A DNA stretch of 64,000 nt from assembly GCA_028710895.1 (NCBI GenBank), contig JAQTTH010000001.1, positions 62,001 through 126,000 on the forward strand, written 5' to 3'. Position 1 is the stretch's first letter; each line of letters opens with the position of its first letter. The position numbers and the translations under genes were made by a program. Positions 1-64,000 of this stretch are shown here, piece by piece. Origin of the DNA: Paludibacter sp. (GTDB taxonomy: Bacteria; Bacteroidota; Bacteroidia; Bacteroidales; Paludibacteraceae). The notes beneath the pieces are model-generated. The model made no database searches and had not been told where the DNA came from. It worked only from the letters and a program-made list of their open reading frames with translations.

Positions 1-316
1 GTGTGTTTCCACCATCGATAATGATATCACCGGCTTCCAAATGAGGAATCAGTTGCTCGATAAAATCATCAACAGCCTGACCAGCTTTTACCAACATCAT
101 CACTTTACGTGGTTTCGCCAACGAATCGCACAATTCTTTGATAGAGTGCGCACCAATGAAGTTTTTACCGGCACCGCGTCCGGCAATAAATTTGTCAACT
201 TTTTCAACCGAGCGATTGAAAACACCCACGGTAAAGCCTTTACTTTCCATGTTCAATACAAGGTTTTCGCCCATTACGGCCAACCCGATTAATCCAATGT
301 CTGCTTTTTGTTTCAT
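1..316 (-). CDS. gnd: 6-phosphogluconate dehydrogenase, N-terminal part (cut by window edge)
   Basis: This is the first 105 codons of decarboxylating 6-phosphogluconate dehydrogenase, which converts 6-phosphogluconate to ribulose 5-phosphate and CO2 in the cytoplasm. The start codon is at 316-314. The N-terminus shows the Rossmann motif GLIGLAVMG near residues 8-16, the NRS segment after the second strand, the helix-rich 'VMMLVKAG' segment and the 'IIDGGN' motif, all characteristic of Gnd. The rest lies to the left of the window. It is the last visible gene of the minus-strand hexuronate arm, about 150 bp beyond pdxB, with an inverted repeat in between. Its presence beside a LarA-type epimerase and a PfkB kinase supports the route proposed in the findings. 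Confidence 0.9.
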   Translation of the reverse strand, partial: MKQKADIGLIGLAVMGENLVLNMESKGFTVGVFNRSVEKVDKFIAGRGAGKNFIGAHSIKELCDSLAKPRKVMMLVKAGQAVDDFIEQLIPHLEAGDIIIDGGNT

Positions 317-329
317 AATTCTTTTTTTG

Positions 330-465
330 AACCACATAGGCACATAGAACACATTAGGTTCTGATATTTCTATGATTTCGTTTATTAATAATTTATTATT
401 TTATCATTTTGAACCGCATAGTACACAAAAGTATTTTTCTATGATAACTATGTACCTATGTGGTT
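330..465. repeat. Intergenic inverted repeat between gnd and pdxB
   Basis: Arms at 330-347 (AACCACATAGGCACATAG) and 448-465 (CTATGTACCTATGTGGTT) match in 17 of 18 positions across a 100-bp AT-rich centre. The right arm overlaps the last base of the pdxB stop codon. A partial further copy of the arm (GAACCGCATAG) lies near 410. It looks like a dispersed Bacteroidota intergenic repeat; no coding potential is seen. Confidence 0.7.
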
Positions 466-1589
466 TAAATTTTAAATTCTATTTGTTTTAATTTATCCAA
501 TGTTTTTTCAGCAATATTTTTCACATTGATTGTAAATGCCGGAAATTCTCTACGAGTAGGATAATCGCCACGAAGTTGCTCAAAAAGAGCCACATTCGCT
601 CTAAAATCACGATCGTCATTTCGAATATCATAGGTATGTAAAATTGCTTTCGACAAGATTTGCTGCTCAGTTAAGCCTGCTCCATCAATTCCAAAAACCG
701 GATTCAAAGGTAGTTCAACGCCTGAAGGACTCCAATCGTTCAGTCCTAATCTGAAAAAATCACTTATTGCCTGCACACTCATTAGTGTACCTGTAGCTTT
801 TCCATCTTTGGAGTAACCTGCAATATGCGGTGTCGCAATATCGGTCAGGGCTAAAAGTTCCAAATCAATATCCGGTTCGTTTTCCCAACAGTCACACACA
901 AATCCTGAGAGTTGTCCGGATTTAAGTGCTGCCTTAACCGCATTGGTTTCAATCACTTCACCCCGACAGGAGTTAATCAGCACCGGTTTCTTTTTCAGAG
1001 CACTTAAGAACGACTTATTTCCTAAATGGAAAGTAGCATCTTCGCCCTTCATATTCAACGGAACATGCAGCGTAATGATATCTGCTTCTTCCATAACCTG
1101 CTGAATAGAAACAAATTGTCCGGAACCTTCGGCACGTTCACGGGGTGGGTCGTTTCGGAGCACTTTCATGCCGAAAATCTCACAAATGCGGGCTACCTTG
1201 CTACCTACATTGCCCACTCCCACTACAGCAATCGTTTTTTCGTTCAGATTCCAGTCGTTCTTTTCAGCCAATACTATAATGGTCGAAGCAATGTATTGCT
1301 CTACCGACTTGGAATTACAGCCCGGTGCGTTGGTCCATCGAATATCATTTGCTTCGCAATAATCAGTATCGATATGGTCGAAACCAATAGTTGCTGTGGC
1401 AATAAACTTCACCGAAGAACCGGCCAGCAATTTTTCATTGCAAATGGTACGTGTGCGGGTTACAATAGCGTCCGCATCTCTGGCTATTTCCGGAGTTGTT
1501 TTTGACCCGGGTAAGTAAACCACTTCAGCAACGCCTTCGAAAGCTCCGCGAATGTATGGAATTTTATCGTCAATAATTATCTTGATCAT
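465..1589 (-). CDS. pdxB: 4-phosphoerythronate dehydrogenase
   Basis: PdxB oxidises 4-phospho-D-erythronate in the DXP-dependent pathway to pyridoxal 5'-phosphate. The 374-residue product has the D-2-hydroxyacid dehydrogenase layout: a split catalytic domain, a Rossmann domain with GVGNVG at about 124-129, the Arg-containing 'NSCRGEVIET' segment, and the catalytic His in 'TPHIAGYS'. The C-terminal extension of roughly 90 residues is typical of PdxB and separates it from simple lactate or glycerate dehydrogenases. It lies on the same strand as the hexuronate genes, but its pathway is unrelated, so it may only share transcription. It uses an ATG start. Confidence 0.88.
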   Translation of the reverse strand: MIKIIIDDKIPYIRGAFEGVAEVVYLPGSKTTPEIARDADAIVTRTRTICNEKLLAGSSVKFIATATIGFDHIDTDYCEANDIRWTNAPGCNSKSVEQYIASTIIVLAEKNDWNLNEKTIAVVGVGNVGSKVARICEIFGMKVLRNDPPRERAEGSGQFVSIQQVMEEADIITLHVPLNMKGEDATFHLGNKSFLSALKKKPVLINSCRGEVIETNAVKAALKSGQLSGFVCDCWENEPDIDLELLALTDIATPHIAGYSKDGKATGTLMSVQAISDFFRLGLNDWSPSGVELPLNPVFGIDGAGLTEQQILSKAILHTYDIRNDDRDFRANVALFEQLRGDYPTRREFPAFTINVKNIAEKTLDKLKQIEFKI

Positions 1590-1608
1590 TTACTATTTTG
1601 TCATTTAC
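1590..1608 (+). repeat. Dispersed 19-bp repeat, copy 1
   Basis: This is one copy of the family TTACTATTTnnTCATTTAC, which recurs at 4520-4538, 10939-10957, 10985-11003 (inverted) and 11028-11046 (inverted). All five copies lie in gaps of the hexuronate locus. Confidence 0.75.
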
Positions 1609-2030
1609 CATTTACTATTTGTTAGCTCAAATCATTTCTTTGATTCGGTTGAATTCAATTTCTTCTTCATTGTTGTTATTGAGCTTACAATAATTTTCAA
1701 TAATTCGTAATTTTCATTCATCAAATCTTTTAGTAAATCTTCTTTTACTAAGCCAGATTCAACTATCAATTCTAACCAATATAATGTTTCATCTAATTCT
1801 TCTTCAACCATTTTCAGTTTATTCAGGAAATCTTTATCAGATTTACCAAGACAAGCAGAACGATAATTTGCACCTGGAGAAGTCCCGGAACGGATAATCT
1901 GATTACCTAAAGTTTTGCCAGTAATATTATTAGGTAAATTCTCAGATAATTTGATAATTCTAAGAGCAAAAAATTTTAGTCTCTTTTTTAATTCATCTGT
2001 TGTCATACCCCAAATGGTAAATGGTCACTG
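1602..2030. mobile_element. Possible small mobile unit: four-helix-bundle gene inside inverted repeats
   Basis: The four-helix-bundle gene is bracketed by CATTTACCATTTACTATTTG at 1602-1621 and its inverted counterpart at 2011-2030 (CAAATGGTAAATGGTCACTG). The reverse complement of the left copy matches the right one in 17 of 20 positions. No transposase is present. This could be a non-autonomous insertion, or simply two copies of the local intergenic repeat family on either side of the gene. Confidence 0.4.
1632..2006 (-). CDS. Four-helix bundle protein (23S rRNA intervening-sequence protein family)
   Basis: The 124-residue product belongs to the small four-helix bundle family first found in intervening sequences of 23S rRNA genes and related to Avd of diversity-generating retroelements. 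The conserved stretch GTSPGANYRSACLGKS (about residues 41-56) and the following acidic helix 'FLNKLKMVEEELDETLYWL' are the family hallmark. No rRNA or reverse transcriptase is nearby, so its role here cannot be deduced. It interrupts the otherwise metabolic minus-strand gene series and is flanked by inverted copies of an AT-rich repeat, which suggests a stand-alone insertion. Confidence 0.85.
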   Translation of the reverse strand: MTTDELKKRLKFFALRIIKLSENLPNNITGKTLGNQIIRSGTSPGANYRSACLGKSDKDFLNKLKMVEEELDETLYWLELIVESGLVKEDLLKDLMNENYELLKIIVSSITTMKKKLNSTESKK

Positions 2031-2048
2031 AAAAAATGGTAAATTGAA

Positions 2049-3338
2049 TTAGTATTTGAATCTTTCTTTAAATGCCCACAAGCCCAATGCTGGATTGGAA
2101 ATATAGAAAATTTCTTCTCCGTCAGCCATGGTGTTGTAGCCATCACGTAATTTTGCCGGATCGTATTTAGCTGTTACTTCGTCAATATCGGCATACTTGA
2201 ATCCAACACTTTCAATTTCAGCCTGAGTGAGGTTTTCAGCACCTTTTCCCGGACAATACGTTACACTAAAACGACCTTCGGACGAACCATGAATAAGGTG
2301 AGCAGCAGCACTTAAGTTGTTGCGTAATTCTTCATTCTCGTCACACATTTTCAGCGTATTAGGCGTTCCTTTGTAGCCATACTTACGAATCAAACGGTCG
2401 ATTTCCTTGTCTTCGCCAAACTCTTTTAGGGCAGGTGCCAAGACAATCAACTCTCCACCATCCTCGATAGCCATACGGGTACGGTAAACGGATTTATTAC
2501 CCAACCAGGTACTTTTAAACTCTGTAGGATCGAGGTAAACAACCACTTTTTTCAACGGTTTGTCAAGCAAATCAAAATTCACCAACAATGCCAGTTTAGC
2601 TGCTTTTGTGAATACTTCATAATCATCTCCAATATACAAACCACGGCATTTAATTTTGCCATCGGTTTTATCCAAACCAACCACCGTTTGTACATAAAGA
2701 ATTGGTAGATTATTAGTAAAATTATCAGAAGCATAGTTGAAAATGCGACGTACAGGCGTGTCTGCATGACCCATCATACGTTCCATACCGTAAGCAGCAC
2801 CCACAAAGTGACTTTTATTGATACCTTCTACCCCACCCGTTCCTACAAAAATATTCTTGTTGTAGTTGGCCATTCCCACTACTTCGTGAGGAACCACCTG
2901 ACCAATGGATAGAATCAAATCAAAATTACCTTCGAGCAACAGTTTATTAACCTGAGCCGGCCATGGAAATTCCACTGCACCACCCGACACTTCTTTTACA
3001 AATTCTGCAGGCACATAACCAACTGTTACCACATCATTACGCCAGTCGTGCTCACGAATAAGTGAAGCCGGCAGCGTACCAAACATGTGCTCAATCTGAT
3101 GCGCAGTCATTGGCGAGTGTGTTCCCAGAGCAGGAAGTACATCCGTTAGAGCATCGCCATAAAATTGCCAAGTAAACTCAGTCAGTTCGCCCGAACGGCT
3201 AGGCAAACGCGTATAATCGGGAGGAATAGCGAGCACTTTGTGCTTCTTTCCTATCTTTTCCAAGGCTTCAAAAAGTCCTTTTTTCAGGTCTTCGGAAGTG
3301 AATTCAGTTTCAATTGAACCTTTTTCGTAGTATAACAT
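2049..3338 (-). CDS. larA: LarA-family nickel-dependent racemase/epimerase
   Basis: The 429-residue protein has the LarA (DUF2088) fold. Residues matching the lactate racemase active site are visible: the DYTR motif at 41-44, His74 in 'GTHSPMT', His151 in 'VPHEVVGM', Lys161 in 'YNKNIF' (the residue that tethers the nickel-pincer nucleotide in LarA) and His177 (the nickel ligand). The spacings of 10 and 16 residues between the last three equal those of LarA. It should therefore be a cofactor-bearing enzyme that racemises or epimerises a 2-hydroxyacid. Its neighbours are a sugar kinase, an SDR, a tagaturonate epimerase and gnd, so an aldonate is the likely substrate rather than lactate. The cofactor synthesis genes larB, larC and larE are not in the window. 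Confidence 0.85.
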   Translation of the reverse strand: MLYYEKGSIETEFTSEDLKKGLFEALEKIGKKHKVLAIPPDYTRLPSRSGELTEFTWQFYGDALTDVLPALGTHSPMTAHQIEHMFGTLPASLIREHDWRNDVVTVGYVPAEFVKEVSGGAVEFPWPAQVNKLLLEGNFDLILSIGQVVPHEVVGMANYNKNIFVGTGGVEGINKSHFVGAAYGMERMMGHADTPVRRIFNYASDNFTNNLPILYVQTVVGLDKTDGKIKCRGLYIGDDYEVFTKAAKLALLVNFDLLDKPLKKVVVYLDPTEFKSTWLGNKSVYRTRMAIEDGGELIVLAPALKEFGEDKEIDRLIRKYGYKGTPNTLKMCDENEELRNNLSAAAHLIHGSSEGRFSVTYCPGKGAENLTQAEIESVGFKYADIDEVTAKYDPAKLRDGYNTMADGEEIFYISNPALGLWAFKERFKY

Positions 3339-3344
3339 AGTTTG

Positions 3345-3420
3345 ATTTACGATTTTAGATTTACAATTTACGATTGGACTAACATATTTTCAACCCAATC
3401 GTAAATCGTAAACCGTAAAT
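3345..3420. repeat. Imperfect inverted repeat between larA and the kinase gene
   Basis: ATTTAC- and GATTGG-containing arms at 3345-3377 and 3395-3420 are inverted copies, with a 7-base length difference and a 17-base loop. Each arm repeats the word TTTACGATT/AATCGTAAA. It resembles the other AT-rich intergenic repeats of this locus and may fold into a hairpin in the mRNA. Confidence 0.55.
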
Positions 3421-3433
3421 TTAAAATAATAAA

Positions 3434-4510
3434 TTAGCGTTTTACGCGTGCATTTCCACCCCAGATTGACCAGATTTGATCCTCGTCGGCAGGTTGTGCG
3501 TAGTCGGTCAGGAATGTTGTTGCCAAAGCACCCGAAGCCCAACCAAACTGAGCCCATGTTTCAGGTTCCCAACCTTTCAGAATGGCATAAAGCATACCAC
3601 CCACAAATCCATCGCCACCACCAATGCGGTCGAGAACGTTGATTTTACGGGGTTGGATTACATGCCAGTCATCGCCATCGAGCATAATGGCACCCCAAAG
3701 GTGTTCGTTTGTGCTGATAACCTGACGCAATGTAGTTGCATATACCGATGCATTCGGGAATGCCTCTTTTACGCGACCAATCATACCTTTGAAGCCTTCA
3801 ATTTCAGCTTCAATACCTTTTCCACCAGCCTCTGGACCTTTAATTCCCAAACAAAGTTGGAAATCTTCCTCGTTACCAATTAAAATATCAGCAACAGAAG
3901 CAATTTCAGTAAAGATATCGCGTAATTCTTTATCGCGGCCTTTCCAGAAAGAAGCACGGTAATTCAAATCAAATGAAATACGTGTTCCTGTTTTCTTGGC
4001 ATAACGTGCTAATTGCAAGCAAAATTCGCTTGTTTCTACCGACAAAGCGCCAATTAAACCTGATAAGTGAAGAATCTGAACACCTTCTTTTACAAAGATG
4101 CGTTCCAAATCAAAATCTTTCACGTTCAACGTACGTCCAACTTCACCGGCACGGTCATTTAATACGCGTGGTCCACGTGTTCCGAAACCGCTATCAGCAA
4201 TATTAAACTGGTGACGATAACCCCATGGATCACCTTGTGGTACTTCAACACCTTCATAGTCCATGTTACGGGCACGCAGGTTACTTTTAATCATTTGTGC
4301 AATAGGACTGTCTTTTACAAAAGTAGTCAAAACTTTCACCGGAAGGCCTAAATAAGAGGCAACACTTGCCACATTTGTTTCAGCACTTGAAACTTCCATT
4401 TCAAACAATTTACTGCTGTGAACAGGCTGACCATTCACAGGAGTTATACGAACACCCATACTGGTAGCTACCATCAATGAGTATTTAAAATCTTTTTTTA
4501 ATTCTATCAT
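3434..4510 (-). CDS. PfkB-family sugar kinase (aldonate or 2-keto-3-deoxygluconate kinase)
   Basis: This is a ribokinase/PfkB-fold kinase of 358 residues. DLNYR (181-185), NEED (213-216) and the GGGD catalytic loop with Asp300 are intact. It is clearly paralogous to the kinase at 9907-10932; both share the NEED...LCLG segment, a glycine-rich insert and a C-terminal RVxR. It differs where KDG kinases carry GGxxANxA: here the segment reads SSAETNVA (41-48). That change sits in the sugar-binding region and suggests another substrate. Its position between larA and the SDR makes an aldonate such as gluconate an attractive guess. A second KDG kinase remains possible. Confidence 0.8.
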   Translation of the reverse strand: MIELKKDFKYSLMVATSMGVRITPVNGQPVHSSKLFEMEVSSAETNVASVASYLGLPVKVLTTFVKDSPIAQMIKSNLRARNMDYEGVEVPQGDPWGYRHQFNIADSGFGTRGPRVLNDRAGEVGRTLNVKDFDLERIFVKEGVQILHLSGLIGALSVETSEFCLQLARYAKKTGTRISFDLNYRASFWKGRDKELRDIFTEIASVADILIGNEEDFQLCLGIKGPEAGGKGIEAEIEGFKGMIGRVKEAFPNASVYATTLRQVISTNEHLWGAIMLDGDDWHVIQPRKINVLDRIGGGDGFVGGMLYAILKGWEPETWAQFGWASGALATTFLTDYAQPADEDQIWSIWGGNARVKR

Positions 4511-4519
4511 GATATCAAT

Positions 4520-4538
4520 TTACTATTTATTCATTTAC
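4520..4538 (+). repeat. Dispersed 19-bp repeat, copy 2
   Basis: TTACTATTTATTCATTTAC lies just upstream of the kinase start codon on the non-coding side. It matches copies 1 and 3 except at the variable centre. Confidence 0.7.
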
Positions 4539-4621
4539 GATATACCATTTTTTAAGATAATAGAACCAAGAATCAAGATTCTAATTTTTATTTTTGTTTG
4601 TTCTTGGCTCTTTGTTCTATA

Positions 4622-5434
4622 TTAGATACAGAACACATCAAAACCACCATCAATAACTGTGAGTGTTCCTGTAACAAATTTAGAGGCATCGCTGGCAAGC
4701 CAGTGGAGTGTTCCACACAATTCTTCCGGATCACCAAAACGACCAAATGGAGTATGAGAAATAATGGATTGACCACGGGCAGTTAATGATCCATCAGGAT
4801 TTGTCATTAAAGTACGGTTTTGTTCGGTTAAGAAGAAACCAGGCGCCATAGCATTTACACGCAATCCTTCACCAAACTTAGTAGCAAGTTCGGTAGCAAG
4901 GTATTTAGTAAAGTTTGTAACAGCAGCTTTTGAAGCCCCATAACCAACTACGCGTGTCAAAGGACGAATGGCAGATTCGGATGAAATATTAATAATTGAT
5001 CCTTTGTTATTTTTCACCATTTCCTTGGCAAAAATCATTGTAGGAAGAACTGTTCCAAATAAATTCAAATCAACTACTTTTTTGAATGCATCCATATCCA
5101 GATCAAAGATAGTTTTATCCGGCGGAATAGTTGCACCAGCCATATTACCTCCGGCTGCATTTACAAGAATGTCGATACCTCCAAATTCAGCAACAATTTC
5201 CTGAGATGCTATTTCAAGACTTTCTCTTTCCAAAACATCAGCACAGAAACTTTTTACAGCATAACCTTTTGCTAGCAAATCTGCTTCAAGTTTTTGTCCT
5301 GCTTCACGACAACGGTCTACAATGGCCAATTTTACACCTTGTTCGCACATATATTCCGACATGCTGCGACCTAAAATACCACCACCTCCGGTGATAACCA
5401 TTACTTTACCTTTAACATCAAAAATATTACTCAT
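4622..5434 (-). CDS. SDR-family oxidoreductase, probable fructuronate reductase (mannonate oxidoreductase)
   Basis: The 270-residue classical short-chain dehydrogenase has TGGGGILG (15-22), NAAG (92-95), the Ser152/Tyr165/Lys169 catalytic triad, and Asp40 at the end of strand 2, which favours NAD(H). Placed between the UxaE-type epimerase and a sugar kinase, it most likely reduces D-fructuronate to D-mannonate, replacing the unrelated long-chain UxuB. Related SDRs are annotated as D-mannonate oxidoreductases in Bacteroidota; the exact substrate here is inferred from context. Its N-terminal MSNIFDVKGK is typical of the family and the ATG start is well supported. Confidence 0.82.
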   Translation of the reverse strand: MSNIFDVKGKVMVITGGGGILGRSMSEYMCEQGVKLAIVDRCREAGQKLEADLLAKGYAVKSFCADVLERESLEIASQEIVAEFGGIDILVNAAGGNMAGATIPPDKTIFDLDMDAFKKVVDLNLFGTVLPTMIFAKEMVKNNKGSIINISSESAIRPLTRVVGYGASKAAVTNFTKYLATELATKFGEGLRVNAMAPGFFLTEQNRTLMTNPDGSLTARGQSIISHTPFGRFGDPEELCGTLHWLASDASKFVTGTLTVIDGGFDVFCI

Positions 5435-5456
5435 GGTATTTAATTTTTACTCCTAT

Positions 5457-5559
5457 CCCCTAAAGGAAAATAAGAGAAGTTAGTATTGATTTACCTAACC
5501 CCTAAAGATGAATAATTTTAGTTCCGAATGGTCTATATTCTTACTCCTCTTTAGGGGTT
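5457..5559. repeat. CCCCTAAAG intergenic repeat with hairpin arms
   Basis: CCCCTAAAGG occurs at 5457-5466 and AACCCCTAAAG at 5497-5507. The latter pairs perfectly with CTTTAGGGGTT at 5549-5559. The element fills most of the 142-bp gap between uxaE and the SDR gene and may be a transcribed hairpin or a dispersed repeat. Confidence 0.6.
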
Positions 5560-5576
5560 GGGGGTTATTTTGTTGT

Positions 5577-6827
5577 TTACAAATTAAATAAGCGTTTTAA
5601 ATGACGGTCGTAGATATTTTCTTCCACGCATTGTCCAACTACATCAGCATGTTTTTCAATCATTTTGATATACTTATCGCCCATTTCGTAAGCTACTTTG
5701 TAAGCTACGTGAATTAGCTGACGGAAGTTTGGATTATAATCAGGATGACCCGGAATATGACGCAATGTGTTGGCATATTTCTCGCTCGACCAAGAGTTAA
5801 CCTCTTCGATTGTAGGAAGTTCACTTGTTTTGATGTCAATTACATCGGCATAAGGAGCACACAATTCTTCGCTACGATTCAACGAATCGGCATAAATAAA
5901 TTTAGCAGCTTCCAAACCATCGTCGCCAGCAACAGCTAATCCAATCACTTCTTCCAACCAGGTTGTTCCGGCAGTTTTCAGGTGAAGACCTTTATCGTAT
6001 TTCTTGATAACGGCAGCCATAACCGGATAGATAGAGAATTTGTCGGAACCCGAGTGAATACTCAGTTTCAATTCTTCCGGCAATCCGAATTCTTTAACGG
6101 CATAATCAATAACCAATACGTCTTCTTCAAATTCTTTTGCAAATTGATCCACATCACCGGTATAATCCACACCTTTATTGAAACGACCTGTAAATTTAGG
6201 AGCAATAGTTTGAGCAGGAACACCTTTATCGGCTAACATTTTCAAAATGAATAACATTTCGATTGGAGTTTGAGGAGTTTCTACCTCGTCCATAGACACT
6301 TCTGTAATAAAGTTGCCTTTTCCTTTTTTCTCAGCCAGGAAATTGTAAATATCGGCAGCCTGTTGCGTTGCAGCTAAGAATTTATTGGCAATTTGTACCA
6401 GAAATTCGTTTGTAACAACCAATGGATGAGATATACCCGGAACATGTAAGTCACCAACATATTTACTGCAAGAAGCAACAAAAGCATCAACATCAGCTTT
6501 GGCACTTTCTTTACCGATAAATGAAGCAACGTCCAATGTAAAGAAGTCAGAAGAATCTACAAATCCTGCAACGTTACTAAAATTGATGTGGTCGGCATCC
6601 ACGAAGTATTGACCTTTGTAACCCAATGCTTTAACAGCAGCATCCGCTTCGTTGCGGGTATCCTGAGGCACAGTGTGAACATAAGTATGCTCACGGTTCG
6701 ATTTATTCCATACAATATTTATATCTAAGCCCGATTTCTCGTTTGCTTTCATGATAGCTCTTAGTTGAGCTTCGCCCTGGTGGGCAAAACGGTCACCCGT
6801 ACCAATACTAAATTTTCCTAATTTCAT
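5577..6827 (-). CDS. uxaE: Tagaturonate/fructuronate epimerase, UxaE family
   Basis: UxaE epimerises D-tagaturonate to D-fructuronate, joining galacturonate breakdown to the glucuronate branch without UxaB/UxaA. The 416-residue product starts MKLGKFSIGTGDRF and contains the family motifs DADH (77-80), EVSMDE (176-181), KFTGRFNKGVDY (211-222), HSGSDK (258-263) and the HLKTAGT segment near 282; the His and acidic residues probably bind the catalytic metal. The 32-bp gap to the upstream regulator indicates co-transcription with it. Together with UxaC, the SDR, KdgK and KdgA it forms a nearly complete hexuronate pathway. Confidence 0.85.
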   Translation of the reverse strand: MKLGKFSIGTGDRFAHQGEAQLRAIMKANEKSGLDINIVWNKSNREHTYVHTVPQDTRNEADAAVKALGYKGQYFVDADHINFSNVAGFVDSSDFFTLDVASFIGKESAKADVDAFVASCSKYVGDLHVPGISHPLVVTNEFLVQIANKFLAATQQAADIYNFLAEKKGKGNFITEVSMDEVETPQTPIEMLFILKMLADKGVPAQTIAPKFTGRFNKGVDYTGDVDQFAKEFEEDVLVIDYAVKEFGLPEELKLSIHSGSDKFSIYPVMAAVIKKYDKGLHLKTAGTTWLEEVIGLAVAGDDGLEAAKFIYADSLNRSEELCAPYADVIDIKTSELPTIEEVNSWSSEKYANTLRHIPGHPDYNPNFRQLIHVAYKVAYEMGDKYIKMIEKHADVVGQCVEENIYDRHLKRLFNL

Positions 6828-6859
6828 GATAATTAATTTAATGGTTTATTGTTGTTTTA

Positions 6860-7933
6860 TTATTCTGTAAAGTACATGTAATCTTCGATATTTTCCTTGA
6901 TTAATATATCGATAGGCACATAATTAATTTTTCTGATTTCCTGTTTAAAAATAAGTTCCCGACACATATCGCGTACGGTAAAATAGGCTTGCTTATCTGG
7001 TCTTTGAGCAATGAGATAAGAAACCACATCCTGTTTCAGGTAACTAATGTTTTTTTCCAGCAAGTCATAACCAATCAAACGTACATCGGCATGATCTAAC
7101 GCAGCTAAATGCATAGCAAGTCTATACACCTTTGAATTAAAGGTAATTGCTCCTTTGATATTTGTATATGTATTAAATTTCTCTTTCAGGGTTTGCAAAT
7201 TTGCATTTTCATCATCGTTATTAAGCTCTACATTAATGAGTTCAAACTTTTCCTGAAGATTAAACTCATTTATATATTGCATAAAGCCCTTATTACGAGC
7301 TAATGTTTGATTGGAGGCAGATCCTTTACGATGTGTACGAATAACCAAAATCTGAGCTTTCTCTGACAACTCGGAGAGCAACAATTTCGCTGCAATGTAT
7401 CCGCTCTTGAAAGAATTCTGTCCATAGTAGGTTAGAAAATCAACATCATCAATCTGTGAATCGATGAATGAAAATGGAATATCCCGTTTTGTCAATTCGT
7501 TAGTGAATTCGATTGTTTCCTCTCTGAAAATAGGTGAAAGAGCTACAGCATCGGGTTCTGAGCTCAAAACCTCATTTGATACAGCTATAAATGAGTTGGA
7601 ATCAAATTGATTAAACCAACGCTTTTCAACATGTACATTGTGGTGTATAAAATCGATTGCTGCCAAATCAAAACCTTTATCTACATTTTCCCAATATTCA
7701 CCGGGTTGGTGCATTGGATAAAGACAAACAAAACGATATTGTTTCTTGGAAGCTAACGAGCGGGCAAATAAATTAGGGGTATAATTCATTTCCTCAAGAA
7801 CCTTTGTTACAGCCAATTTGCTCTTTTCGGACACATCGCCACGTTGGTGCAGTACACGGTCAACCGTACCTTCCGACACACCCGCTAATTCGGCTATATC
7901 TTTAATTCTTATTTTGGGATTAATTTCTCTCAT
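6860..7933 (-). CDS. LacI-family transcriptional regulator of the hexuronate locus
   Basis: The product is a LacI/GalR-type repressor of about 357 residues. I place the start at 7933, where MREINPKIRIKDIAELAGVS begins; the longer reading adds 35 residues with no family resemblance. The helix-turn-helix lies at about residues 10-30 (IKDIAELAGVSEGTVDRVL), followed by the hinge 'NYTPNLFARSLASKK' and a periplasmic-binding-protein-like sensor domain. It is the first gene of the minus-strand arm and faces uxaC. Two CG-centred palindromes at 7955-7966 and 8027-8038 are candidate operators for autoregulation and divergent control. The effector is probably a hexuronate or pathway intermediate, by inference from context. 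Confidence 0.88.
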   Translation of the reverse strand: MREINPKIRIKDIAELAGVSEGTVDRVLHQRGDVSEKSKLAVTKVLEEMNYTPNLFARSLASKKQYRFVCLYPMHQPGEYWENVDKGFDLAAIDFIHHNVHVEKRWFNQFDSNSFIAVSNEVLSSEPDAVALSPIFREETIEFTNELTKRDIPFSFIDSQIDDVDFLTYYGQNSFKSGYIAAKLLLSELSEKAQILVIRTHRKGSASNQTLARNKGFMQYINEFNLQEKFELINVELNNDDENANLQTLKEKFNTYTNIKGAITFNSKVYRLAMHLAALDHADVRLIGYDLLEKNISYLKQDVVSYLIAQRPDKQAYFTVRDMCRELIFKQEIRKINYVPIDILIKENIEDYMYFTE

Positions 7934-7954
7934 TTCAACATAAACAATAATTCC

Positions 7955-7966
7955 GTGTTCGCACAC
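7955..7966. promoter_or_regulatory. Candidate LacI-family operator O1
   Basis: GTGTTCGCACAC is a CG-centred palindrome with one mismatched pair. It lies just downstream of the predicted regulator promoter, where a bound repressor would block transcription. The ten bases CCGTGTTCGC (7953-7962) recur inverted at 8031-8040. Confidence 0.5.
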
Positions 7967-7981
7967 AAAAATAATTTGACA

Positions 7982-7989
7982 CAAAAGTA
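7982..7989 (-). promoter_or_regulatory. -7 box of the regulator/uxaE transcript
   Basis: On the minus strand this reads TACTTTTG, matching the Bacteroidota TAnnTTTG element, about 50 bp before the regulator start codon. A good -33 TTTG is not seen at the right spacing. Confidence 0.5.
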
Positions 7990-8026
7990 GTACATATTTC
8001 GTAAATATAAAATTATTCGTATCTTC

Positions 8027-8038
8027 GTGGGCGAACAC
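8027..8038. promoter_or_regulatory. Candidate LacI-family operator O2
   Basis: GTGGGCGAACAC is CG-centred with GTG/CAC arms. Ten bases overlapping it, GCGAACACGG (8031-8040), are an exact inverted copy of 7953-7962 near O1. The two sites are 72 bp centre to centre, which would permit looping by a tetramer or two dimers. Confidence 0.45.
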
Positions 8039-8283
8039 GGAGGGCAGAAACGACTGAATAAAAATATATTAAAACATTGTATTTTAAATAGATAGATACT
8101 TGCTTACGATTTTACCGATTTGCAATACATCGAAAAACATATTCAAAAACATATATTCAGGCATAAAGTTCAGCAAAAAAACAATGTTTTGGGGATTTAT
8201 TTATACTTAAAATCAATTAAATCCACAGCTCAATATAGTTAAATACGAAATCAAAAATTCAGAAACAGATAAATAGTACGATC

Positions 8284-9690
8284 ATGAAAAACTTCTTAGA
8301 CGAAAATTTTCTTCTTCAAACCGAAACGGCTCAAAAACTCTATCACGAGCATGCAGCCAAAAAATCAATTATTGATTATCACTGTCATTTAATTCCGTCG
8401 ATGGTTGCAAACGACCACCAATTCAAATCACTTACCGAAGCATGGTTAGGTGGCGATCACTATAAATGGCGTGCCATGCGTACCAATGGCGTTGACGAAC
8501 GTTTTTGTACCGGAAAAGACACATCAGACTGGGAGAAATTCGAAAAATGGGCCGAAACTGTTCCGCATACTATGCGTAACCCATTATATCACTGGACCCA
8601 TTTGGAATTGAAAACTGCTTTTGGTGTTGAAAAATTACTTTCACCCAAAACAGCCCGTGAAATTTACGAAGAATGTACAGCAAAACTTCAAACTCCTGAA
8701 TTTTCGGCCCGCAACCTGATGCGTCATTACAAAGTGGAAGCAGTTTGTACTACCGATGACCCAATCGACACATTGGAACATCATATTAAAACCCGTCAGG
8801 ATGGTTTCGAAGTAAAAATGCTCCCAACATGGCGTCCGGATAAAGCTATGGCCGTAGAAAGCTCAGCTAATTTCCGCGACTATGTAGAGCAACTGGCTAA
8901 AATTTCTGAAGTAACTATTTCGTCTTTCGACGATATGATTCTGGCTCTTCGCAAACGTCAGGATTTCTTTGCCGAACAAGGTTGTAAATTATCTGACCAC
9001 GGAATTGAAGAATTCTATGCAGAAGATTATACCGAAGCTGAAATCAAAGCCATCTTCAATAAGGTATACGGCGGACAAGAATTAGCACATAGCGAAGTGT
9101 TGAAATTCAAATCGGCCATGATGGTTATTTTTGCTGAAATGGATTGGGAAAAAGGTTGGACGCAACAATTCCACTACGGAGCAATTCGTAATAACAATAC
9201 CCGTTTATTCAATCAATTAGGTGCAGATACTGGTTTTGATTCAATTGGAACATTCAATACAGCTAAAGCAATGTCGAAATTCCTTAACAGACTTGATACA
9301 AATAATAAGCTGGCTAAGACCATATTATACAACCTGAATCCAGCTGATAATGAAATGATTGCCACTATGATTGGTAACTTCCAGGACGGAACCGTACCGG
9401 GCAAAATTCAGTTTGGTTCGGGATGGTGGTTCCTCGATCAAAAAGATGGTATGGAAAAACAAATGAATTCACTTTCGGTACTTGGTTTATTAAGCCGTTT
9501 TGTAGGTATGTTGACAGATTCGCGCAGCTTCTTGTCGTATCCACGTCACGAATATTTCCGTCGCACACTTTGTAACCTGATTGGTAACGATGTGGAAATG
9601 GGATTACTTCCACACCAGGAAATGGAATTTATTGGCAAAATGGTTGAAGATATCAGCTACAATAATGCTAAAAACTTCTTTAAATTTTGA
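8284..9690 (+). CDS. uxaC: Glucuronate/galacturonate isomerase
   Basis: UxaC isomerises D-glucuronate to D-fructuronate and D-galacturonate to D-tagaturonate, the first step of hexuronate breakdown. The 468-residue length is normal. The amidohydrolase-type metal motif HCH is at 33-35 ('DYHCHL'), followed by the family stretch 'WLGGDHYKWRAMR'. The family-typical 'TDDP' and 'QFHYGAIRNNN' segments and the C-terminal 'SRSFLSYPRHEYFRR' are present. It is transcribed divergently from the regulator and ends at a hairpin terminator, so it is probably a single-gene transcript, separate from the kdgK operon. Confidence 0.95.
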   Translation: MKNFLDENFLLQTETAQKLYHEHAAKKSIIDYHCHLIPSMVANDHQFKSLTEAWLGGDHYKWRAMRTNGVDERFCTGKDTSDWEKFEKWAETVPHTMRNPLYHWTHLELKTAFGVEKLLSPKTAREIYEECTAKLQTPEFSARNLMRHYKVEAVCTTDDPIDTLEHHIKTRQDGFEVKMLPTWRPDKAMAVESSANFRDYVEQLAKISEVTISSFDDMILALRKRQDFFAEQGCKLSDHGIEEFYAEDYTEAEIKAIFNKVYGGQELAHSEVLKFKSAMMVIFAEMDWEKGWTQQFHYGAIRNNNTRLFNQLGADTGFDSIGTFNTAKAMSKFLNRLDTNNKLAKTILYNLNPADNEMIATMIGNFQDGTVPGKIQFGSGWWFLDQKDGMEKQMNSLSVLGLLSRFVGMLTDSRSFLSYPRHEYFRRTLCNLIGNDVEMGLLPHQEMEFIGKMVEDISYNNAKNFFKF

Positions 9691-9710
9691 TATTTAAATT
9701 AGATAACTTC

Positions 9711-9743
9711 AAAAGGTACAACTCACATTCAGTTGTATCTTTT
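9711..9743 (+). terminator. Terminator after uxaC
   Basis: Arms AAAAGGTACAACT (9711-9723) and AGTTGTATCTTTT (9731-9743) enclose a 7-base loop and are followed by T-rich sequence. Confidence 0.65.
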
Positions 9744-9828
9744 GTTGTTGATAAAATATAATAATCAATCAATTAATGCAGTAAAGATGTCATTTTTTGA
9801 ACAATGCAAATACAAATAATGAACTAAT

Positions 9829-9860
9829 TTTGCTTCTCAGAAAAAAAAGCAGTACTTTTG
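9829..9860 (+). promoter_or_regulatory. Promoter of the kdgK-kdgA-transporter operon
   Basis: A -33 TTTG at 9829-9832 and a -7 TACTTTTG at 9853-9860 are separated by 20 bp, an exact match to the Bacteroidota vegetative promoter. Transcription should begin near 9867, about 40 bases before the kdgK start. Confidence 0.75.
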
Positions 9861-9868
9861 GTCGACCA
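9859..9868. promoter_or_regulatory. Palindromic operator candidate overlapping the kdgK promoter
   Basis: TGGTCGACCA is a perfect 10-bp palindrome centred on CG. It overlaps the end of the -7 box and the predicted transcription start, an ideal place for repression by a LacI-type protein. Its sequence differs from O1 and O2. Confidence 0.5.
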
Positions 9869-9906
9869 ATTTAAAAACCCAATCAATATTTCAAAACAAA
9901 AAAACA

Positions 9907-10932
9907 ATGAGTAAAAAAATTGTAACATTAGGAGAAATTATGCTCCGTCTATCAACTCCAGGCAACACGCGTTTTGTTCAATCGGATGTATTTGATGTTG
10001 TTTATGGAGGAGGAGAAGCAAATGTTGCTGTGAGCTGTGCGAACTACGGCCACGAAGCTTATTTTGTATCAAAATTACCGAAACACGAAATCGGACAATC
10101 TGCCGTAAATGCTTTGCGCAAATATGGAGTAAAAACTGATTTTATTGCCCGTGGTGGCGACCGTGTGGGTATTTACTATCTCGAAACCGGAGCTTCAATG
10201 CGTCCAAGTAAGGTTATTTATGACCGTGCCCACTCATCAATTGCAGAAGCTACGGCTTCAGATTTTGATTTTGATGCCATCATGAAAGGAGCCGATTGGT
10301 TTCACTGGTCGGGAATTACACCTGCTATTTCGGATAGTGCTGCAGAATTGACCAAATTAGCTTGCGAAGCTGCAAAACGCAACGGTGTCACTGTTTCTGT
10401 AGATTTGAACTTCCGCAAAAAACTTTGGACAAAAGAAAAAGCTCAATCTATCATGCGTCCATTGATGCAATACGTAGATGTTTGTATCGGTAACGAAGAA
10501 GATGCTGAACTTTGCTTAGGATTTAAACCTGACTCAGATGTTGAAGGCGGACATACAGACGCAGAAGGCTACAAAGGCATTTTTACTCAAATGGCTCAGG
10601 AATTTGATTTCAAATATGTAATTTCAACTTTACGCGAATCATTCTCAGCAACCCACAATGGCTGGAAAGCTATGATTTATGACGGAACAGAATTCTACAC
10701 TTCAAAACGCTACGATATTGATCCAATTATCGACCGTGTTGGTGGTGGTGATTCATTCTCAGGGGGTGTAATCCACGGATTATTGACCAAGCCAAACCAA
10801 GGTGAGGCTTTGGAATTTGCTGTAGCAGCTTCGGCATTGAAACATACTGTAAACGGTGACTTTAACCTTGTATCTATCGAGGAGGTAGAAGCATTATGCG
10901 GAGGTGATTCAAGCGGACGCGTACAAAGATAA
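9907..10932 (+). CDS. kdgK: 2-keto-3-deoxygluconate kinase (PfkB family)
   Basis: KdgK phosphorylates 2-keto-3-deoxy-D-gluconate to KDPG. The 341-residue protein has the sugar-binding segment YGGGEANVA (33-41), DLNFR (166-170), NEED (196-199) and the GGGD anion-hole/catalytic loop with Asp282. It is followed by the KDPG aldolase gene on the same strand after 122 bp, which supports the assignment. It is the better KDG kinase candidate of the two paralogues in the window because it keeps the GGxxANxA motif. The promoter and a palindromic operator lie immediately upstream. Confidence 0.87.
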   Translation: MSKKIVTLGEIMLRLSTPGNTRFVQSDVFDVVYGGGEANVAVSCANYGHEAYFVSKLPKHEIGQSAVNALRKYGVKTDFIARGGDRVGIYYLETGASMRPSKVIYDRAHSSIAEATASDFDFDAIMKGADWFHWSGITPAISDSAAELTKLACEAAKRNGVTVSVDLNFRKKLWTKEKAQSIMRPLMQYVDVCIGNEEDAELCLGFKPDSDVEGGHTDAEGYKGIFTQMAQEFDFKYVISTLRESFSATHNGWKAMIYDGTEFYTSKRYDIDPIIDRVGGGDSFSGGVIHGLLTKPNQGEALEFAVAASALKHTVNGDFNLVSIEEVEALCGGDSSGRVQR

Positions 10933-10938
10933 ATTCAG

Positions 10939-11046
10939 TTACTATTTTTTCATTTACAATTCACCATTACATTGATAATGATACGTAAATGGAAAAATAG
11001 TAATTTTTAGTTTTTAAATAGTAAGTAGTAAATGACTAAATAGTAA
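10939..11046. repeat. Three copies of the dispersed 19-bp repeat between kdgK and kdgA
   Basis: Copies lie at 10939-10957 (plus), 10985-11003 (minus, 18 of 19 matching) and 11028-11046 (minus). The first two can form a stem of about 19 bp around a 27-base loop in the operon mRNA, which may affect processing or relative expression of the two genes. Confidence 0.7.
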
Positions 11047-11054
11047 ATAATATT

Positions 11055-11720
11055 ATGCGTTTCTCAAAAATTCAGGTAATGACAGCTATGAAGGAAACAG
11101 GTATGGTTCCTGTATTCTACAATAGCGATATTGAAGTAGCAAAAAAAGTAGTAAAAGCTTGTTACGAAGGTGGTGTTCGTGCATTTGAGTTCACCAACCG
11201 TGGTGATTTTGCACACGAAGTATTTCGCGACCTTGTAAAATATGCAACCAAAGAATGCCCCGAAATGATTATGGGTATTGGTTCTATTGTTGACGCTCCA
11301 ACTGCTACACTTTACATTCAAATGGGTGCTAACTTTATTGTTGGACCGCTTTTCAATCCGGAAGTAGCTAAAGTAGCTAACCGTCGTCTGATTCCTTATG
11401 CACCGGGTTGTGGCTCTGTGTCGGAAGTTGGATTTGCTCAGGAAGCAGGTTGCGACATCTGTAAAGTATTCCCGGGCGATGTACTCGGTGCAGCTTTTGT
11501 GAAAAATCTGAAAGCACCAATGCCATGGTCGAACCTAATGGTTACCGGCGGTGTGAAACCAGAAGAAGCTAACCTGAAAACATGGTTCGATGCTGGTGTA
11601 ACTTGTGTGGGTATGGGTTCAAACCTTTTACCTGCAGATATGATGAAAGCCGGCGACTGGGCGGGTATTACCAAATTGTGTAGCGACGCGCTTGCAATTG
11701 TTCAAAAAGTACGTAAATAA
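11055..11720 (+). CDS. kdgA: KDPG (2-keto-3-deoxy-6-phosphogluconate) aldolase
   Basis: This aldolase cleaves KDPG to pyruvate and glyceraldehyde 3-phosphate and may also act on 4-hydroxy-2-oxoglutarate. The 221-residue protein has Glu45 in 'RAFEFTNRG', corresponding to the catalytic Glu45 of E. coli Eda, and the Schiff-base lysine at 137 in 'CKVFPGD'. The usual PGVxTPTE segment reads PGCGSVSEV, a variant I associate with Bacteroidota homologues. The gene lies in the kdgK operon, with a three-copy repeat before it and the transporter gene 30 bp after it. Confidence 0.92.
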
Positions 11721-11750
11721 TTCACTTTAAATATCCTTAAATAATTTATT

Positions 11751-13289
11751 ATGTCACAATCAACTGCTGAAAAAATGACCGGTTATCGCTGGACCATTAT
11801 CAGTTTACTTCTGTTTTCGACGACAGTAAACTATATGGACCGTAACGTAATTGGGTATCTCAAGGATTATTTTTGTTCTTCCACCGGTTTCGGTTGGTCG
11901 GCTACCGATTTTTCTATTTTAACCTCTGTATTTACTGCTTTCTACGCAGGATTTACACTTTTTGCCGGATTTATCATTGATAAAATCGGTACAAAGATTG
12001 GACTTGCTGCTTCACTCATAGTTTGGTCTGTTGCTGGTGCCGCAAGTGCTTTTATGGGAAAAAGCGTATTAGGACAAGTTGCAGCACGTGGCCTTTTTGG
12101 AGCCGGTGAATCAGGTAACTTCCCTGCATCTATTAAAACTGTTGCTGAATGGTTCCCGAAGAAAGAGCGTGCATTAGCTACGGGGATTTTCAACTCCGGG
12201 TCTAATATTGGTGCCATGATTTGTGCATTAATTATTCCTGTAATTTTAGCAGAATGGAATCCTAACGAAGGAAACGGCTTGTTCTTGGGCATTTTCCACG
12301 GTTGGCAAATGGCATTTATCATTACCGGTGTTGTAGGCTTTATCTGGCTGATTTTCTGGAGTAAATTATATGCAACTCCAAAACAAATGCTTTCTAAAGG
12401 CAAAATCAGTCAAAGCGAATATGATTATATCCATAGTGACGATGAAGCAGCTCCGGTTGTTGATCCAACCGCTCCGGCAGTAAAAGTTCCATGGTATAAA
12501 ATGTTGACATACAAACAAACATGGGCATTTGTGGCCGGCAAGTTTATGACTGACGGTATCTGGTGGTTCTTGTTGTTCTGGTTGCCAACTTATATCAAAC
12601 AACAATTCTGCGACGGCATGAGTCCGATTGAAACTAAGCATACAGTTATGTACTCTACTTTTGTGGTGTACGGTATTGCAATCATTGGTTCAATCTACGG
12701 TGGTTCTATTCCAATGACCTTTATGAATAAAGGCTGGCAAACCTATAAAGCTCGTATGACGGCGCTTTTGCTTATTGCATTCTTCCCACTATTGTTATTA
12801 GGGACTCAATATGCAGCCAGTTTTGGTTTAATAGCAGCTGTTGCCATCATTAGTATTGGAGGTGCAGCTCATCAGGCATGGTCAGCTAACCTGTTTACAA
12901 CTGTATCGGATATGTTCCCTAAAAAAGCTGTTGGTTCAGTTACCGGCGTAGGAGCTGCTGCTGGTGGTTTAGGTGGTGTTTTAGTACAATTGTTTGCAGG
13001 AGGTATGGAAGATAAATTTCGTATTCAGGGAGTTATGGAAGCCAGCAAAGCCGGCTTAATTAAAGCTACAAATCTGATTCCACTTGACAAGGTAAAAATT
13101 GATAACCTCAAAGAAGTATTGGTTGATCCAAACAATACTGAATTGTATATACAGGCAAAACATATGATTGCGACTAATGTTTCCATAGCATATGGAATCA
13201 TGTTCTCTGTTTGTTCATTGGCTTACCTTATTGCCTGGGCAATTATGAAATCTCTTGTTCCAAGACATAAACCAATAACCGATTTATAA
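11751..13289 (+). CDS. MFS transporter, probable hexuronate importer
   Basis: The 512-residue inner-membrane protein belongs to the anion:cation symporter branch of the major facilitator superfamily (ExuT/GudP type). The N-terminus 'RWTIISLLLFSTTVNYMDR' and the motif 'GESGNFPASIKTVAEWFP' are characteristic of ExuT relatives. About twelve hydrophobic segments are visible, with a long central loop near 215-245 and an extra hydrophilic insertion of about 60 residues before the last helix. It lies 30 bp after kdgA and ends at a strong terminator. Its likely cargo is galacturonate or glucuronate released from pectin. Confidence 0.9.
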   Translation: MSQSTAEKMTGYRWTIISLLLFSTTVNYMDRNVIGYLKDYFCSSTGFGWSATDFSILTSVFTAFYAGFTLFAGFIIDKIGTKIGLAASLIVWSVAGAASAFMGKSVLGQVAARGLFGAGESGNFPASIKTVAEWFPKKERALATGIFNSGSNIGAMICALIIPVILAEWNPNEGNGLFLGIFHGWQMAFIITGVVGFIWLIFWSKLYATPKQMLSKGKISQSEYDYIHSDDEAAPVVDPTAPAVKVPWYKMLTYKQTWAFVAGKFMTDGIWWFLLFWLPTYIKQQFCDGMSPIETKHTVMYSTFVVYGIAIIGSIYGGSIPMTFMNKGWQTYKARMTALLLIAFFPLLLLGTQYAASFGLIAAVAIISIGGAAHQAWSANLFTTVSDMFPKKAVGSVTGVGAAAGGLGGVLVQLFAGGMEDKFRIQGVMEASKAGLIKATNLIPLDKVKIDNLKEVLVDPNNTELYIQAKHMIATNVSIAYGIMFSVCSLAYLIAWAIMKSLVPRHKPITDL

Positions 13290-13317
13290 TAGTTTGATAG
13301 TTTGAGTAAATCGTTTT

Positions 13318-13355
13318 AAGAGTCCAGGCAGCTAATTGCCTGGACTCTTTTTTTT
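13318..13355 (+). terminator. Strong intrinsic terminator of the kdgK operon
   Basis: A perfect 13-bp stem (AAGAGTCCAGGCA at 13318-13330 and TGCCTGGACTCTT at 13337-13349) with a 6-base loop is followed by a run of T. Confidence 0.9.
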
Positions 13356-13494
13356 AGAATCAGTGCTTCCTGATAAATATGCAACTATCCACCGAAGAAT
13401 CAGTTTGAAGCTACCGGGCATAAGCTTAGAGGCTGTAAATGACGAAATGGCTATAATAAAACATGGCAATCGGACTTCATCATTGCTGCTTCAA

Positions 13495-13538
13495 TAAAAA
13501 ATCCGGAAAATTACTTCTCTCAAAGTAATTTTCCGGAT
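13495..13538 (-). terminator. Terminator of the M61 peptidase gene
   Basis: A perfect 16-bp inverted repeat lies at 13501-13516 and 13523-13538 with a 6-base loop. Read on the minus strand it is followed by TTTTTT, so it terminates the peptidase transcript. Confidence 0.85.
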
Positions 13539-13565
13539 GTAAGCTATACGGATATGCTGGTTATA

Positions 13566-15386
13566 TTACTTGCCAAAAACAAGTTGTCTGAGTTTTAGCT
13601 GTGCCTCAGTAGCATTTTTATCAGGCTCTATCAAACAACGAAATGTAACAGGAATTCGAATCGGATATCCGTGGCTTTTGTATCGTTGGCCATAATGTTC
13701 GAACACTACCTCCAGCCGTTTTTTATCGACCGGATTCTCAAGCAGGTCAATGTGTTTCGAGTAATTGGTTTCGTTTACTTCCACACTATCAACAGACTCC
13801 AGATAATCGCCGGAAGAAATAGAAAACACATTATAATTTGGCTGTGTGTTTAGCACGATACATTTATTACGACTTGTATCAAAACGTACAGCCCAATCGC
13901 CATAGGTGTACATACTATCAGCTTTTTCAGGGTAAAATTTATAGCCTAATTTACCGAGATATTGCTCAACAGGCAGCGGATAATTCCCTACCACAAGCGA
14001 ATCTATCATTCCTTTCAGCAGTGGATGTGTACGCGAAATCAGTTCCTGAATCAGGTCGTCTTCTTTAAAGAATGAGCCTTTGTATTTTTCGTCCAGAGCA
14101 AAAATTACCTTTTTAAGGTTCTGTTCTCCGTTGGTCAATTCATTCATCCGGATATCCATCAGAAATGCAACCAATGCACCACGGTTATAGACATTCCTAT
14201 AAACATTCTCATCCTTATTCTCGCATATTTTCTCACCAAACTCGGTCATAGAGATATTCGGGTAACGGTTCGAATAGATGACTTTATCACGGATATTTTC
14301 AATAAACTCTTTCTCTGTCAGAATGGAGTCCTGCATATTTGTAAGTGCCGAAAAATATTCCACAGAGCCTTCGTACATCCACAAATGCTTCGACATAACC
14401 GGAGTTTTAAAATTATAATTATACACACGCTCCGACTTAAGCGAAAGCGGTGTAAGTACATGCAGAAATTCATGCGAGCTTACATGGGTAACAAAACGCT
14501 TTAACTGATCTTTATCACGCGTTTCGTAGCCGAAATAAAAAGAAGAGCGTGAATGCTCCAATGCCCCCACTCCACCATAACGACTTATTCTATCATCATT
14601 CGGCCCGTGGAAGAAAAATGAGAAACAATAATTATCTGTTGGGAAAACAGGAAAAAAACGGGCCATAGACGTTTCAAGTACAGGTTTCATTATTTCCAGC
14701 ACACTGGCAGCTGTTACAGCACCTGTACGCGAATACACGGCAATATGAAATGTACAGTTTTTCACCTTCAACGAAACTGTATCGGGATGAGCGTACATGA
14801 GTGGGTTATCAATTAAAGTGGCATAGTCAGGCAATTCAACTTTATCAGCCACATCCGATAATGCCTGCACACTGGCCGATGAAGCACAAAACAAGCCGGC
14901 ATTCTTATGAATATTCAACTCGAATGGTATTTTTTCATATCCTTCAAAAAAACCAAACAAAGCATGTGTGTTCAGGATATAAAAAGTATTGAGCTCAAAG
15001 TCTGTTCCTCCCGGCTGGAATATATAGTCTTTCTTATTATTCGAAATCCACGTTCCTTCAACAACATATTCTATGTGTGCCAGTTGCTTTGCATTAAATA
15101 TGCGGAAATTATTTTCTTTTTTGTTGTATTGCACCCGTAGTTTTTTCCCTGCCTGGTCGGTTGCTTTCAGGCCTTTTATGAAAGAGCCATAGTCTTTTAC
15201 CATGTACGAACCCGGAATGGATGTTGGAAACTGATACAGCAATGTATCCCGGTTTAGCTCCGGCACATCCAGAATCACAGGCAAACGGTTGTTTTTACAA
15301 GCTGTCAGGTCCACATGAAAAACATAATGTTGTGCGTGGACAGCCATAAAGGCAAACAACAACATAGCCAGAACTACTTTCTTCAT
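13566..15386 (-). CDS. M61-family metallopeptidase, exported
   Basis: The 606-residue protein starts with a signal peptide (MKKVVLAMLLFAFMAVHAQ) and follows the M61 (glycyl aminopeptidase-like) layout: an N-terminal beta domain to about 210, then the catalytic domain with HEFLH at 305-309 and a downstream Glu339 in 'MYEGSVEYF' as the third zinc ligand. The C-terminal part (about 490-590) resembles a degenerate PDZ domain. It probably degrades peptides in the periplasm or outside the cell. It is monocistronic, with its own terminator, and no functional link to the hexuronate genes is visible. Confidence 0.88.
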   Translation of the reverse strand: MKKVVLAMLLFAFMAVHAQHYVFHVDLTACKNNRLPVILDVPELNRDTLLYQFPTSIPGSYMVKDYGSFIKGLKATDQAGKKLRVQYNKKENNFRIFNAKQLAHIEYVVEGTWISNNKKDYIFQPGGTDFELNTFYILNTHALFGFFEGYEKIPFELNIHKNAGLFCASSASVQALSDVADKVELPDYATLIDNPLMYAHPDTVSLKVKNCTFHIAVYSRTGAVTAASVLEIMKPVLETSMARFFPVFPTDNYCFSFFFHGPNDDRISRYGGVGALEHSRSSFYFGYETRDKDQLKRFVTHVSSHEFLHVLTPLSLKSERVYNYNFKTPVMSKHLWMYEGSVEYFSALTNMQDSILTEKEFIENIRDKVIYSNRYPNISMTEFGEKICENKDENVYRNVYNRGALVAFLMDIRMNELTNGEQNLKKVIFALDEKYKGSFFKEDDLIQELISRTHPLLKGMIDSLVVGNYPLPVEQYLGKLGYKFYPEKADSMYTYGDWAVRFDTSRNKCIVLNTQPNYNVFSISSGDYLESVDSVEVNETNYSKHIDLLENPVDKKRLEVVFEHYGQRYKSHGYPIRIPVTFRCLIEPDKNATEAQLKLRQLVFGK

Positions 15387-16046
15387 ATAATATGTATTAA
15401 AATTTCATAGTTGCAAACCTACTAATTATCATTAACAAAATCAAGAAAAACAATACATTTTTTTGAACAAATTCACTAAACTATATTTTCATTCCCACGG
15501 CTTTCCTGAAAGGGTTGTTAGCTTACTCCCGCTTATTCAAAAAAGTCTCAAAATCAAAGAACGATTCATTTTTTCTTCTTTTTGTGATTCTTTTGTGGTT
15601 TATGATTTAAAAAGTTGAATTCCCACCTATAAAAACAGATCATCAGAGAGTCTTTTCAACGAAAGTTGGAGAGATTCTTTTTTTTAGAATATTTTCACAC
15701 ACCTGGTTTTTTACTACAAGTACCTGTGGCACTAAATTACATTCATGTAGTATATATTGCTACACAGACAGTTATAAATCACAAAGTATGGCAACTACCC
15801 CTAAAATTCTTGGGAAAAATATTGAAAATGCTAAAGAGATTTTGTATGTTTGTGAAAGAAAAAAGCAAAGAAAAGTATCTTTCGGTTAATACAATTTCAA
15901 ATTTAACTATTAATACTTATTCAACTATTTATTTGATATTTAAAAAACGAATATATTTTTCTACAGCATATTTACAATTCACTTTTCATTGAATTTTCGA
16001 GCAAGTAAAAGCTATTATAAATTTTCCTTAAAAAAAGGCAGTTCTT
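15387..16046. other. 660-bp intergenic region
   Basis: The region is AT-rich and contains no convincing gene; an open frame at 15666-15992 has no recognisable features. An imperfect hairpin at about 15645-15678 is followed by eight T on the plus strand, resembling a terminator without an obvious gene before it. A small RNA is possible but not supported further. Confidence 0.5.
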
Positions 16047-17372
16047 ATGAAACGAACTTTATTTAGTTTGCTGGCTGTATTAGTTCTTTTCTCACTTTAT
16101 GGGGAAAAGTGTTGGGAAAGAAATTATAACTTTGTATCAAACACTTTTACAAAAACCCTAAACAATAAATACCTTCATGTTGGGGCTGAATCTTCGAATT
16201 CTGCTATTAAATGGAATTACTTTCAAACTGATTCTGAAGGAAAATTGGAATGGGACAGTACAGCTTTCACCCCTTCTTTTACTGCAAAACCATTTATCGT
16301 TGCCACACAGGATTCCGGATATATCATTGCCGGTATCGACAACGGAATTAAATTCTGGAAATACAACAAATTTCACAAACTCATTAAAACCAGAACAATC
16401 AACTATACAAGCAGTTCTGATAAGGTATTCTACTCCTTACTTCCAACCAATGATAATAATATTTTAGCAGCAGTTGGTTCCGAATTGAGAATTATCAAAT
16501 TAAAACCCAATGGTGATTCGATATGGATGAGGAAATACACTGACTATTTTGCAGCTTCCGAACTGGTTAGTTTTGATCCAAATAGCAGTAATTACTACTG
16601 CATGGCGATAAAAAATGGTACAAACGTACTTATTAAATTTGATGGAGATGGAAAAATAGTTTGGGACAAAGCAATTAATCGGTATGCTGAATTAAATTGC
16701 CAGCCAACAGCACTTACAGTTACAAAAAACGGCGATTTTCTTATCACATTTGGCGCATATATGATTTTTTATATGGCTGATCAGAATGGCAATGTCATGT
16801 GGCGCAAAAACTTCAGTGACATTGGAGCAAATGCATATTGCAGTGCGGTTACTGCAACTCACGATGGTGGTTTTATGACTGCAAATGATGTGAACAACCG
16901 TTTTGGTTGCCCAACAATTTATCTAATGAAAATAAACTCAAAAGGTGATAGTATTTATACAATCAAAAACAGTACTGCTACTTTATTTCCTCAAAAGATA
17001 ATTGAAGAGCCTGCTGATAGTTCTTTTGTATTATTGGCATCAAATCTTTATGCTGATGATACAAGAGTTTATAAATTTGATTCAATTAATCATAAAATTT
17101 CCTCAGTAGATCTGGAAAAGTATTTAGAACGCAATTTAACTTGTTATCCCAACCCATTTAGGAGCGAAGTAAATGTCTTATTAAAATCATTCCAAACTAA
17201 AATAGCCGATGTGGTATTTTACAATTTTAACGGAGAAATGGTGCTTACTAAGCAAATTGTTATTGGAACAGACAATATAAATACATACGATTTACCAAAA
17301 GGCATTTATCTTTTAAAACTAAACGTTGACAATAAAGTTTTCTATAGTAAACTTGTAAAATTGGTTGACTAA
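16047..17372 (+). CDS. Secreted protein with type IX secretion C-terminal domain
   Basis: The 441-residue product has an N-terminal signal peptide (hydrophobic core at 5-18) and a C-terminal type A sorting domain: 'CYPNPFRSEVNV' near 371, then 'GIYLLKLN' and a short terminal strand. The middle (about 30-350) repeats segments such as 'DGGFMTANDV' and 'GDSIWMRKY', suggesting a beta-propeller of delta-60-type repeats. It should be exported across the outer membrane by the Por/Gld machinery, consistent with sprA in this window. No enzymatic motif is visible; binding or surface display is a guess. Confidence 0.85.
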   Translation: MKRTLFSLLAVLVLFSLYGEKCWERNYNFVSNTFTKTLNNKYLHVGAESSNSAIKWNYFQTDSEGKLEWDSTAFTPSFTAKPFIVATQDSGYIIAGIDNGIKFWKYNKFHKLIKTRTINYTSSSDKVFYSLLPTNDNNILAAVGSELRIIKLKPNGDSIWMRKYTDYFAASELVSFDPNSSNYYCMAIKNGTNVLIKFDGDGKIVWDKAINRYAELNCQPTALTVTKNGDFLITFGAYMIFYMADQNGNVMWRKNFSDIGANAYCSAVTATHDGGFMTANDVNNRFGCPTIYLMKINSKGDSIYTIKNSTATLFPQKIIEEPADSSFVLLASNLYADDTRVYKFDSINHKISSVDLEKYLERNLTCYPNPFRSEVNVLLKSFQTKIADVVFYNFNGEMVLTKQIVIGTDNINTYDLPKGIYLLKLNVDNKVFYSKLVKLVD

Positions 17373-17412
17373 GTCATAATCTTATCCACTCTCTGAAAGT
17401 AATATAACTTGT

Positions 17413-17628
17413 ATGATAAGAAAAATAAGAAATCTTAGTTTAACGACACAGAGATTAATTTTCGCAGGTTCCTTTGTGTTCGCCACCTTATTTCAGTATT
17501 TATTAGATTCTCCGTCGTTTTTAAAATATGAGAGTGTAGACTTTTGGACGGAATTGGCTGTAGGATGGTTTGGTTATTGGGGAGTAGCGCTATTGATTGT
17601 TTGGGGAATATCGGGCTACAGAAAATAG
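17413..17628 (+). CDS. Small membrane protein of unknown function
   Basis: The 71-residue product has two hydrophobic segments (about 13-30 and 48-66) separated by a short charged loop, and a basic N-terminus and C-terminus. It follows the type IX cargo gene by 40 bp on the same strand and could be co-transcribed. I do not recognise the family. Confidence 0.55.
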   Translation: MIRKIRNLSLTTQRLIFAGSFVFATLFQYLLDSPSFLKYESVDFWTELAVGWFGYWGVALLIVWGISGYRK

Positions 17629-17913
17629 TAGAAATTACTTCAGATTCATAATTATATTTTAAGCAGATTCAACAGAGATATGTATTCTCCCAGAGTTTGC
17701 TTATTTTTTTATATAGAATTCTGGAATTTCATTGATATTCTAAAATAAATTAATAAATTTGTAACCGGTTTTGCCGGGGAATCAATGTAAATACATGTTC
17801 AATTTCAAAAACACTGATATTTCACATTTCAGAAATAATTTGGAGTTCATCTCTAATTCCAAAAATGCAGATAAAAACAGATATAATATTATTAATAATA
17901 ATTTTAAAAATAA

Positions 17914-18636
17914 ATGAAAAAGATTTCAATCCTTATTTTATTGATTTGTCAACTTTCAGTATTTGCACAGTTTAATAAAGGTAAACTCTACATAGATGGA
18001 AGTACAAGTATAGGAAACTATCAAATTCATACTGATAATAATTCTATATCAAATAAGTCGAGAGGCTTTAATTTTTCTCCAAATATTGGCTTTTTTGTTA
18101 TAGATAAACTCGCTGTCGGACTAGGTTTTGGATATCAGAACTACTATTACAGCAACACATCTGATTTTTATACGAGTACAACGCCCGAAGGTGTGGAATA
18201 TAAAGTAACAAAAACCAGTACTAACAAACTGAATGAGATATCACCGACTCTTTTTGTGAAATATTTTCACCCATTTAATGAAAAATTGAGTCTTTCGTTG
18301 AAAGCAAGTTATGCGCATGGATGGGGAGCTATTAATATCGAAGACAAGTCAAATGACACTTCGACTAATATTGAATCAATTCTCTATACTGATAAACCTA
18401 AAAATCAGTCGAATTACTTTAAAATATCTCCTGAACTTCAATATATGATTACTCCGAAGTTTGGACTACAACTCAATTTCAATGGCTTTAGATATGAATC
18501 TACAGTAAAATATGAAAGCCAATTCTATACATACTTGGGCATAGACTATTCAACAGCTATTAAAATGAATCAAAAAACGAGTTTGTTAGATCTTGATCCT
18601 AAAATGTGGAGTTTGGGTGTATTTTTCTGCCTGTAA
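17914..18636 (+). CDS. Outer-membrane beta-barrel protein
   Basis: The 240-residue protein has a signal peptide (MKKISILILLICQLSVFAQ) and alternating hydrophobic/polar strands typical of small OmpX/OmpA-like barrels. Examples are 'NIGFFVIDKLAVGLGFGYQ', 'KLSLSLKASYAHGWG' and a terminal 'MWSLGVFFCL' ending in an aromatic-rich strand. No peptidoglycan-binding domain follows, so it is a barrel only. A 285-bp AT-rich stretch without visible features precedes it. Its specific role is unknown. Confidence 0.75.
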   Translation: MKKISILILLICQLSVFAQFNKGKLYIDGSTSIGNYQIHTDNNSISNKSRGFNFSPNIGFFVIDKLAVGLGFGYQNYYYSNTSDFYTSTTPEGVEYKVTKTSTNKLNEISPTLFVKYFHPFNEKLSLSLKASYAHGWGAINIEDKSNDTSTNIESILYTDKPKNQSNYFKISPELQYMITPKFGLQLNFNGFRYESTVKYESQFYTYLGIDYSTAIKMNQKTSLLDLDPKMWSLGVFFCL

Positions 18637-18654
18637 GAACTTATTTATGATGAA

Positions 18655-19611
18655 TTAGAATTTAATTCTATTCAAAAGAAATGGAAAATCGGAAATCAGC
18701 TTTGCTTTCCGATTTTTTGTGTTTTCAAGAAATTGTTTAAACTCCTCAGAATCCGGATGTAATGGCCTATGCGATAAATCGGCAGCAAGTTGTTCAAATT
18801 GTCTTTTCATACCTGAAGTTTTCTCATTAAAATAAGTCTCCGAAAATCTTTTCCAGATATAATCAATTGCCACTTCCGACGGATGTAGCATATCCGAAGC
18901 ATAGAAGCGATAATCGCGTAATTCATCCACTTGTATCTCGTATGCCGGAAAATAGGATATATGACTAAACCTCTTCTGCAATTCATCAATTGCCAAAAGT
19001 AATGTACCTTTACTTACATTATTTTCATGAGCCCCATCTTTCCAATGGCGAATGGGACTTACGCTAAAAATAACTTTTAAATCAGGAATCAACTCACTTA
19101 AACGATTTATGAGAATTGAGTAATCTGCAACAATTTCATCTATTGTTAGTCGTCGACGATTAAAATCTGATGCCGGTAATTTATGACAATTAGATACTAC
19201 TCTCCCACTCTTTTGTTCTTCATATACCCAGGCAGTTCCAAATGTAATGAGTAAAAAGTCTGCTTGCCTCAAAAAGTCAGAAGCATTTATTAGTCTATTA
19301 TTTATTTTTGCTAAACACGCATCAACATCTGTGTCTGAGAATAAGCTGCTATGGGAGAAGCTTTGCCAAAGTCCTCGATTCTCAAACAAGTCATTCTTTG
19401 TGAATTGTTTGTTATTTATAAGAATATCAAGACTGTTCAGAATTGAAACAGGATTATAAAGCACTCCAAAGGGATTTATATCCATATCAAAGTAGACATC
19501 CTGCATCTTTTTCCCAATATTTTCGGCAAAACAAGATCCAAGAGTCATAATTCGATTTTCATACGAGATATTAAAGAGAGGTCGTGGAATTTCAACTTTG
19601 GTTTGAAACAT
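18655..19611 (-). CDS. GSCFA domain protein
   Basis: The 318-residue protein carries the family-defining GSCFAENIG motif at about 27-35 near its N-terminus. Later segments 'LITFGTAWVYE', 'VSPIRHWKDGAHENN' and 'YFPAYEIQVDELRDYRFYA...MLHPS' resemble SGNH/GDSL-type hydrolase blocks, with a candidate Ser in GSCFA and an Asp-x-x-His in the last block. No signal peptide is seen. GSCFA proteins are common in Bacteroidota but their substrate is not established; an esterase or acetyl-transfer role is inferred from the motif pattern. Confidence 0.85.
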   Translation of the reverse strand: MFQTKVEIPRPLFNISYENRIMTLGSCFAENIGKKMQDVYFDMDINPFGVLYNPVSILNSLDILINNKQFTKNDLFENRGLWQSFSHSSLFSDTDVDACLAKINNRLINASDFLRQADFLLITFGTAWVYEEQKSGRVVSNCHKLPASDFNRRRLTIDEIVADYSILINRLSELIPDLKVIFSVSPIRHWKDGAHENNVSKGTLLLAIDELQKRFSHISYFPAYEIQVDELRDYRFYASDMLHPSEVAIDYIWKRFSETYFNEKTSGMKRQFEQLAADLSHRPLHPDSEEFKQFLENTKNRKAKLISDFPFLLNRIKF

Positions 19612-19670
19612 AGTGTTTTTTTATTAGAGTATTTCCAGAAACAAAAATAGAGCAAAAAAAGCAAGAAACA

Positions 19671-19701
19671 AAAAAGCTCCGAATTTACTTCGGAGCTTTT
19701 T
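19671..19701 (-). terminator. Terminator of the Cys/Lys-rich protein gene
   Basis: A perfect 13-bp stem (AAAAAGCTCCGAA at 19671-19683, TTCGGAGCTTTTT at 19689-19701) with a 5-base loop works in either direction. It lies 20 bp past the stop codon of the minus-strand gene. Confidence 0.85.
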
Positions 19702-19721
19702 GTATAAAATTCAGGAATGAA

Positions 19722-20048
19722 TTATTTCTTTACTGTTGTAGCTTTCTTAACCTCAGCTTTTTTCTCGCAAGCAGCTTTTTCTGCTTTAGTACAAGCTTTT
19801 GCATCGGCTTTTTTGTTCTTGCAACATTCTGCTGTTTCTTTGCCTTTACAGCATTCTGCTTTTGCTTCTTTTTTACAATCAGCTGATTTTGGATCTTTAC
19901 AACAAGCTTTAGCATCAGCTTTCTTTTCGCATTTTGCTTCTGTTTTAGCTTTTGCTTTTTCTGTTTTGGCAGCTGGAGTTTGAGCCGACATAGTACTAGA
20001 GATTACAAAAATCGCGATAAGCGATAGTAAAGCAATTGTCTTTTTCAT
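19722..20048 (-). CDS. Small exported Cys/Lys/Ala-rich protein, possibly metal-binding
   Basis: The 108-residue product has a signal peptide (cut probably after MSAQ near 24) and a low-complexity mature part made of Lys, Ala and Glu with ten Cys, arranged as CEKK, ACCKD, DCKKE, ECCKG, ECCKN, ACTK and ACEKK. Three are adjacent CC pairs. The composition recalls metallothionein-like or copper-chelating periplasmic proteins, but the similarity may be only compositional. It is a single-gene unit with its own terminator. I do not recognise a named family. Confidence 0.7.
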   Translation of the reverse strand: MKKTIALLSLIAIFVISSTMSAQTPAAKTEKAKAKTEAKCEKKADAKACCKDPKSADCKKEAKAECCKGKETAECCKNKKADAKACTKAEKAACEKKAEVKKATTVKK

Positions 20049-20202
20049 TTTCTAATTGGTTTAATTTATTATTACTAGTTTATTGTTTGAAATTGTATTT
20101 TCATTCACAAAGATAGAAAGCTTCAACGAATTTGCAATAAAAATATGTATTATTCATTTATTTTAAATATTTATCATGTTTATTCAACAATTTACTTTGG
20201 CA

Positions 20203-20532
20203 TTACGAGCGGGGTGCAAACATAATAATTCCCATACCCAATAATGCTATAAGCCCTCCAATTAAGTCGTACTTATCCGGAATAACGCCATCTACCTTCC
20301 ATCCCCAAAGTATTGCCATAGCAATAAATATTCCACCATAAGCTGCATAAACACGACCGAAGCTTTCAGTTTGCAAAGTAGCTACAACTCCGTATGCCAT
20401 GAGTATAATTCCACCCAACAACCCCATCCACCACGACTTTCCATCGCGCAGCCATAACCAGACGAGATAACCACCCCCTATCTCACAAAGTCCTGCCAGT
20501 ACAAATATTCCAACTGAAAGTAGTATCTTCAT
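20203..20532 (-). CDS. YnfA-family small membrane protein
   Basis: The 109-residue inner-membrane protein has four hydrophobic segments and the UPF0060/YnfA sequence pattern: '[20 protein letters not shown]', '[22 protein letters not shown]' and '[17 protein letters not shown]'. The family is related to small multidrug-resistance exporters; its transport substrate in Bacteroidota is not settled. The gene stands alone. Confidence 0.92.
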
Positions 20533-20767
20533 CCGGTATAAATTTATTCAATATTTATATACAGTACATTTTAAATTGCGTACAAAAATATCAATTAATA
20601 AAAGAACAACTATGATTAAATGAATGTTTTATTTCAAAATAATTACAAACAAATCTGAAATTTTAATGATAGTTCTAAGATTGTCGAGAAAAATTTTGTT
20701 TATTTATTGATATTATCTGTCTTTAATATTGTAAATTTGTTCCGTAAATAAATAATTTAAAATGATT

Positions 20768-21616
20768 ATGAAAAAACAATTTAATCTCTTCTTTTTGAGC
20801 GCATTAATATCAATGACTTTTATTTCGTGTAAACAAAAAACAATCAAAACCGAAGAAAAGGACCTCACAAATCGATATTATTTGGCAAAGGACACAACAA
20901 AAGGCTCACTTAGCATCGATTTTGAAGTAGAGATTCCGGTTGCATTTGCAGATTCAAATGTGTTGAAGTCCATTCGTAATACAATAGTTACAAATCTTTT
21001 TGGCAAAGAATACATTCACATTGCGAATGATTCATTGGTAAAATTCTATGCTAAAGAGCTGCTCACAGAGTATATACAAGACAATGAGCAATCTGTCAAT
21101 GCATTAGATAGTGGAAGTGTGTACTCCTTCAATAATGAGCATGTTATAACCGGATTTAGTCTCTTGAGCGACAAAAAGATATATGCTTATGGAATTGAGC
21201 GATATGCTTATATGGGTGGTGCACATGGACTTGAAACACGTAATTATTTTAATTTCGACTTAAAAACCGGGAAACTGATTACTGAAAAAGATTTGTATGT
21301 TGCCAATTATCAGTCAAAACTTGCTGAATTAATCAAAAAAAGAATTCTTGAAGAAAGTAAAGAATATAATAAGGATGAAAAAAATTCTGAGCCTATTATT
21401 GATTTAGAAGATACAGATTATTGGACAGATTCTATTAAACCAAATGGAAATTTCTACATAACTGACGAAAGTATTAATTATGTATTTAATCCATACGAAA
21501 TTGCACCTTATTATATGGGTCAAACTGAGGTTACAATACCATTCAGCCGTATAAAAGAATTACTTAAACCAAACAGTATTATAGGGTATCTTGTTGAGAA
21601 ACAAGCTAAACAATAA
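20768..21616 (+). CDS. DUF3298/DUF4163 (RsiV-like) lipoprotein
   Basis: The product has a lipoprotein signal with lipobox Cys in 'MTFISCKQ'. I start at 20768 (MKKQF), two codons after another ATG at 20762. The mature part has an N-terminal DUF4163-like region and a C-terminal DUF3298-like region with the typical 'YMGGAHGLETRNYFNFDLKTG' stretch (written across two strands) and a final 'EIAPYYMGQTEVTIPF'. Related proteins are extracytoplasmic and some bind lysozyme in Firmicutes. The role here is unknown. Confidence 0.83.
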   Translation: MKKQFNLFFLSALISMTFISCKQKTIKTEEKDLTNRYYLAKDTTKGSLSIDFEVEIPVAFADSNVLKSIRNTIVTNLFGKEYIHIANDSLVKFYAKELLTEYIQDNEQSVNALDSGSVYSFNNEHVITGFSLLSDKKIYAYGIERYAYMGGAHGLETRNYFNFDLKTGKLITEKDLYVANYQSKLAELIKKRILEESKEYNKDEKNSEPIIDLEDTDYWTDSIKPNGNFYITDESINYVFNPYEIAPYYMGQTEVTIPFSRIKELLKPNSIIGYLVEKQAKQ

Positions 21617-21639
21617 TCTAAAATAGTAAACAAGATTCT

Positions 21640-22167
21640 ATGACTTCATTTTTTGAGCTTTTAAAAACCCGACGGAGTATACGTAAATATTTGCCAAAAG
21701 CAGTTGAGCCTGAAAAAATTGCAAAAATAACCAATGCTGCCTTAATGTCGCCGGCTTCGAAGCGCAGCAATCCCTGGGAATTTATTGTTATTCAGGATAA
21801 AGAAATGCTCTTAGAGCTATCTGGCAGCCGTCCGCATGGGTCACAGTTTTTAGAAGGAGCTACTCTCGGTATTATTGTAATTGCCGACACGACAAAAAGT
21901 GACGTTTGGATGGAAGACGCATCAATTGCTTCTATTATAATGCAATTGCAAGCACATGATTTAGGATTGGGAAGTTGCTGGGTACAAATTTATGGCCGCC
22001 AAAGGGATGAAACAACTACCGCTGAGAGTTTTATCAAAGGACTACTGAATATTCCTGACCATTTCGCAGTTTTGAGTATTATTTCAATTGGTTACCCCGA
22101 TGAGGAACGTAAAGCTTATGAAGAAGATAAATTACCTACACAAAAAATTCACTTTGACAAGTTTTAA
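21640..22167 (+). CDS. Nitroreductase family protein
   Basis: The 175-residue flavoprotein begins with the family signature KTRRSIRKY (about 8-16), has the FMN-contact segment 'SPASKRSNPWEFIVI' and the helix 'EDASIASIIMQLQAHDLGLG', followed by the C-terminal 'SIGYPDEER'. Such proteins use FMN and NAD(P)H to reduce nitro compounds or quinones; the natural substrate is unknown. It lies 23 bp after the DUF3298 lipoprotein and 35 bp before a small membrane protein gene, so an operon is likely. Confidence 0.9.
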   Translation: MTSFFELLKTRRSIRKYLPKAVEPEKIAKITNAALMSPASKRSNPWEFIVIQDKEMLLELSGSRPHGSQFLEGATLGIIVIADTTKSDVWMEDASIASIIMQLQAHDLGLGSCWVQIYGRQRDETTTAESFIKGLLNIPDHFAVLSIISIGYPDEERKAYEEDKLPTQKIHFDKF

Positions 22168-22202
22168 AATAATTATCAATTCTCACTAAATGATTTTTTA
22201 GA

Positions 22203-22526
22203 ATGGCTGCAAAAAAAGATAACCGTTTAGCCTGGGGAGTTACACTCCTTGTATTTGGATGCCTCTTTTTAATAAGACAACTCCACATATTACCAACCGA
22301 AATTGAACCCTACATCTTTGATTTTAAAAATTACCCATTGATTATGGGTGTGATTTTTTTACTTACCCATACAAATAAAACTGTTGGTACAGTACTGATT
22401 GTTGTGGGTTTATTATTCAGGTTATCAGATATTATTATGTGGACCAGACATGTATCTGATTTTATATGGCCAATACTTTTGATTTGTGCTGGCGCTATTA
22501 TGGTTTTTGGAATGAAAAAAAAATAA
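22203..22526 (+). CDS. Small membrane protein with LiaI/LiaF-like transmembrane domain
   Basis: The 107-residue protein contains four hydrophobic segments arranged as in the LiaF/DUF5668 transmembrane module ('LAWGVTLLVFGCLFLIRQL' near the start, then a paired 'PILLICAGAIMVFGMKKK' at the end). It lies 35 bp after the nitroreductase gene. Related modules occur in envelope-stress proteins; no soluble sensor part is present. Confidence 0.7.
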   Translation: MAAKKDNRLAWGVTLLVFGCLFLIRQLHILPTEIEPYIFDFKNYPLIMGVIFLLTHTNKTVGTVLIVVGLLFRLSDIIMWTRHVSDFIWPILLICAGAIMVFGMKKK

Positions 22527-22609
22527 CCTTATTATAACATATAACTTCAAAGTAAATTAGTTAAACTTATTCTTGCATGTGCTTTGAAGTTTCTTAACGA
22601 AAATGATCT

Positions 22610-23380
22610 ATGAAAGCAGTTTTTATTGGCTCAGGTAACGTAGCAACGCATCTGGCATTAGCATTGCAAGCCAAAGGTTTTACAATTAGTCAGGTTTACA
22701 GTAGAACAACCAACAATGCCGAAGTATTGGCCAACAAACTAAAAACGGCCTATACAATTGATATTTATGAAATTGACAGAACTGCCGATATTTATTTTTA
22801 CGCGCTGACTGACAATGCTTTTAAATATTTCATCCGAAATTTCGATGTGCCAAATGCGTTGCATGTTCACACAGCAGGTAGTGTATCGTTGAGAGAATTT
22901 GATGGTTTTGCCAATAAATATGGTGTTTTTTATCCACTACAAACCTTCTCCAAAAACAGACCTGTAGACTTCAGTGAAATTCCTATTTGTGTTGAAGGCT
23001 GTAATTCAGGTGTTCAGGAACAATTACTTGAAATTGCAAAACAAATAAGCAATAAAACATTCATTATCACTTCCGAGCAACGAAAAAAACTCCATTTAGC
23101 TGCCGTGTTTGCTTGTAATTTCACAAATTATATGTACGACGTTGCATCTATGATTCTAGAGGATTCAGGTGTGTCATTCGAAATAATTAAACCTTTAATT
23201 CTGGAAACTGCAGAAAAAGTGCAAACACTCATTCCGTATGAAGCTCAAACAGGACCGGCTGTTCGATATGACGAAAAAACAATAAGAAAGCACCTGTACA
23301 TGCTAAGCGGCAAATACACTTTCAGACGTATGTATCGTATACTAACTAAAAATATACACAAACGACATAAAAGGAAATAG
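22610..23380 (+). CDS. Rossmann-like/DUF2520 protein
   Basis: The 256-residue protein has an N-terminal NADP-binding Rossmann domain with GSGNVA (7-12) and a helical DUF2520 C-terminal domain ('KLHLAAVFACNFTNYMYD', 'TGPAVRYDEKTI'). The two-domain architecture recalls 3-hydroxyisobutyrate or ketopantoate reductase-like dehydrogenases, but the substrate is not known. In Bacteroidota this gene commonly precedes a KdsC-like phosphatase, a UbiA prenyltransferase and maf. Here the phosphatase gene is absent between it and ubiA. Confidence 0.87.
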   Translation: MKAVFIGSGNVATHLALALQAKGFTISQVYSRTTNNAEVLANKLKTAYTIDIYEIDRTADIYFYALTDNAFKYFIRNFDVPNALHVHTAGSVSLREFDGFANKYGVFYPLQTFSKNRPVDFSEIPICVEGCNSGVQEQLLEIAKQISNKTFIITSEQRKKLHLAAVFACNFTNYMYDVASMILEDSGVSFEIIKPLILETAEKVQTLIPYEAQTGPAVRYDEKTIRKHLYMLSGKYTFRRMYRILTKNIHKRHKRK

Positions 23381-23433
23381 TTCATAAAACAGAATCCCGT
23401 TATATCCTCCTCTTTTCAACATATAAACTGCGC

Positions 23434-24420
23434 ATGGCATCTTATTTAAAACTAATCCGGTTACCAAATCTCGTTTTTATAGCATTTATTCAGTATGTTA
23501 TGAGACAAGTTGTTTTGATGCCAGTTTTACAAACGTATGGTTTTGAAAATGAATCGGAAATGGTTTCGATTTTCTTGCTAATGGGAGCTACAGTATTCAT
23601 TGCAGCAGGAGGTTATGTATTAAACGATTATTTCGATGTAAAAATTGATGCCATAAATAAACCCGACAAGCAAATTGTCAGCAATACTGTCAGTCGCAAT
23701 GCTGCCATGAGATTATATCAGATTCTTACTGCCATTGGGATTATTTGCGGTTTGATATTAGCCTTTTGGGGCCGTAGCTTTACACTTGGGTTTATATTTG
23801 TTGTTGTTCCCGGGCTGTTATGGTTCTATTCAGCAAGTTACAAACGACAATTCATTACCGGAAATCTTATCGTTTCCTTTTTGGCTGCGCTAACCATACT
23901 CGTTGTTGGTATTACTCAGTTAGCGTTTATGCAAAAAGAGTTTGGAAAACTGATTTTTGAAACTCCTATCCCGGCACAATTTTATAGCTGGATTGGCGGA
24001 TTTGCCATTTTCTCTTTCCTGACCACATGGATTCGTGAAATTATTAAAGACGTGGAAGATGAAAAAGGGGATCGTGAAATGGAATGTAGAACAATGCCAA
24101 TTAAATGGGGTGTAGCCAAAACAAAAATATTCTTATACTGTTTAATTAGCTTTACTGTTATCGGATTATTTCTTGTCAACGAATTTTTCATACAATTTCC
24201 CGGAACATTAACCACCCGATATATTCTTTTTGGAATTGCGTTACCCTATGCTGCATTAATTTACCTCATTGCTAAGTCCAAAACCGCTGCTAATTACCAT
24301 CAAGCATCTACACTTTCAAAAGTCATTATGCTAATTGGTGTTTTATACTGCTTTATATTCTATTATTTACAAGCAAAAACTTTTGGAATTAGTCTGTTTA
24401 ATCTGTTTATCGTAAAATAA
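23434..24420 (+). CDS. UbiA-family prenyltransferase (probable geranylgeranylglycerol-phosphate geranylgeranyltransferase)
   Basis: The 328-residue membrane protein has both UbiA aspartate motifs: NDYFDVKIDAINKPDK near 69-84 and DVEDEKGDREME near 207-218, which bind the Mg-prenyl diphosphate. Eight to nine hydrophobic segments are visible. In Bacteroidota the homologue next to maf is annotated as a geranylgeranylglycerol-phosphate geranylgeranyltransferase, an enzyme best known from archaeal lipid synthesis. The acceptor in this organism is not shown by the sequence; menaquinone or another acceptor cannot be excluded. Confidence 0.83.
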   Translation: MASYLKLIRLPNLVFIAFIQYVMRQVVLMPVLQTYGFENESEMVSIFLLMGATVFIAAGGYVLNDYFDVKIDAINKPDKQIVSNTVSRNAAMRLYQILTAIGIICGLILAFWGRSFTLGFIFVVVPGLLWFYSASYKRQFITGNLIVSFLAALTILVVGITQLAFMQKEFGKLIFETPIPAQFYSWIGGFAIFSFLTTWIREIIKDVEDEKGDREMECRTMPIKWGVAKTKIFLYCLISFTVIGLFLVNEFFIQFPGTLTTRYILFGIALPYAALIYLIAKSKTAANYHQASTLSKVIMLIGVLYCFIFYYLQAKTFGISLFNLFIVK

Positions 24421-24526
24421 TAGAACTAAACGTGATTGTGCAATTGAACTGTTATAGCTCTAATGTGTTTAATTGCTTATATATACCAAGTTTTCAAATC
24501 GTTGAATTACTCTAATTTACAACACT

Positions 24527-25114
24527 ATGCTCTCGCACCTTAGTAATTACGAAATAATTCTGGCCTCACAGTCACCTCGTCGTCACGAGCTGTTACAAGG
24601 ATTAAATATACCATTTGAAGTCAAAGTCATTGACATTGATGAAGAAAATTACCCGCATCAACTTGTTGGAGTAGATATTCCTATGTATCTGGCTGAAAAA
24701 AAGGCGGATGCGTACCTGCAGTCGATGAATGAAAATACTTTACTCATAACTGCTGATACTATTGTATGGCATGAAGGACATGTTTTTGGAAAGCCCAAAG
24801 ATAAAGCAGATGCAACCCGAATGCTAAAAGCACTTTCCGGAAAAACCCACGAAGTAATAACAGGCGTTTGTATTTGTACATTGACGAAACGAAAAGTATT
24901 TCACGTCATTTCCGAAGTACGGTTTGCCAGGTTGCTACCTCAGGAAATTGAATATTATCTGAATAACTACCAACCCTACGATAAGGCCGGAGCCTATGGC
25001 GTACAGGAATGGATAGGATATATAGGCGTTGAACATATCGACGGTTCCTATTTCAATGTAATGGGACTACCGATACAGCGATTATACAACGAATTAAAAA
25101 GATGGAAGAAATAA
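24527..25114 (+). CDS. maf: Maf-family nucleoside triphosphate pyrophosphatase
   Basis: The 195-residue protein shows the Maf motifs LASQSPRRHELL (12-23), the central 'TADTIVWHEG', 'GKPKDKADATRML', 'SGKTHEVITGV' and 'YDKAGAYGVQEW', in the normal order and spacing. Maf proteins hydrolyse non-canonical or modified dTTP/UTP/CTP and limit their incorporation. The gene follows the UbiA gene by about 105 bp. Confidence 0.93.
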   Translation: MLSHLSNYEIILASQSPRRHELLQGLNIPFEVKVIDIDEENYPHQLVGVDIPMYLAEKKADAYLQSMNENTLLITADTIVWHEGHVFGKPKDKADATRMLKALSGKTHEVITGVCICTLTKRKVFHVISEVRFARLLPQEIEYYLNNYQPYDKAGAYGVQEWIGYIGVEHIDGSYFNVMGLPIQRLYNELKRWKK

Positions 25115-25164
25115 ACTGTTTTAGCTCTTCAATCGTTTAGTAGTAAACAAAAACAAATTACTAT

Positions 25165-25809
25165 ATGAATGCTGAAGAATTAAAACTATATAAACAAGCC
25201 TTTTTATTGAGCCTTTTTACAATTTTCTACAATGTAATTGAAGGCGTTGTTTCCATGTTATTGGGTTATACCGACGAGACACTTACATTATTTGGCTTTG
25301 GTGTGGACAGCTTTATCGAAGTAATATCTGGGTTAGGTATAGCTGTGATGATCCTGAGAATAAAACGAAACCCGGCCAGTTCCAAAAGCGATTTTGAAAT
25401 TAAAGCCTTGAGAATTACGGGCACTTCCTTTTATCTCCTTTCCGTGGGCTTGTTAGTTGGTTTCATACTCAATCTTATTAATCATCACCGTCCGGAAACA
25501 ACATTTTGGGGAATAGTTGTCTCGCTGGTTTCAATTGCTGTAATGGTGTGGTTGATGCTTGCAAAAAAAACGATTGGCAAAAAGCTTAATTCAGAACCTA
25601 TTATTGCCGATGCCAATTGCACAAAAATATGCGTGTATATGTCTCTGGTATTACTTGTGTCCAGTTTAGTCTATCAATTTACAGGCTTTGCATACGCTGA
25701 TTTGATTGGTGCTTTAGGCCTAATCTATTTCTCAGTAAGCGAGGGAAAAGAGGCTTTTGATAAAGCCAAAGGAAAAGCCTGCAGTTGCGAAGGACATTGC
25801 GAAAATTAG
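25165..25809 (+). CDS. Cation-efflux (CDF-like) membrane protein
   Basis: The 214-residue inner-membrane protein has six hydrophobic segments with the CDF order. The TM2 metal site reads FGVDSFIE, and the TM5 region has 'DANCTKI' where many CDF proteins have an HxxxD or DxxxD pair. A short C-terminal tail contains CSCEGHC, a possible metal-binding hook, in place of the usual cytoplasmic beta-alpha domain. It probably exports a divalent metal ion. The gene ends at a bidirectional terminator facing the Nramp gene. Confidence 0.8.
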   Translation: MNAEELKLYKQAFLLSLFTIFYNVIEGVVSMLLGYTDETLTLFGFGVDSFIEVISGLGIAVMILRIKRNPASSKSDFEIKALRITGTSFYLLSVGLLVGFILNLINHHRPETTFWGIVVSLVSIAVMVWLMLAKKTIGKKLNSEPIIADANCTKICVYMSLVLLVSSLVYQFTGFAYADLIGALGLIYFSVSEGKEAFDKAKGKACSCEGHCEN

Positions 25810-25830
25810 TTCTGAATATCTACAACATAT

Positions 25831-25875
25831 AAAATGACCGACCTTATCAGTAAATGAAGAGGTCGGTCATTTTTG
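25831..25875. terminator. Bidirectional terminator between the CDF-like and Nramp genes
   Basis: Perfect 14-bp arms (AAAATGACCGACCT at 25831-25844 and AGGTCGGTCATTTT at 25859-25872) are flanked by A and T runs. The hairpin serves both converging genes. Confidence 0.85.
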
Positions 25876-25896
25876 TAATATTTATATTGACAATAT

Positions 25897-27156
25897 TTAG
25901 AACAGACTGATAAACAACGCCAGATTAAGTAAAGTCACAATTGCACCCAGCGAATACAGTACCCACTTTGATGCTGTTGAGTTTTTATATTTCCCCATGA
26001 CTTTTTCCGACGAAGTAAGATATACCTGCAGAAAAATCGTAAAAGGTAATTGAATACTCAAAATCATTTGAGATATTATCAGACCCTTAAATGGATTGGT
26101 AATAAGGAAAATAATTGCCAACGCTAACAACAGCGAAATGGCTACACCTACACGCGAATGATTGTCTTTAATATCGTATGGTTCTTTATACATTCCGGCA
26201 AAAATTGAACCGGCTGCCATTCCCGAAGTAGTAGTCGAAGCAACACCTGCAAATAAAAGAGCTACTGCAAAAACGATTGAAGCATTGTTTCCCAACAATG
26301 GAGCAAGTAATTCTTTCGCTTGCTGAAGTTCCGACACCGGAATCTTTGCATGAAAGAATGTTGCCGCAGCCAATAGTATCATGGCACTATTGATAGCCCA
26401 ACCTATTATCATGGAAACCAATGTATCCAGAAATTCGTATCTCAGCTGCTTTTTAATCACTTTTTCGTTCTCCCTGTTCCATTGGCGGCTTTGTATCACT
26501 TCGGAATGCAGAAAGAGATTATGAGGCATTACCACAGCACCCAGCACGCTCATTATTATCAACATGGATCCATGAGGAAAAGAAGGAGTTACCCAACCGG
26601 TAATTGCACTATCCCAATTGATATTAACCAATGATAATTCATACAAAAAAGATAATCCAATAACCGAGACAAAAGCTATAATCCACTTCTCAATCATTCT
26701 GTATGAGTTGGTGAAGAGCATAATAAATACAAATGCGGTCACAAGCAAAGCACCAACCTGAATCGGTATTTTAAAAAGCATATTCAATGCTATTGCTCCA
26801 CCTAAAATTTCGGCTAGAGAAGTAGAAATTGAGGCTAGCATAGCCGATGAGAGCAAAAACTTCGAATAGCTAGGCTTTAGGTAAATAGTAGTGGCTTCTG
26901 AAAGACAAAGTCCTGTTGCTATCCCTAAGTGAGCCACATTGTGTTGGAGAAATATCAACATAACCGTTGACAAAGTAACCATCCACAAAAGTGCATATCC
27001 ATACTCAGCTCCTGCAGCAAGGTTTGAGGCCCAGTTACCCGGGTCGATAAATCCGACAGTAACTAATAAACCGGGTCCTATGAATTTAAATATATCCAAT
27101 CCACCATATTGTGGACGATAATTTTTTCGATCTATATTTTTGAAGATATTAAACAT
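25897..27156 (-). CDS. mntH: Nramp-family divalent metal importer
   Basis: The 419-residue protein has the Nramp hallmarks: DPGN at 38-41 in TM1 and the MPHN motif in TM6 ('VVMPHNLFLHSEVIQSR'), both metal-coordinating, with eleven or so hydrophobic segments. It should import Mn2+ or Fe2+ with protons. A perfect inverted repeat at 27184-27208 lies 28 bp before the start codon and may be a metal-repressor operator. It converges with the CDF-like exporter gene, separated by a shared terminator. Confidence 0.9.
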   Translation of the reverse strand: MFNIFKNIDRKNYRPQYGGLDIFKFIGPGLLVTVGFIDPGNWASNLAAGAEYGYALLWMVTLSTVMLIFLQHNVAHLGIATGLCLSEATTIYLKPSYSKFLLSSAMLASISTSLAEILGGAIALNMLFKIPIQVGALLVTAFVFIMLFTNSYRMIEKWIIAFVSVIGLSFLYELSLVNINWDSAITGWVTPSFPHGSMLIIMSVLGAVVMPHNLFLHSEVIQSRQWNRENEKVIKKQLRYEFLDTLVSMIIGWAINSAMILLAAATFFHAKIPVSELQQAKELLAPLLGNNASIVFAVALLFAGVASTTTSGMAAGSIFAGMYKEPYDIKDNHSRVGVAISLLLALAIIFLITNPFKGLIISQMILSIQLPFTIFLQVYLTSSEKVMGKYKNSTASKWVLYSLGAIVTLLNLALFISLF

Positions 27157-27183
27157 ATAATTGTTGTGAGAAAAAAATTAATA

Positions 27184-27208
27184 TTTTGTTGTTTTTTTTA
27201 CAACAAAA
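27184..27208. promoter_or_regulatory. Inverted repeat upstream of the Nramp gene
   Basis: TTTTGTTGT (27184-27192) and ACAACAAAA (27200-27208) form a perfect 9-bp repeat with a 7-T spacer. It does not match the DtxR or MntR consensus I know, so the binding protein is unidentified. Confidence 0.35.
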
Positions 27209-27493
27209 AAGGGGTTAAAACTGTTTATATTTAAAAACAATAAAGATATTCATTTTTATTGAGTTTATACTGGTTCGTATATAGAGGTTTTCGAAACAGA
27301 TAAATAACGCTAAACATTGATATAATATTTTTGCTGAAATTCACTCAGAAAAAAAAGTTTGAAATTTTTTCATGAAACTATTGTTAATTTGATTTTTTTT
27401 TATAATCTTTGCAAAATAAATATTTCAAGGCATAAAAATCGGTTTAAATTGATAACAATAGATAAACAAATTTAAATTTCTTTGCTTAATTAC

Positions 27494-27523
27494 TTGTTTT
27501 CTATTATAAAACTATTATCTTTG
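27494..27523 (+). promoter_or_regulatory. Promoter of the winged-helix regulator gene
   Basis: A -33 TTG at 27494-27496 and a -7 TATCTTTG at 27516-27523 are spaced by 19 bp. The transcript would have a leader of about 110 bases. Confidence 0.65.
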
Positions 27524-27643
27524 CAATTAACGTAAATAACGAACTGAAAAAATACAAGATTATCGGTCTAAAGACGATAAGATTTTGAACTAAAAAGCAA
27601 CACTATATTCACTATCACTATACTAACATTAAAAATTACGAAA

Positions 27644-28012
27644 ATGAAAAACGAAAAAGAAAAAGTCGTATTAACTGAAGAAGAAGAAAACTTCAACCAA
27701 CTTTTGAAAGTACAATCTTACAAGATTGGTGCTTATCAGTTAGATGTAGCTAGCCGTATGCTTTCGATCAATGGCGAAGTTACAAAACTTACTAACAAAG
27801 AATGGCAATTGCTAGTTCTGTTTGCAGCTAATGCTAATGTATTTTTGGAACGTAAGTATGCTTTGAAAATGATCTGGAAAGATGACAATTATTACAATTC
27901 AAGAAGCATGGATGTTTATATCTGCAAATTGCGTAAATTGTTGAAAGACGATAGCAATGTGATGATTATCAACACACACGCTAAAGGATTTAAAATGATT
28001 ACTCCTGCTTAA
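27644..28012 (+). CDS. Stand-alone OmpR-type winged-helix DNA-binding protein
   Basis: The 122-residue protein is essentially the C-terminal effector domain of an OmpR/PhoB response regulator: 'YQLDVASRMLSINGEVTKLT', 'NKEWQLLVLFAAN' and 'RSMDVYICKLRKLLKDD', then the wing 'INTHAKGFKM'. There is no receiver domain and no phosphoacceptor Asp; the first 25 residues are a charged tail. No histidine kinase is adjacent. It probably binds DNA constitutively or through a partner. Its own promoter, long leader and strong terminator mark it as a single-gene unit. Confidence 0.88.
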   Translation: MKNEKEKVVLTEEEENFNQLLKVQSYKIGAYQLDVASRMLSINGEVTKLTNKEWQLLVLFAANANVFLERKYALKMIWKDDNYYNSRSMDVYICKLRKLLKDDSNVMIINTHAKGFKMITPA

Positions 28013-28034
28013 TTTTTTCAAGCGGATAAATTAA

Positions 28035-28070
28035 AAAAACGGCTGAACTTTTATTAGTTCAGCCGTTTTT
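28035..28070. terminator. Bidirectional terminator
   Basis: AAAAACGGCTGAACT (28035-28049) and AGTTCAGCCGTTTTT (28056-28070) form a perfect 15-bp stem with a 6-base loop. The hairpin separates the winged-helix gene from the converging permease gene. Confidence 0.9.
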
Positions 28071-28085
28071 GCGTTTATCCGGATT

Positions 28086-29558
28086 CTATAAATCCGGATT
28101 TTGTTTCTTTCTGTTTAATCTTGCATGACTATGCTTGCGTCCGTAAGTAAAATAAATTACAAAGCCAATTGCCATCCAACCAATCAAACGAATCCAGGTA
28201 TCGAGTGGCAACGAAGCCATTTGAGCAAAACAAACCAATGCGCCCAGAATTGGCACAAAAGGTACCCAGGGTGTTTTAAATCCACGAATTGCATCAGGTT
28301 CGGCCTTACGCAAAAGAATAATTCCCACCGAAACAATCACAAAGGCAAGTAAAGTTCCGATTGAAACCATTTCGCCTAATAAACCGATAGGGAAAAGACC
28401 TGCAAAAAAAGCAGCAAAACAACCGGTTACAATGGTGGTGATATGAGGAGTTTTGAATTTCGAATGGGTTTTAGCAAAGCTCTTCCACAACAAACCATCG
28501 CTTGCCATAGTAAAGAACACACGCGATTGGCCTAACAACAAAACCAATACAACAGAACTTAATCCGGCAATAGCTCCAATCTTAATGATTGGGCGTAACC
28601 ACATCAGTGATGGTCCGGCACTGTTTATCGCCAATGCGATAGGTGCTTCTACGTTCAAATATTTATAATTCAGGATACCCGTAAGCACCAAACTCACGGC
28701 AATATACAAAACGGTGCAAATTAGCAACGAAAAAAGAATTCCTCTTGGCACATCGCGTTTTGGATTAATTGCTTCCTGCGAAGTGGTTGAAACGGCATCG
28801 AAGCCGACGTAAGCAAAAAATACAACAGCAGCAGCAGTCAACACGCCCGACCAACCGAAATTACCCCAGTGTCCGGTATTGGCTGGTACAAAAGGTGTCC
28901 AGTTAGCAACATGAATATGCGAAATACCAAAACCGATAAACAGCAAAATAACTGTTACTTTCACCAAAACAATGACATTGTTAAATTTTGCTGATTCTTT
29001 TATACCAATTACCAACAAAGTAGTCATTAAAGCGACAATGAAAATAGCCGGAAAGTTGATAATTGCACCCGAAGCATGCCAACCGGTGTGATCGAATACA
29101 AAAGGACTCTGACACAATGCCGGTGGAATAACTATGCCAAAATCAGCCAAAAAGCTTGTTACATAACCTGCCCAACCCACAGCCACAGTTGCCGAACCGA
29201 AAAGATATTCCAAAATTAAATCCCAACCGATAATCCAGGCTACAAATTCACCCATAGTGGCATAACCGTAGGTATAAGCGCTACCCGAAACAGGAATCAT
29301 GGACGAAAACTCAGCATAACAAAGTCCGGCTAATAAGCAGCCAAAAGCGGAAATAATGAATGATAACGCAACAGCCGGACCGGCATGAAGCGCAGCTGCA
29401 GTACCTGTCAAAACAAAAATTCCGGCTCCAATAACACAGCCAACGCCCAACAAGGTAAGGTTTGTTGCAGTTAAATGCCGTTTTAGCGAATTATGGTTAC
29501 TGTCAGCCTCTATTTCAAGCTCAGCAAGCGTCTTTCTGATAAATAAGTCTTTAAACAT
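28086..29558 (-). CDS. APC-family amino acid permease (cationic amino acid transporter type), copy 1
   Basis: The 490-residue inner-membrane protein has the APC TM1 motif 'GVGCVIGAGIFVLTGTAA' (about 37-54), a TM6 region 'FFAYVGFDAVSTTSQEAINP' typical of CAT-type permeases, and twelve or more hydrophobic segments. It probably imports a basic or branched amino acid with protons. The next gene upstream encodes a close paralogue of almost the same length, so this is a tandem duplication. Substrates may have diverged. Confidence 0.9.
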   Translation of the reverse strand: MFKDLFIRKTLAELEIEADSNHNSLKRHLTATNLTLLGVGCVIGAGIFVLTGTAAALHAGPAVALSFIISAFGCLLAGLCYAEFSSMIPVSGSAYTYGYATMGEFVAWIIGWDLILEYLFGSATVAVGWAGYVTSFLADFGIVIPPALCQSPFVFDHTGWHASGAIINFPAIFIVALMTTLLVIGIKESAKFNNVIVLVKVTVILLFIGFGISHIHVANWTPFVPANTGHWGNFGWSGVLTAAAVVFFAYVGFDAVSTTSQEAINPKRDVPRGILFSLLICTVLYIAVSLVLTGILNYKYLNVEAPIALAINSAGPSLMWLRPIIKIGAIAGLSSVVLVLLLGQSRVFFTMASDGLLWKSFAKTHSKFKTPHITTIVTGCFAAFFAGLFPIGLLGEMVSIGTLLAFVIVSVGIILLRKAEPDAIRGFKTPWVPFVPILGALVCFAQMASLPLDTWIRLIGWMAIGFVIYFTYGRKHSHARLNRKKQNPDL

Positions 29559-29730
29559 AAATTTGAATGATTTTTAGGCAGATAAATAATTCAGATTGAT
29601 ATTATTTATTCGATTCTGCTTTTGATTTGTTGTATTTTGGTCACAAAAATAGCTTTTTTAATCGATTTTTTTGGCAATTACCTGAAATAAAATCGCACGT
29701 AACTAATAAATATGCGATTATTATTCAAGC

Positions 29731-31194
29731 TTATTTACGATCTCTTCTCAATTTTCGGGCAACACTGTGCTTGCGACTGTAACTAAAGTAAATAATAAAA
29801 CCAATACCCATCCAGATAATTAATCGAAGCCAGGTATCGCCCGGAAGAGCCAGCATTTGAATGAGACAGACAAAAGCACCCAACAGAGGAACAAAAGGTA
29901 CCCAGGGAGTTTTGAAAGCACGTGGTGCATCGGGTTCGGTTTTACGTATAATCAGAATGCCGATGCACACAATCATAAAGGCCAGTAAGGTACCTATCGA
30001 AACCAGTTCGCCCAGCAGACCAATGGGAAACAAACCGGCCATGAGCGCTGTGAAGAATCCGGTGATAAGCGTTGAATAATGTGGGGTTTTGAATTTGGAA
30101 TGTGTTTTGGCAAAAGCTTTCCAAAGCAAGCCATCGTGAGCCATGGCAAAGAAAATACGGGTTTGGCCGAGTAATGTCACCAGAATAACAGAGCTTAATC
30201 CGGCAAGTGTACCCACTTTGATAAACGGACTTAACCATTTCAAGCCCCCTCCGCTCCTATCAATTGCCAGTGCTATGGGTGCCGACACATTCAATTCTTT
30301 GTAGTTTACAATACCCGTGAGCACAAAACTTACACCTACATATAATATGGTGCAAATAAGCAACGAAAAAAGAATACTCAACGGCAGGTCACGCTTGGGG
30401 TTGATAGCTTCCTGCGAGGTAGTTGAAACGGCATCGAAACCTATGTAGGCAAAGAATATGACACCCGAACCGGCCAGAATGCCCGACCAACCGTATTGAC
30501 CCCACACACCCGTATTCTTTGGAATAAAAGGAACCCAGTTTTGAGGATGAATGTGCGATATACCAAAGCCAATAAACAGCAGCACAACAATAATTTTGAT
30601 TACAACAGTTATATTGTTGAATTTCACTGTTTCCTTTATGCCCACAACCAACAAAGCCGACAAAACAACCACTATAAATACAGCCGGAAAATTAATAAAC
30701 GACCCGGTGAAATGCCAGCCATGCTGATCGAAATCAAACGGCGCCTGTGCCAGCGACGAAGGCAGGTAAATACCATAGTCGGCTAAAAAGCTAAGCATGT
30801 AGCCCGACCAACCCACAGCCACCGTGGCCGTGCTAAACAAATATTCCAGTATCAAATCCCAACCAATTATCCAGGCAACCAACTCGCCCATGGTGGCATA
30901 ACCGTAGGTATACGCACTCCCCGACAGCGGAATCATAGAAGCAAACTCGGCATAACAAAGTCCCGCCAGTAAACACCCAAACGCCGACAACATAAACGAA
31001 AGCACAATAGCCGGACCCGCATGCATTTGGGCTGCCGTGCCTGTTAGTACAAAAATTCCGGCACCAATTACACTTCCCACACCCAGCAAGGTAAGGTTGG
31101 TAAGCCCCAAGTGGCGCTTCAACCCATGCTTATTACTGGCTGCTTCCTCATCCAATTGCGTCAGGGTCTTTTTTATAAACAGGTCTTTTATCAT
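29731..31194 (-). CDS. APC-family amino acid permease (cationic amino acid transporter type), copy 2
   Basis: The 487-residue paralogue of the adjacent permease shares long identical blocks such as 'IGAGIFVLTGTAA', 'GFDAVSTTSQEAINPKRD', and 'FKTPWVPFVP'. The periplasmic loops differ most. The coding sequence has visibly higher GC than copy 1 in several stretches. The 172-bp gap between the copies shows no strong terminator, so both may share a transcript. Confidence 0.9.
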   Translation of the reverse strand: MIKDLFIKKTLTQLDEEAASNKHGLKRHLGLTNLTLLGVGSVIGAGIFVLTGTAAQMHAGPAIVLSFMLSAFGCLLAGLCYAEFASMIPLSGSAYTYGYATMGELVAWIIGWDLILEYLFSTATVAVGWSGYMLSFLADYGIYLPSSLAQAPFDFDQHGWHFTGSFINFPAVFIVVVLSALLVVGIKETVKFNNITVVIKIIVVLLFIGFGISHIHPQNWVPFIPKNTGVWGQYGWSGILAGSGVIFFAYIGFDAVSTTSQEAINPKRDLPLSILFSLLICTILYVGVSFVLTGIVNYKELNVSAPIALAIDRSGGGLKWLSPFIKVGTLAGLSSVILVTLLGQTRIFFAMAHDGLLWKAFAKTHSKFKTPHYSTLITGFFTALMAGLFPIGLLGELVSIGTLLAFMIVCIGILIIRKTEPDAPRAFKTPWVPFVPLLGAFVCLIQMLALPGDTWLRLIIWMGIGFIIYFSYSRKHSVARKLRRDRK

Positions 31195-31680
31195 GCTGGT
31201 ATATTAGTTATTATATATGTTATAAGTTCTTGCATTAATAGTTTGTCGGACTTTACAACAGAAATAGAACGCGGATAAACGCTAATTTAGCTGATCTGAA
31301 ACGGATTTTATTCCGACAAGTCGGAATGATTAAGACTTATATCTTCAAATCAGCTCCGATTTATCGGGGCTAAAATCCATTTATTGATCCGTTTCTATAT
31401 TCTATCAGTACAAATCCGCTAAATTAGCGTTTATCCGCGTTCCATTCTTATACAAATCAACTTACATAAAAATGCCCGACAAAAATAGAATTTTTATTCA
31501 GACAGAAAAAAGCAAAATGATAGTTCAGGGACAAAGTCATAGAAACTGTTGGGAGAAATCGATGTTTGATTTCAAAAAAACGAACCTCAACATATTGATT
31601 AAAATTCAATGCGTTGAGGCTCAGAATAAGAATTTCAGCAGATTCTACTGTTTACATTTTACGTCATCTTTCAACGAAAA
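31195..31680. other. 486-bp intergenic region carrying a structured repeat
   Basis: The region is divided between the palindromic element at 31267-31442 and AT-rich sequence. A short open frame at 31472-31717 has no features of a gene. Nothing else is recognised. Confidence 0.6.
31267..31442. mobile_element. 176-bp palindromic element with 25-bp terminal inverted repeats (MITE-like)
   Basis: The ends 31267-31291 and 31418-31442 are perfect inverted repeats of 25 bp containing GCGGATAAACGCTAATTTAG. Inside lie a second inverted pair (GAAACGGAT near 31298 and ATCCGTTTC near 31387), a perfect hairpin ATTCCGACAAGTCGGAAT near 31310, and a G-U-tolerant hairpin around 31360-31380. It has no ORF. The architecture suggests a non-autonomous mobile repeat or a large structured RNA. 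Confidence 0.6.
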
Positions 31681-32871
31681 TCAACGAGGCAGTACTTCAA
31701 TCTTTAATTTATCGTAAGCTCTATTCACTTTCGCACGAGCTTCTTCAATGGTGTCGGCACTTGCCAGAATCACCGCCAGGCGGCGATGCCCGATCACTTC
31801 AGGCTTGCCGAAAATACGAATCTGAACATCCGATTCTGCCAGTACTTCTTCCAAATTATCAAACACCACTTTATCGCTGTCACCTTCAACCACTACGGCC
31901 TTTGATGCTGATGGACGATAAAAACGCACCGAAGGAACCGGCAGACCTAAAATAGCACGGGCATGTAAGGCAAATTCCGATAAATCCTGCGAAATCATTG
32001 TCACCATTCCGGTATCATGCGGACGTGGTGATACTTCGCTGAATATAACCTCGTCGCCGCATACAAATAGCTCAACACCAAAAATACCGTAACCTCCCAA
32101 AGCATCGGTAACCCGTTTAGCCATATCCTGCGCCTTTTCCAATGCAGCCACAAGCATAGGTTGAGGTTGCCATGATTCCTGATAATCGCCGTCTTTCTGA
32201 TAATGCCCAATCGGTTCAAGAAAAGTAGTACCACCCGTATGACGAACAGTGAGTAGGGTTATTTCGTAATCAAATTTCACAAATGCTTCAACAATAACAC
32301 GCCCGGCTCCTGCCCTACCGCCTTCCTGAGCAATTTTCCATGAATTATCAATATCAGCAATTGTTTTAATCACACTCTGACCATGTCCCGACGAGCTCAT
32401 AACAGGCTTGATTACACATGGAATGCCAATTTCGGCAACCGCAGCATCAAACTCCTCTTTGGTTGAAGCAAAACGATAAGGCGATGTTGGAATGTTCAAC
32501 TCCTCAGCGGCCAACCGACGAATTCCTTCACGGTTCATTGTCAGAAAAGTGGCTTTAGCTGTAGGAATTACATTGAAACCTTCTTTCTCCAACTCAACCA
32601 GCGTGGCGGTGGCAATTGCTTCTATTTCCGGAATAATGTAATCAGGTTTTTCAACCTCGATTACCTCCCGGAGCTTTTCGCCGTCGAGCATCGAGAATAC
32701 ATGCGACCGGTGAGCCACCTGCATAGCCGGCGCATTCGGATATTTATCCAATGCTATTACTTCCACACCATAGCGTTGCAGTTCAATAGCAACTTCCTTT
32801 CCCAGTTCACCCGAGCCGCACAACAAGGCTTTCTTACCTACCGACGAGAGTGTTGTTCCAATTTTTATCAT
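31681..32871 (-). CDS. purT: Formate-dependent phosphoribosylglycinamide formyltransferase (GAR transformylase 2)
   Basis: PurT uses formate and ATP to formylate glycinamide ribonucleotide in purine synthesis. The 396-residue protein has the N-terminal '[15 protein letters not shown]' nucleotide-fold segment, ATP-grasp blocks '[17 protein letters not shown]' and '[28 protein letters not shown]', and the usual C-terminal barrel '[13 protein letters not shown]'. The length matches the family. It stands alone. Confidence 0.96.
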
Positions 32872-33176
32872 CTTTTTTTCGGAATTATTTGAGTATAAAA
32901 ATACTTTCTGAATTTGGTCGCAAAAGTAGTTCTTTTATTCGGAATCTCTTTTTAATACAAGGAATTTTAAATCATTATTGTCCGGTAGAATGGAGCTTCA
33001 TTTTTTTATGAGGTAATATTTTACAAATAGTGCGCGAATCTGTCGCTTCAACACAAAGCACCGTGGTTGCGAACTTGTTTAAAACGCAATATACCGCAAC
33101 AGTTTATATATAAAAAATAGTCACTTATAACAACTACATTATAAGTGACTATTAATTTTAAAACAGATTATACCGT
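32872..33176. other. 305-bp intergenic region
   Basis: It contains a minus-strand -7-like TACTTTTG (32921-32928) that probably serves purT, and the terminator of the rhamnosidase gene at its right end. No gene is seen. Confidence 0.5.
33111..33152 (-). terminator. Terminator of the rhamnosidase gene
   Basis: Arms at 33117-33130 and 33139-33152 (core AGTCACTTATAA/TTATAAGTGACT) form a long stem; on the minus strand a T run follows. Confidence 0.8.
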
Positions 33177-36100
33177 TTAGTTCTTCAAAAATTTACTCAC
33201 ATCGTCGCCAACGCGAATAAAATAAACACCGGCTAATAATCCGGATACATTTACAACCGTAGCTTTACCACTTTGAATCATCTTACTTGTGAGATCAGAA
33301 ATCTCATAATCTGTTGGTTCGGCAGCTATCGTCAATTTGCTATGAACGGGGTTTGGAAAGATTTTGAAACCTTTTTTTTTTGCAGGAACCTGTTTGATAC
33401 CGGTTGAGGTCGGAACATTCAGACCAAACGAATAGGTACCGGATTTAAGCTCGTAAACAGCTTTTCCATTCTCTTTTTTCACAAAAGTTACCCCCTCTGC
33501 ATTTTGAGCCGGCACCGAACCTTCGTAAACAACATCAGCAGCATCCGATAACGGTAAATAAAGCGTTGCAGTTGTATTGGCCGGTACGGTTGCTGTATAC
33601 GACAGATTGCCATCCGCCCGTGTTACCCAGGCACTCTTAATAGAGCCATAATACGATTTAAAGTTGGCATCAACAGAAGAAATGCGTTCCTGACCCTGAG
33701 GCAATGTGGTACGATTATCCGGATTTGGTTGCAAAATAAAATGCTTGAAACCGGGAGTTGATTCATCGGCCTCGATACCACCCATAAAACGATACATCCA
33801 TTCCGAAACCGCTCCATAAGAATAGTGATTGAATGAATTCATACTCACTTCGTGGAATCCGTTTTCGATAGTATAAGAATCCCAACGCTCCCAAATGGTG
33901 GTAGCTCCCTGATCGATACTATATAACCAAGACGGATTACCGCGTTGAAGCAACAGATTATACGCTGTACCTGTAGCACCAAACTGACTCAAGGTCTGAT
34001 TCAGAATACCTGTTCCAATAAATCCGGTACTGAGTTTATTCCCATTGGTAGCAATTTTTTGTGTAAGGAATGTTATGCCGTTATTTTTGGCAACATCATT
34101 CGGGAATAAGTCGAGCTTTAATGCTAATAAATAAGCCGTTTGCGACGTTTGCTTCAATGTTCCATCCGCATTGACAAAGCGTGTTTGAAATTCTGCTTTA
34201 ATCTTCGTATACAGGTTGGCATAATTTGTACTTTTCACATCGTAGGTATCACCACTTACCTGACTTAAAGCTTTAGACATTTTCGACATCAATTGAGCTG
34301 AATAGGCATAATAGCATACGCTTATATAGCGTTTATCCATGGCTTCATACGCCACCCAATCGCCAAAATCCGTTCCGGCGCCATTGTATAAATAGCCACT
34401 ACCTGCTTGTGCTGCCAGGAAAGCCATGTATTTTTCCATTGCTGCATAATTTTCGGCAATAATACCGGCATCGTCGTACATCAAATACACATTCCACGGA
34501 ACAATAATACCTGCTTCGGCCCAGGCTCCCTGACCAAAGCCACCCCAAACGATAGGAGCTGTACTCGGAAATGCGCCATCACTGCGTTGACTGTCTCTCA
34601 TATCGCCCATCCATTTATGGAAGAACGAAGCTACATCGGCATTATAGGCTGCTGCTTTTGAGAAAATCTGTGTATCACCGGTCCATCCCAGACGCTCGTC
34701 ACGTTGTGGACAGTCCGTGGTTACGCTCAGGAAATTACTGCGTTGACCCCAAATCACATTACTGTATAATTTGTTAACAAGAGCACTGCTCGATTTAAAT
34801 GTTGAGCCTTCTTCGGTTGCAGAACCTACAACTTCGGCAATCATAGATTGAATTTCAACATCGTCGCTTGCCGACACTTCGCAGTACCTAAACCCAAAGA
34901 ATGTGAGATTGGGATTAAATGTTTCCCCACCTTCGGCACCTTTAAAGGTATAGTTTATTGTAGCTTTTGCCGTACGGAAATTGGCTGTGTATAAACTTCC
35001 GGCAGGACCATCGTTACCTCTTGATAAAGCACCGTTATCATTGAGCATTTCGCCAAAACGAATTTTTATTTTTGTTCCGGAGGCCGATTTGGCTGTAAAT
35101 TTTGCCCATCCGGCCATATTCTGACCAAAATCGTAGATAGCAGTTTGTCCCTTTTTGAGTTGAACTGTTCCGTTTCCGTTTATAACATTGCTTGTATTAA
35201 TAGCTCCGTAAGTTTGTCCATTGGCTTTGCTGCCATCATAAACAGTAATGCTCACAGGTTGAATGTTCAGCTCCGGACGAACCTGAATTGTAGGACCCAC
35301 AAAAGCCTTTATTTTGCCACTGAAACCGGTAAAAGCAGCAGTTTGAAGCCAATTCGAGTCATCAAATTCTACAGTTTTCCATCCGCTTTCCTTACGGGCA
35401 TCATAGGTTTCGCCGTTGTAAATATCAGCCATTCTTACCGGACCTGTCGAAGCAGTTAACCAGGTAGGATCAGTAACAATTGTTTTAGTCGATCCATCGG
35501 TGTATTGAATTACAAGTTTCGCAATAAAACTCAGCTCCTGATTGCCGTACTGCCCATGAGCAATTACGCCATTCCACCAACCACTGGCTACATGAGCCCC
35601 AATCACGTTTGCGCCCGATTGCAACAGGGTTGTTACATCGTACGTTGAGTATTGAACCGATTTGTTATATTCAGTCCAGCCCGGTTTCAGTTCGTCGTAA
35701 AGCACCTTACCATCTTCGGTAGGTGTGCCTACCCGGTTTCCGTTTATAAACAAATCGTAAACGCCAAGTGCCGAAGTATATATTTTAGCCGACAGAACAT
35801 CAGCATCTAAATTAAACTTCGTTCTGAACATCGGAATACCGGTTGAGACTCCCTGAAGCACACGCAAGTCACTTGCTTTGGCAATCATTTTTAGTTTTAC
35901 GTTGCCCGCAACAGTAACTGTATCGGCATCTTCGAACGGATTTGTACCGCTCTCGAAGTTTTCGGAAAATGCAACTACCGGCTCAAGAGCTCCTGTAGAA
36001 GCGTTTGGCACATAATTAGTCAGAACAACATTGTCATACAAAGCTATTTCATCCGTACTGTTGTCACCATTATAAGCCCTGAAACCTACAAAACCATTCT

Positions 36101-37424
36101 TTAGCGTTGCGCTCACATCGTTGTACGTATCAACCAAAACGCCATCAATATAGGTTTTGATGACATTGTTATCAACATCAATTTTCACATGTCTTTCTTT
36201 ACCAATCAAATCTGCCTTGCTATAAAAAGCTCCTATCGAAACCTCGCTTGTAACAGGATTATTCGCTGTAAAAATATGTCGTCGGATAAGCGGATAAGTT
36301 TGATCCTTTGTGTTTATCGACCACATATACATATTGGCGGCATCTTTCGCCGCGAAAAGTATCCCTGCATTCTGATTTAGCAGAGTCATATCCGTTTCCA
36401 GTGTAAATTTGGCAGGTGCAGGACGTTGCCACGAAATGGAATTGGTGTTTACAAGTAACCGACCACCAACTACCGATCCCTGTGTAAAAGGCAAAGCCGA
36501 CGCATTGCTGAAGTTTTCTTCAAACAGCGTTTTCTCAGTTCCCGCATCCATTGTTGTCACTTTTATATTATCGTACGAAGCCGACTCGATGGTAGTACTT
36601 GTTTCGGCTTGTGCCGACCGAAAACCAAGGTTTCCGTAACCATAATTTCCACCTCTGGGGTTTACCCTGTCGGCATCAATCAGGATATTATTGATATAGG
36701 TAGAGGCTTTATCTCCCTTCACTTCTATCCGAAGCGTGTAGGTTACTCCCTTTTTAATATCTACAAGCGAGGTTATATCCTTATTTTCGTGACAAATAGC
36801 GCCTCCGTTCAACCACGAGTGCGGACGAAAGCGGGTTCTACCTGTTTCAATATTAATTTGCCACATAAAGAAATTGCTTCCATCCTTTGCAGCAAAGCAT
36901 GGTCCGGCAGCAATATCATTGAGCTGAAAGTCCATGCTGATTGTATAATCTGTAAACGTAGTTGCAGTAGCCGTTTCACCCTGTTTCAGCGTTGTGGCTT
37001 TAATCCATTTGGCAGCTCCCCAACCGGAATCCAGCAAGCCTGTTTCAAAAAAAGCTGTTTGTGTCGACGATATCTTTGTGCTGTTATTGTCCCAAACATC
37101 CACGTGCCAGTAATAGCGGGTGGAAGGAGCCAAAGCAGTGCCAGCATACAAGTTGTTCACCGATTTATCCGAAACAACTTTGCCCGAAGTCCACACAGGA
37201 GTACTTCCTGCTTTATCCGATGTGATTGTTATTTCGTAGGCTGTTTGTTTGGCACCCCGTTCGGTGGCAGCAAGTTCCCAACTAAACCGGGGAGTTTTCA
37301 CGTCAATACCAATGGGGTTGTGAAGGTATTCGGTGCGAAGATTTTTTACTTCGGGCCTGGTTTGCCCTACAAGAGTAATTGAAAAACTGAGGATGACTCC
37401 TAAAGCAAATGCGAGTTTTTTCAT
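33177..37424 (-). CDS. Secreted alpha-L-rhamnosidase (GH78) with type IX secretion domain
   Basis: The 1415-residue exported enzyme should release L-rhamnose from rhamnogalacturonan or other rhamnosides. After a signal peptide come an N-terminal beta domain ('LRTEYLHNPIGIDVKTPRFSW'-type start near 29), two similar inserted lectin-like domains (about 155-290 and 300-470; both contain 'FAAKD...MW'), the rhamnosidase N domain ('GVYDLFINGNRVG'), and an (alpha/alpha)6 catalytic domain with 'CPQRDERLGWTGD' near 905, where the acidic residues include the general acid. A C-terminal beta domain and a type A sorting domain ('FKIFPNPVHSKLTI', about 1340 onward) follow. It fits pectin use together with the galacturonate locus. 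Confidence 0.93.
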   Translation of the reverse strand: MKKLAFALGVILSFSITLVGQTRPEVKNLRTEYLHNPIGIDVKTPRFSWELAATERGAKQTAYEITITSDKAGSTPVWTSGKVVSDKSVNNLYAGTALAPSTRYYWHVDVWDNNSTKISSTQTAFFETGLLDSGWGAAKWIKATTLKQGETATATTFTDYTISMDFQLNDIAAGPCFAAKDGSNFFMWQINIETGRTRFRPHSWLNGGAICHENKDITSLVDIKKGVTYTLRIEVKGDKASTYINNILIDADRVNPRGGNYGYGNLGFRSAQAETSTTIESASYDNIKVTTMDAGTEKTLFEENFSNASALPFTQGSVVGGRLLVNTNSISWQRPAPAKFTLETDMTLLNQNAGILFAAKDAANMYMWSINTKDQTYPLIRRHIFTANNPVTSEVSIGAFYSKADLIGKERHVKIDVDNNVIKTYIDGVLVDTYNDVSATLKNGFVGFRAYNGDNSTDEIALYDNVVLTNYVPNASTGALEPVVAFSENFESGTNPFEDADTVTVAGNVKLKMIAKASDLRVLQGVSTGIPMFRTKFNLDADVLSAKIYTSALGVYDLFINGNRVGTPTEDGKVLYDELKPGWTEYNKSVQYSTYDVTTLLQSGANVIGAHVASGWWNGVIAHGQYGNQELSFIAKLVIQYTDGSTKTIVTDPTWLTASTGPVRMADIYNGETYDARKESGWKTVEFDDSNWLQTAAFTGFSGKIKAFVGPTIQVRPELNIQPVSITVYDGSKANGQTYGAINTSNVINGNGTVQLKKGQTAIYDFGQNMAGWAKFTAKSASGTKIKIRFGEMLNDNGALSRGNDGPAGSLYTANFRTAKATINYTFKGAEGGETFNPNLTFFGFRYCEVSASDDVEIQSMIAEVVGSATEEGSTFKSSSALVNKLYSNVIWGQRSNFLSVTTDCPQRDERLGWTGDTQIFSKAAAYNADVASFFHKWMGDMRDSQRSDGAFPSTAPIVWGGFGQGAWAEAGIIVPWNVYLMYDDAGIIAENYAAMEKYMAFLAAQAGSGYLYNGAGTDFGDWVAYEAMDKRYISVCYYAYSAQLMSKMSKALSQVSGDTYDVKSTNYANLYTKIKAEFQTRFVNADGTLKQTSQTAYLLALKLDLFPNDVAKNNGITFLTQKIATNGNKLSTGFIGTGILNQTLSQFGATGTAYNLLLQRGNPSWLYSIDQGATTIWERWDSYTIENGFHEVSMNSFNHYSYGAVSEWMYRFMGGIEADESTPGFKHFILQPNPDNRTTLPQGQERISSVDANFKSYYGSIKSAWVTRADGNLSYTATVPANTTATLYLPLSDAADVVYEGSVPAQNAEGVTFVKKENGKAVYELKSGTYSFGLNVPTSTGIKQVPAKKKGFKIFPNPVHSKLTIAAEPTDYEISDLTSKMIQSGKATVVNVSGLLAGVYFIRVGDDVSKFLKN

Positions 37425-37626
37425 TCTATAAAATCAATTTAAAGTTAATGTGATTATTGCCGGAAATTATGCTGCAACAACCGCGTGAAAGCAGCATTAA
37501 ATAATATGAGAATAGTTTGTTTGTCAAAACAAATTCTCCTTTACAAAAATAGGCAGTAATCGAAGAAATTTTATGAAATAATAGTTCAAAAAAAGACATT
37601 TACAGACCAATAATCCCAACTATTTA

Positions 37627-38028
37627 ATGCCAACTATACAATAGCAAATGGCATCTAAACAATAGCGGAAACCAACTCAACACATCGGAATGACAACTCA
37701 ACACATCGAGATGACGTCTCAACACATCCGAATGACAACTAAACATATCGGAATGACAACTAAACACATCGGGATAACGTCTCAACACATCGGGATGACA
37801 ACTAAACACATCGGGATGACAACTAAACACATCGGGATGACGTCTCAACACATCGGAATGATATCTAAACACATCGGAATGACAACTAAATATATCGGGA
37901 TGACAACTCAACATATCGGGATGACGTCTCAACACATCGGGATGACAACTAAACACATCCGAATGACAACTAAACACATCGGAATGACCTCTCAACACAT
38001 CGGGATGACCTCTCAACATATCAGGTGA
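37627..38028. repeat. 21-bp tandem repeat array
   Basis: Sixteen contiguous 21-bp units run from 37690 to 38025, preceded by two or three decayed units from about 37627. The consensus is ATGACAACTAAACACATCGG plus one base; variants change AACTA to GTCTC or CTCTC. Because the period is a multiple of three, frames stay open on both strands, including a 112-codon plus-strand frame of MTTKHIG/MTSQHIG heptads ending in TGA at 38026-38028, and a minus-strand frame. There are no spacers, so it is not a CRISPR array. Function is unknown. Confidence 0.9.
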
Positions 38029-38131
38029 AAATTTTATGATTATCGAGTCCTTAATTATATAGATCAGGTCATTCCTGATAAGCAGGCTGCCTATTTTTTA
38101 TTGAATTTACAAAAAATAGTGGCAGAAATGG

Positions 38132-38162
38132 TTGGTCGTGTTAAATAGGTTATTTATCTTTG
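38132..38162 (+). promoter_or_regulatory. Promoter of the caspase-like gene
   Basis: TTGG at 38132-38135 and TATCTTTG at 38155-38162 are separated by 19 bp. Transcription would start about 80 bases before the gene. Confidence 0.6.
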
Positions 38163-38248
38163 GGGGCGAAAGATATTAAGATACTCCTATAGTGAATATA
38201 TGGGTGATACGGATATATTAGAGTTAGGGATAATTTAAAAAAAATACA

Positions 38249-39994
38249 TTGGAACAGAAAAGATTGGCACTATTAATTGGAGTCTCTAATTACAAGAATG
38301 CGACTAAATTAAAAAATCCATTGAATGATGTAAATTCGATGGCTAATGTCTTGTCGAAACTCGGCTTTGAAATCAAAACTTGTAAAGACGTTTCATTCCA
38401 GGGATTTAAAATGGCTTTAAATGATTTTGCTGTTAAGCTTAATGACTATGAAGTAGGATTATTCTATTTTGCTGGTCATGGACTTCAAGTGAAAGGAAAA
38501 AATTATTTAGTTCCATCTGATGCTAATCCAATAAATGAAAACCAAGTTGAATTCGATTGTATTGATGCAAATCAAATTTTATCATTAATGAGTTCCGCAA
38601 ATAACCATACAAACTTAATCATATTAGATGCGTGTCGAAATAATCCTTTTGAAAGGTCTTGGCAACGATCTTTGACAGTTCAAGGGCTATCATATATGAG
38701 TGCTCCATACGGAACATTGATTGCATATTCTACGGCTCCAGACAAAACAGCATCAGATGGAGAAGGTGATAATGGGCTATACACATCAGTTCTCGTCGAT
38801 GAAATTCTATCTCCAAACTTGACAATTTTACAAGTTCTACAAAATGTTAGAACTAAACTTATTCAGATTTCTCATGGAGATCAAGTACCTTGGGAATCAA
38901 CATCTTTACTAAATGATTTTGTATTCAATGACAATAGGTATTTTTCAATATCTACTTTTTGTCAATCAGTTTTATATAGTCATGACCGAGATATTGTATT
39001 AAATAACCTAAGATTGAATCTTTGGGACTTAAATAAGATCTCTAAATTGGGAATTCCAATGAATAAAGAAGACAAAGAAGCTGGAGTGATTGAAATTTAC
39101 TACAAAAACAAACTAGATTATTTTAGTATATTTAATGAAATAGAAATTCATATCTACAAAAATGGAGAAAGAGATTACAATCTCTTTTCATCAACAAAAG
39201 ATGCTACTAGAATTTATGCAATCGCCCAAGAGCTATTTAATAAGTTGGGAGGAGGATTATATGATGATGAAAGGTCTGCTACATTCCGGGAATTTGACAA
39301 AATCAAAAATATTGCTAAAGGAAAGGCAAGGCTGCCAAGAGATCAATGTTTCACTCTTTGGTATTTTGAAAATGTCACTTTTAGCTTGAAGTATTTAATA
39401 TCACCTAAGAAGCAATTCGTTTTTAAGACGAATATCAAACCAAACAAAAGGATTATTAAAAGGACTATAAATGAGCTATTAGTGAATGATTATTATTCTC
39501 TTTTACCAACTTCAATTGCGATTAAACCAGAAGAAGAGAAATATGAAGGGAAATTTGTAGACCATTATATTTCCCTTGAAAATCCTGAGTTTAATTTTTT
39601 TGACCAAGTAATAGTAAGATTATTTACGGCAACCAAAACAGAAAAAACATCAAGTAATATCTTTTTGAGTAATTCGAAAAAAACAGAAACGAATGTTCTT
39701 TATATTAGCAATTTAATAGCTCAAATAACCTCAATATATGGAGCTGATGAATCTGGTCAGGGTTACTTAACAGGCTACGAAGAACTTGATATTAAAAACA
39801 AAAGATATTGGTCAGGGAGAAAATGGGATTTAAATATACAGCATCAAATTTATGATCTTTATAGTAATGGTGAAGAAATGCTTTACGGTATTCACTTAAG
39901 TTACGATGATGAAATTAATAGTATTGAATTATGTATTATTGGGTATGAAAGCTTTCTTGAATTTTTAAATCGAGAAAAAAATACAAACCCCTAA
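38249..39994 (+). CDS. Caspase-family (C14) protein with uncharacterised C-terminal half
   Basis: The N-terminal 220 residues form a caspase/metacaspase-like peptidase domain: 'LALLIGVSNY' (strand 1), the catalytic His77 in 'FYFAGHGLQ' and Cys129 in 'LILDACRNNP', then 'LIAYSTAPDKTASDG'. The remaining 360 residues match nothing I recognise; one stretch ends in a hydrophobic 'SIELCIIGYESFLEFLNRE'. No signal peptide is present. The start is a TTG at 38249, needed to keep strand 1; the next ATG would delete it. Bacterial caspase-like proteins act in programmed death, defence or signalling, but no sensor or partner gene is beside it. Confidence 0.88.
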   Translation: MEQKRLALLIGVSNYKNATKLKNPLNDVNSMANVLSKLGFEIKTCKDVSFQGFKMALNDFAVKLNDYEVGLFYFAGHGLQVKGKNYLVPSDANPINENQVEFDCIDANQILSLMSSANNHTNLIILDACRNNPFERSWQRSLTVQGLSYMSAPYGTLIAYSTAPDKTASDGEGDNGLYTSVLVDEILSPNLTILQVLQNVRTKLIQISHGDQVPWESTSLLNDFVFNDNRYFSISTFCQSVLYSHDRDIVLNNLRLNLWDLNKISKLGIPMNKEDKEAGVIEIYYKNKLDYFSIFNEIEIHIYKNGERDYNLFSSTKDATRIYAIAQELFNKLGGGLYDDERSATFREFDKIKNIAKGKARLPRDQCFTLWYFENVTFSLKYLISPKKQFVFKTNIKPNKRIIKRTINELLVNDYYSLLPTSIAIKPEEEKYEGKFVDHYISLENPEFNFFDQVIVRLFTATKTEKTSSNIFLSNSKKTETNVLYISNLIAQITSIYGADESGQGYLTGYEELDIKNKRYWSGRKWDLNIQHQIYDLYSNGEEMLYGIHLSYDDEINSIELCIIGYESFLEFLNREKNTNP

Positions 39995-40136
39995 CGCTCT
40001 TAGTCCAAGTATCGCAGACAAAACTAACCATGGTTCAAGTTTGAGCGAAGCGGGAACTTGGACTGGACACCAAAGTGCAAATATATAAACCTGGAAGAAA
40101 AAGGGTAACGCCAAATGCCCATAGATTCGGTCGTTA
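39992..40136. repeat. Structured intergenic repeat copy A (attC-like)
   Basis: The repeat proper starts at 39999 with CTTAGTCCAAGTAT and extends to about 40104. AGTCCAAGT (40002-40010) pairs perfectly with ACTTGGACT (40056-40064), with nested TCGC/GCGA and AAACT/AGTTT pairs and a central AACCATGGTT palindrome, so it folds as an imperfect hairpin with bulges. TAACG at 39992 (and again at 40106) faces CGTTA at 40132, resembling the inverted outer boxes of integron attC sites. No integrase gene is in the window. Confidence 0.5.
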
Positions 40137-40162
40137 TCAGCAAAACAAAAGCATAATTCAAA

Positions 40163-40864
40163 ATGAAAAAATTTACATTAAATATATTGACAATTATTCT
40201 ATTGTGTAGTTGTGACAATTCAAGGTGGGAAACTATTAATGGTAATGGAATAAATGATGATCCCAAAACAATTGATAATGTGATTTATTTTGAAAATGAA
40301 AATAACGGACTTGTAGGTGGCTATACTTTAGTTAAGGACAAAAATGCTAAGACAGAAGATGGTTTCGTTTTAGTCCCAACTTTATTTTTAACTAATGACT
40401 GTGGTAAAAACTGGAAAGAAGTAAAATTTGATCCTAATCTTAGGGCTTCTGTGGACAACGCATATTTACATGGCGACACACTTATTTGCCAATTAGACTC
40501 TTTAATTTTATTCTCGACAGACAAAGGAAATAGGTTTCAAACAATAAATAACTCACTGAAAAGAAACAAAATTGTCGACCATTATTTCAAAGCAAATATA
40601 TACAATATAAAAGATCATGACTTTCTTTTCAATGAGAAGAAATACTATATTAAAGAACGCTATCAAAATGACATTGCAATTGTAATTGTTTGTTACGGTG
40701 AAAAGACTTTAACCGATTATTACTTTGTTTCGTTTGATAAAGGAAATACTTGGACATTCTTACAAGATTTATTTGGTGACAATAGAGCAAGATATTTATT
40801 TGAAGATAAGTTTTTATATTGCTATGCCTTTCCATTTGGACTTCAACGACTAAAACTGAAATAA
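40163..40864 (+). CDS. Lipoprotein with BNR-like repeats, unknown function
   Basis: The 233-residue product has a lipoprotein signal (MKKFTLNILTIILLCSC, lipobox LLCSC). The mature part has motifs of the type 'LFLTNDCGKNWKEVKF', 'LFSTDKGNRFQTINN' and 'FVSFDKGNTWTFL', that is, three Asp-box (BNR)-like repeats suggesting a small beta-propeller or a fragment of one. It may be surface-exposed. The coding region is AT-rich like its neighbours, and it sits between copies A and B of the intergenic repeat. Confidence 0.75.
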   Translation: MKKFTLNILTIILLCSCDNSRWETINGNGINDDPKTIDNVIYFENENNGLVGGYTLVKDKNAKTEDGFVLVPTLFLTNDCGKNWKEVKFDPNLRASVDNAYLHGDTLICQLDSLILFSTDKGNRFQTINNSLKRNKIVDHYFKANIYNIKDHDFLFNEKKYYIKERYQNDIAIVIVCYGEKTLTDYYFVSFDKGNTWTFLQDLFGDNRARYLFEDKFLYCYAFPFGLQRLKLK

Positions 40865-40883
40865 TGCTCTGCTGCTAACCTCA

Positions 40884-40963
40884 CTTAGTCCAAGTATTGG
40901 AGAGAGGAAACTAACTCAGGTTCAAGTCTGAGAGAAAACATATAAATTTGGAAGAAAAATGGG
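40884..40963. repeat. Structured intergenic repeat copy B
   Basis: Starting with CTTAGTCCAAGTAT at 40884, it aligns with copy A through 'AAACTAAC', 'GGTTCAAGT', the 'CATATAAA' segment and 'TGGAAGAAAAA'. It lacks the segment carrying the second long arm. CTCAG...CTGAG forms a local hairpin. Its end overlaps the beginning of the next gene. Confidence 0.6.
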
Positions 40964-40967
40964 AAAG

Positions 40968-41549
40968 ATGAAAAAACTAAAATACATATTTATGATTTCT
41001 ATATTAGGACTTTTATGCTGTAAAACCAACACTAAAATAGCCGAAAAAAAGACTGACACTGGAGTGGAATTTGAATATAAGCCGACTAAAGCAGCATTCT
41101 CAGATTTTCAAACTATTATTATTCCTAAAAATCCAAACAATTCTTATAGCAGAGAAAATGTGAGTAAACTAATCGACTATTTGTCCAAACAAGTCATAAA
41201 CAAAGAAATTAATCTATCTATTGACTCCTCAGTTAGTTTTGTTGACTGTGGACAAGAATTTGAAAAAGTCTTTTGTCCAAATTGTGGGAAAGAAATTGAC
41301 CTGGACTTTTGGCACGAATTAATGGAGAAAGCAAGTGCAAATGATTTTTCAGACTTGACAATTCAAACTAAATGTTGTAACACTTCGACAAATTTAAACT
41401 CACTTAGATATATTGCTGACTGTGGGTTTGCGAAATCAAAAATAATTATTTACGATCCAGAAACAAGAAAAATAAACCAAAACGAACTACTTGTAGGCAT
41501 AAAAAGGATTTGTGGTTTTGACTCTAAAATTATCAAGACACACTATTGA
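40968..41549 (+). CDS. Lipoprotein of unknown function with a zinc-ribbon-like cysteine cluster
   Basis: The product of about 193 residues begins MKKLKYIFMISILGLLCCK, a lipoprotein signal. An ATG three codons earlier (40959) lies inside the intergenic repeat and is less likely. The mature part includes 'CGQEF...VFCPNCGKEID' and 'TKCCNTS', which could form a zinc-binding or disulfide cluster. I recognise no family. It is AT-rich and sits between repeat copies B and C. Confidence 0.65.
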   Translation: MKKLKYIFMISILGLLCCKTNTKIAEKKTDTGVEFEYKPTKAAFSDFQTIIIPKNPNNSYSRENVSKLIDYLSKQVINKEINLSIDSSVSFVDCGQEFEKVFCPNCGKEIDLDFWHELMEKASANDFSDLTIQTKCCNTSTNLNSLRYIADCGFAKSKIIIYDPETRKINQNELLVGIKRICGFDSKIIKTHY

Positions 41550-41566
41550 CGGGAAATGCACCCCTT

Positions 41567-41594
41567 CTTAGTCCAAGTATAGGAAACGAAACTA
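41567..41594. repeat. Structured intergenic repeat copy C (truncated)
   Basis: CTTAGTCCAAGTAT (41567-41580) continues for about 14 bases like copies A and B, to 'GAAACTAA', and then diverges. It is followed at about 41601-41640 by a second repeat containing TCTGTAAATTCT and TCAGTAAATTCTG. Confidence 0.6.
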
Positions 41595-41703
41595 ATTATA
41601 ATTCTGTAAATTCTAAAATTCAGTAAATTCTGATTCAGACAGTTTATCCTCACTGCCCACGATTGCGTCATATGGCATAAAAAAAGAAAGAAAAAAAGAA
41701 GAG

Positions 41704-42573
41704 ATGAAGAAAATTTTAATCACAGGTGCAACCGGGAATGTCGGATTTGAGGTAATTCGGTTCTTAGAAAAAAATGAAACTCCGAATACAATCATTGCAG
41801 GTGTAAGAAACATTGAAAGTGCGAAAAAATTATTTAAAGACTTTCCCAAAATTGAGCTGGTGAATTTTGATTTTGAACAACCTGAAACTTTTGATAACGC
41901 ATTGAAAGGGATTGATACCATATTTCTACTCAGGCCACCCCATATTGCTGACGTTGAGACATACTTCAGACCATTAATCCTGAAAATAAAGGAACATAAC
42001 GTAAATGAAGTTGTGTTTTTGTCGGTACAGGGAGCTGAGAAAAGCAAAGTGATACCACATAACAAAATTGAAAGACTAATTCAGGAATATAAGTTGAGCT
42101 ATATTTTTTTACGACCGAGTTATTTCATGCAAAATCTGACAACAACGCTGCTCGACGACATAAAAACAAAAAGACAAATAATTTTACCATCGGGAAAAGC
42201 GAAATTTAATTGGATAGACATTGAGAATATAGGAGAGACTTGCTCTGTTTTGCTGAATAATTTTTCCGATTACAGAAATCTTGCAATAGAACTAACCGGA
42301 AACGAGAACTTAAACTTTTTTAAAGTTGCCGACTTATTAAATGCAACGGTTAAGAGACCCATTAGCTTTACAAGTGTAAGCCCTTTTGAGTTTTATAGAA
42401 TTAAGAAAAAAGAAGGAATGGTTAAAGGTCTGATTGTCGTAATGATAATGTTACATTTTCTACCAAGATTTCAAAAAGAACCGGCAATCTCAGGCTATTA
42501 CGAAAAAATTATTGGAAAGAAACCTACAAGTCTTAGTGAGTTTATAGAAAGAGAAAAAATAAAATTCGAATGA
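41704..42573 (+). CDS. NmrA-like NAD(P)-binding protein
   Basis: The 289-residue protein is an atypical SDR with the N-terminal GATGNVGFEV (8-17), 'NFDFEQPETFDNALKGIDTIFLLRPP', 'VVFLSVQGAEKS' and 'IFLRPSYFMQNL', the pattern of NmrA/QOR2-type proteins. These bind NADP(H) and act as quinone reductases or redox sensors. The usual active-site Tyr-Lys pair is not evident. The gene lies at the end of the AT-rich accessory stretch and is followed by two hairpins. Confidence 0.85.
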   Translation: MKKILITGATGNVGFEVIRFLEKNETPNTIIAGVRNIESAKKLFKDFPKIELVNFDFEQPETFDNALKGIDTIFLLRPPHIADVETYFRPLILKIKEHNVNEVVFLSVQGAEKSKVIPHNKIERLIQEYKLSYIFLRPSYFMQNLTTTLLDDIKTKRQIILPSGKAKFNWIDIENIGETCSVLLNNFSDYRNLAIELTGNENLNFFKVADLLNATVKRPISFTSVSPFEFYRIKKKEGMVKGLIVVMIMLHFLPRFQKEPAISGYYEKIIGKKPTSLSEFIEREKIKFE

Positions 42574-42588
42574 AATAAAAAATCTTCT

Positions 42589-42634
42589 CCCCCTCGTTTA
42601 TAACGAGGGGGTAATTGTTTGGCGTTTATAACGC
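42589..42634 (+). terminator. Double hairpin after the NmrA-like gene
   Basis: CCCCCTCGTT/AACGAGGGGG (42589-42611) and GCGTT/AACGC (42622-42634) are adjacent stems. Both contain the 11-mer CGTTTATAACG (42595-42605 and 42623-42633). The first stem is strong but lacks a T run, so termination is only probable. Confidence 0.45.
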
Positions 42635-42775
42635 ATTACAAAAAACATAAAAATAGCATTTCTACTCGCTCGCGCGGATTTGCAATTTGTGCATTATACA
42701 AGATAAATACTATATTTGCAGCCGTACTCCAAACAAAGTGAACAGGTTGCTTCTGCTCTAAATTTTTAAATAAAT

Positions 42776-44044
42776 ATGAAAAATAATACCCAGATAAAAT
42801 GCCCGAATTGCGGCACTTCCATTGATGTACAGGATATATTGGCACATCAGTTGGAAGATGAGATAAACCTGAAATATCAAAGTCAACTGGCCGAAGAAAA
42901 GAAGAAATTCGATGCCGAGTTTGAAAACCTGAATAAGGCCAAAGAGCAATTTGAGCAAAAGAAGAAGCAGGAAAATGAGCTTTTTCAGGATCGGTTGGAG
43001 AAACAACTGAAAGAGGACCGTAAAGGCATAGAGGAAAAGCTGAAAATGAAGTTTCAGGAAGAACAGCAGGAACAATTCAATGCGTTGCAAAAGGAGCTGA
43101 ACGAAAAATCGGAACAGGTAAAAGAGCTGAACCGCACCAAAGCCGAAATAGAAAAGCTAAAGCGTGAAAAATCCGAACTGAAAGAGGTAGCCGAAGCCGA
43201 AGCGCAAAAAAGCCTGAGCGAGACACTCATTGCCGAGAAAGAAAAAATACGGAAACAGGAAGAGGAAAAGAACGAGCTACGTTTCCGTGAACTTCAAATG
43301 CAACTGGAAGCGCAACGAAAACTGACTGAGGAAATGAAACGCAAGCAGGAACAGGGTTCCATGCAGTTGCAGGGCGAAGTGCAGGAACTGGCTATTGAAG
43401 AATGGCTGGCAACGCAGTTTCCATTGGATTCGATTGAAGAGATTAAAAAAGGGGCACGCGGAGGCGATTGCATTCAGGTAGTGAATACGCGTACGCTTCA
43501 GAACTGCGGCACCATTTACTACGAAAGCAAACGCACAAAAGATTTTCAACCAAGTTGGATCGAGAAATTCAAAGCCGATATCCGCGAAAAAGGAGCTAAC
43601 ATTGGCGTATTGGTAACGGAAGTGATGCCGTCGGATATGAGCCGCATGGGATTGAAAGATGGTATCTGGATTTGCAATTACGACGAGTTCAAAGGTCTTT
43701 GCTCGGTGCTGCGCGAGTCGATTATACAAATCAGCGTGGCTGTAAGCTCGCAGGAAAACAAAGGCGACAAAATGCACATGCTCTACGATTACCTCACCGG
43801 AAACACATTCCGACTACAGGTGGAAGCTATTGTAGAGGGTTTCACACAAATGAAAGCCGACCTCGAAAGCGAAAAACGCGCCATGCAAAGTATTTGGAAA
43901 AAGCGCGAAAAACAGATTGAGAAAGTAACTGTGAATACCATTGACATGCATGCTTCCATTAAAGGAATTGCCGGAAATGCCATTCAATCGGTCAAATTAC
44001 TGGAACTTTCGGAACCGGATATTGTTATGGATGAGTTAGAATAA
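42776..44044 (+). CDS. DUF2130 protein (predicted PD-(D/E)XK nuclease with coiled coil)
   Basis: The 422-residue protein has a short N-terminal CPNCG knuckle (9-13), a long Glu/Lys/Gln-rich coiled coil (about 35-200) and a C-terminal DUF2130 domain. In the latter, 'GARGGDCIQVV' and 'YYESKRTKDF' match the D...ExK pattern of PD-(D/E)XK enzymes. The family is widespread but uncharacterised; a DNA-related role is inferred from the motif. GC content is higher than in the preceding island, so the native chromosome probably resumes here. The methyltransferase gene follows 24 bp later. Confidence 0.88.
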   Translation: MKNNTQIKCPNCGTSIDVQDILAHQLEDEINLKYQSQLAEEKKKFDAEFENLNKAKEQFEQKKKQENELFQDRLEKQLKEDRKGIEEKLKMKFQEEQQEQFNALQKELNEKSEQVKELNRTKAEIEKLKREKSELKEVAEAEAQKSLSETLIAEKEKIRKQEEEKNELRFRELQMQLEAQRKLTEEMKRKQEQGSMQLQGEVQELAIEEWLATQFPLDSIEEIKKGARGGDCIQVVNTRTLQNCGTIYYESKRTKDFQPSWIEKFKADIREKGANIGVLVTEVMPSDMSRMGLKDGIWICNYDEFKGLCSVLRESIIQISVAVSSQENKGDKMHMLYDYLTGNTFRLQVEAIVEGFTQMKADLESEKRAMQSIWKKREKQIEKVTVNTIDMHASIKGIAGNAIQSVKLLELSEPDIVMDELE

Positions 44045-44068
44045 TAATAATTCAATCACAACAAGGAT

Positions 44069-44929
44069 ATGGAAGAAAAAAAAGAAACTATTGAGCCAAA
44101 CAACACGGCTGTGCGCACAGCCTTATGGAGAGCAATGCATGTTCAAATTGATGCTGAACCCCACGTACTCGACGATGAAACAGGATTTAAACTCGTTGCA
44201 CCTGCAGAAGGCTGGCAACAGAGGCCGGATATGGATCCCATTTTTTCAAGGCGCGTCAGAGCGTCGATGGTAGCCCGTGCCCGGTTTATAGAGGATTTGG
44301 TTGCAGAACAGCTAAAGATGGGTGTTACTCAGTACGTCATACTTGGAGCCGGCCTCGACTCTTTTGCTCAGCGCCAACCTGAAATTGCTTCGAAACTTAC
44401 CGTATTTGAAATTGACCAACCGGGTACTCAAACCTGGAAAAAACAACGACTCATAGAACTGGGTTACGGTATTCCTGAATGGTTACGGTTTGTTTCAGTC
44501 GACTTTGAGGCTGGTTCACTGTGGTGGGAAGAACTACTAAAATCAGGTTTCGATCCTGCTAAGCCGACCATTCTTACCTGCACCGGCCTGAGTATGTATC
44601 TTACAACAGAAGCCAACAAAGCCACCCTGCAACAAATTGCAACACTTGCTCCCGGCTCAGTACTTGCCATGACCTATATGCTACCTTTCGAACTGATTGA
44701 GGAAGAAGACCACGTATTACAAACTATATCCGAAAAAGGTGCCCGGGCATCCGGTAATCCGTTTATCAGCTTCTTTACCCCGAATGAAATATTGGATTTG
44801 GCCCGTGAAGCCGGATTTGCCGAAGTGAAGAACGTATCAGCATCCGATCTCAATAAACTCTATTTTACCGAACGAACGGATAATTTAAGTCCGGCAAGTG
44901 GTGAAGGATTTTTGATTGCAACTATCTGA
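44069..44929 (+). CDS. SAM-dependent methyltransferase of the leucine carboxyl methyltransferase-like family
   Basis: The 286-residue protein carries the family blocks 'RARFIEDLVAEQL', 'YVILGAGLDSFAQRQ' (SAM-binding motif I), 'VFEIDQPGTQTWKKQRL' (acidic ribose-binding residue) and 'GLSMYLT'. This is the LCMT-like family abundant in actinobacteria and polyketide clusters. The substrate is unknown. It probably forms a transcript with the DUF2130 gene. Confidence 0.9.
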   Translation: MEEKKETIEPNNTAVRTALWRAMHVQIDAEPHVLDDETGFKLVAPAEGWQQRPDMDPIFSRRVRASMVARARFIEDLVAEQLKMGVTQYVILGAGLDSFAQRQPEIASKLTVFEIDQPGTQTWKKQRLIELGYGIPEWLRFVSVDFEAGSLWWEELLKSGFDPAKPTILTCTGLSMYLTTEANKATLQQIATLAPGSVLAMTYMLPFELIEEEDHVLQTISEKGARASGNPFISFFTPNEILDLAREAGFAEVKNVSASDLNKLYFTERTDNLSPASGEGFLIATI

Positions 44930-45093
44930 ATTATTGGAAAGACAATGTCGCATTTTAATCACTTGAATAAACCTCAAAAAGTGCTTTAGCACCTTTGAGA
45001 GTTTAATGAGAGAATGCATTTATTTCAGTTGGGACGGCAATTAACTCAGAGAATACAATATTATTGAGTTCATCTTGACTTTTTGATAATAGA

Positions 45094-45249
45094 ATAATGT
45101 CGCTCCTACGGAGCTTAAATAAGAAAACCAAATATCCATTCTACCATAATATCGCTTCTCCGAAGCTCTGAAAATGCTCCATTAGGAGCAATATTATGCT
45201 AGTAATATTTTATTTCAATGAAACAAAAGCTCCGTAGGAGCGACATTAT
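45094..45249. repeat. REP-like palindromic repeat cluster (four units)
   Basis: Outer units at 45094-45116 and 45227-45249 are perfect 23-bp inverted copies built on GTCGCTCCTACGGAGC. Inner diverged units lie at 45146-45166 and 45176-45197, in opposite orientations. Each unit has a self-complementary core (CTCC-TAC-GGAG) and an ATAAT flank. GACTTTTT and AAAAAGTC extend the outer pairing. The layout matches paired REP/BIME elements, which elsewhere depend on a RAYT (TnpA-REP) transposase; none is seen here. Confidence 0.75.
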
Positions 45250-45325
45250 AAAAAGTCAGGACAACTTCATTATATATTTTTCACAATTTCTATGGCTTCA
45301 CAACCGAACCAACAATTTGTCAAAT

Positions 45326-45360
45326 AAAAAGGAGAGATATTGCGCTAGCAATATCTCTCC
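45326..45360 (-). terminator. Terminator of the carboxyltransferase gene
   Basis: A perfect 13-bp stem, GGAGAGATATTGC (45331-45343) and GCAATATCTCTCC (45348-45360), has a 4-base loop. On the minus strand TTTTT follows. Confidence 0.9.
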
Positions 45361-45388
45361 TGACAAAAAGAAAAAAATGTGTGAGCAA

Positions 45389-47146
45389 TTATTTCTTTTC
45401 TATATAAGCCAATACTTCGCCTTTACGAACAATTTCGCCTTGTTTCTTCTCAATACCCACAATGCGGCCATCGCAGAAACTACCAATATGCTCTAAGCCG
45501 TAGTTAGTTTGAATTGTACAAAGTGTTTCGAATTCTTTGTATTCGCGACCGTGAACAGGTTCTACCGATCCTTCGTTGAAATCAAGCTCCCAGATTACAC
45601 GTCCGGTAGCATTCGAAACTACAGGTTCTGCATTCGGGTATTTCAATGCGCGTAAATCAGGAATCTGAACAGATGTAGTTGCATATTTTTCTTTAATGGC
45701 TGTTTCCAATTCTTTTTCGAAACGTTTTTTAGCTTCTCCCGATTTGAAATCGCGGTATTGTTTGTCGTGCATAGCAAACTCGAACAATTCTTCATCGTCC
45801 TTGCCCCTATCCCAACCTAACTCTTTCATTTCGGCAATGTATTTTGGCAATTCGTTCGGATAGTTTTCCTGTGGATTACCGACAAAGAACTCATATTTGT
45901 TCTTTTCGGCCAACGCAATAATTTCCGGATCCAATGTACCCGGAAGCACACCTGCTTTACCCAAAATCATGTCCCAACTGTTTTTGTCAATCATACTCCA
46001 ACGTGGTTGACCTTTAACGAGGAACATAACGTTCATCAATGCAATATTTTTTACATATTGACTGAATGGAGTTACCAACGGTGGATTTCCCAACTTAGGC
46101 CAAATGTATTTTACTTCGTCGAACAACATAACCAACAATTCGTCGGTGCTTAGTTCTTTTTTGTTTACGCCTTTCAAATAAGAGTTGATTCCGCTATGAA
46201 CACCTTTCAAGTCGGCCATCAACGATCCCATCATTCCGCCGGGAAGTCCGCAACCTACAAGCAACGAAGTCATGAATTTGTTACGCTCATCGATAAAGTA
46301 TCCCAAAAAGTCGTCAACAAAGCTCTGAGTCAACCGACGTGCTTCCATATACGCATTCATGTTGATTTCAGGAACTTTGAACCCTGCATCTTTCAACATC
46401 GCCTGAATTGTAATCACATCCGGATGAACCATACCCCACGAAAGTGGCTCCATAGCAACGTCGAGGTAATCGATACCGGCTTTTGCTACTTCCAACATAG
46501 AAGCTACCGAAAAACCCGGTCCTGAGTGACCGTGATATTGCATTACGATATGTGGGTGAGCTGTTTTAACTGCTTTTACAATTTTGCCCAACATTTCAGG
46601 ACGACCGATACCGGCCATATCTTTCAGACAGATTTCATCAGCGCCGGCTTCAATCAATTTTTCAGCCATGGCAATGTAATATTCTGCCGTATGAATTTCG
46701 GAATACGTAATACACAAAGTAGCCTGAGCAATCATGCCGGCCGCTTTGGCATAATGAATAGAAGGAATAATGTTTGTAACGTCGTTCAAACCACAGAAAA
46801 TACGGGTAATATCAACTCCCTGAGCCTTTTTCACCTTATACATCAACTCACGCACATCGGCAGGAACCGGATTCATACGCAAACCGTTCAATCCACGGTC
46901 GAGCATATGTGTTTGAATTCCAACTTCATTAAAAGGCTTTGTAAACGTACGAACAGCATCATTAGGGTTTTCACCGTAAAGAAGGTTTACTTGTTCAGAT
47001 GCACCACCATTAGTTTCAACACGGGCAAAACATCCCATTTCAATAATTACCGGGGCAATTTTGGCTAATTGGTCTTTACGGGGCACATATTTACCCGACG
47101 ATTGCCACATGTCACGGTAAACAAGACTAAATTTAATTTCTCTCAT
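45389..47146 (-). CDS. Carboxyltransferase subunit (pyruvate carboxylase B / oxaloacetate decarboxylase alpha type) without biotinyl lysine
   Basis: The 585-residue protein has a DRE-TIM carboxyltransferase barrel: 'RDMWQSS' near the start, 'CLKDMAG' with the lysine that is carbamylated in homologues, and the metal-binding 'QYHGHSG'. A conserved PYC/OADA domain ('GGMMGSLMADLKG') follows. It probably moves a carboxyl group between biotin and pyruvate/oxaloacetate. I start at 47146 (MREIKFSLVYRD); the longer frame adds 29 unrelated residues. The C-terminus ('FCDGRIVGIEKKQGEIVRKG') is a lipoyl/biotinyl-like fold that ends in YIEKK and lacks the AMKM biotin site. Biotin must therefore come from a separate carrier protein. 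Confidence 0.88.
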   Translation of the reverse strand: MREIKFSLVYRDMWQSSGKYVPRKDQLAKIAPVIIEMGCFARVETNGGASEQVNLLYGENPNDAVRTFTKPFNEVGIQTHMLDRGLNGLRMNPVPADVRELMYKVKKAQGVDITRIFCGLNDVTNIIPSIHYAKAAGMIAQATLCITYSEIHTAEYYIAMAEKLIEAGADEICLKDMAGIGRPEMLGKIVKAVKTAHPHIVMQYHGHSGPGFSVASMLEVAKAGIDYLDVAMEPLSWGMVHPDVITIQAMLKDAGFKVPEINMNAYMEARRLTQSFVDDFLGYFIDERNKFMTSLLVGCGLPGGMMGSLMADLKGVHSGINSYLKGVNKKELSTDELLVMLFDEVKYIWPKLGNPPLVTPFSQYVKNIALMNVMFLVKGQPRWSMIDKNSWDMILGKAGVLPGTLDPEIIALAEKNKYEFFVGNPQENYPNELPKYIAEMKELGWDRGKDDEELFEFAMHDKQYRDFKSGEAKKRFEKELETAIKEKYATTSVQIPDLRALKYPNAEPVVSNATGRVIWELDFNEGSVEPVHGREYKEFETLCTIQTNYGLEHIGSFCDGRIVGIEKKQGEIVRKGEVLAYIEKK

Positions 47147-47460
47147 TTTGTATGTAAAATTTATATTTTGATGTTCGTCGGGAAATGGAGGAAAAAACGA
47201 AGAAACAGAAATATTTAAACAGCTACATTTCAATAACTTGAAACAATATTAACAGCTCCTCAATTCGAGTATAAATATCCGACTTTTTTTTCAACTGAGC
47301 AACAAATTAAAGAAATAATTCTTTAATTATTTTTGCCTGTTTTTCAGGCTGGAATATCAATTCGAAAGCATATCAGAATTTAATATGAAGAATTAAAAAT
47401 GAGAGAGTGAAAATGATAAAATAATCAATGAAACCGGGAGGTTTTGTATCAAACTAAAAG
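47147..47460. other. 314-bp intergenic region
   Basis: The region is AT-rich, upstream of the carboxyltransferase gene. A small hairpin (GCCTG/CAGGC, 47335-47349) is visible; I could not assign a promoter with confidence. Confidence 0.4.
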
Positions 47461-48045
47461 TTAGGTTATCGCAGGAAATCGCTTTATTTTCACTCCATTT
47501 TCTTCAAAAAACGAAAATGGAGCGCTTACCCCTATCGTTTCCCACGAAGCACCATCTTTATTATGTGCCTGAATGAGGTTTATCCTGATGAATTTCTTAT
47601 TGAAAAGTATTCGTTTGGAAACAATGGTTTTATGCGATTGAAAAAGTTCTTCGTACCATTTGGTGGGAATAAGTGGAAATAACACTTCTAAACAAAAGGT
47701 TGAAAGCGACTTATGCGTAATCCAATAAACGGATTCGGGTGTAAAATAGAGTATGGCATTGGGCGAGCCTGTATGCATCCAGCCCGGAGTGTGTGGATAT
47801 TTACTAAAGACTTCAACATACAAGTCGCCATAATCTTTGTCCCTGAATTTTTCGGAAACACGAAATACGGTCTCATTCACTGTCAACTGCACGTCCACAT
47901 CCTGCTTTTGCATAGCCATATCGGCTTCCGAATCGGAGTTATAGCGCTTTATATCCGTTGCTTTCAAAACATCATGGTAAAACCGATCGGCCCTTTCGGC
48001 TTGTTCCCGTTCATGAATCAGGCTTGATTTGAAGTTGTGAAGCAT
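47461..48045 (-). CDS. Unrecognised protein, possible PD-(D/E)XK-type nuclease fold
   Basis: The 194-residue product has no signal peptide. The segment 'VDVQLTVNETVFRVSEKFR' followed by 'DYGDLYVEVFSKY' and 'GWMHTG' resembles the D...(E)xK plus acidic strand pattern found in some phage-type PD-(D/E)XK proteins; this is inference from pattern only. The N-terminal helix is rich in charged residues. It lies 30 bp beyond the DUF4251 gene on the same strand and may be co-transcribed with it. Confidence 0.55.
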   Translation of the reverse strand: MLHNFKSSLIHEREQAERADRFYHDVLKATDIKRYNSDSEADMAMQKQDVDVQLTVNETVFRVSEKFRDKDYGDLYVEVFSKYPHTPGWMHTGSPNAILYFTPESVYWITHKSLSTFCLEVLFPLIPTKWYEELFQSHKTIVSKRILFNKKFIRINLIQAHNKDGASWETIGVSAPFSFFEENGVKIKRFPAIT

Positions 48046-48075
48046 AATTTATGTTCAATTGAAATACCCCCAAAT

Positions 48076-48564
48076 TTATTTCATCAAATCCCTTTTTATT
48101 TCACCTTCAAATGAAATCATATCGCGCTCATAGGAATTTATGCTAACAGAAGTACTACCATTATTGAAAATATTCATATGGATATCATACAAACTGAGAT
48201 TCGATTTCACACGAAATGTAATCTCCCAACCTGTAGATCGTTTATTGGGAGTTATTTTGTAATCCATCATTGGGGCAGCAAATTTGATTCCGCCGTCACT
48301 TGTATCGAAAGGGGCAACGTGAGCAACACCATAATAGGGCAAGTAAGCAAAGGCCGAGTCATTTTTTATACGCAAATCATATTCAGAAGTAAGAAAAACC
48401 GGCTTCATACGCATGGGGTTGGCGTAGTTCATCACAACTGTAAAGTCTTTCGATTCAACTTTACCGGTTATTTCCTCAATTGTTTCGGGTGCTGTTTTTA
48501 CGGTTGAACAAGAACTCATGAAAAACAACAGCAAAGCGACAATACTACTAATTTGTGTTTTCAT
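48076..48564 (-). CDS. DUF4251 lipoprotein
   Basis: The 162-residue product has a lipoprotein signal (lipobox in FFMSSCS) and the DUF4251 pattern: 'DFTVVMNYANPMRMKPVFLT', 'LPYYGVAHVAPFDTSDGGIKF' and 'GWEITFRVKS'. The family is nearly confined to Bacteroidota and its role is unknown. It follows the GH13 gene by 18 bp on the same strand. Confidence 0.87.
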   Translation of the reverse strand: MKTQISSIVALLLFFMSSCSTVKTAPETIEEITGKVESKDFTVVMNYANPMRMKPVFLTSEYDLRIKNDSAFAYLPYYGVAHVAPFDTSDGGIKFAAPMMDYKITPNKRSTGWEITFRVKSNLSLYDIHMNIFNNGSTSVSINSYERDMISFEGEIKRDLMK

Positions 48565-48582
48565 TTTCTAATTATGAATTAT

Positions 48583-50265
48583 TTATGCTTTCGTTAATTT
48601 CAATATAAACCCTTTCCAGGCAGGCATATGAAGGACAAATGGTTCTTTGGAATTCAGATTGAATAGTGGAAACTTATCCGATTCATTCATCAAATTCTCC
48701 ACGGTATAATTCTGTCCTTCGGACAACCCGAGATACTGAAAAGATTCAAAAGGAAAACGTACTTCGGTGTCCAAATGTTTATCGTCGAAATTCAGTATAA
48801 TCAACAATAAATCATCCTCAAACTTACGGAAATAGGCAAACTGTTCGTGCGTATTAAATTTATTGTTTTCGAAATTGGCAAATACCAGATCATACATTAA
48901 ACCTTTTGTAATGGCCTTTTCAGTCATAGTAATGTTCAGCAACTTTTTGTAGAAAGCCAATAAGTCCTTTTGTTCTGCTGTCAGGTTTTTGCCATCGAAC
49001 TTTCCATTATTTGCCCAAGCCTGAATTGTTTTCACTCCCCAATAGTCGAAAATGGTAGTTCGTCCATCCATGCCACTAAATCCTTCGGCATCCATGCCCA
49101 TTTCGCCAAATTCCTGCCCCGAGTAAATCATTACAGGAGCCTGAGTAAGCGTTGCAGCCACAATCATAGCCGGTTGGGCATACAAACCATTACCCGAGAA
49201 GAAGCCGGAACCAATGCGTTGTTCATCGTGGTTTTCGAGGAAATTGAGCATTTGGTTTTCGATACCACCCAACGCCTGCCATGTATTCGTAATTTCCCTC
49301 ACCGGAAAATTGCGGCTTGTTACGTTGCGGAGCATATCGTACAAGCCCACTTTGTCGTACAAATAGTCAAACTTACCATTCGAAATGTAATTCCGGTATT
49401 CAGCAGGATTATATACTTCGGCTATGAAGACTATACCCGGATATTTCAGTTTTACCTGCGAAATAACCCATCCCCAAAATTCAACCGGCACCATCTCGGC
49501 CATATCGCACCGGAAACCGTCTACTTTCTTCGATGCCCAGAACATCAAAACATCGCGCATTTTAAACCAGGTATCGGGTATCGGGTCAAATTGTTTCTGA
49601 CCACCTTCGGCATAATTTACACCATAATTCAGTTTCACTGTTTCGTACCAGTCATTTTCTGTTGGTGAAGGAGTGAACTGGTCATTCCCGGTTGCCTTAG
49701 CAGGGAATTCAACATAACCTTTCACATAAAACTGAGGTAAAAAAGCGTGATTGGGAACGTAATAGAAGTTATTCAGCGGCGAAAATGCCCATTCGGAGTT
49801 GTCAGTTTCTCCTAGATCGACTACTCCGGCCGGCTTTGCATCCGAATGGTATTGACGCGCTACATGATTCGGCACAAAGTCAATAATTACTTTCATTCCT
49901 GCTTTATGCGTACGCTTTACCAAGTCTTCAAATTCTGCCATGCGGTTATCCACGTTCTCAGCCAAATCAGGATCCACATCGTAATAATCCTTGATAGCAT
50001 ACGGTGAACCCGCTTTTCCCTTTACTACACCCGGATGATCTTTTTTGATACCAAATGCTGAGTAATCGGTTTGTGTGGCATGTTCAATTACGCCTGTATA
50101 CCATACGTGTGTTGTGCCAAGCGATTTTATTTCCGATAATGCCTTCGGTGTGAAACTATTGAATTTGCCACAACCATTTTCCTCAATGGTTCCGTTATGT
50201 TTATTCGTTGTATTGTAATTGCCAAAAAGACGTGGAAAGACCTGATAGATAACAAATTTAGACAT
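48583..50265 (-). CDS. Cytoplasmic GH13 alpha-amylase family protein
   Basis: The 560-residue (beta/alpha)8 glycosidase lacks a signal peptide. The GH13 conserved regions are visible: 'KVIIDFVPNHV' (I), 'VDGFRCDMAEM' with the nucleophile Asp near 250 (II), 'FIAEVYN' with the acid Glu near 282 (III) and 'FLENHDEQRIG' (IV). A C-terminal beta domain follows. It probably hydrolyses or rearranges intracellular alpha-glucans such as glycogen or maltodextrins. It starts the minus-strand group that continues with the DUF4251 gene. Confidence 0.9.
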   Translation of the reverse strand: MSKFVIYQVFPRLFGNYNTTNKHNGTIEENGCGKFNSFTPKALSEIKSLGTTHVWYTGVIEHATQTDYSAFGIKKDHPGVVKGKAGSPYAIKDYYDVDPDLAENVDNRMAEFEDLVKRTHKAGMKVIIDFVPNHVARQYHSDAKPAGVVDLGETDNSEWAFSPLNNFYYVPNHAFLPQFYVKGYVEFPAKATGNDQFTPSPTENDWYETVKLNYGVNYAEGGQKQFDPIPDTWFKMRDVLMFWASKKVDGFRCDMAEMVPVEFWGWVISQVKLKYPGIVFIAEVYNPAEYRNYISNGKFDYLYDKVGLYDMLRNVTSRNFPVREITNTWQALGGIENQMLNFLENHDEQRIGSGFFSGNGLYAQPAMIVAATLTQAPVMIYSGQEFGEMGMDAEGFSGMDGRTTIFDYWGVKTIQAWANNGKFDGKNLTAEQKDLLAFYKKLLNITMTEKAITKGLMYDLVFANFENNKFNTHEQFAYFRKFEDDLLLIILNFDDKHLDTEVRFPFESFQYLGLSEGQNYTVENLMNESDKFPLFNLNSKEPFVLHMPAWKGFILKLTKA

Positions 50266-50310
50266 GAATATTATTTATTTTAGTGCGTATTTTGCTTCAA
50301 AAAAGCAGTT

Positions 50311-51513
50311 TTATTTATTGAGAATGATACCCTGATTCAACGATTTTATTGTTGTTACGTCAAATTCAAGTTGTTGATTTTGTTTGATTTTTGCAGAAAC
50401 ACCGGATGCAGGTTTCTGACATATTAAAAGGTTATCGAGGAGAACAACTCCGTTGGAAGGAACCAGAAAGCCAAAATAGACTCCACTAACCGACGTTTCC
50501 ATTTCGGAACAGTAGCTGTATACATTATTGATAAAATAATAAATCATAGTTCCGATTTTGAAAACTTTTAGCGTATTTTTTCCACCTGGTAAAACCTGAG
50601 GTTCGTATAACTCCGTAAAGAAACTGTACCAGGTTCTATTGCCCATGTACATATTTTTATTGTTATTGATTGTGAAGTACTCAATAGGTTCATTTGATCC
50701 CGAAGTACCTTCAACATGATGGCCAAAAATCACTCCGTATTGTCCGGTTAAGTCTGTAGAGTTATATTCCAGGTTTAGTTCATACGAAAAATCAGACAAT
50801 ACATCAATATTCGTTTTCACAAAGACCAAATAAGTATCAGTCACTTTTGATTGAAATCGCAGTCTCCCATTGCCATTTGCAGTCTCAATACTAATCTTAT
50901 GATTTGCATCTTCACCTAAGGTCCAACCGGCAGTTTGCACAGTATTAAAATCAAGTGCCAATGCCTTTTTAAATCCTGTACTATCAGCCAAAAACATATT
51001 ACTGGAGAAATCAGGAGCTGGAGTGCTCTCGTTGAACAATTCATCAACATAATAATTGCGTCTGATTCCTTTATAATTGATATTCCAGGCTCTCCCATTC
51101 ACTTTATCGCCTCCACACATAATGGATTTCCAATCACCATTTTCGAGTGTGGAGTTCAAATGTTCCCGTTTTAGCAATCCATGACCAAGCTCGTGAAAAA
51201 GCAAATCTTCTTTCATCATATCAGCTCCAGCCGTTTTGCCAATGGCTGTCCAATATGCTTTATCAATTTCAATTCGGATTGGGTCTTCATAATGTGTCAG
51301 TCCGGCATTGTTATTTTTCAGTTTTGCAAATTCGATAATCAACCCATTCCCTTTCAGATCAAATGTATGTCCCCGCGAGGCTCCTTCTTGTACGAAACGA
51401 TTCAGATAATCAGTAAATTCCGCATCAACCCGATACTCATTTGGGTCTTTGCAGGATACAAAAAATAAGGCAGTCAGAAGGGCTAAAACTATATAAAATC
51501 TCGGTTTAATCAT
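50311..51513 (-). CDS. Putative zinc metallopeptidase lipoprotein with lectin-like domain
   Basis: The 400-residue lipoprotein (lipobox in LFFVSCK) has a metzincin-like site '[15 protein letters not shown]' near 105-119, with HExxH and a third His one residue further than in the standard HExxHxxGxxH, and a following 'SIMCGG' resembling a Met-turn. The C-terminal half (about 190-370) looks like a concanavalin-type beta sandwich ('[20 protein letters not shown]', '[12 protein letters not shown]'). It may be a surface protease acting on glycoproteins; the function is inferred from motifs only. Confidence 0.65.
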
Positions 51514-51553
51514 TTTTCTTCAAAAAATTTACATGCAAATATAAACAAAAAAC

Positions 51554-51583
51554 CAAAGGTAGGCGTTATTGCAATAATTACAA
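51554..51583 (-). promoter_or_regulatory. Promoter of the metallopeptidase-like lipoprotein gene
   Basis: On the minus strand, TTG (51583-51581) and TACCTTTG (51561-51554) are 19 bp apart, about 40 bases before the start codon. Confidence 0.6.
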
Positions 51584-51617
51584 CTTAATTTTAAAACAAT
51601 ATAATAAAATTCAATTT

Positions 51618-52109
51618 ATGGCAACAACAAAATTTAAAGGTACAGACGTACATACTAATGGAAGTTTACCAGCAGTAGGAACTCAGGCACCCGATTTCAC
51701 TTTAGTGGGCGGTGGTTTACAGGAAATTCATTTGAGCGACTACAAAGGAAAACGTGTTTTATTAAACATCTTCCCTAGTATCGATACTGGAACTTGTGCT
51801 GCATCTGTTCGCAACTTCAACAAATGGGCTGCTAATCAGGACAATGTAGTAGTAATTTGTGTTTCTAAAGACTTACCTTTTGCACAAGGTCGTTTCTGTG
51901 GTGCAGAAGGAATTGAAAATGTAAGTACAGCTTCTGATTTCCGTTATAATTCTTTTGCAACTGATTATGGTGTATTGCTTACTGATGGTCCTCTTCAGGG
52001 TTTGATGGCACGTTCAGTTGTAGCTGTTGACGAAAATGGTAAAGTATTATATACAGAGTTGGTTCCGGAAATCGTTGATGAACCGAGCTACGAAATTTCT
52101 GTATTTTAA
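51618..52109 (+). CDS. tpx: Thiol peroxidase (2-Cys peroxiredoxin)
   Basis: Tpx reduces hydroperoxides using thioredoxin. The 163-residue protein has the peroxidatic Cys60 in '[12 protein letters not shown]' and the resolving Cys94 in 'GRFCGAEG', the positions typical of the Tpx subfamily, plus the '[15 protein letters not shown]' strand pair. It is transcribed divergently from the lipoprotein gene and followed by a terminator. Confidence 0.96.
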
Positions 52110-52179
52110 GGAAAAAAGTGCTTGTATTGTGGGCAAGCATTTTAATGTGTGAGTAAATAAAACGTAATCTACAAATGAT

Positions 52180-52218
52180 AACCTCTCTCTGCTGTGAAGC
52201 ATCGAGAGGTTTTTTTTG
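52180..52218 (+). terminator. Terminator after tpx
   Basis: AACCTCTC (52180-52187) pairs with GAGAGGTT (52204-52211), followed by seven or more T. A weaker hairpin lies earlier at about 52117-52142. Confidence 0.65.
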
Positions 52219-52236
52219 TTTATATATATCGTGTGA

Positions 52237-52785
52237 TTAGAGTTTTTTCAATCCCACACCCAGCTTCTTCAGTCCATCCTGCACATCGTTTGCCTCAACA
52301 GTTTCAAAAGCTTTCAAAGCAATCTGAGCACAGGCATTAGCATCGTCGCCTGCTCTGTGATGATTAAAATGTATGTTGTGAAACTGACTAACAACCCCCA
52401 AACTATGACTTGGCAAATGCTTCCACGCTTTACGGGATAAACTTACACTGCAAAAGTATTCTGCCCACGGAATGGCCAAATCGTAACAAGCTAACGATGC
52501 CCGAAGGACACGCATATCAAAAGCAGCATTGTGAGCTACCAGATAACAATCTTCCAACCAGGGTTTCAACTCACTCCATAACTCTTCAAAAGTGGCAGCC
52601 ATTGAAACCTGAGCAGCTGAAATACCATGAACCTGTTGATTCCAGGGATTCATGTAAGGATAACATGCCGGTTTTATCAACCAGGATTTTGATTCAACAA
52701 TCAATCCGTTTTCCACACGACTCAACCCTATCTCACAAGGGAAATTAGCATGAGCTGTTTCAAAATCAATAGCAGTAAAGTTCAT
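52237..52785 (-). CDS. DEDDh 3'-5' exonuclease (DnaQ-like)
   Basis: The 182-residue exonuclease has the Exo I motif 'AIDFETA' (Asp7, Glu9), Exo II 'LVAHNAAFDMRVL' and Exo IIIε 'HHRAGDDANACA' with His and Asp, so the DEDDh set is complete. It resembles the stand-alone DnaQ-like proteins rather than a polymerase epsilon subunit with a C-terminal tail. It probably trims or proofreads DNA or RNA. Confidence 0.9.
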   Translation of the reverse strand: MNFTAIDFETAHANFPCEIGLSRVENGLIVESKSWLIKPACYPYMNPWNQQVHGISAAQVSMAATFEELWSELKPWLEDCYLVAHNAAFDMRVLRASLACYDLAIPWAEYFCSVSLSRKAWKHLPSHSLGVVSQFHNIHFNHHRAGDDANACAQIALKAFETVEANDVQDGLKKLGVGLKKL

Positions 52786-52971
52786 TCTATATTAATTACA
52801 TCCTAAATTTGAGTCAAAGATACAATTATTTAAATATACTCAAATACTGATTATTACAAATATTACCGACTATTTATCTTATAAAAATACATATTGTGTC
52901 AAATTACTCACTATTCAGTTAAATAAAGTCTTGATAATAGCATAAAACCCGTAAGTTCTACTTTTAATCCG

Positions 52972-52979
52972 TACTTTTG
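52972..52979 (+). promoter_or_regulatory. -7 box of the nitronate monooxygenase gene
   Basis: TACTTTTG lies only about 25 bases before the chosen start codon, implying a very short leader. A good -33 element is not seen. Confidence 0.5.
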
Positions 52980-53004
52980 CACACGAAACGTTAAAATGTG
53001 CAAT

Positions 53005-54087
53005 ATGAATAAATTAAAAATTGGAAATCTAACAGCAAACTTACCAATCATACAAGGTGGAATGGGTGTTGGAATTTCTATGTCAGGATTAGCATCAGCA
53101 GTTGCAAATGAAGGGGGGATTGGTGTGATATCGTGTGCAGGACTTGGTCTTATTTATCGCCACACAGCGAAAGACTACATGGAAGCCTGCATTTGTGGAT
53201 TGAAAGAGGAAATTAAAAAATCCCGTGAAAAAAGCACGGGTATCATTGGTGTAAACATCATGATGGCTTTGACAAATTTTGGTGACATGGTAAAAACTGC
53301 TATCGCCGAAAAAGTAGATGTAATTTTTGCCGGTGCAGGCCTTCCAATGGATTTGCCAAAATACCGCACTCCGGATTGTACAACCAAACTGGTTCCAATC
53401 GTATCGTCGGCCAGAGCTGCAAAAATTATTTGCGAAAAATGGAAAACACTCTACGATTACTTACCTGATTTAGTAGTAGTTGAAGGTCCAAAAGCAGGTG
53501 GTCATCTTGGTTTTAAAACAACTCAAATTGAAGATGAAAATTTCTCTATCGAAAAGCTCGTGCCCGAAGTAGTAGAAGTAGTCAGTGTTTTTGAGGAAAA
53601 ATACAACCAGGAAATTCCGGTTATTGCTGCCGGTGGTATTTACACAGGCGAAGACGTGTACCGTATGATGCAATTGGGTGCCAAAGGGGTTCAAATTGCC
53701 AGCAGATTTGTAACTACACACGAATGTGATGCGGATATCAAGTTCAAAGAATCGTACATCAATGCCAGCGAAAACGACGTTGAAATTATTCAAAGTCCTG
53801 TTGGAATGCCGGGAAGAGCCTTAAAAGGTGAATTCTTGGAGAAAGTAAAACAAGGACTAACTGCTCCAAAATCATGCCCTTACGACTGCTTACATACTTG
53901 CGATTATAAAAAAGTACCGTATTGTATTATCGTAACTCTTTACAATGCCTACAGAGGTCAGATGGATAAAGGTTATGCATTTGCAGGAAGTAACGCATAC
54001 AGGGCAACAAAAATTACGTCGGTAAAAGAAGTAATTGATGATTTGGTTTTTGGCTATAACAATGCTGAAAAAGCTGCTTTGGCATAA
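53005..54087 (+). CDS. Nitronate monooxygenase family (2-nitropropane dioxygenase-like) flavoprotein
   Basis: The TIM-barrel FMN protein of about 360 residues starts MNKLKIGNLTANLPIIQGGM; an ATG three codons earlier (52996) is also possible. The motifs 'QGGMGVGISMSGLASAVANEGGIGVIS', split over two helices, 'VVEGPKAGGHLG' and 'AAGGIYTGEDVYRMMQLGAKGVQIASRF' define the family. A C-terminal Cys-rich segment ('SCPYDCLHTCDYKKVPYC') is unusual compared with the classic enzymes and may bind metal. Nitronate oxidation or enoyl-ACP reductase-like activity (FabK relatives) are both possible. Confidence 0.87.
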   Translation: MNKLKIGNLTANLPIIQGGMGVGISMSGLASAVANEGGIGVISCAGLGLIYRHTAKDYMEACICGLKEEIKKSREKSTGIIGVNIMMALTNFGDMVKTAIAEKVDVIFAGAGLPMDLPKYRTPDCTTKLVPIVSSARAAKIICEKWKTLYDYLPDLVVVEGPKAGGHLGFKTTQIEDENFSIEKLVPEVVEVVSVFEEKYNQEIPVIAAGGIYTGEDVYRMMQLGAKGVQIASRFVTTHECDADIKFKESYINASENDVEIIQSPVGMPGRALKGEFLEKVKQGLTAPKSCPYDCLHTCDYKKVPYCIIVTLYNAYRGQMDKGYAFAGSNAYRATKITSVKEVIDDLVFGYNNAEKAALA

Positions 54088-54124
54088 ATAAATCCCAGTT
54101 TGAGGGATATTTTAGTCTCATGTA

Positions 54125-54180
54125 AAAGAGGTTAAGTACATTGAAATGTGATCATGTTTCATGGTGCTTAACCTCTTTCT
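54125..54180 (+). terminator. Hairpin after the nitronate monooxygenase gene
   Basis: AAAGAGGTTAAG (54125-54136) pairs with CTTAACCTCTTT (54167-54178), with an inner TGAAA/TTTCA pair. T-rich sequence follows. Confidence 0.7.
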
Positions 54181-54362
54181 TATTTTGAAGAATTGCTTTT
54201 TAATGTTTTTTTCATAGAACTAATGAGTCTGCATATAAAAACAGCTGTTATAAACCCCAATAAGCACATTTAACTATAATTCATCCGCTGATTTCTTCAG
54301 TTTATCAGATATATTGGGTAATATTGTACTCGCATTCCGAAATCTACAAAACAGATAAAAGT

Positions 54363-55010
54363 ATGAAAACTCTGAAAATCCCCTATCTTGAGGCATTGAA
54401 CAATATTGATGTTGAAAGTGCCGGCGATATACTCGAAGAAGATGGACAGCGCGACGCCGTAGAAATTTTAAACTGGTCGACTCAATATCCTTACCGACCA
54501 ATTACAAATTTTACTATCGCCCGATCGAACGATAGTGTTTTTATAAAATATAATGTTCATGGCAGCATGATACGTGCTGTTTATTCTAATGACCAGGAAC
54601 CTGTAAATGAAGATAGCTGTGTGGAGTTTTTTTGTCAGGTTCCGGGTAATGATAAATACATGAATTTTGAATTTAATTGTATTGGCACCTGTAAGGCGTC
54701 AAAACGCGTTTCAAGAAATAAAGATGTAACACCTTTCAGCAAAGAGGAACTCGCTATGATTAAGCGTTACCCTTCTTTAGGCCGGCGAGCTTTCAACGAA
54801 ATGGAAGGAATGTTTGAATGGGAAGTGACAGTAAAAATTCCATTACGTATTATGGGCATTGACCCAGGCAATTTACCTCAAAAAATCACAGGTAATTTTT
54901 ACAAATGTGCTGATGGAACCAGTTATAAACACTACGTGACCTGGAATCCGGTAAAAACAGAAATACCTGATTTTCATCGCCCCGAATTCTTTGGCGAATT
55001 GTATTTTTAA
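54363..55010 (+). CDS. CBM9-like carbohydrate-binding domain protein
   Basis: The product of about 215 residues is a single beta-sandwich resembling family 9-like carbohydrate-binding modules: 'ILNWSTQYPYRPITNFTIARS', 'VFIKYNVHG', 'EDSCVEFFCQVPGNDKYMNFEFNC'-type strands (broken by a turn) and 'FEWEVTVKIPLRIMG'. I start at 54363 (MKTLKIPYLEAL); the longer frame adds 13 residues without family match. No signal peptide is visible, so it may be cytoplasmic or lack a recognisable one. Similar stand-alone domains occur across Bacteroidota. Confidence 0.8.
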   Translation: MKTLKIPYLEALNNIDVESAGDILEEDGQRDAVEILNWSTQYPYRPITNFTIARSNDSVFIKYNVHGSMIRAVYSNDQEPVNEDSCVEFFCQVPGNDKYMNFEFNCIGTCKASKRVSRNKDVTPFSKEELAMIKRYPSLGRRAFNEMEGMFEWEVTVKIPLRIMGIDPGNLPQKITGNFYKCADGTSYKHYVTWNPVKTEIPDFHRPEFFGELYF

Positions 55011-55026
55011 AAAATTTCCAGACATA

Positions 55027-55065
55027 TAAAAAACAGCCTGTTGACATGAAAATCAACAGGCTGTT
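55027..55065 (-). terminator. Terminator of dnaJ
   Basis: AACAGCCTGTTGA (55032-55044) and TCAACAGGCTGTT (55053-55065) form a perfect 13-bp stem; on the minus strand TTTTT follows. Confidence 0.88.
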
Positions 55066-55088
55066 CTATATAATAGCTTAAAATGCGA

Positions 55089-56240
55089 TTATTCAAACAT
55101 ATTTCTGAAATGGGTGAAGAAATTACGTGCTGCAGAAGCATTCGGTTTTACATTGTCCGACTTGCTCAGTTTTTCCATAGCAGCTTTTTCTTCCTTATTT
55201 AAATTTTCAGGAATATATACCCCAATATTCACAAGCAAATCACCTGTCCCATACCGATTTACATTTGGCAAACCTTTTCCGCGAAGCCTCAACACCTTAC
55301 CCGGTTGAGTCCCGGGAGTAATTGTCACTTTCACTTTCCCTTCTACAGTTGGCACTTCTACCGAGCCACCCAAGGTAGCCATTGGAACAGTTAGCAAGAG
55401 ATTGTATATAAGGTCATTTTCGTCGCGAATAAGTTCGGGATGTGCTTCCTCTTCAACAAGAATCAGCAAATCACCATTTACACCACCCCTGCGGGCTGCA
55501 TTTCCTTTACCGCTCATAGAAAGCTGCATACCTTCCATTACACCTGCCGGAATGTTGATAGTGATTACTTCATCTTCGCGTACAATACCCTCACCACTAC
55601 AGTGCGTACATTTATCTTTTACAATTTTACCTTCACCATTACAAGTCGGACATTCAGCTGCAGTTTGCATTTGCCCGAGAATGGTTTGCTGAACACGCAT
55701 AACACGTCCCTGACCGTTACAAGTGGTACAAGTTGTAGACGAAGAACCATGAGCAGCACCTGATCCATTACAATGTGAACAGGAAACAGCTTTTTTGACT
55801 TTAATTTTCTTTTCAACTCCGGTAGCAACTTCGGCCAGCGTAAGTTTTACTTTTACGCGTAAATCGGAACCACGACGAACCCGTTGACCACCACCGCGCT
55901 GACTTCCGCCAAATCCTCCAAAACCACCAAAGTGACCTCCGAAAATATCACCAAAGTGGGAGAAGATATCGTCCATATTCATGCCACCGCCACCAAAACC
56001 ACCTCCGGCAGCTCCACCAACACCTGCATGACCATATTGATCGTAGCGTTGACGTTTGTCCGGATCGCTTAACACCTCATACGCCTCAGCAGCTTCTTTA
56101 AATTTTTCTTCAGAAGCCTTATCACCCGGATTCTTATCGGGGTGATACTGAATTGCCTTTTTGCGGTAAGCTTTTTTAATCTCGTCAGCCGAAGCCGATT
56201 TCGACACTTCTAATATTTCGTAAAAATCTCTTTTTGCCAT
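55089..56240 (-). CDS. dnaJ: Chaperone protein DnaJ (Hsp40)
   Basis: The 383-residue co-chaperone stimulates DnaK ATPase. All domains are present: a J domain with HPD in 'YHPDKNPG' (about 33-40), a Gly/Phe-rich region (75-115), four zinc-finger repeats ([32 protein letters not shown]) and the C-terminal substrate-binding domains. The order grpE-dnaJ with a 63-bp gap and a shared terminator indicates an operon; dnaK is elsewhere. Confidence 0.98.
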
Positions 56241-56303
56241 AAATTTAATTGATTGTGGTAATTTAAATCATTCCTGATTACCTGTCAATATTTGTCAATA
56301 GAA

Positions 56304-56858
56304 TTATTCGCCAACAACCACTTTAGAGAAACGGATTACCTTTTCGTTCATTGTATACCCTTTTGAAACACAATCCATAATTTTTCCTTTCAACTCTTCG
56401 GTCGGAGCAGGAAATGTAGTTATTGCTTCGTGAAATTCGGTATCAAATGGCTGATCTTCTGTAGGAATAGCTTTTACCCCATTCTGCAATAAAAAAGCTA
56501 TGAATTTTGAATAAATCAAATCCACTCCTTCTTTTACCGCAACAACATCTTCCGATGTTTCCATTGCTTTTAAACCACGTTCAAAATCATCAACCAACGG
56601 AAGCATATCCACAAGAACTTTCTCGCTTGCTGTTTTCAGTAAATCCATGCGTTCCTTCAGCGTACGTTTGCGATAATTATCGAACTCAGCCATCAGTCGA
56701 AGGTTTTTGTCATTCAAATCGGCACATTGTTGCTTGATTTGTTCAATCTCATCTACAATCTGATCAGCAGCTTGTTCTGTTGTTGCGTTATTCTCAACGT
56801 TCTGAGTAGTTTCCTCTTTCACTTCAGGATTTTCTTCAGTATGTTTTTCTTTTTTCAT
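56304..56858 (-). CDS. grpE: Nucleotide exchange factor GrpE
   Basis: The 184-residue DnaK nucleotide exchange factor has an acidic, disordered N-terminus, a long coiled coil ('DLNDKNLRLMAEFDNYRKRT' is the family signature region) and a C-terminal beta domain with 'GVKAIPTEDQPFDTEFHEAI' and 'VIRFSKVVVG'. It is the first gene of the grpE-dnaJ operon. Three TCTGCCA words upstream (56963-56991) may be heat-shock control sites. Confidence 0.97.
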   Translation of the reverse strand: MKKEKHTEENPEVKEETTQNVENNATTEQAADQIVDEIEQIKQQCADLNDKNLRLMAEFDNYRKRTLKERMDLLKTASEKVLVDMLPLVDDFERGLKAMETSEDVVAVKEGVDLIYSKFIAFLLQNGVKAIPTEDQPFDTEFHEAITTFPAPTEELKGKIMDCVSKGYTMNEKVIRFSKVVVGE

Positions 56859-56962
56859 ATTACGTGTTTATTTTATTGCATATTGAAAGACCTCCAATAT
56901 GAACAGTTGAAGGTTTCAACTCGTTCATCAATAATTTTGCCAAAGCACCCGAATTCTACTTT

Positions 56963-56991
56963 TGGCAGAAATCGGGTGGCAGATTGGCAGA
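56963..56991 (-). promoter_or_regulatory. Triple TCTGCCA direct repeat upstream of grpE
   Basis: On the minus strand TCTGCCA occurs at 56991-56985, 56983-56977 and 56969-56963, about 105 bases before grpE. The spacings are 8 and 14. No CIRCE element is seen, so this may be the heat-response element of the operon. Confidence 0.4.
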
Positions 56992-57028
56992 TGTATGTAT
57001 AAAACATCCAATATCAGGACAAAATGTA

Positions 57029-58966
57029 CTATTTACGGTTAAGCCATTTTACAAAATTTGCCGGATTTTGATCGAATGTGTACGACTTATTGAGGGGTTT
57101 ACCAGTATTATCGAGCATAACATAAAATGGTTGTGCATTAGCTCCGAATTTCGAGCGTTGCAAATAGCTCCATTTATCGCCAACAGTTTCAATAAGCGTT
57201 GTACGACCATTTTCGTCAACCTCATACGATTTTGCCAAAGCCGTTTTATCATCTACAAACAAGGATATCAAAACAAAGTCTTTCTTCAACAAATCTTTCA
57301 CATTTACATCCGTCCAAACCGAAGCTTCCATTTTCCGGCAATTGACACAGCCAAAACCTGAAAAATCAACAACAACCGGTAATTTTTTGTCGGCTGCAAA
57401 AGCCATTCCCTGATCGTAATCGGTAAAAGCGGCATGTACTTCGTCGTGGTATAAATTAAAGTCCTGTGTGCTGAGCGGTGGCGCAAAAGCACTGATTGCT
57501 TTCAACGGAGCACCCCATAAACCGGGAATCATATACACCGAAAAGGCGAAAGACACAATGGCCAGAAATACACCCAAAACGGAAGTATGCTTTGATTCAC
57601 TATCGTGAGAAAAACGTAGCTTTCCGAGTAAATACATGCCAAGTAATGCAAAAATTACAATCCAGATGGATAAGAACACTTCCCGGTCAAGCAAGCGCCA
57701 ACCGTAAGCCAAATCGGCAACGGAAAAGAATTTAAGTGCCAAAGCCAGCTCCAAAAATGCCAACACGACTTTCACCGAGTTCAACCAACCACCCGATTTA
57801 GGCAATGATTTCAGCCACGAAGGAAACAATGCAAACAAGCTGAAAGGAATAGACAATGCAACAGCAAAACCCAACATACCAATGGCGGGTGCCAGCAATG
57901 AACCGCTGGATGAAACCTGAACAAGTAAGGTTCCGATTATGGGTCCGGTGCATGAAAACGAAACCAATACCAGCGTAAATGCCATGAACAGAATGCTTAT
58001 AAAGCCGGCAGTTGAATCAGCTTTTGCATCCAGTTTTGTCGACCAGGACGAAGGCAACGTAATTTCGAAAGCTCCAAAAAAAGAAATGGCAAAAACCACC
58101 AGAAGAGCAAAGAAAATCAGATTAAAAATAGCATTTGTCGATAAACTATTCAAAGCACTTGCACCAAAGATAAGTGTTATCAATATGCCTAATGTTACGT
58201 AAATAAAAATAATAGCTAAACCGTATAAAACAGCATCACGCTGACCCAGCTTTTTATTTTCGGAACGCTTTAGGAAAAAACTCACTGTCATAGGAATAAT
58301 GGGCCAAACACAGGGTGTGAATAACGCCAGAAAACCACCAAGCAAGCCAGCCAGAAAAATAAGCCAAAGTGATGTTTGACCCGCATCACCCGATGCATTT
58401 CCAAAAGCTTTAAGTTCATTGATTACCGGTTTCCAGTAATCAGTCTTCGCATTTGCAACAACAGTCTTTGTAACTGCAGAATCTTTTGCAGCAACCGGGC
58501 TTTGTTTTACAATAGGTGCACCTAATGTAAAAGTTTGCTTTGAAGGTGGCAAACAACTTTTATCGTCACAAACCATAAATTCAATAACACCCGAAACCTT
58601 TACTTTTGAAGCATCGGTAAACTTAATTTTTTGAACAAAAACAGCTTCATTTACGTACCAGTTCAACTCCATATCGAAATTGGCATCGTAGGCCTTTTGC
58701 AATTTAGATGGTGAATCAAGTTCCCCAACCAGCTTAGCATTTTGAATTGTTTTGAAAGTGATTGCTGTAGCTCGCGGTCCATCAGCAGGAATGTGCAGTC
58801 CATACAAATGCCAACCTTCGTCAATTGTTGCACGAATCTGTATGTTGGCAGTATTCTTTCCTGTTATTTTTAATTCATGACTCCATTTTACAGGATTATA
58901 AATTTGGGCAAACAAAGCTGTAGTCAATGTTGCCACTATGAAAGTAAGTAAGATTTTCTTTATCAT
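57029..58966 (-). CDS. dsbD: Thiol:disulfide interchange protein DsbD
   Basis: DsbD carries electrons from cytoplasmic thioredoxin to the periplasm. The 645-residue protein has a signal peptide, an N-terminal beta domain (about 20-150, with the Cys pair in 'VCDDKSCLPP'), a CcdA-like membrane domain with eight hydrophobic segments and Cys in 'FTPCVWPIIPM' and 'SFSCTGPIIG', and a C-terminal thioredoxin-like domain with CVNC near 540 ('GFGCVNCRKME'). All three redox pairs are present. It lies between sprA and grpE on the same strand, 38 bp after sprA. Confidence 0.94.
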   Translation of the reverse strand: MIKKILLTFIVATLTTALFAQIYNPVKWSHELKITGKNTANIQIRATIDEGWHLYGLHIPADGPRATAITFKTIQNAKLVGELDSPSKLQKAYDANFDMELNWYVNEAVFVQKIKFTDASKVKVSGVIEFMVCDDKSCLPPSKQTFTLGAPIVKQSPVAAKDSAVTKTVVANAKTDYWKPVINELKAFGNASGDAGQTSLWLIFLAGLLGGFLALFTPCVWPIIPMTVSFFLKRSENKKLGQRDAVLYGLAIIFIYVTLGILITLIFGASALNSLSTNAIFNLIFFALLVVFAISFFGAFEITLPSSWSTKLDAKADSTAGFISILFMAFTLVLVSFSCTGPIIGTLLVQVSSSGSLLAPAIGMLGFAVALSIPFSLFALFPSWLKSLPKSGGWLNSVKVVLAFLELALALKFFSVADLAYGWRLLDREVFLSIWIVIFALLGMYLLGKLRFSHDSESKHTSVLGVFLAIVSFAFSVYMIPGLWGAPLKAISAFAPPLSTQDFNLYHDEVHAAFTDYDQGMAFAADKKLPVVVDFSGFGCVNCRKMEASVWTDVNVKDLLKKDFVLISLFVDDKTALAKSYEVDENGRTTLIETVGDKWSYLQRSKFGANAQPFYVMLDNTGKPLNKSYTFDQNPANFVKWLNRK

Positions 58967-59004
58967 AACAATATTGTTTTGGGCAAAAATTAATCTTCTG
59001 GTTC

Positions 59005-62000
59005 TTAACGTGTCAACATAAATTTGAAGCTTACTCCAAAGTTTGATGATGATACGGGATACGATGAAGAAATAAGGGGTGTACTTGCCTGACGATCATA
59101 GAACAGTTGTATGTTTACTTTCGAACTAAATACGTAGTCGGCAATAATTTTAAGCGAGAACACTTTATTTCCACTCGATGCCTGAGTAATGTTTTCCTGC
59201 ACCTTGCGTAAAAGGGTTTTAATATCTTTATACGATAAGTCGGCACTTAGTTTCAGGTCATTCTTCACCTTGGTTTGCTGATCCGATTTAAGTTTCAGAA
59301 TTACATCAAAGTCTTTCAACAAATATCCCATTCCCACAACAAACTCATCTGAAGTCGATTCAATCAGTTGTGTGCTTGAAAGATTCAATGCCAGGTTGCG
59401 TTGTTTTCGGTATTCAAGTTTACCGGTCATACTGTTTTTAAGTGCCACATTTACCCCAATAAGCGGGCTAAATTGCTCGTTAATGGAAACATCAGAAATG
59501 TCATAAGGCGACGAAGGCAATGCATTACCTGCATTCTGAACATCACTCACATATCCAAAAGCATTATTCTCACTCATGGCAACCCAGGTTGAATAGGATG
59601 TATATGAGCCAATGCTGTATCGGCAAGTATATGCATGCGTCAAACTAACTGATTTAAACTTATCTTTAATCCAGCCAATGTTTGATAAACCATCGTAACT
59701 AATACGCCAGTTAGGCAAAATACTCAAGAAAGATAAAAACGGATTTGTATCAACCGTGTTTATATCCCGTCCGGTATAAGCTGCCAGGAACGAAGGAATA
59801 AGCACATCGGCTGAATTTAAATCAAAGCTTCCATTAGCTGCATTGTATGGAATTTCTCCTTTATAACCTAAACCATTTGCTTTTAAAAAGCCTGCTTCTG
59901 GATAATTTGTATTTACATATTTCGCATCCAATCTATTTTTAATTACCTGACGGTTTGCTAATAATTTATCAAACAACACTGACGAATAATTTTGATTAGC
60001 TGTGCCAATTGGTTTAAACGCTGTACCCAAAGCCATCAAGGTAATGTTATAACTTCCAGTATAGGTAGTTGGCATTACTCCATTATTCTTATACGCAAAC
60101 ATATATAGTATTGATGTATTTTTAGCTTCATAGCGTTTGGCGTTCAAATCGATTTTGAAACCTGCAAATGGTTCAAGCGAAACTTTCACATCCAAATCGG
60201 AGGTAAAGGCAGAAGTAGCCGGAGTTACAATTGAATCACTTTCATATAACCAATTATTAGTTAGCGAATTTTCAATCACACTCTTATCAATAAGTCCAAA
60301 AGTGAATGCATAACCAGGAGCATATACACCATTAACTGATTGTTGCCCTAAAAATCCTGCCTGCGGTTTAAAGCCCGGCAACACCATACTGTTCGACTCA
60401 CGATAAGTAATAGAAGCACGACGAACAAGCATCAATGCACGAACAGCAAAATCAACAGTTGCCCGTGCTGGACTTTGAACATTCGGATCCTGACTTACAA
60501 GAGTCAGCAAAATACTATCCGCTTTCAAAGGCGGTGTTATTTCAATCGTGGTAGCATTCTTAACCTTATAGCTCAGTGCAACCGGATTACCTTGCTTGTC
60601 AACCGCTGTAAATCTGAATTTATCACTGCCAAGTCGATGATTTATAGTCAGTAACTTGCCTTTCTCCAGATTAACCTGTTGAGTATAGGTTTTCGACTGA
60701 AATTTCTGTTTATTTGGATTAGCCAATTGACTTGTACGCGTAGTCACATCCTTCAGGAACTTTGATTTGCTGTATAAGCTTTCAAAATTGAACTGACCAT
60801 CAGCTTGCCAGGCACCGGTACTTTTGGCAATATTGCCGATATCCGAACCACCCTGTATTTTGGCCATTCGGTCCCATTTATAATCCGAGTTATAGGATGC
60901 ATTGGCGTTAATCCAATCGAAAAGTGGAATTTTATTGATAGGCAACGTCCACGAAGCAGTGAATACCTGTTGATAGGTATAGGGCGTACCAAGCTTTTTG
61001 ATATTCGACCAAACTGTGTCGCGCCATTGTTCGTAATGACCTCTATCAATTTCAGGAGGAGTCAAATTATCACCTTCACTAATGTTTGAATTCATTGCCG
61101 TTTGGAATGAAAACTTAATTGCTTTGGTCAAATCGTATTTAATATCGAACTGACGGTTCCACATAAAATCCTTACTAAAAGTCAAATCCATTGGGTTTAC
61201 ACCCGTAGATGTTGCATTTAAGTCACGTAATTTTACCTGCGAGAACCGCCTGTCCATATTCGTATTGAAACTAACAGAAAGAGGCATGTAGTTCAGATTA
61301 AAATCCTTGATGATTTTAAACAAGGGTTTGTCTAAGGCTTTAACGCTTTTGAATGGTTCAAATGGTTGAGGGTTAAACGAAAAACTATAATTTACCGAAG
61401 CACGCTCATCTTTCGAAAAATTTCGTTCAATTTCAGCACTGTGCTGGTTGGTTTCATTCAACGCATAAGCAAAAGTGACATTGGCCGGGTCGTAGAATTG
61501 CGGATTCTTACTTTTTATGTTCACCTTGGCACCCGATATGTTGAAACTTTTCGTTGTATTTACAGTTTGCGAAACCAACTTCAAGGTGTCCTTAGCTGCC
61601 TGACTTACCTCAGCATTGAGAGCATTCGACAGCAATACATCCTGATCGAGCGGATTATATTTCGGCGACAGGGTTTCGTTTGTGTACGAGAAATAGGCCG
61701 GAATCTGCAATTTAACTTGTTGAGGCAAGAACCGACCTAACTCAAGTGCAGTGGAGAAATTCATTTGATACAAATCATCTTTTCTCCTGTTAGTTACATT
61801 GCTTTCGATACTTCCATAACCTGCCGTTTCAATTCTGCCGGCAAAATTGATTGTACCCAAATCGGAAAGACCAACAGCCAAATTACCCATGGCTGCCCAT
61901 CCGCCTGACTCGTCGAACTGAGACATACGAAGTTCATTCACCCAAATTTCTCCCGATTTTGGTTCATTCGTTCTGTCTTTCCCACTGTTTCGGACACCAA

Positions 62001-64000
62001 TCATAATAGTTGAAACATCCGAAATAGATGGATTACCAACTATCGAAATTTTATTCAAATTGTCGTACACAACATAAGGTTGTGAGTTTGAAACGGTGCT
62101 CAGTTTACTCTGACGATCTTTATTTCGGGCTAATTTTGCATTAGTAAGTACTTCGAATGGAAAATCAAATTTATTCTCAGGATACCACACAATATTCCGA
62201 TCGGTGTTACTTTCGGGATTGTATAATCCGGCAGGAGTAATCTTCAACGGTATTTCATACTCGTAATAGTTGTTTACCATATCCGAACCAATACGTACGA
62301 AACAGGTCAATTCGCCATCATTCAGACTACGATTATCTGCAGCCATTTTTTCGGCGTGAACAAACATTTGCAGGCGTTTATACTGACGCATATCATAAGC
62401 CGTATTTTTGTAAACACCACGCGCATCATTTGTTGCCAAATCGGTTACACGTAAAACCATCGATTGCTCGTTCAGCTGCAATAATTGTTGTTGACCCGGG
62501 TCAACTTCGCGGGTAACGCCCGGAGGCAACACATAATTTACAGGCGATTTACTTGCATTCTCTTCGATATTCACAGCCTGTACATCAAGGCTTGCAGTTG
62601 TCGTTGGGAGTGTACTTCCCTGATATAGAATCTTATTAAACTTCCGCCATTCACCACGTACCAAATCGAGCGTTGCCAAACGAAGATGAGCTTCTTTCTC
62701 AAATCCAGTGAGGAACATTCTGATAAAACGGATAGATTTAAAATTTCGAATACCTCCAATTGGATCGAGATTTTCACGAATCGGAATCTTAAACTGATAC
62801 CAGTTCACTTTTTCGGTTTTACCATTTTTGAGATTTACGTTCGCTTCAACTTTGTCTGTAATAAAATTTGATCCGATTGACATGGCATTCGGGTCAATCT
62901 TTACACGGTATTGATAATACTTTTCATATTCATTCAGCGTATTATCACCATTTATATCTTCATTGTCGGGCAACGAAGTGGCATTGGTTGTATATTGTTC
63001 GCTTACATTGGTTGCGTCTGGCGAATTTCCTTCGGTACCATTGTAATGTTTGTAACGTTGTAAAATTGTCAGTTTTTGCTCATCGTAGTCGGTGCCACGA
63101 TAAAAATGATAATTATCGCCCGCGGGGTCTTTCAATGGCGAAAATTGGTCAGCATTCATTTTATCAAGTTCGGTAGATGGCATTTTATTTTTGACCCCAT
63201 TGAGGTAGTCGCCATATGCCGGGTAGCTAAACTCCTTGTCGTTTGGTAATCCATCCAAACCAACATCCTGATTTTTGCGATCGCCGGAAAATGCTGTGAC
63301 TGTAGATTGAGTCTTAGGTACACGTCCCCAAACTGTTGCATCCGTTTTTGTTTCATCACCGTCAATAGGCAATCCGTGTTCAAACGATTTTTTACCATCT
63401 TTCAGAACATCTTCGCTAATATCACCCAAGTTGAAATATAATTCTCCTTTTTCATCCGATTTCATACCACCATTTACAAACGGATCCATCATCCAAAATT
63501 CAATGTATTCGATATTGGATGCATCAAAGTCAGTAGCATCAAGTTTCCTCATTATACCTCCCCAGCGACCTTTCGGATTTGTCAACGTACCATCAGCGTT
63601 CATTCCAGCCACATCCAGGTTGTATGGACCACGCTCAGTTGGATAGTACGACAAGTTCATAATCGTCATACGGGGCGATTTATTTACCTCAATTTGTTTG
63701 TTTGGGAAAATCTCGGTTTCAAGTACCTCTCTGGTCAGGTTGTTTGATAAAGCATCCAAATCGGTTCGGATGTACGTTGGATTGGATTTTGTGTCTTTGT
63801 TGTTGAACAATGGATCTACATAATACCAGGCTAGCAAAGCACGGTTTTTACCATAACTAACATCGTTACTTCTTACTCCTTCCGAAAATTTGCCGGTAGG
63901 CGTTGAAGCCAGATACCAGTTTATCGGATAATGAATATCAATGGTAGTTTTGGTCGATTCAAAATCGTCGATATATGCCAATCCATCTTTGCTTACAACG
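59005..64000 (-). CDS. sprA: Type IX secretion translocon protein SprA (C-terminal part; cut by window edge)
   Basis: SprA (Sov in Porphyromonas) is the giant outer-membrane barrel through which type IX cargo passes. About 1665 residues are visible; the frame stays open to the window edge, so the N-terminus lies outside. The sequence near the edge, 'GLAYIDDFESTKTTID', and the C-terminal 'NRNLALNLSSTQLIESTSDEF' followed by 'VGMGYLLKDFDVILKL' are SprA signatures. Long beta-strand repeats with alternating polarity fill the C-terminal half. Its presence explains the cargo domains of the proteins at 16047-17372 and 33177-37424. Confidence 0.93.
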   Translation of the reverse strand, partial: VVSKDGLAYIDDFESTKTTIDIHYPINWYLASTPTGKFSEGVRSNDVSYGKNRALLAWYYVDPLFNNKDTKSNPTYIRTDLDALSNNLTREVLETEIFPNKQIEVNKSPRMTIMNLSYYPTERGPYNLDVAGMNADGTLTNPKGRWGGIMRKLDATDFDASNIEYIEFWMMDPFVNGGMKSDEKGELYFNLGDISEDVLKDGKKSFEHGLPIDGDETKTDATVWGRVPKTQSTVTAFSGDRKNQDVGLDGLPNDKEFSYPAYGDYLNGVKNKMPSTELDKMNADQFSPLKDPAGDNYHFYRGTDYDEQKLTILQRYKHYNGTEGNSPDATNVSEQYTTNATSLPDNEDINGDNTLNEYEKYYQYRVKIDPNAMSIGSNFITDKVEANVNLKNGKTEKVNWYQFKIPIRENLDPIGGIRNFKSIRFIRMFLTGFEKEAHLRLATLDLVRGEWRKFNKILYQGSTLPTTTASLDVQAVNIEENASKSPVNYVLPPGVTREVDPGQQQLLQLNEQSMVLRVTDLATNDARGVYKNTAYDMRQYKRLQMFVHAEKMAADNRSLNDGELTCFVRIGSDMVNNYYEYEIPLKITPAGLYNPESNTDRNIVWYPENKFDFPFEVLTNAKLARNKDRQSKLSTVSNSQPYVVYDNLNKISIVGNPSISDVSTIMIGVRNSGKDRTNEPKSGEIWVNELRMSQFDESGGWAAMGNLAVGLSDLGTINFAGRIETAGYGSIESNVTNRRKDDLYQMNFSTALELGRFLPQQVKLQIPAYFSYTNETLSPKYNPLDQDVLLSNALNAEVSQAAKDTLKLVSQTVNTTKSFNISGAKVNIKSKNPQFYDPANVTFAYALNETNQHSAEIERNFSKDERASVNYSFSFNPQPFEPFKSVKALDKPLFKIIKDFNLNYMPLSVSFNTNMDRRFSQVKLRDLNATSTGVNPMDLTFSKDFMWNRQFDIKYDLTKAIKFSFQTAMNSNISEGDNLTPPEIDRGHYEQWRDTVWSNIKKLGTPYTYQQVFTASWTLPINKIPLFDWINANASYNSDYKWDRMAKIQGGSDIGNIAKSTGAWQADGQFNFESLYSKSKFLKDVTTRTSQLANPNKQKFQSKTYTQQVNLEKGKLLTINHRLGSDKFRFTAVDKQGNPVALSYKVKNATTIEITPPLKADSILLTLVSQDPNVQSPARATVDFAVRALMLVRRASITYRESNSMVLPGFKPQAGFLGQQSVNGVYAPGYAFTFGLIDKSVIENSLTNNWLYESDSIVTPATSAFTSDLDVKVSLEPFAGFKIDLNAKRYEAKNTSILYMFAYKNNGVMPTTYTGSYNITLMALGTAFKPIGTANQNYSSVLFDKLLANRQVIKNRLDAKYVNTNYPEAGFLKANGLGYKGEIPYNAANGSFDLNSADVLIPSFLAAYTGRDINTVDTNPFLSFLSILPNWRISYDGLSNIGWIKDKFKSVSLTHAYTCRYSIGSYTSYSTWVAMSENNAFGYVSDVQNAGNALPSSPYDISDVSINEQFSPLIGVNVALKNSMTGKLEYRKQRNLALNLSSTQLIESTSDEFVVGMGYLLKDFDVILKLKSDQQTKVKNDLKLSADLSYKDIKTLLRKVQENITQASSGNKVFSLKIIADYVFSSKVNIQLFYDRQASTPLISSSYPVSSSNFGVSFKFMLTR

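Follow-up and report, generated by a model that had tools for sequence, protein, structure and literature searches.

A putative LarA-type hexonate epimerase in a Paludibacter hexuronate locus, in a genome with no recognisable larB, larC or larE

The 64,000-nucleotide stretch of Paludibacter DNA analysed here (the window) carries a locus that encodes a LarA-superfamily protein, a putative D-mannonate/D-gluconate 2-epimerase for which we infer the substrate from sequence, and the genome to which it belongs contains no recognisable larB, larC or larE. LarB, LarE and LarC make up the described route to the nickel-pincer nucleotide, NPN (PMC11796402; this and the other PMC sources are cited from partial text). 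The initial annotation had itself put forward an absence of these cofactor genes as evidence against the mannonate-to-gluconate bypass that it proposed, and absence is what we found. We read this to mean that the LarA epimerase either has a source of NPN other than LarBCE or does not function in the way supposed. If the assigned function is right, the most likely case, and one that we rate somewhat better than even, is that the enzyme uses NPN acquired without LarBCE, through uptake or through unrecognised enzymes. The wider proposal is more tentative, and in our estimate falls just short of probable: many Bacteroidota, including the one studied here, would use an NPN-dependent sugar-acid epimerase without LarBCE synthesis, with NPN or a precursor shared in the manner of a vitamin, or made by a second, unrecognised route.

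Cofactor genes in LarA carriers

Repeated profile searches, PF01969 included, gave no larC match in the window's genome; the same type of search did find larC in the control genomes of Thermotoga maritima and Corynebacterium glutamicum. For larE, nothing in the genome exceeded the cut-off of 150 bits (six matches scored 21–32 bits), and a further search found none. The sole larB match scored 34.6 bits and lies in an open reading frame of 170 amino acids, the size of PurE. Thus, we did not find in this genome the LarB, LarC and LarE by which it could make its own NPN.

Among 22 sampled Bacteroidota genomes that carry the LarA family, all 98–100% complete, seven have larB, larC and larE together and 15, from 11 genera, have none; three of these 15 (G124, G188 and G302) are single contigs. 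Two genomes were counted as gene-bearing despite a single stop in one frame, that of LarE in G345 and that of larC in G200. The presence or absence of the three genes is concordant in every one of 41 genomes. Genomes of named records were scored on larC only (50 of 80); Draconibacterium aestuarii Z1-6 is one LarA carrier among them with no larC. On the LarA tree, larC-bearing and larC-less carriers are interleaved, with at least 11 changes, six of which are forced by starred branches. Three genomes that have only a short LarC1-like protein (two of Carboxylicivirga and one Marinilabiliaceae MAG; open frames of 268–284 amino acids) were counted on this tree as larC-bearing, which makes the larC-less class smaller. 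The LarC1-like protein of locus L149 is 265 amino acids long, with no larB or larE nearby. We considered a short alternative LarC as the answer for the window's genome, and rejected it since that genome has no PF01969 match.

Because many well-conserved carriers share this absence, a simple loss of LarA function is unlikely. We give this cofactor gap, a conserved LarA with none of the three genes in most of these near-complete carriers, more weight than the pathway: it would suggest either that communities exchange the cofactor or that some of its biosynthetic enzymes have yet to be recognised. The puzzle stated in the available portion of PMC11796402 is the opposite case, that of larBCE genomes without larA, and the available portion of PMC7583248 holds no mention of larBCE being absent from most sampled Bacteroidota carriers.

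The hexuronate locus and its proposed route

Family matches confirm the minus-strand gene order originally described. It runs from a LacI-type regulator (6860–8038 as the listed open reading frame; PF00356, PF13407) through the tagaturonate epimerase UxaE (5577–6827; PF16257, 185.9 bits), an SDR assigned as fructuronate reductase/D-mannonate oxidoreductase (4622–5434; NF006132 ‘D-mannonate oxidoreductase’, 358.7 bits, cut-off 281) and a PfkB-family sugar kinase, proposed to act on gluconate or mannonate (3434–4510; PF00294), to the GntE-like group-18 LarA homologue (2049–3338; PF09861, 29.7 bits). There follow a four-helix-bundle protein of the 23S rRNA IVP type (1632–2006; TIGR02436, 87.6 bits), the 4-phosphoerythronate dehydrogenase PdxB (465–1589; NF001309, 442.9 bits, cut-off 434) and the N-terminus of the 6-phosphogluconate dehydrogenase gene gnd (2–352; TIGR00873, 142.4 bits for the truncated part), which in the genome runs on beyond the window as a 496-amino-acid open reading frame without a stop. 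The plus strand encodes the uronate isomerase UxaC (8284–9690; PF02614, 669 bits), a KDG-kinase-like PfkB-family protein (9907–10932; no NCBIfam equivalog above its cut-off), KDPG aldolase (11055–11720; NF005499, 378.9 bits, cut-off 275) and a putative MFS-type transporter (11751–13289), an open reading frame that we tentatively call ExuT-like from its position.

Our best explanation, which we consider probable as a whole, is that this locus serves galacturonate/glucuronate catabolism in a Paludibacter-like member of the Bacteroidota, and is a version of the known Thermotoga GntE route that uses a PfkB kinase and has two mannonate branches. UxaC, UxaE and the SDR would together yield D-mannonate. 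One branch would then pass through UxuA, encoded on another contig, to KDG kinase and KDPG aldolase; this canonical UxuA/KdgK/KDPG aldolase branch, which the genome thus also encodes, has pyruvate and glyceraldehyde 3-phosphate as its end products and gains no NADPH through Gnd. In the other branch, the group-18 LarA would produce D-gluconate by inverting C2, the neighbouring PfkB kinase would convert this to 6-phosphogluconate, and Gnd would form ribulose 5-phosphate, CO2 and NADPH; alternatively, the kinase might precede the epimerase, via 6-phosphomannonate. In this way the LarA enzyme probably links the pectin-sugar cluster to the pentose phosphate pathway, with flux presumably in the direction written. 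Our observations are of the genes present, the families to which they belong, the active-site residues, a recurring neighbourhood and selection.

The biochemical core of the bypass is plausible and gains support from NF052594, from the GntE signature and from the wide recurrence of SDR, PfkB kinase and gnd; its claimed novelty, its uxuA-less setting and its expected cofactor genes do not hold. The initial annotation knew of no described route of this form, and conversion of mannonate via gluconate to 6-phosphogluconate had already been proposed for T. maritima by Rodionova in 2012, in a UxaC–UxaE–reductase–GntE–GntK–Gnd route (via PMC7583248, PMC6978723). As for a hexuronate route without UxuA, the window indeed lacks a mannonate dehydratase of the UxuA family, the family that our search covered (as distinct from enolase-superfamily enzymes); the sole PF03786 match in the genome (380.3 bits) lies on another contig (C26), adjoined by an SDR of its own. 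With uxuA present, the LarA route is at most a parallel branch, not an obligatory one.

The system resembles that of T. maritima GntE2/LarAH20, an assayed enzyme (PMC7583248), in that a LarA-superfamily epimerase lies close to a sugar kinase among hexuronate genes, with the same predicted chemistry; by family matches, uxaE and gnd also share one cluster, as for a Thermotoga-type GntE route. It differs in that the window's LarA belongs to group 18 rather than 20 (Foldseek aligns the two proteins at about 26% identity), that a PfkB kinase takes the place of GntK, and that the T. maritima control genome has a larC match whereas the window's genome has none. The pathway would carry the Thermotoga proposal over to many Bacteroidota, with another type of kinase. 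The mannonate kinase and 6-phosphomannonate 2-epimerase pathway of Lactobacillus suebicus (PMC6978723) likewise connects the isomerase route, at mannonate, with 6-phosphogluconate and 6PGD; unlike that pathway, our main reading has the epimerase before the kinase.

The LarA homologue, the kinase and their neighbourhood

The LarA homologue matches NF052594 (‘putative hexonate epimerase’) over residues 11–422, a full-length match of 653.5 bits against a cut-off of 500. Its closest solved structure is 4nar (T. maritima protein Q9WYS3), both by sequence (129.7 bits) and in Foldseek (E 3.2e-25, compared with 2.1e-12 for 5huq_A). His74, His151, Lys161 and His177, the residues originally pointed out, are all present and are invariant in 22 group members and, together with K282, in 72 of 72 aligned LarA sequences (44 from genomes without a larC match and 28 larC-bearing). 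The spacing of the last three, 10 and 16, bears out the likeness claimed to LarA, being that of L. plantarum LarA H174/K184/H200. H108 and H174 of that protein are named in PMC11770544. H74 and H151 (catalytic histidines), K161 (NPN tether) and H177 (nickel ligand) are aligned to equivalent residues in 4nar and, in a weak match (E 0.43), in 2yjg. The specificity signature of D-gluconate 2-epimerase (GntE) is E,V,A,H (PMC11770544); it is matched by E152 and V153, which directly follow His151, and by A346 and H347, as placed by sequence alignment rather than residue-level structural superposition, and all four are invariant in the 72 sequences. 4nar is presumably GntE2, given the D-gluconate epimerase apoprotein structure of PMC7583248. 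The window's protein itself shows no difference from NF052594 or from LarA group 18 of PMC7583248, where hexonate epimerisation is hypothesised only and, in the available portion, no group-18 assay is described. Between the window's larA and six larC-less relatives, dN/dS is 0.031–0.052, rough values since dS is 1.1–2.3; they suggest signs of purifying selection on larA in larC-less carriers.

The kinase at 3434–4510 matches no NCBIfam family over its cut-off. Its nearest PDB entries are 4gm6 and the KDG kinase 2afb (107–111 bits); among its closest relatives of known structure there are KDG kinases but no gluconokinase. Specificity for gluconate or mannonate is predicted. The GntK of the Thermotoga route, which we take to be of the FGGY kind, has no counterpart among the genome's FGGY proteins, the kind that the search covered (as distinct from P-loop GntK), and the cluster has the PfkB kinase instead: the best scores are 148 and 140 bits against a gntK_FGGY cut-off of 648, and the four FGGY kinases resemble glpK, xylB, rhaB and araB. 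Both zwf and pgl are present in the genome.

Counts of neighbours cover genes that lie on the strand of larA and no more than 5 kb from it, across the 42 loci whose flanks are complete. The SDR is found in 38 of these, gnd in 37 and the PfkB kinase in 33; uxaE occurs in only 13 and the four-helix-bundle gene, probably incidental to the locus, in only five. The main neighbours recur in both the larBCE-bearing and the larBCE-less class. We also clustered the open reading frames of 50 loci (21 larC-bearing, 29 larC-less) and listed the 16 families found in at least five loci; these clusters may merge paralogues, which is why the neighbour counts come from the separate 42-locus set. No family in more than six of the 50 loci is enriched on the larC-less side, and we therefore rejected a local larBCE substitute beside larA. 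An MFS-like transporter (10/21 versus 2/29) and KDPG aldolase (8/21 versus 3/29) are enriched on the larC-bearing side. Two small families of open reading frames occur only in larC-less loci (six and five loci).

Alternative explanations and regulatory sites

LarA of larBCE-less genomes might do the same job without NPN, using another hydride-accepting cofactor (e.g., a pyridine nucleotide) or other chemistry. The 15 of 22 near-complete carriers that have none of the three NPN genes would fit this idea, as would the sharing of main neighbours by both classes and the signs of purifying selection; nevertheless we think it unlikely, because a cofactor switch should relax the nickel-ligand and tether positions, and K161, H177 and both catalytic histidines are invariant in 44 of 44 larC-less and 28 of 28 larC-bearing sequences. 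Moreover, with the classes interleaved on the tree (at least 11 changes, six forced), class-specific chemistry would need repeated change. That interleaving, in which larC-bearing and larC-less carriers lie close together, is expected if cofactor synthesis is easily lost, and so agrees with a mostly unloaded LarA, a passenger that pays off occasionally while mannonate normally passes through UxuA. The uxuA gene with its own SDR elsewhere in the genome, and the failure to find NPN genes there, also favour an apo-protein; we doubt it, as a rarely used gene would hardly keep these residues and a low dN/dS in larC-less carriers.

A similarly low probability attaches to the kinase acting first, as a mannonate kinase, with LarA as a 6-phosphomannonate 2-epimerase. 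In its favour, larA is directly preceded by the kinase gene, and extracts of L. suebicus have shown both activities, with phosphorylation as the first step; however, the available portion of PMC6978723 assigns no protein to that epimerase, and unphosphorylated D-mannonate is a substrate of T. maritima GntE2, of P. nicotianae LarAH15 and, with a very high KM, of C. glutamicum GntE1 (PMC7583248, PMC11770544). Least probable, in our judgement, is that larBCE are present and were missed by assembly or search. Assemblies are drafts, divergent homologues can escape profile searches, three relatives have only the short LarC1-like protein, and the Lar_N profile missed the control genome of C. glutamicum, a species from which a LarA homologue has been assayed (PMC7583248). 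Against such an artefact stand the 98–100% completeness of the 15 larBCE-less genomes, three of them single contigs, the positive larC controls in T. maritima and C. glutamicum, and the concordance of the three genes in all 41 genomes.

The listed frame of the LacI-type regulator begins at an upstream GTG inside an operator-like palindrome, and the true start is probably the ATG at 7933. A pattern scan places one such palindrome, GTGTTCGCACAC, at 7955–7966 and a second, GTGGGCGAACAC, at 8027–8038, 72 bases from the first. The degenerate pattern occurs three times in the window against 0.93 expected, a number reached in eight of 100 shuffles and hence not significant, so that it is position and recurrence in relatives that support these sites. 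Promoter-like sites in the window are at chance level (25, versus 26.7 in shuffles). Shared regulation of uxuA with the lacI/uxaC region was rejected, as the uxuA locus (L002) has no site within two mismatches of the palindrome; a single three-mismatch site, at L002 position 3022, is not upstream of uxuA. Of 12 relatives scanned, nine have a similar pair of sites, 68–72 bases apart, where the lacI homologue begins; two have a single site there and one has none.

A putative hexonate epimerase in a probable form of a known route

Pfam Lar_N matches the LarA homologue (2049-3338, minus strand) weakly, at 29.7 bits, and NCBIfam NF052594, 'nickel-dependent putative hexonate epimerase', matches it at 653.5 bits. 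Judging from its model name, NPN_18, NF052594 corresponds to group 18 of PMC7583248; that paper gives a hexonate as the group 18 substrate, as a hypothesis only, and demonstrated D-mannonate to D-gluconate epimerisation in enzymes belonging to groups 19 and 20. The homologue carries E152, V153, A346 and H347, the set usual at four specificity positions in GntEs (PMC11770544). A structure search with its AlphaFold2 model (mean pLDDT 84.4) placed T. maritima 4nar first (E 3.2e-25), followed by racemases of lactate and malate.

The initial annotation proposed a mannonate-to-gluconate bypass and held that no such route had been described. This is wrong, because PMC6978723 and PMC7583248 describe a proposal by Rodionova 2012 for T. 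maritima: mannonate to gluconate, followed by gluconokinase and 6-phosphogluconate dehydrogenase. In extracts of Lactobacillus suebicus a phosphorylated variant has been measured (PMC6978723). We take the locus to be a Bacteroidota form of this known GntE route, for which we infer both substrate and kinase specificity; the point deserving follow-up is where the LarA homologue's cofactor comes from.

The gene order assigned to the minus-strand arm is borne out by the ORF listing and family searches; gnd, traced past the window edge, gives a 496-aa ORF that lacks a stop. On the plus strand, family searches identify UxaC, a KdgK-like PfkB kinase and KDPG aldolase, after which lies an ORF for a putative MFS-type transporter (11751-13289, plus strand). 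The genome is 99.95% complete in 41 contigs. Lack of UxuA, a premise of the proposed bypass, does not extend genome-wide: the single PF03786 match is a full uxuA, adjoining a second SDR. Both zwf, about which the initial annotation had asked, and pgl are present, and the four matches to FGGY kinases are similar to glycerol kinase, xylulokinase, rhamnulokinase and ribulokinase.

Recurrence of the neighbourhood

At least 584 relatives occur among the contig stretches scanned, and the best 80 were kept; their titles place most of them in Bacteroidota and some in Ignavibacteria, Planctomycetota, Verrucomicrobiota and Lentisphaerae. Closest among them by LarA identity are MAGs labelled Bacteroidetes bacterium (96%), Porphyromonas sp. 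(92%) and Paludibacter sp. (91% and 90%), hence our label 'Paludibacter-like'. Neighbours were counted on the same strand within 5 kb of larA, with the 117-aa N-terminus as the gnd query. Among these best 80 loci, many cut by contig ends, we found SDR in 62, gnd in 55, PfkB kinase in 54, a LacI regulator in 31, pdxB in 29, uxaE in 21 and uxuA in 8; in the 42 flanked by 5 kb or more on each side, the counts were SDR 38, gnd 37, PfkB 33, pdxB 20, LacI 20, uxaE 13 and uxuA 5. From these counts, SDR, PfkB kinase, larA and gnd form the core, and uxaE is often encoded elsewhere. The suggested larA-uxaE-gnd neighbourhood recurs for gnd (37/42 full-flank loci) but much less for uxaE (13/42). Where uxuA lies near larA, the two mannonate branches (UxuA and LarA) stand side by side.

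The four-helix-bundle gene (23S rRNA IVP-type; 1632-2006) has counterparts to one side or the other of larA in some relatives, and most lack it (present in 9 of the best 80 loci, by the same distance and strand rule); it resembles an optional insert. Two operator-like palindromes of GTGTNCGNACAC type, 72 bases apart, occupy 7955-8038, between the LacI-type gene and uxaC. Of 12 relatives scanned at the lacI homologue start, nine have such a pair 68-72 bases apart, two have one site and one has none. One palindrome overlaps the GTG at which the LacI-type ORF is listed to start; the regulator probably begins instead at the ATG at 7933.

The gap in known cofactor genes

NF052594 exceeded its cut-off in 22 of 395 Bacteroidota genomes (group-18 carriers); G326, a genome whose match is only a 45-aa fragment, was left out of the carriers, and weaker LarA-superfamily matches occur in 18 further genomes. 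These 41 were searched for larC with TIGR00299, and for LarB and LarE with the proteins of L134, a larC-bearing locus whose LarB, LarC and LarE each exceed NCBIfam cut-offs. All three genes are present in one and the same set of 14 genomes; by these queries the genes were counted absent in the other 27. There, the LarB query scored 19.5-34.6 bits in 19, against PurE-sized ORFs of 163-191 aa (one in a 1058-aa frame), the AIRC domain being common to PurE and LarB, and the LarE query scored about 20 bits in 2, against ORFs of 515-547 aa.

Among the 22 carriers, seven have larB, larC and larE, and 15 have none of the three. The 15 span 11 genera and four coded families, and three are single-contig genomes; they are not independent, because 11 belong to one family, f18. 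PF01969 exceeded its cut-off in 23 of the 395 genomes, in 7/22 carriers versus 16/373 others (Fisher p 8e-5, relatedness ignored), and seven of the latter 16 also carry a weaker LarA match. From these counts and the 7-versus-15 split, therefore, synthesis of the nickel-pincer nucleotide (NPN) is associated with carrying group-18 LarA, yet is missing from most sampled carriers.

A second sample agrees: among 50 of the 80 named-record genomes (best 80 of at least 584 relatives), PF01969 was found in 21, three of them with a short LarC1-like protein only, and was not found in 29, though alone this would prove little, because most are MAGs of unstated completeness. In this search Mariniphaga sediminis SY21 has a match, and none was found in the named strain Draconibacterium aestuarii Z1-6. 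Same-strand neighbours within 5 kb, in larC-bearing (n=21) versus larC-less (n=29) genomes, were SDR 18 vs 27, gnd 18 vs 25, PfkB kinase 15 vs 27, LacI 12 vs 12, pdxB 10 vs 17 and uxaE 5 vs 13. Among the open-licence papers listed in searches on NPN, the lar genes and lactate racemase, no title or abstract describes larA-bearing genomes without larBCE, which is not proof of absence.

LarA across the gap and a second LarA group

H74, H151, K161, H177, K282, E152, V153, A346 and H347 are identical in all 72 aligned LarA sequences (28 from larC-bearing, 44 from larC-less genomes). Window larA has a dN/dS of 0.031-0.052 against six larC-less relatives, only a rough value because dS is 1.1-2.3; dS was saturated in two further pairs. 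On these sequences, absence of larC appears to leave no trace in the LarA protein. A quick maximum-likelihood tree (SH-aLRT only, midpoint root, 24 open forks) requires the larC label to change at least 11 times, six of these changes being forced by starred branches, versus 22 in shuffles; the count is inflated if genes were missed in incomplete MAGs. With that reservation, the ability to make the cofactor seems to have come or gone several times, the enzyme itself staying unchanged.

Fifteen of the 41 genomes carry LarA homologues that are more distant (149-189 bits to NF052594). In eight such genomes of the coded family f39 (including those of loci L034, L035, L037 and L038), larB, larC and larE were not found, and five of the eight have a second, weak LarA match. 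The four core residues are kept in all seven aligned distant homologues, four of them from f39. This group in f39 is a parallel case of the cofactor gap.

Two Carboxylicivirga genomes and one Marinilabiliaceae MAG (L149-L151) pair group-18 larA with a short LarC1-like protein only; in L149 its ORF (1105-1902) does not match LarC2 and has neither larB nor larE next to it. Lactobacillus has a larC1/larC2 arrangement, of which the larC of G397, a Paludibacter-like MAG, is reminiscent, being split over two overlapping frames (L147, L152). A compact larE-larC-larB cluster follows a nikR-like gene in two larC-bearing genomes (L131, L134), and in L134 it adjoins a possible nickel transporter, both neighbours being named by inspection.
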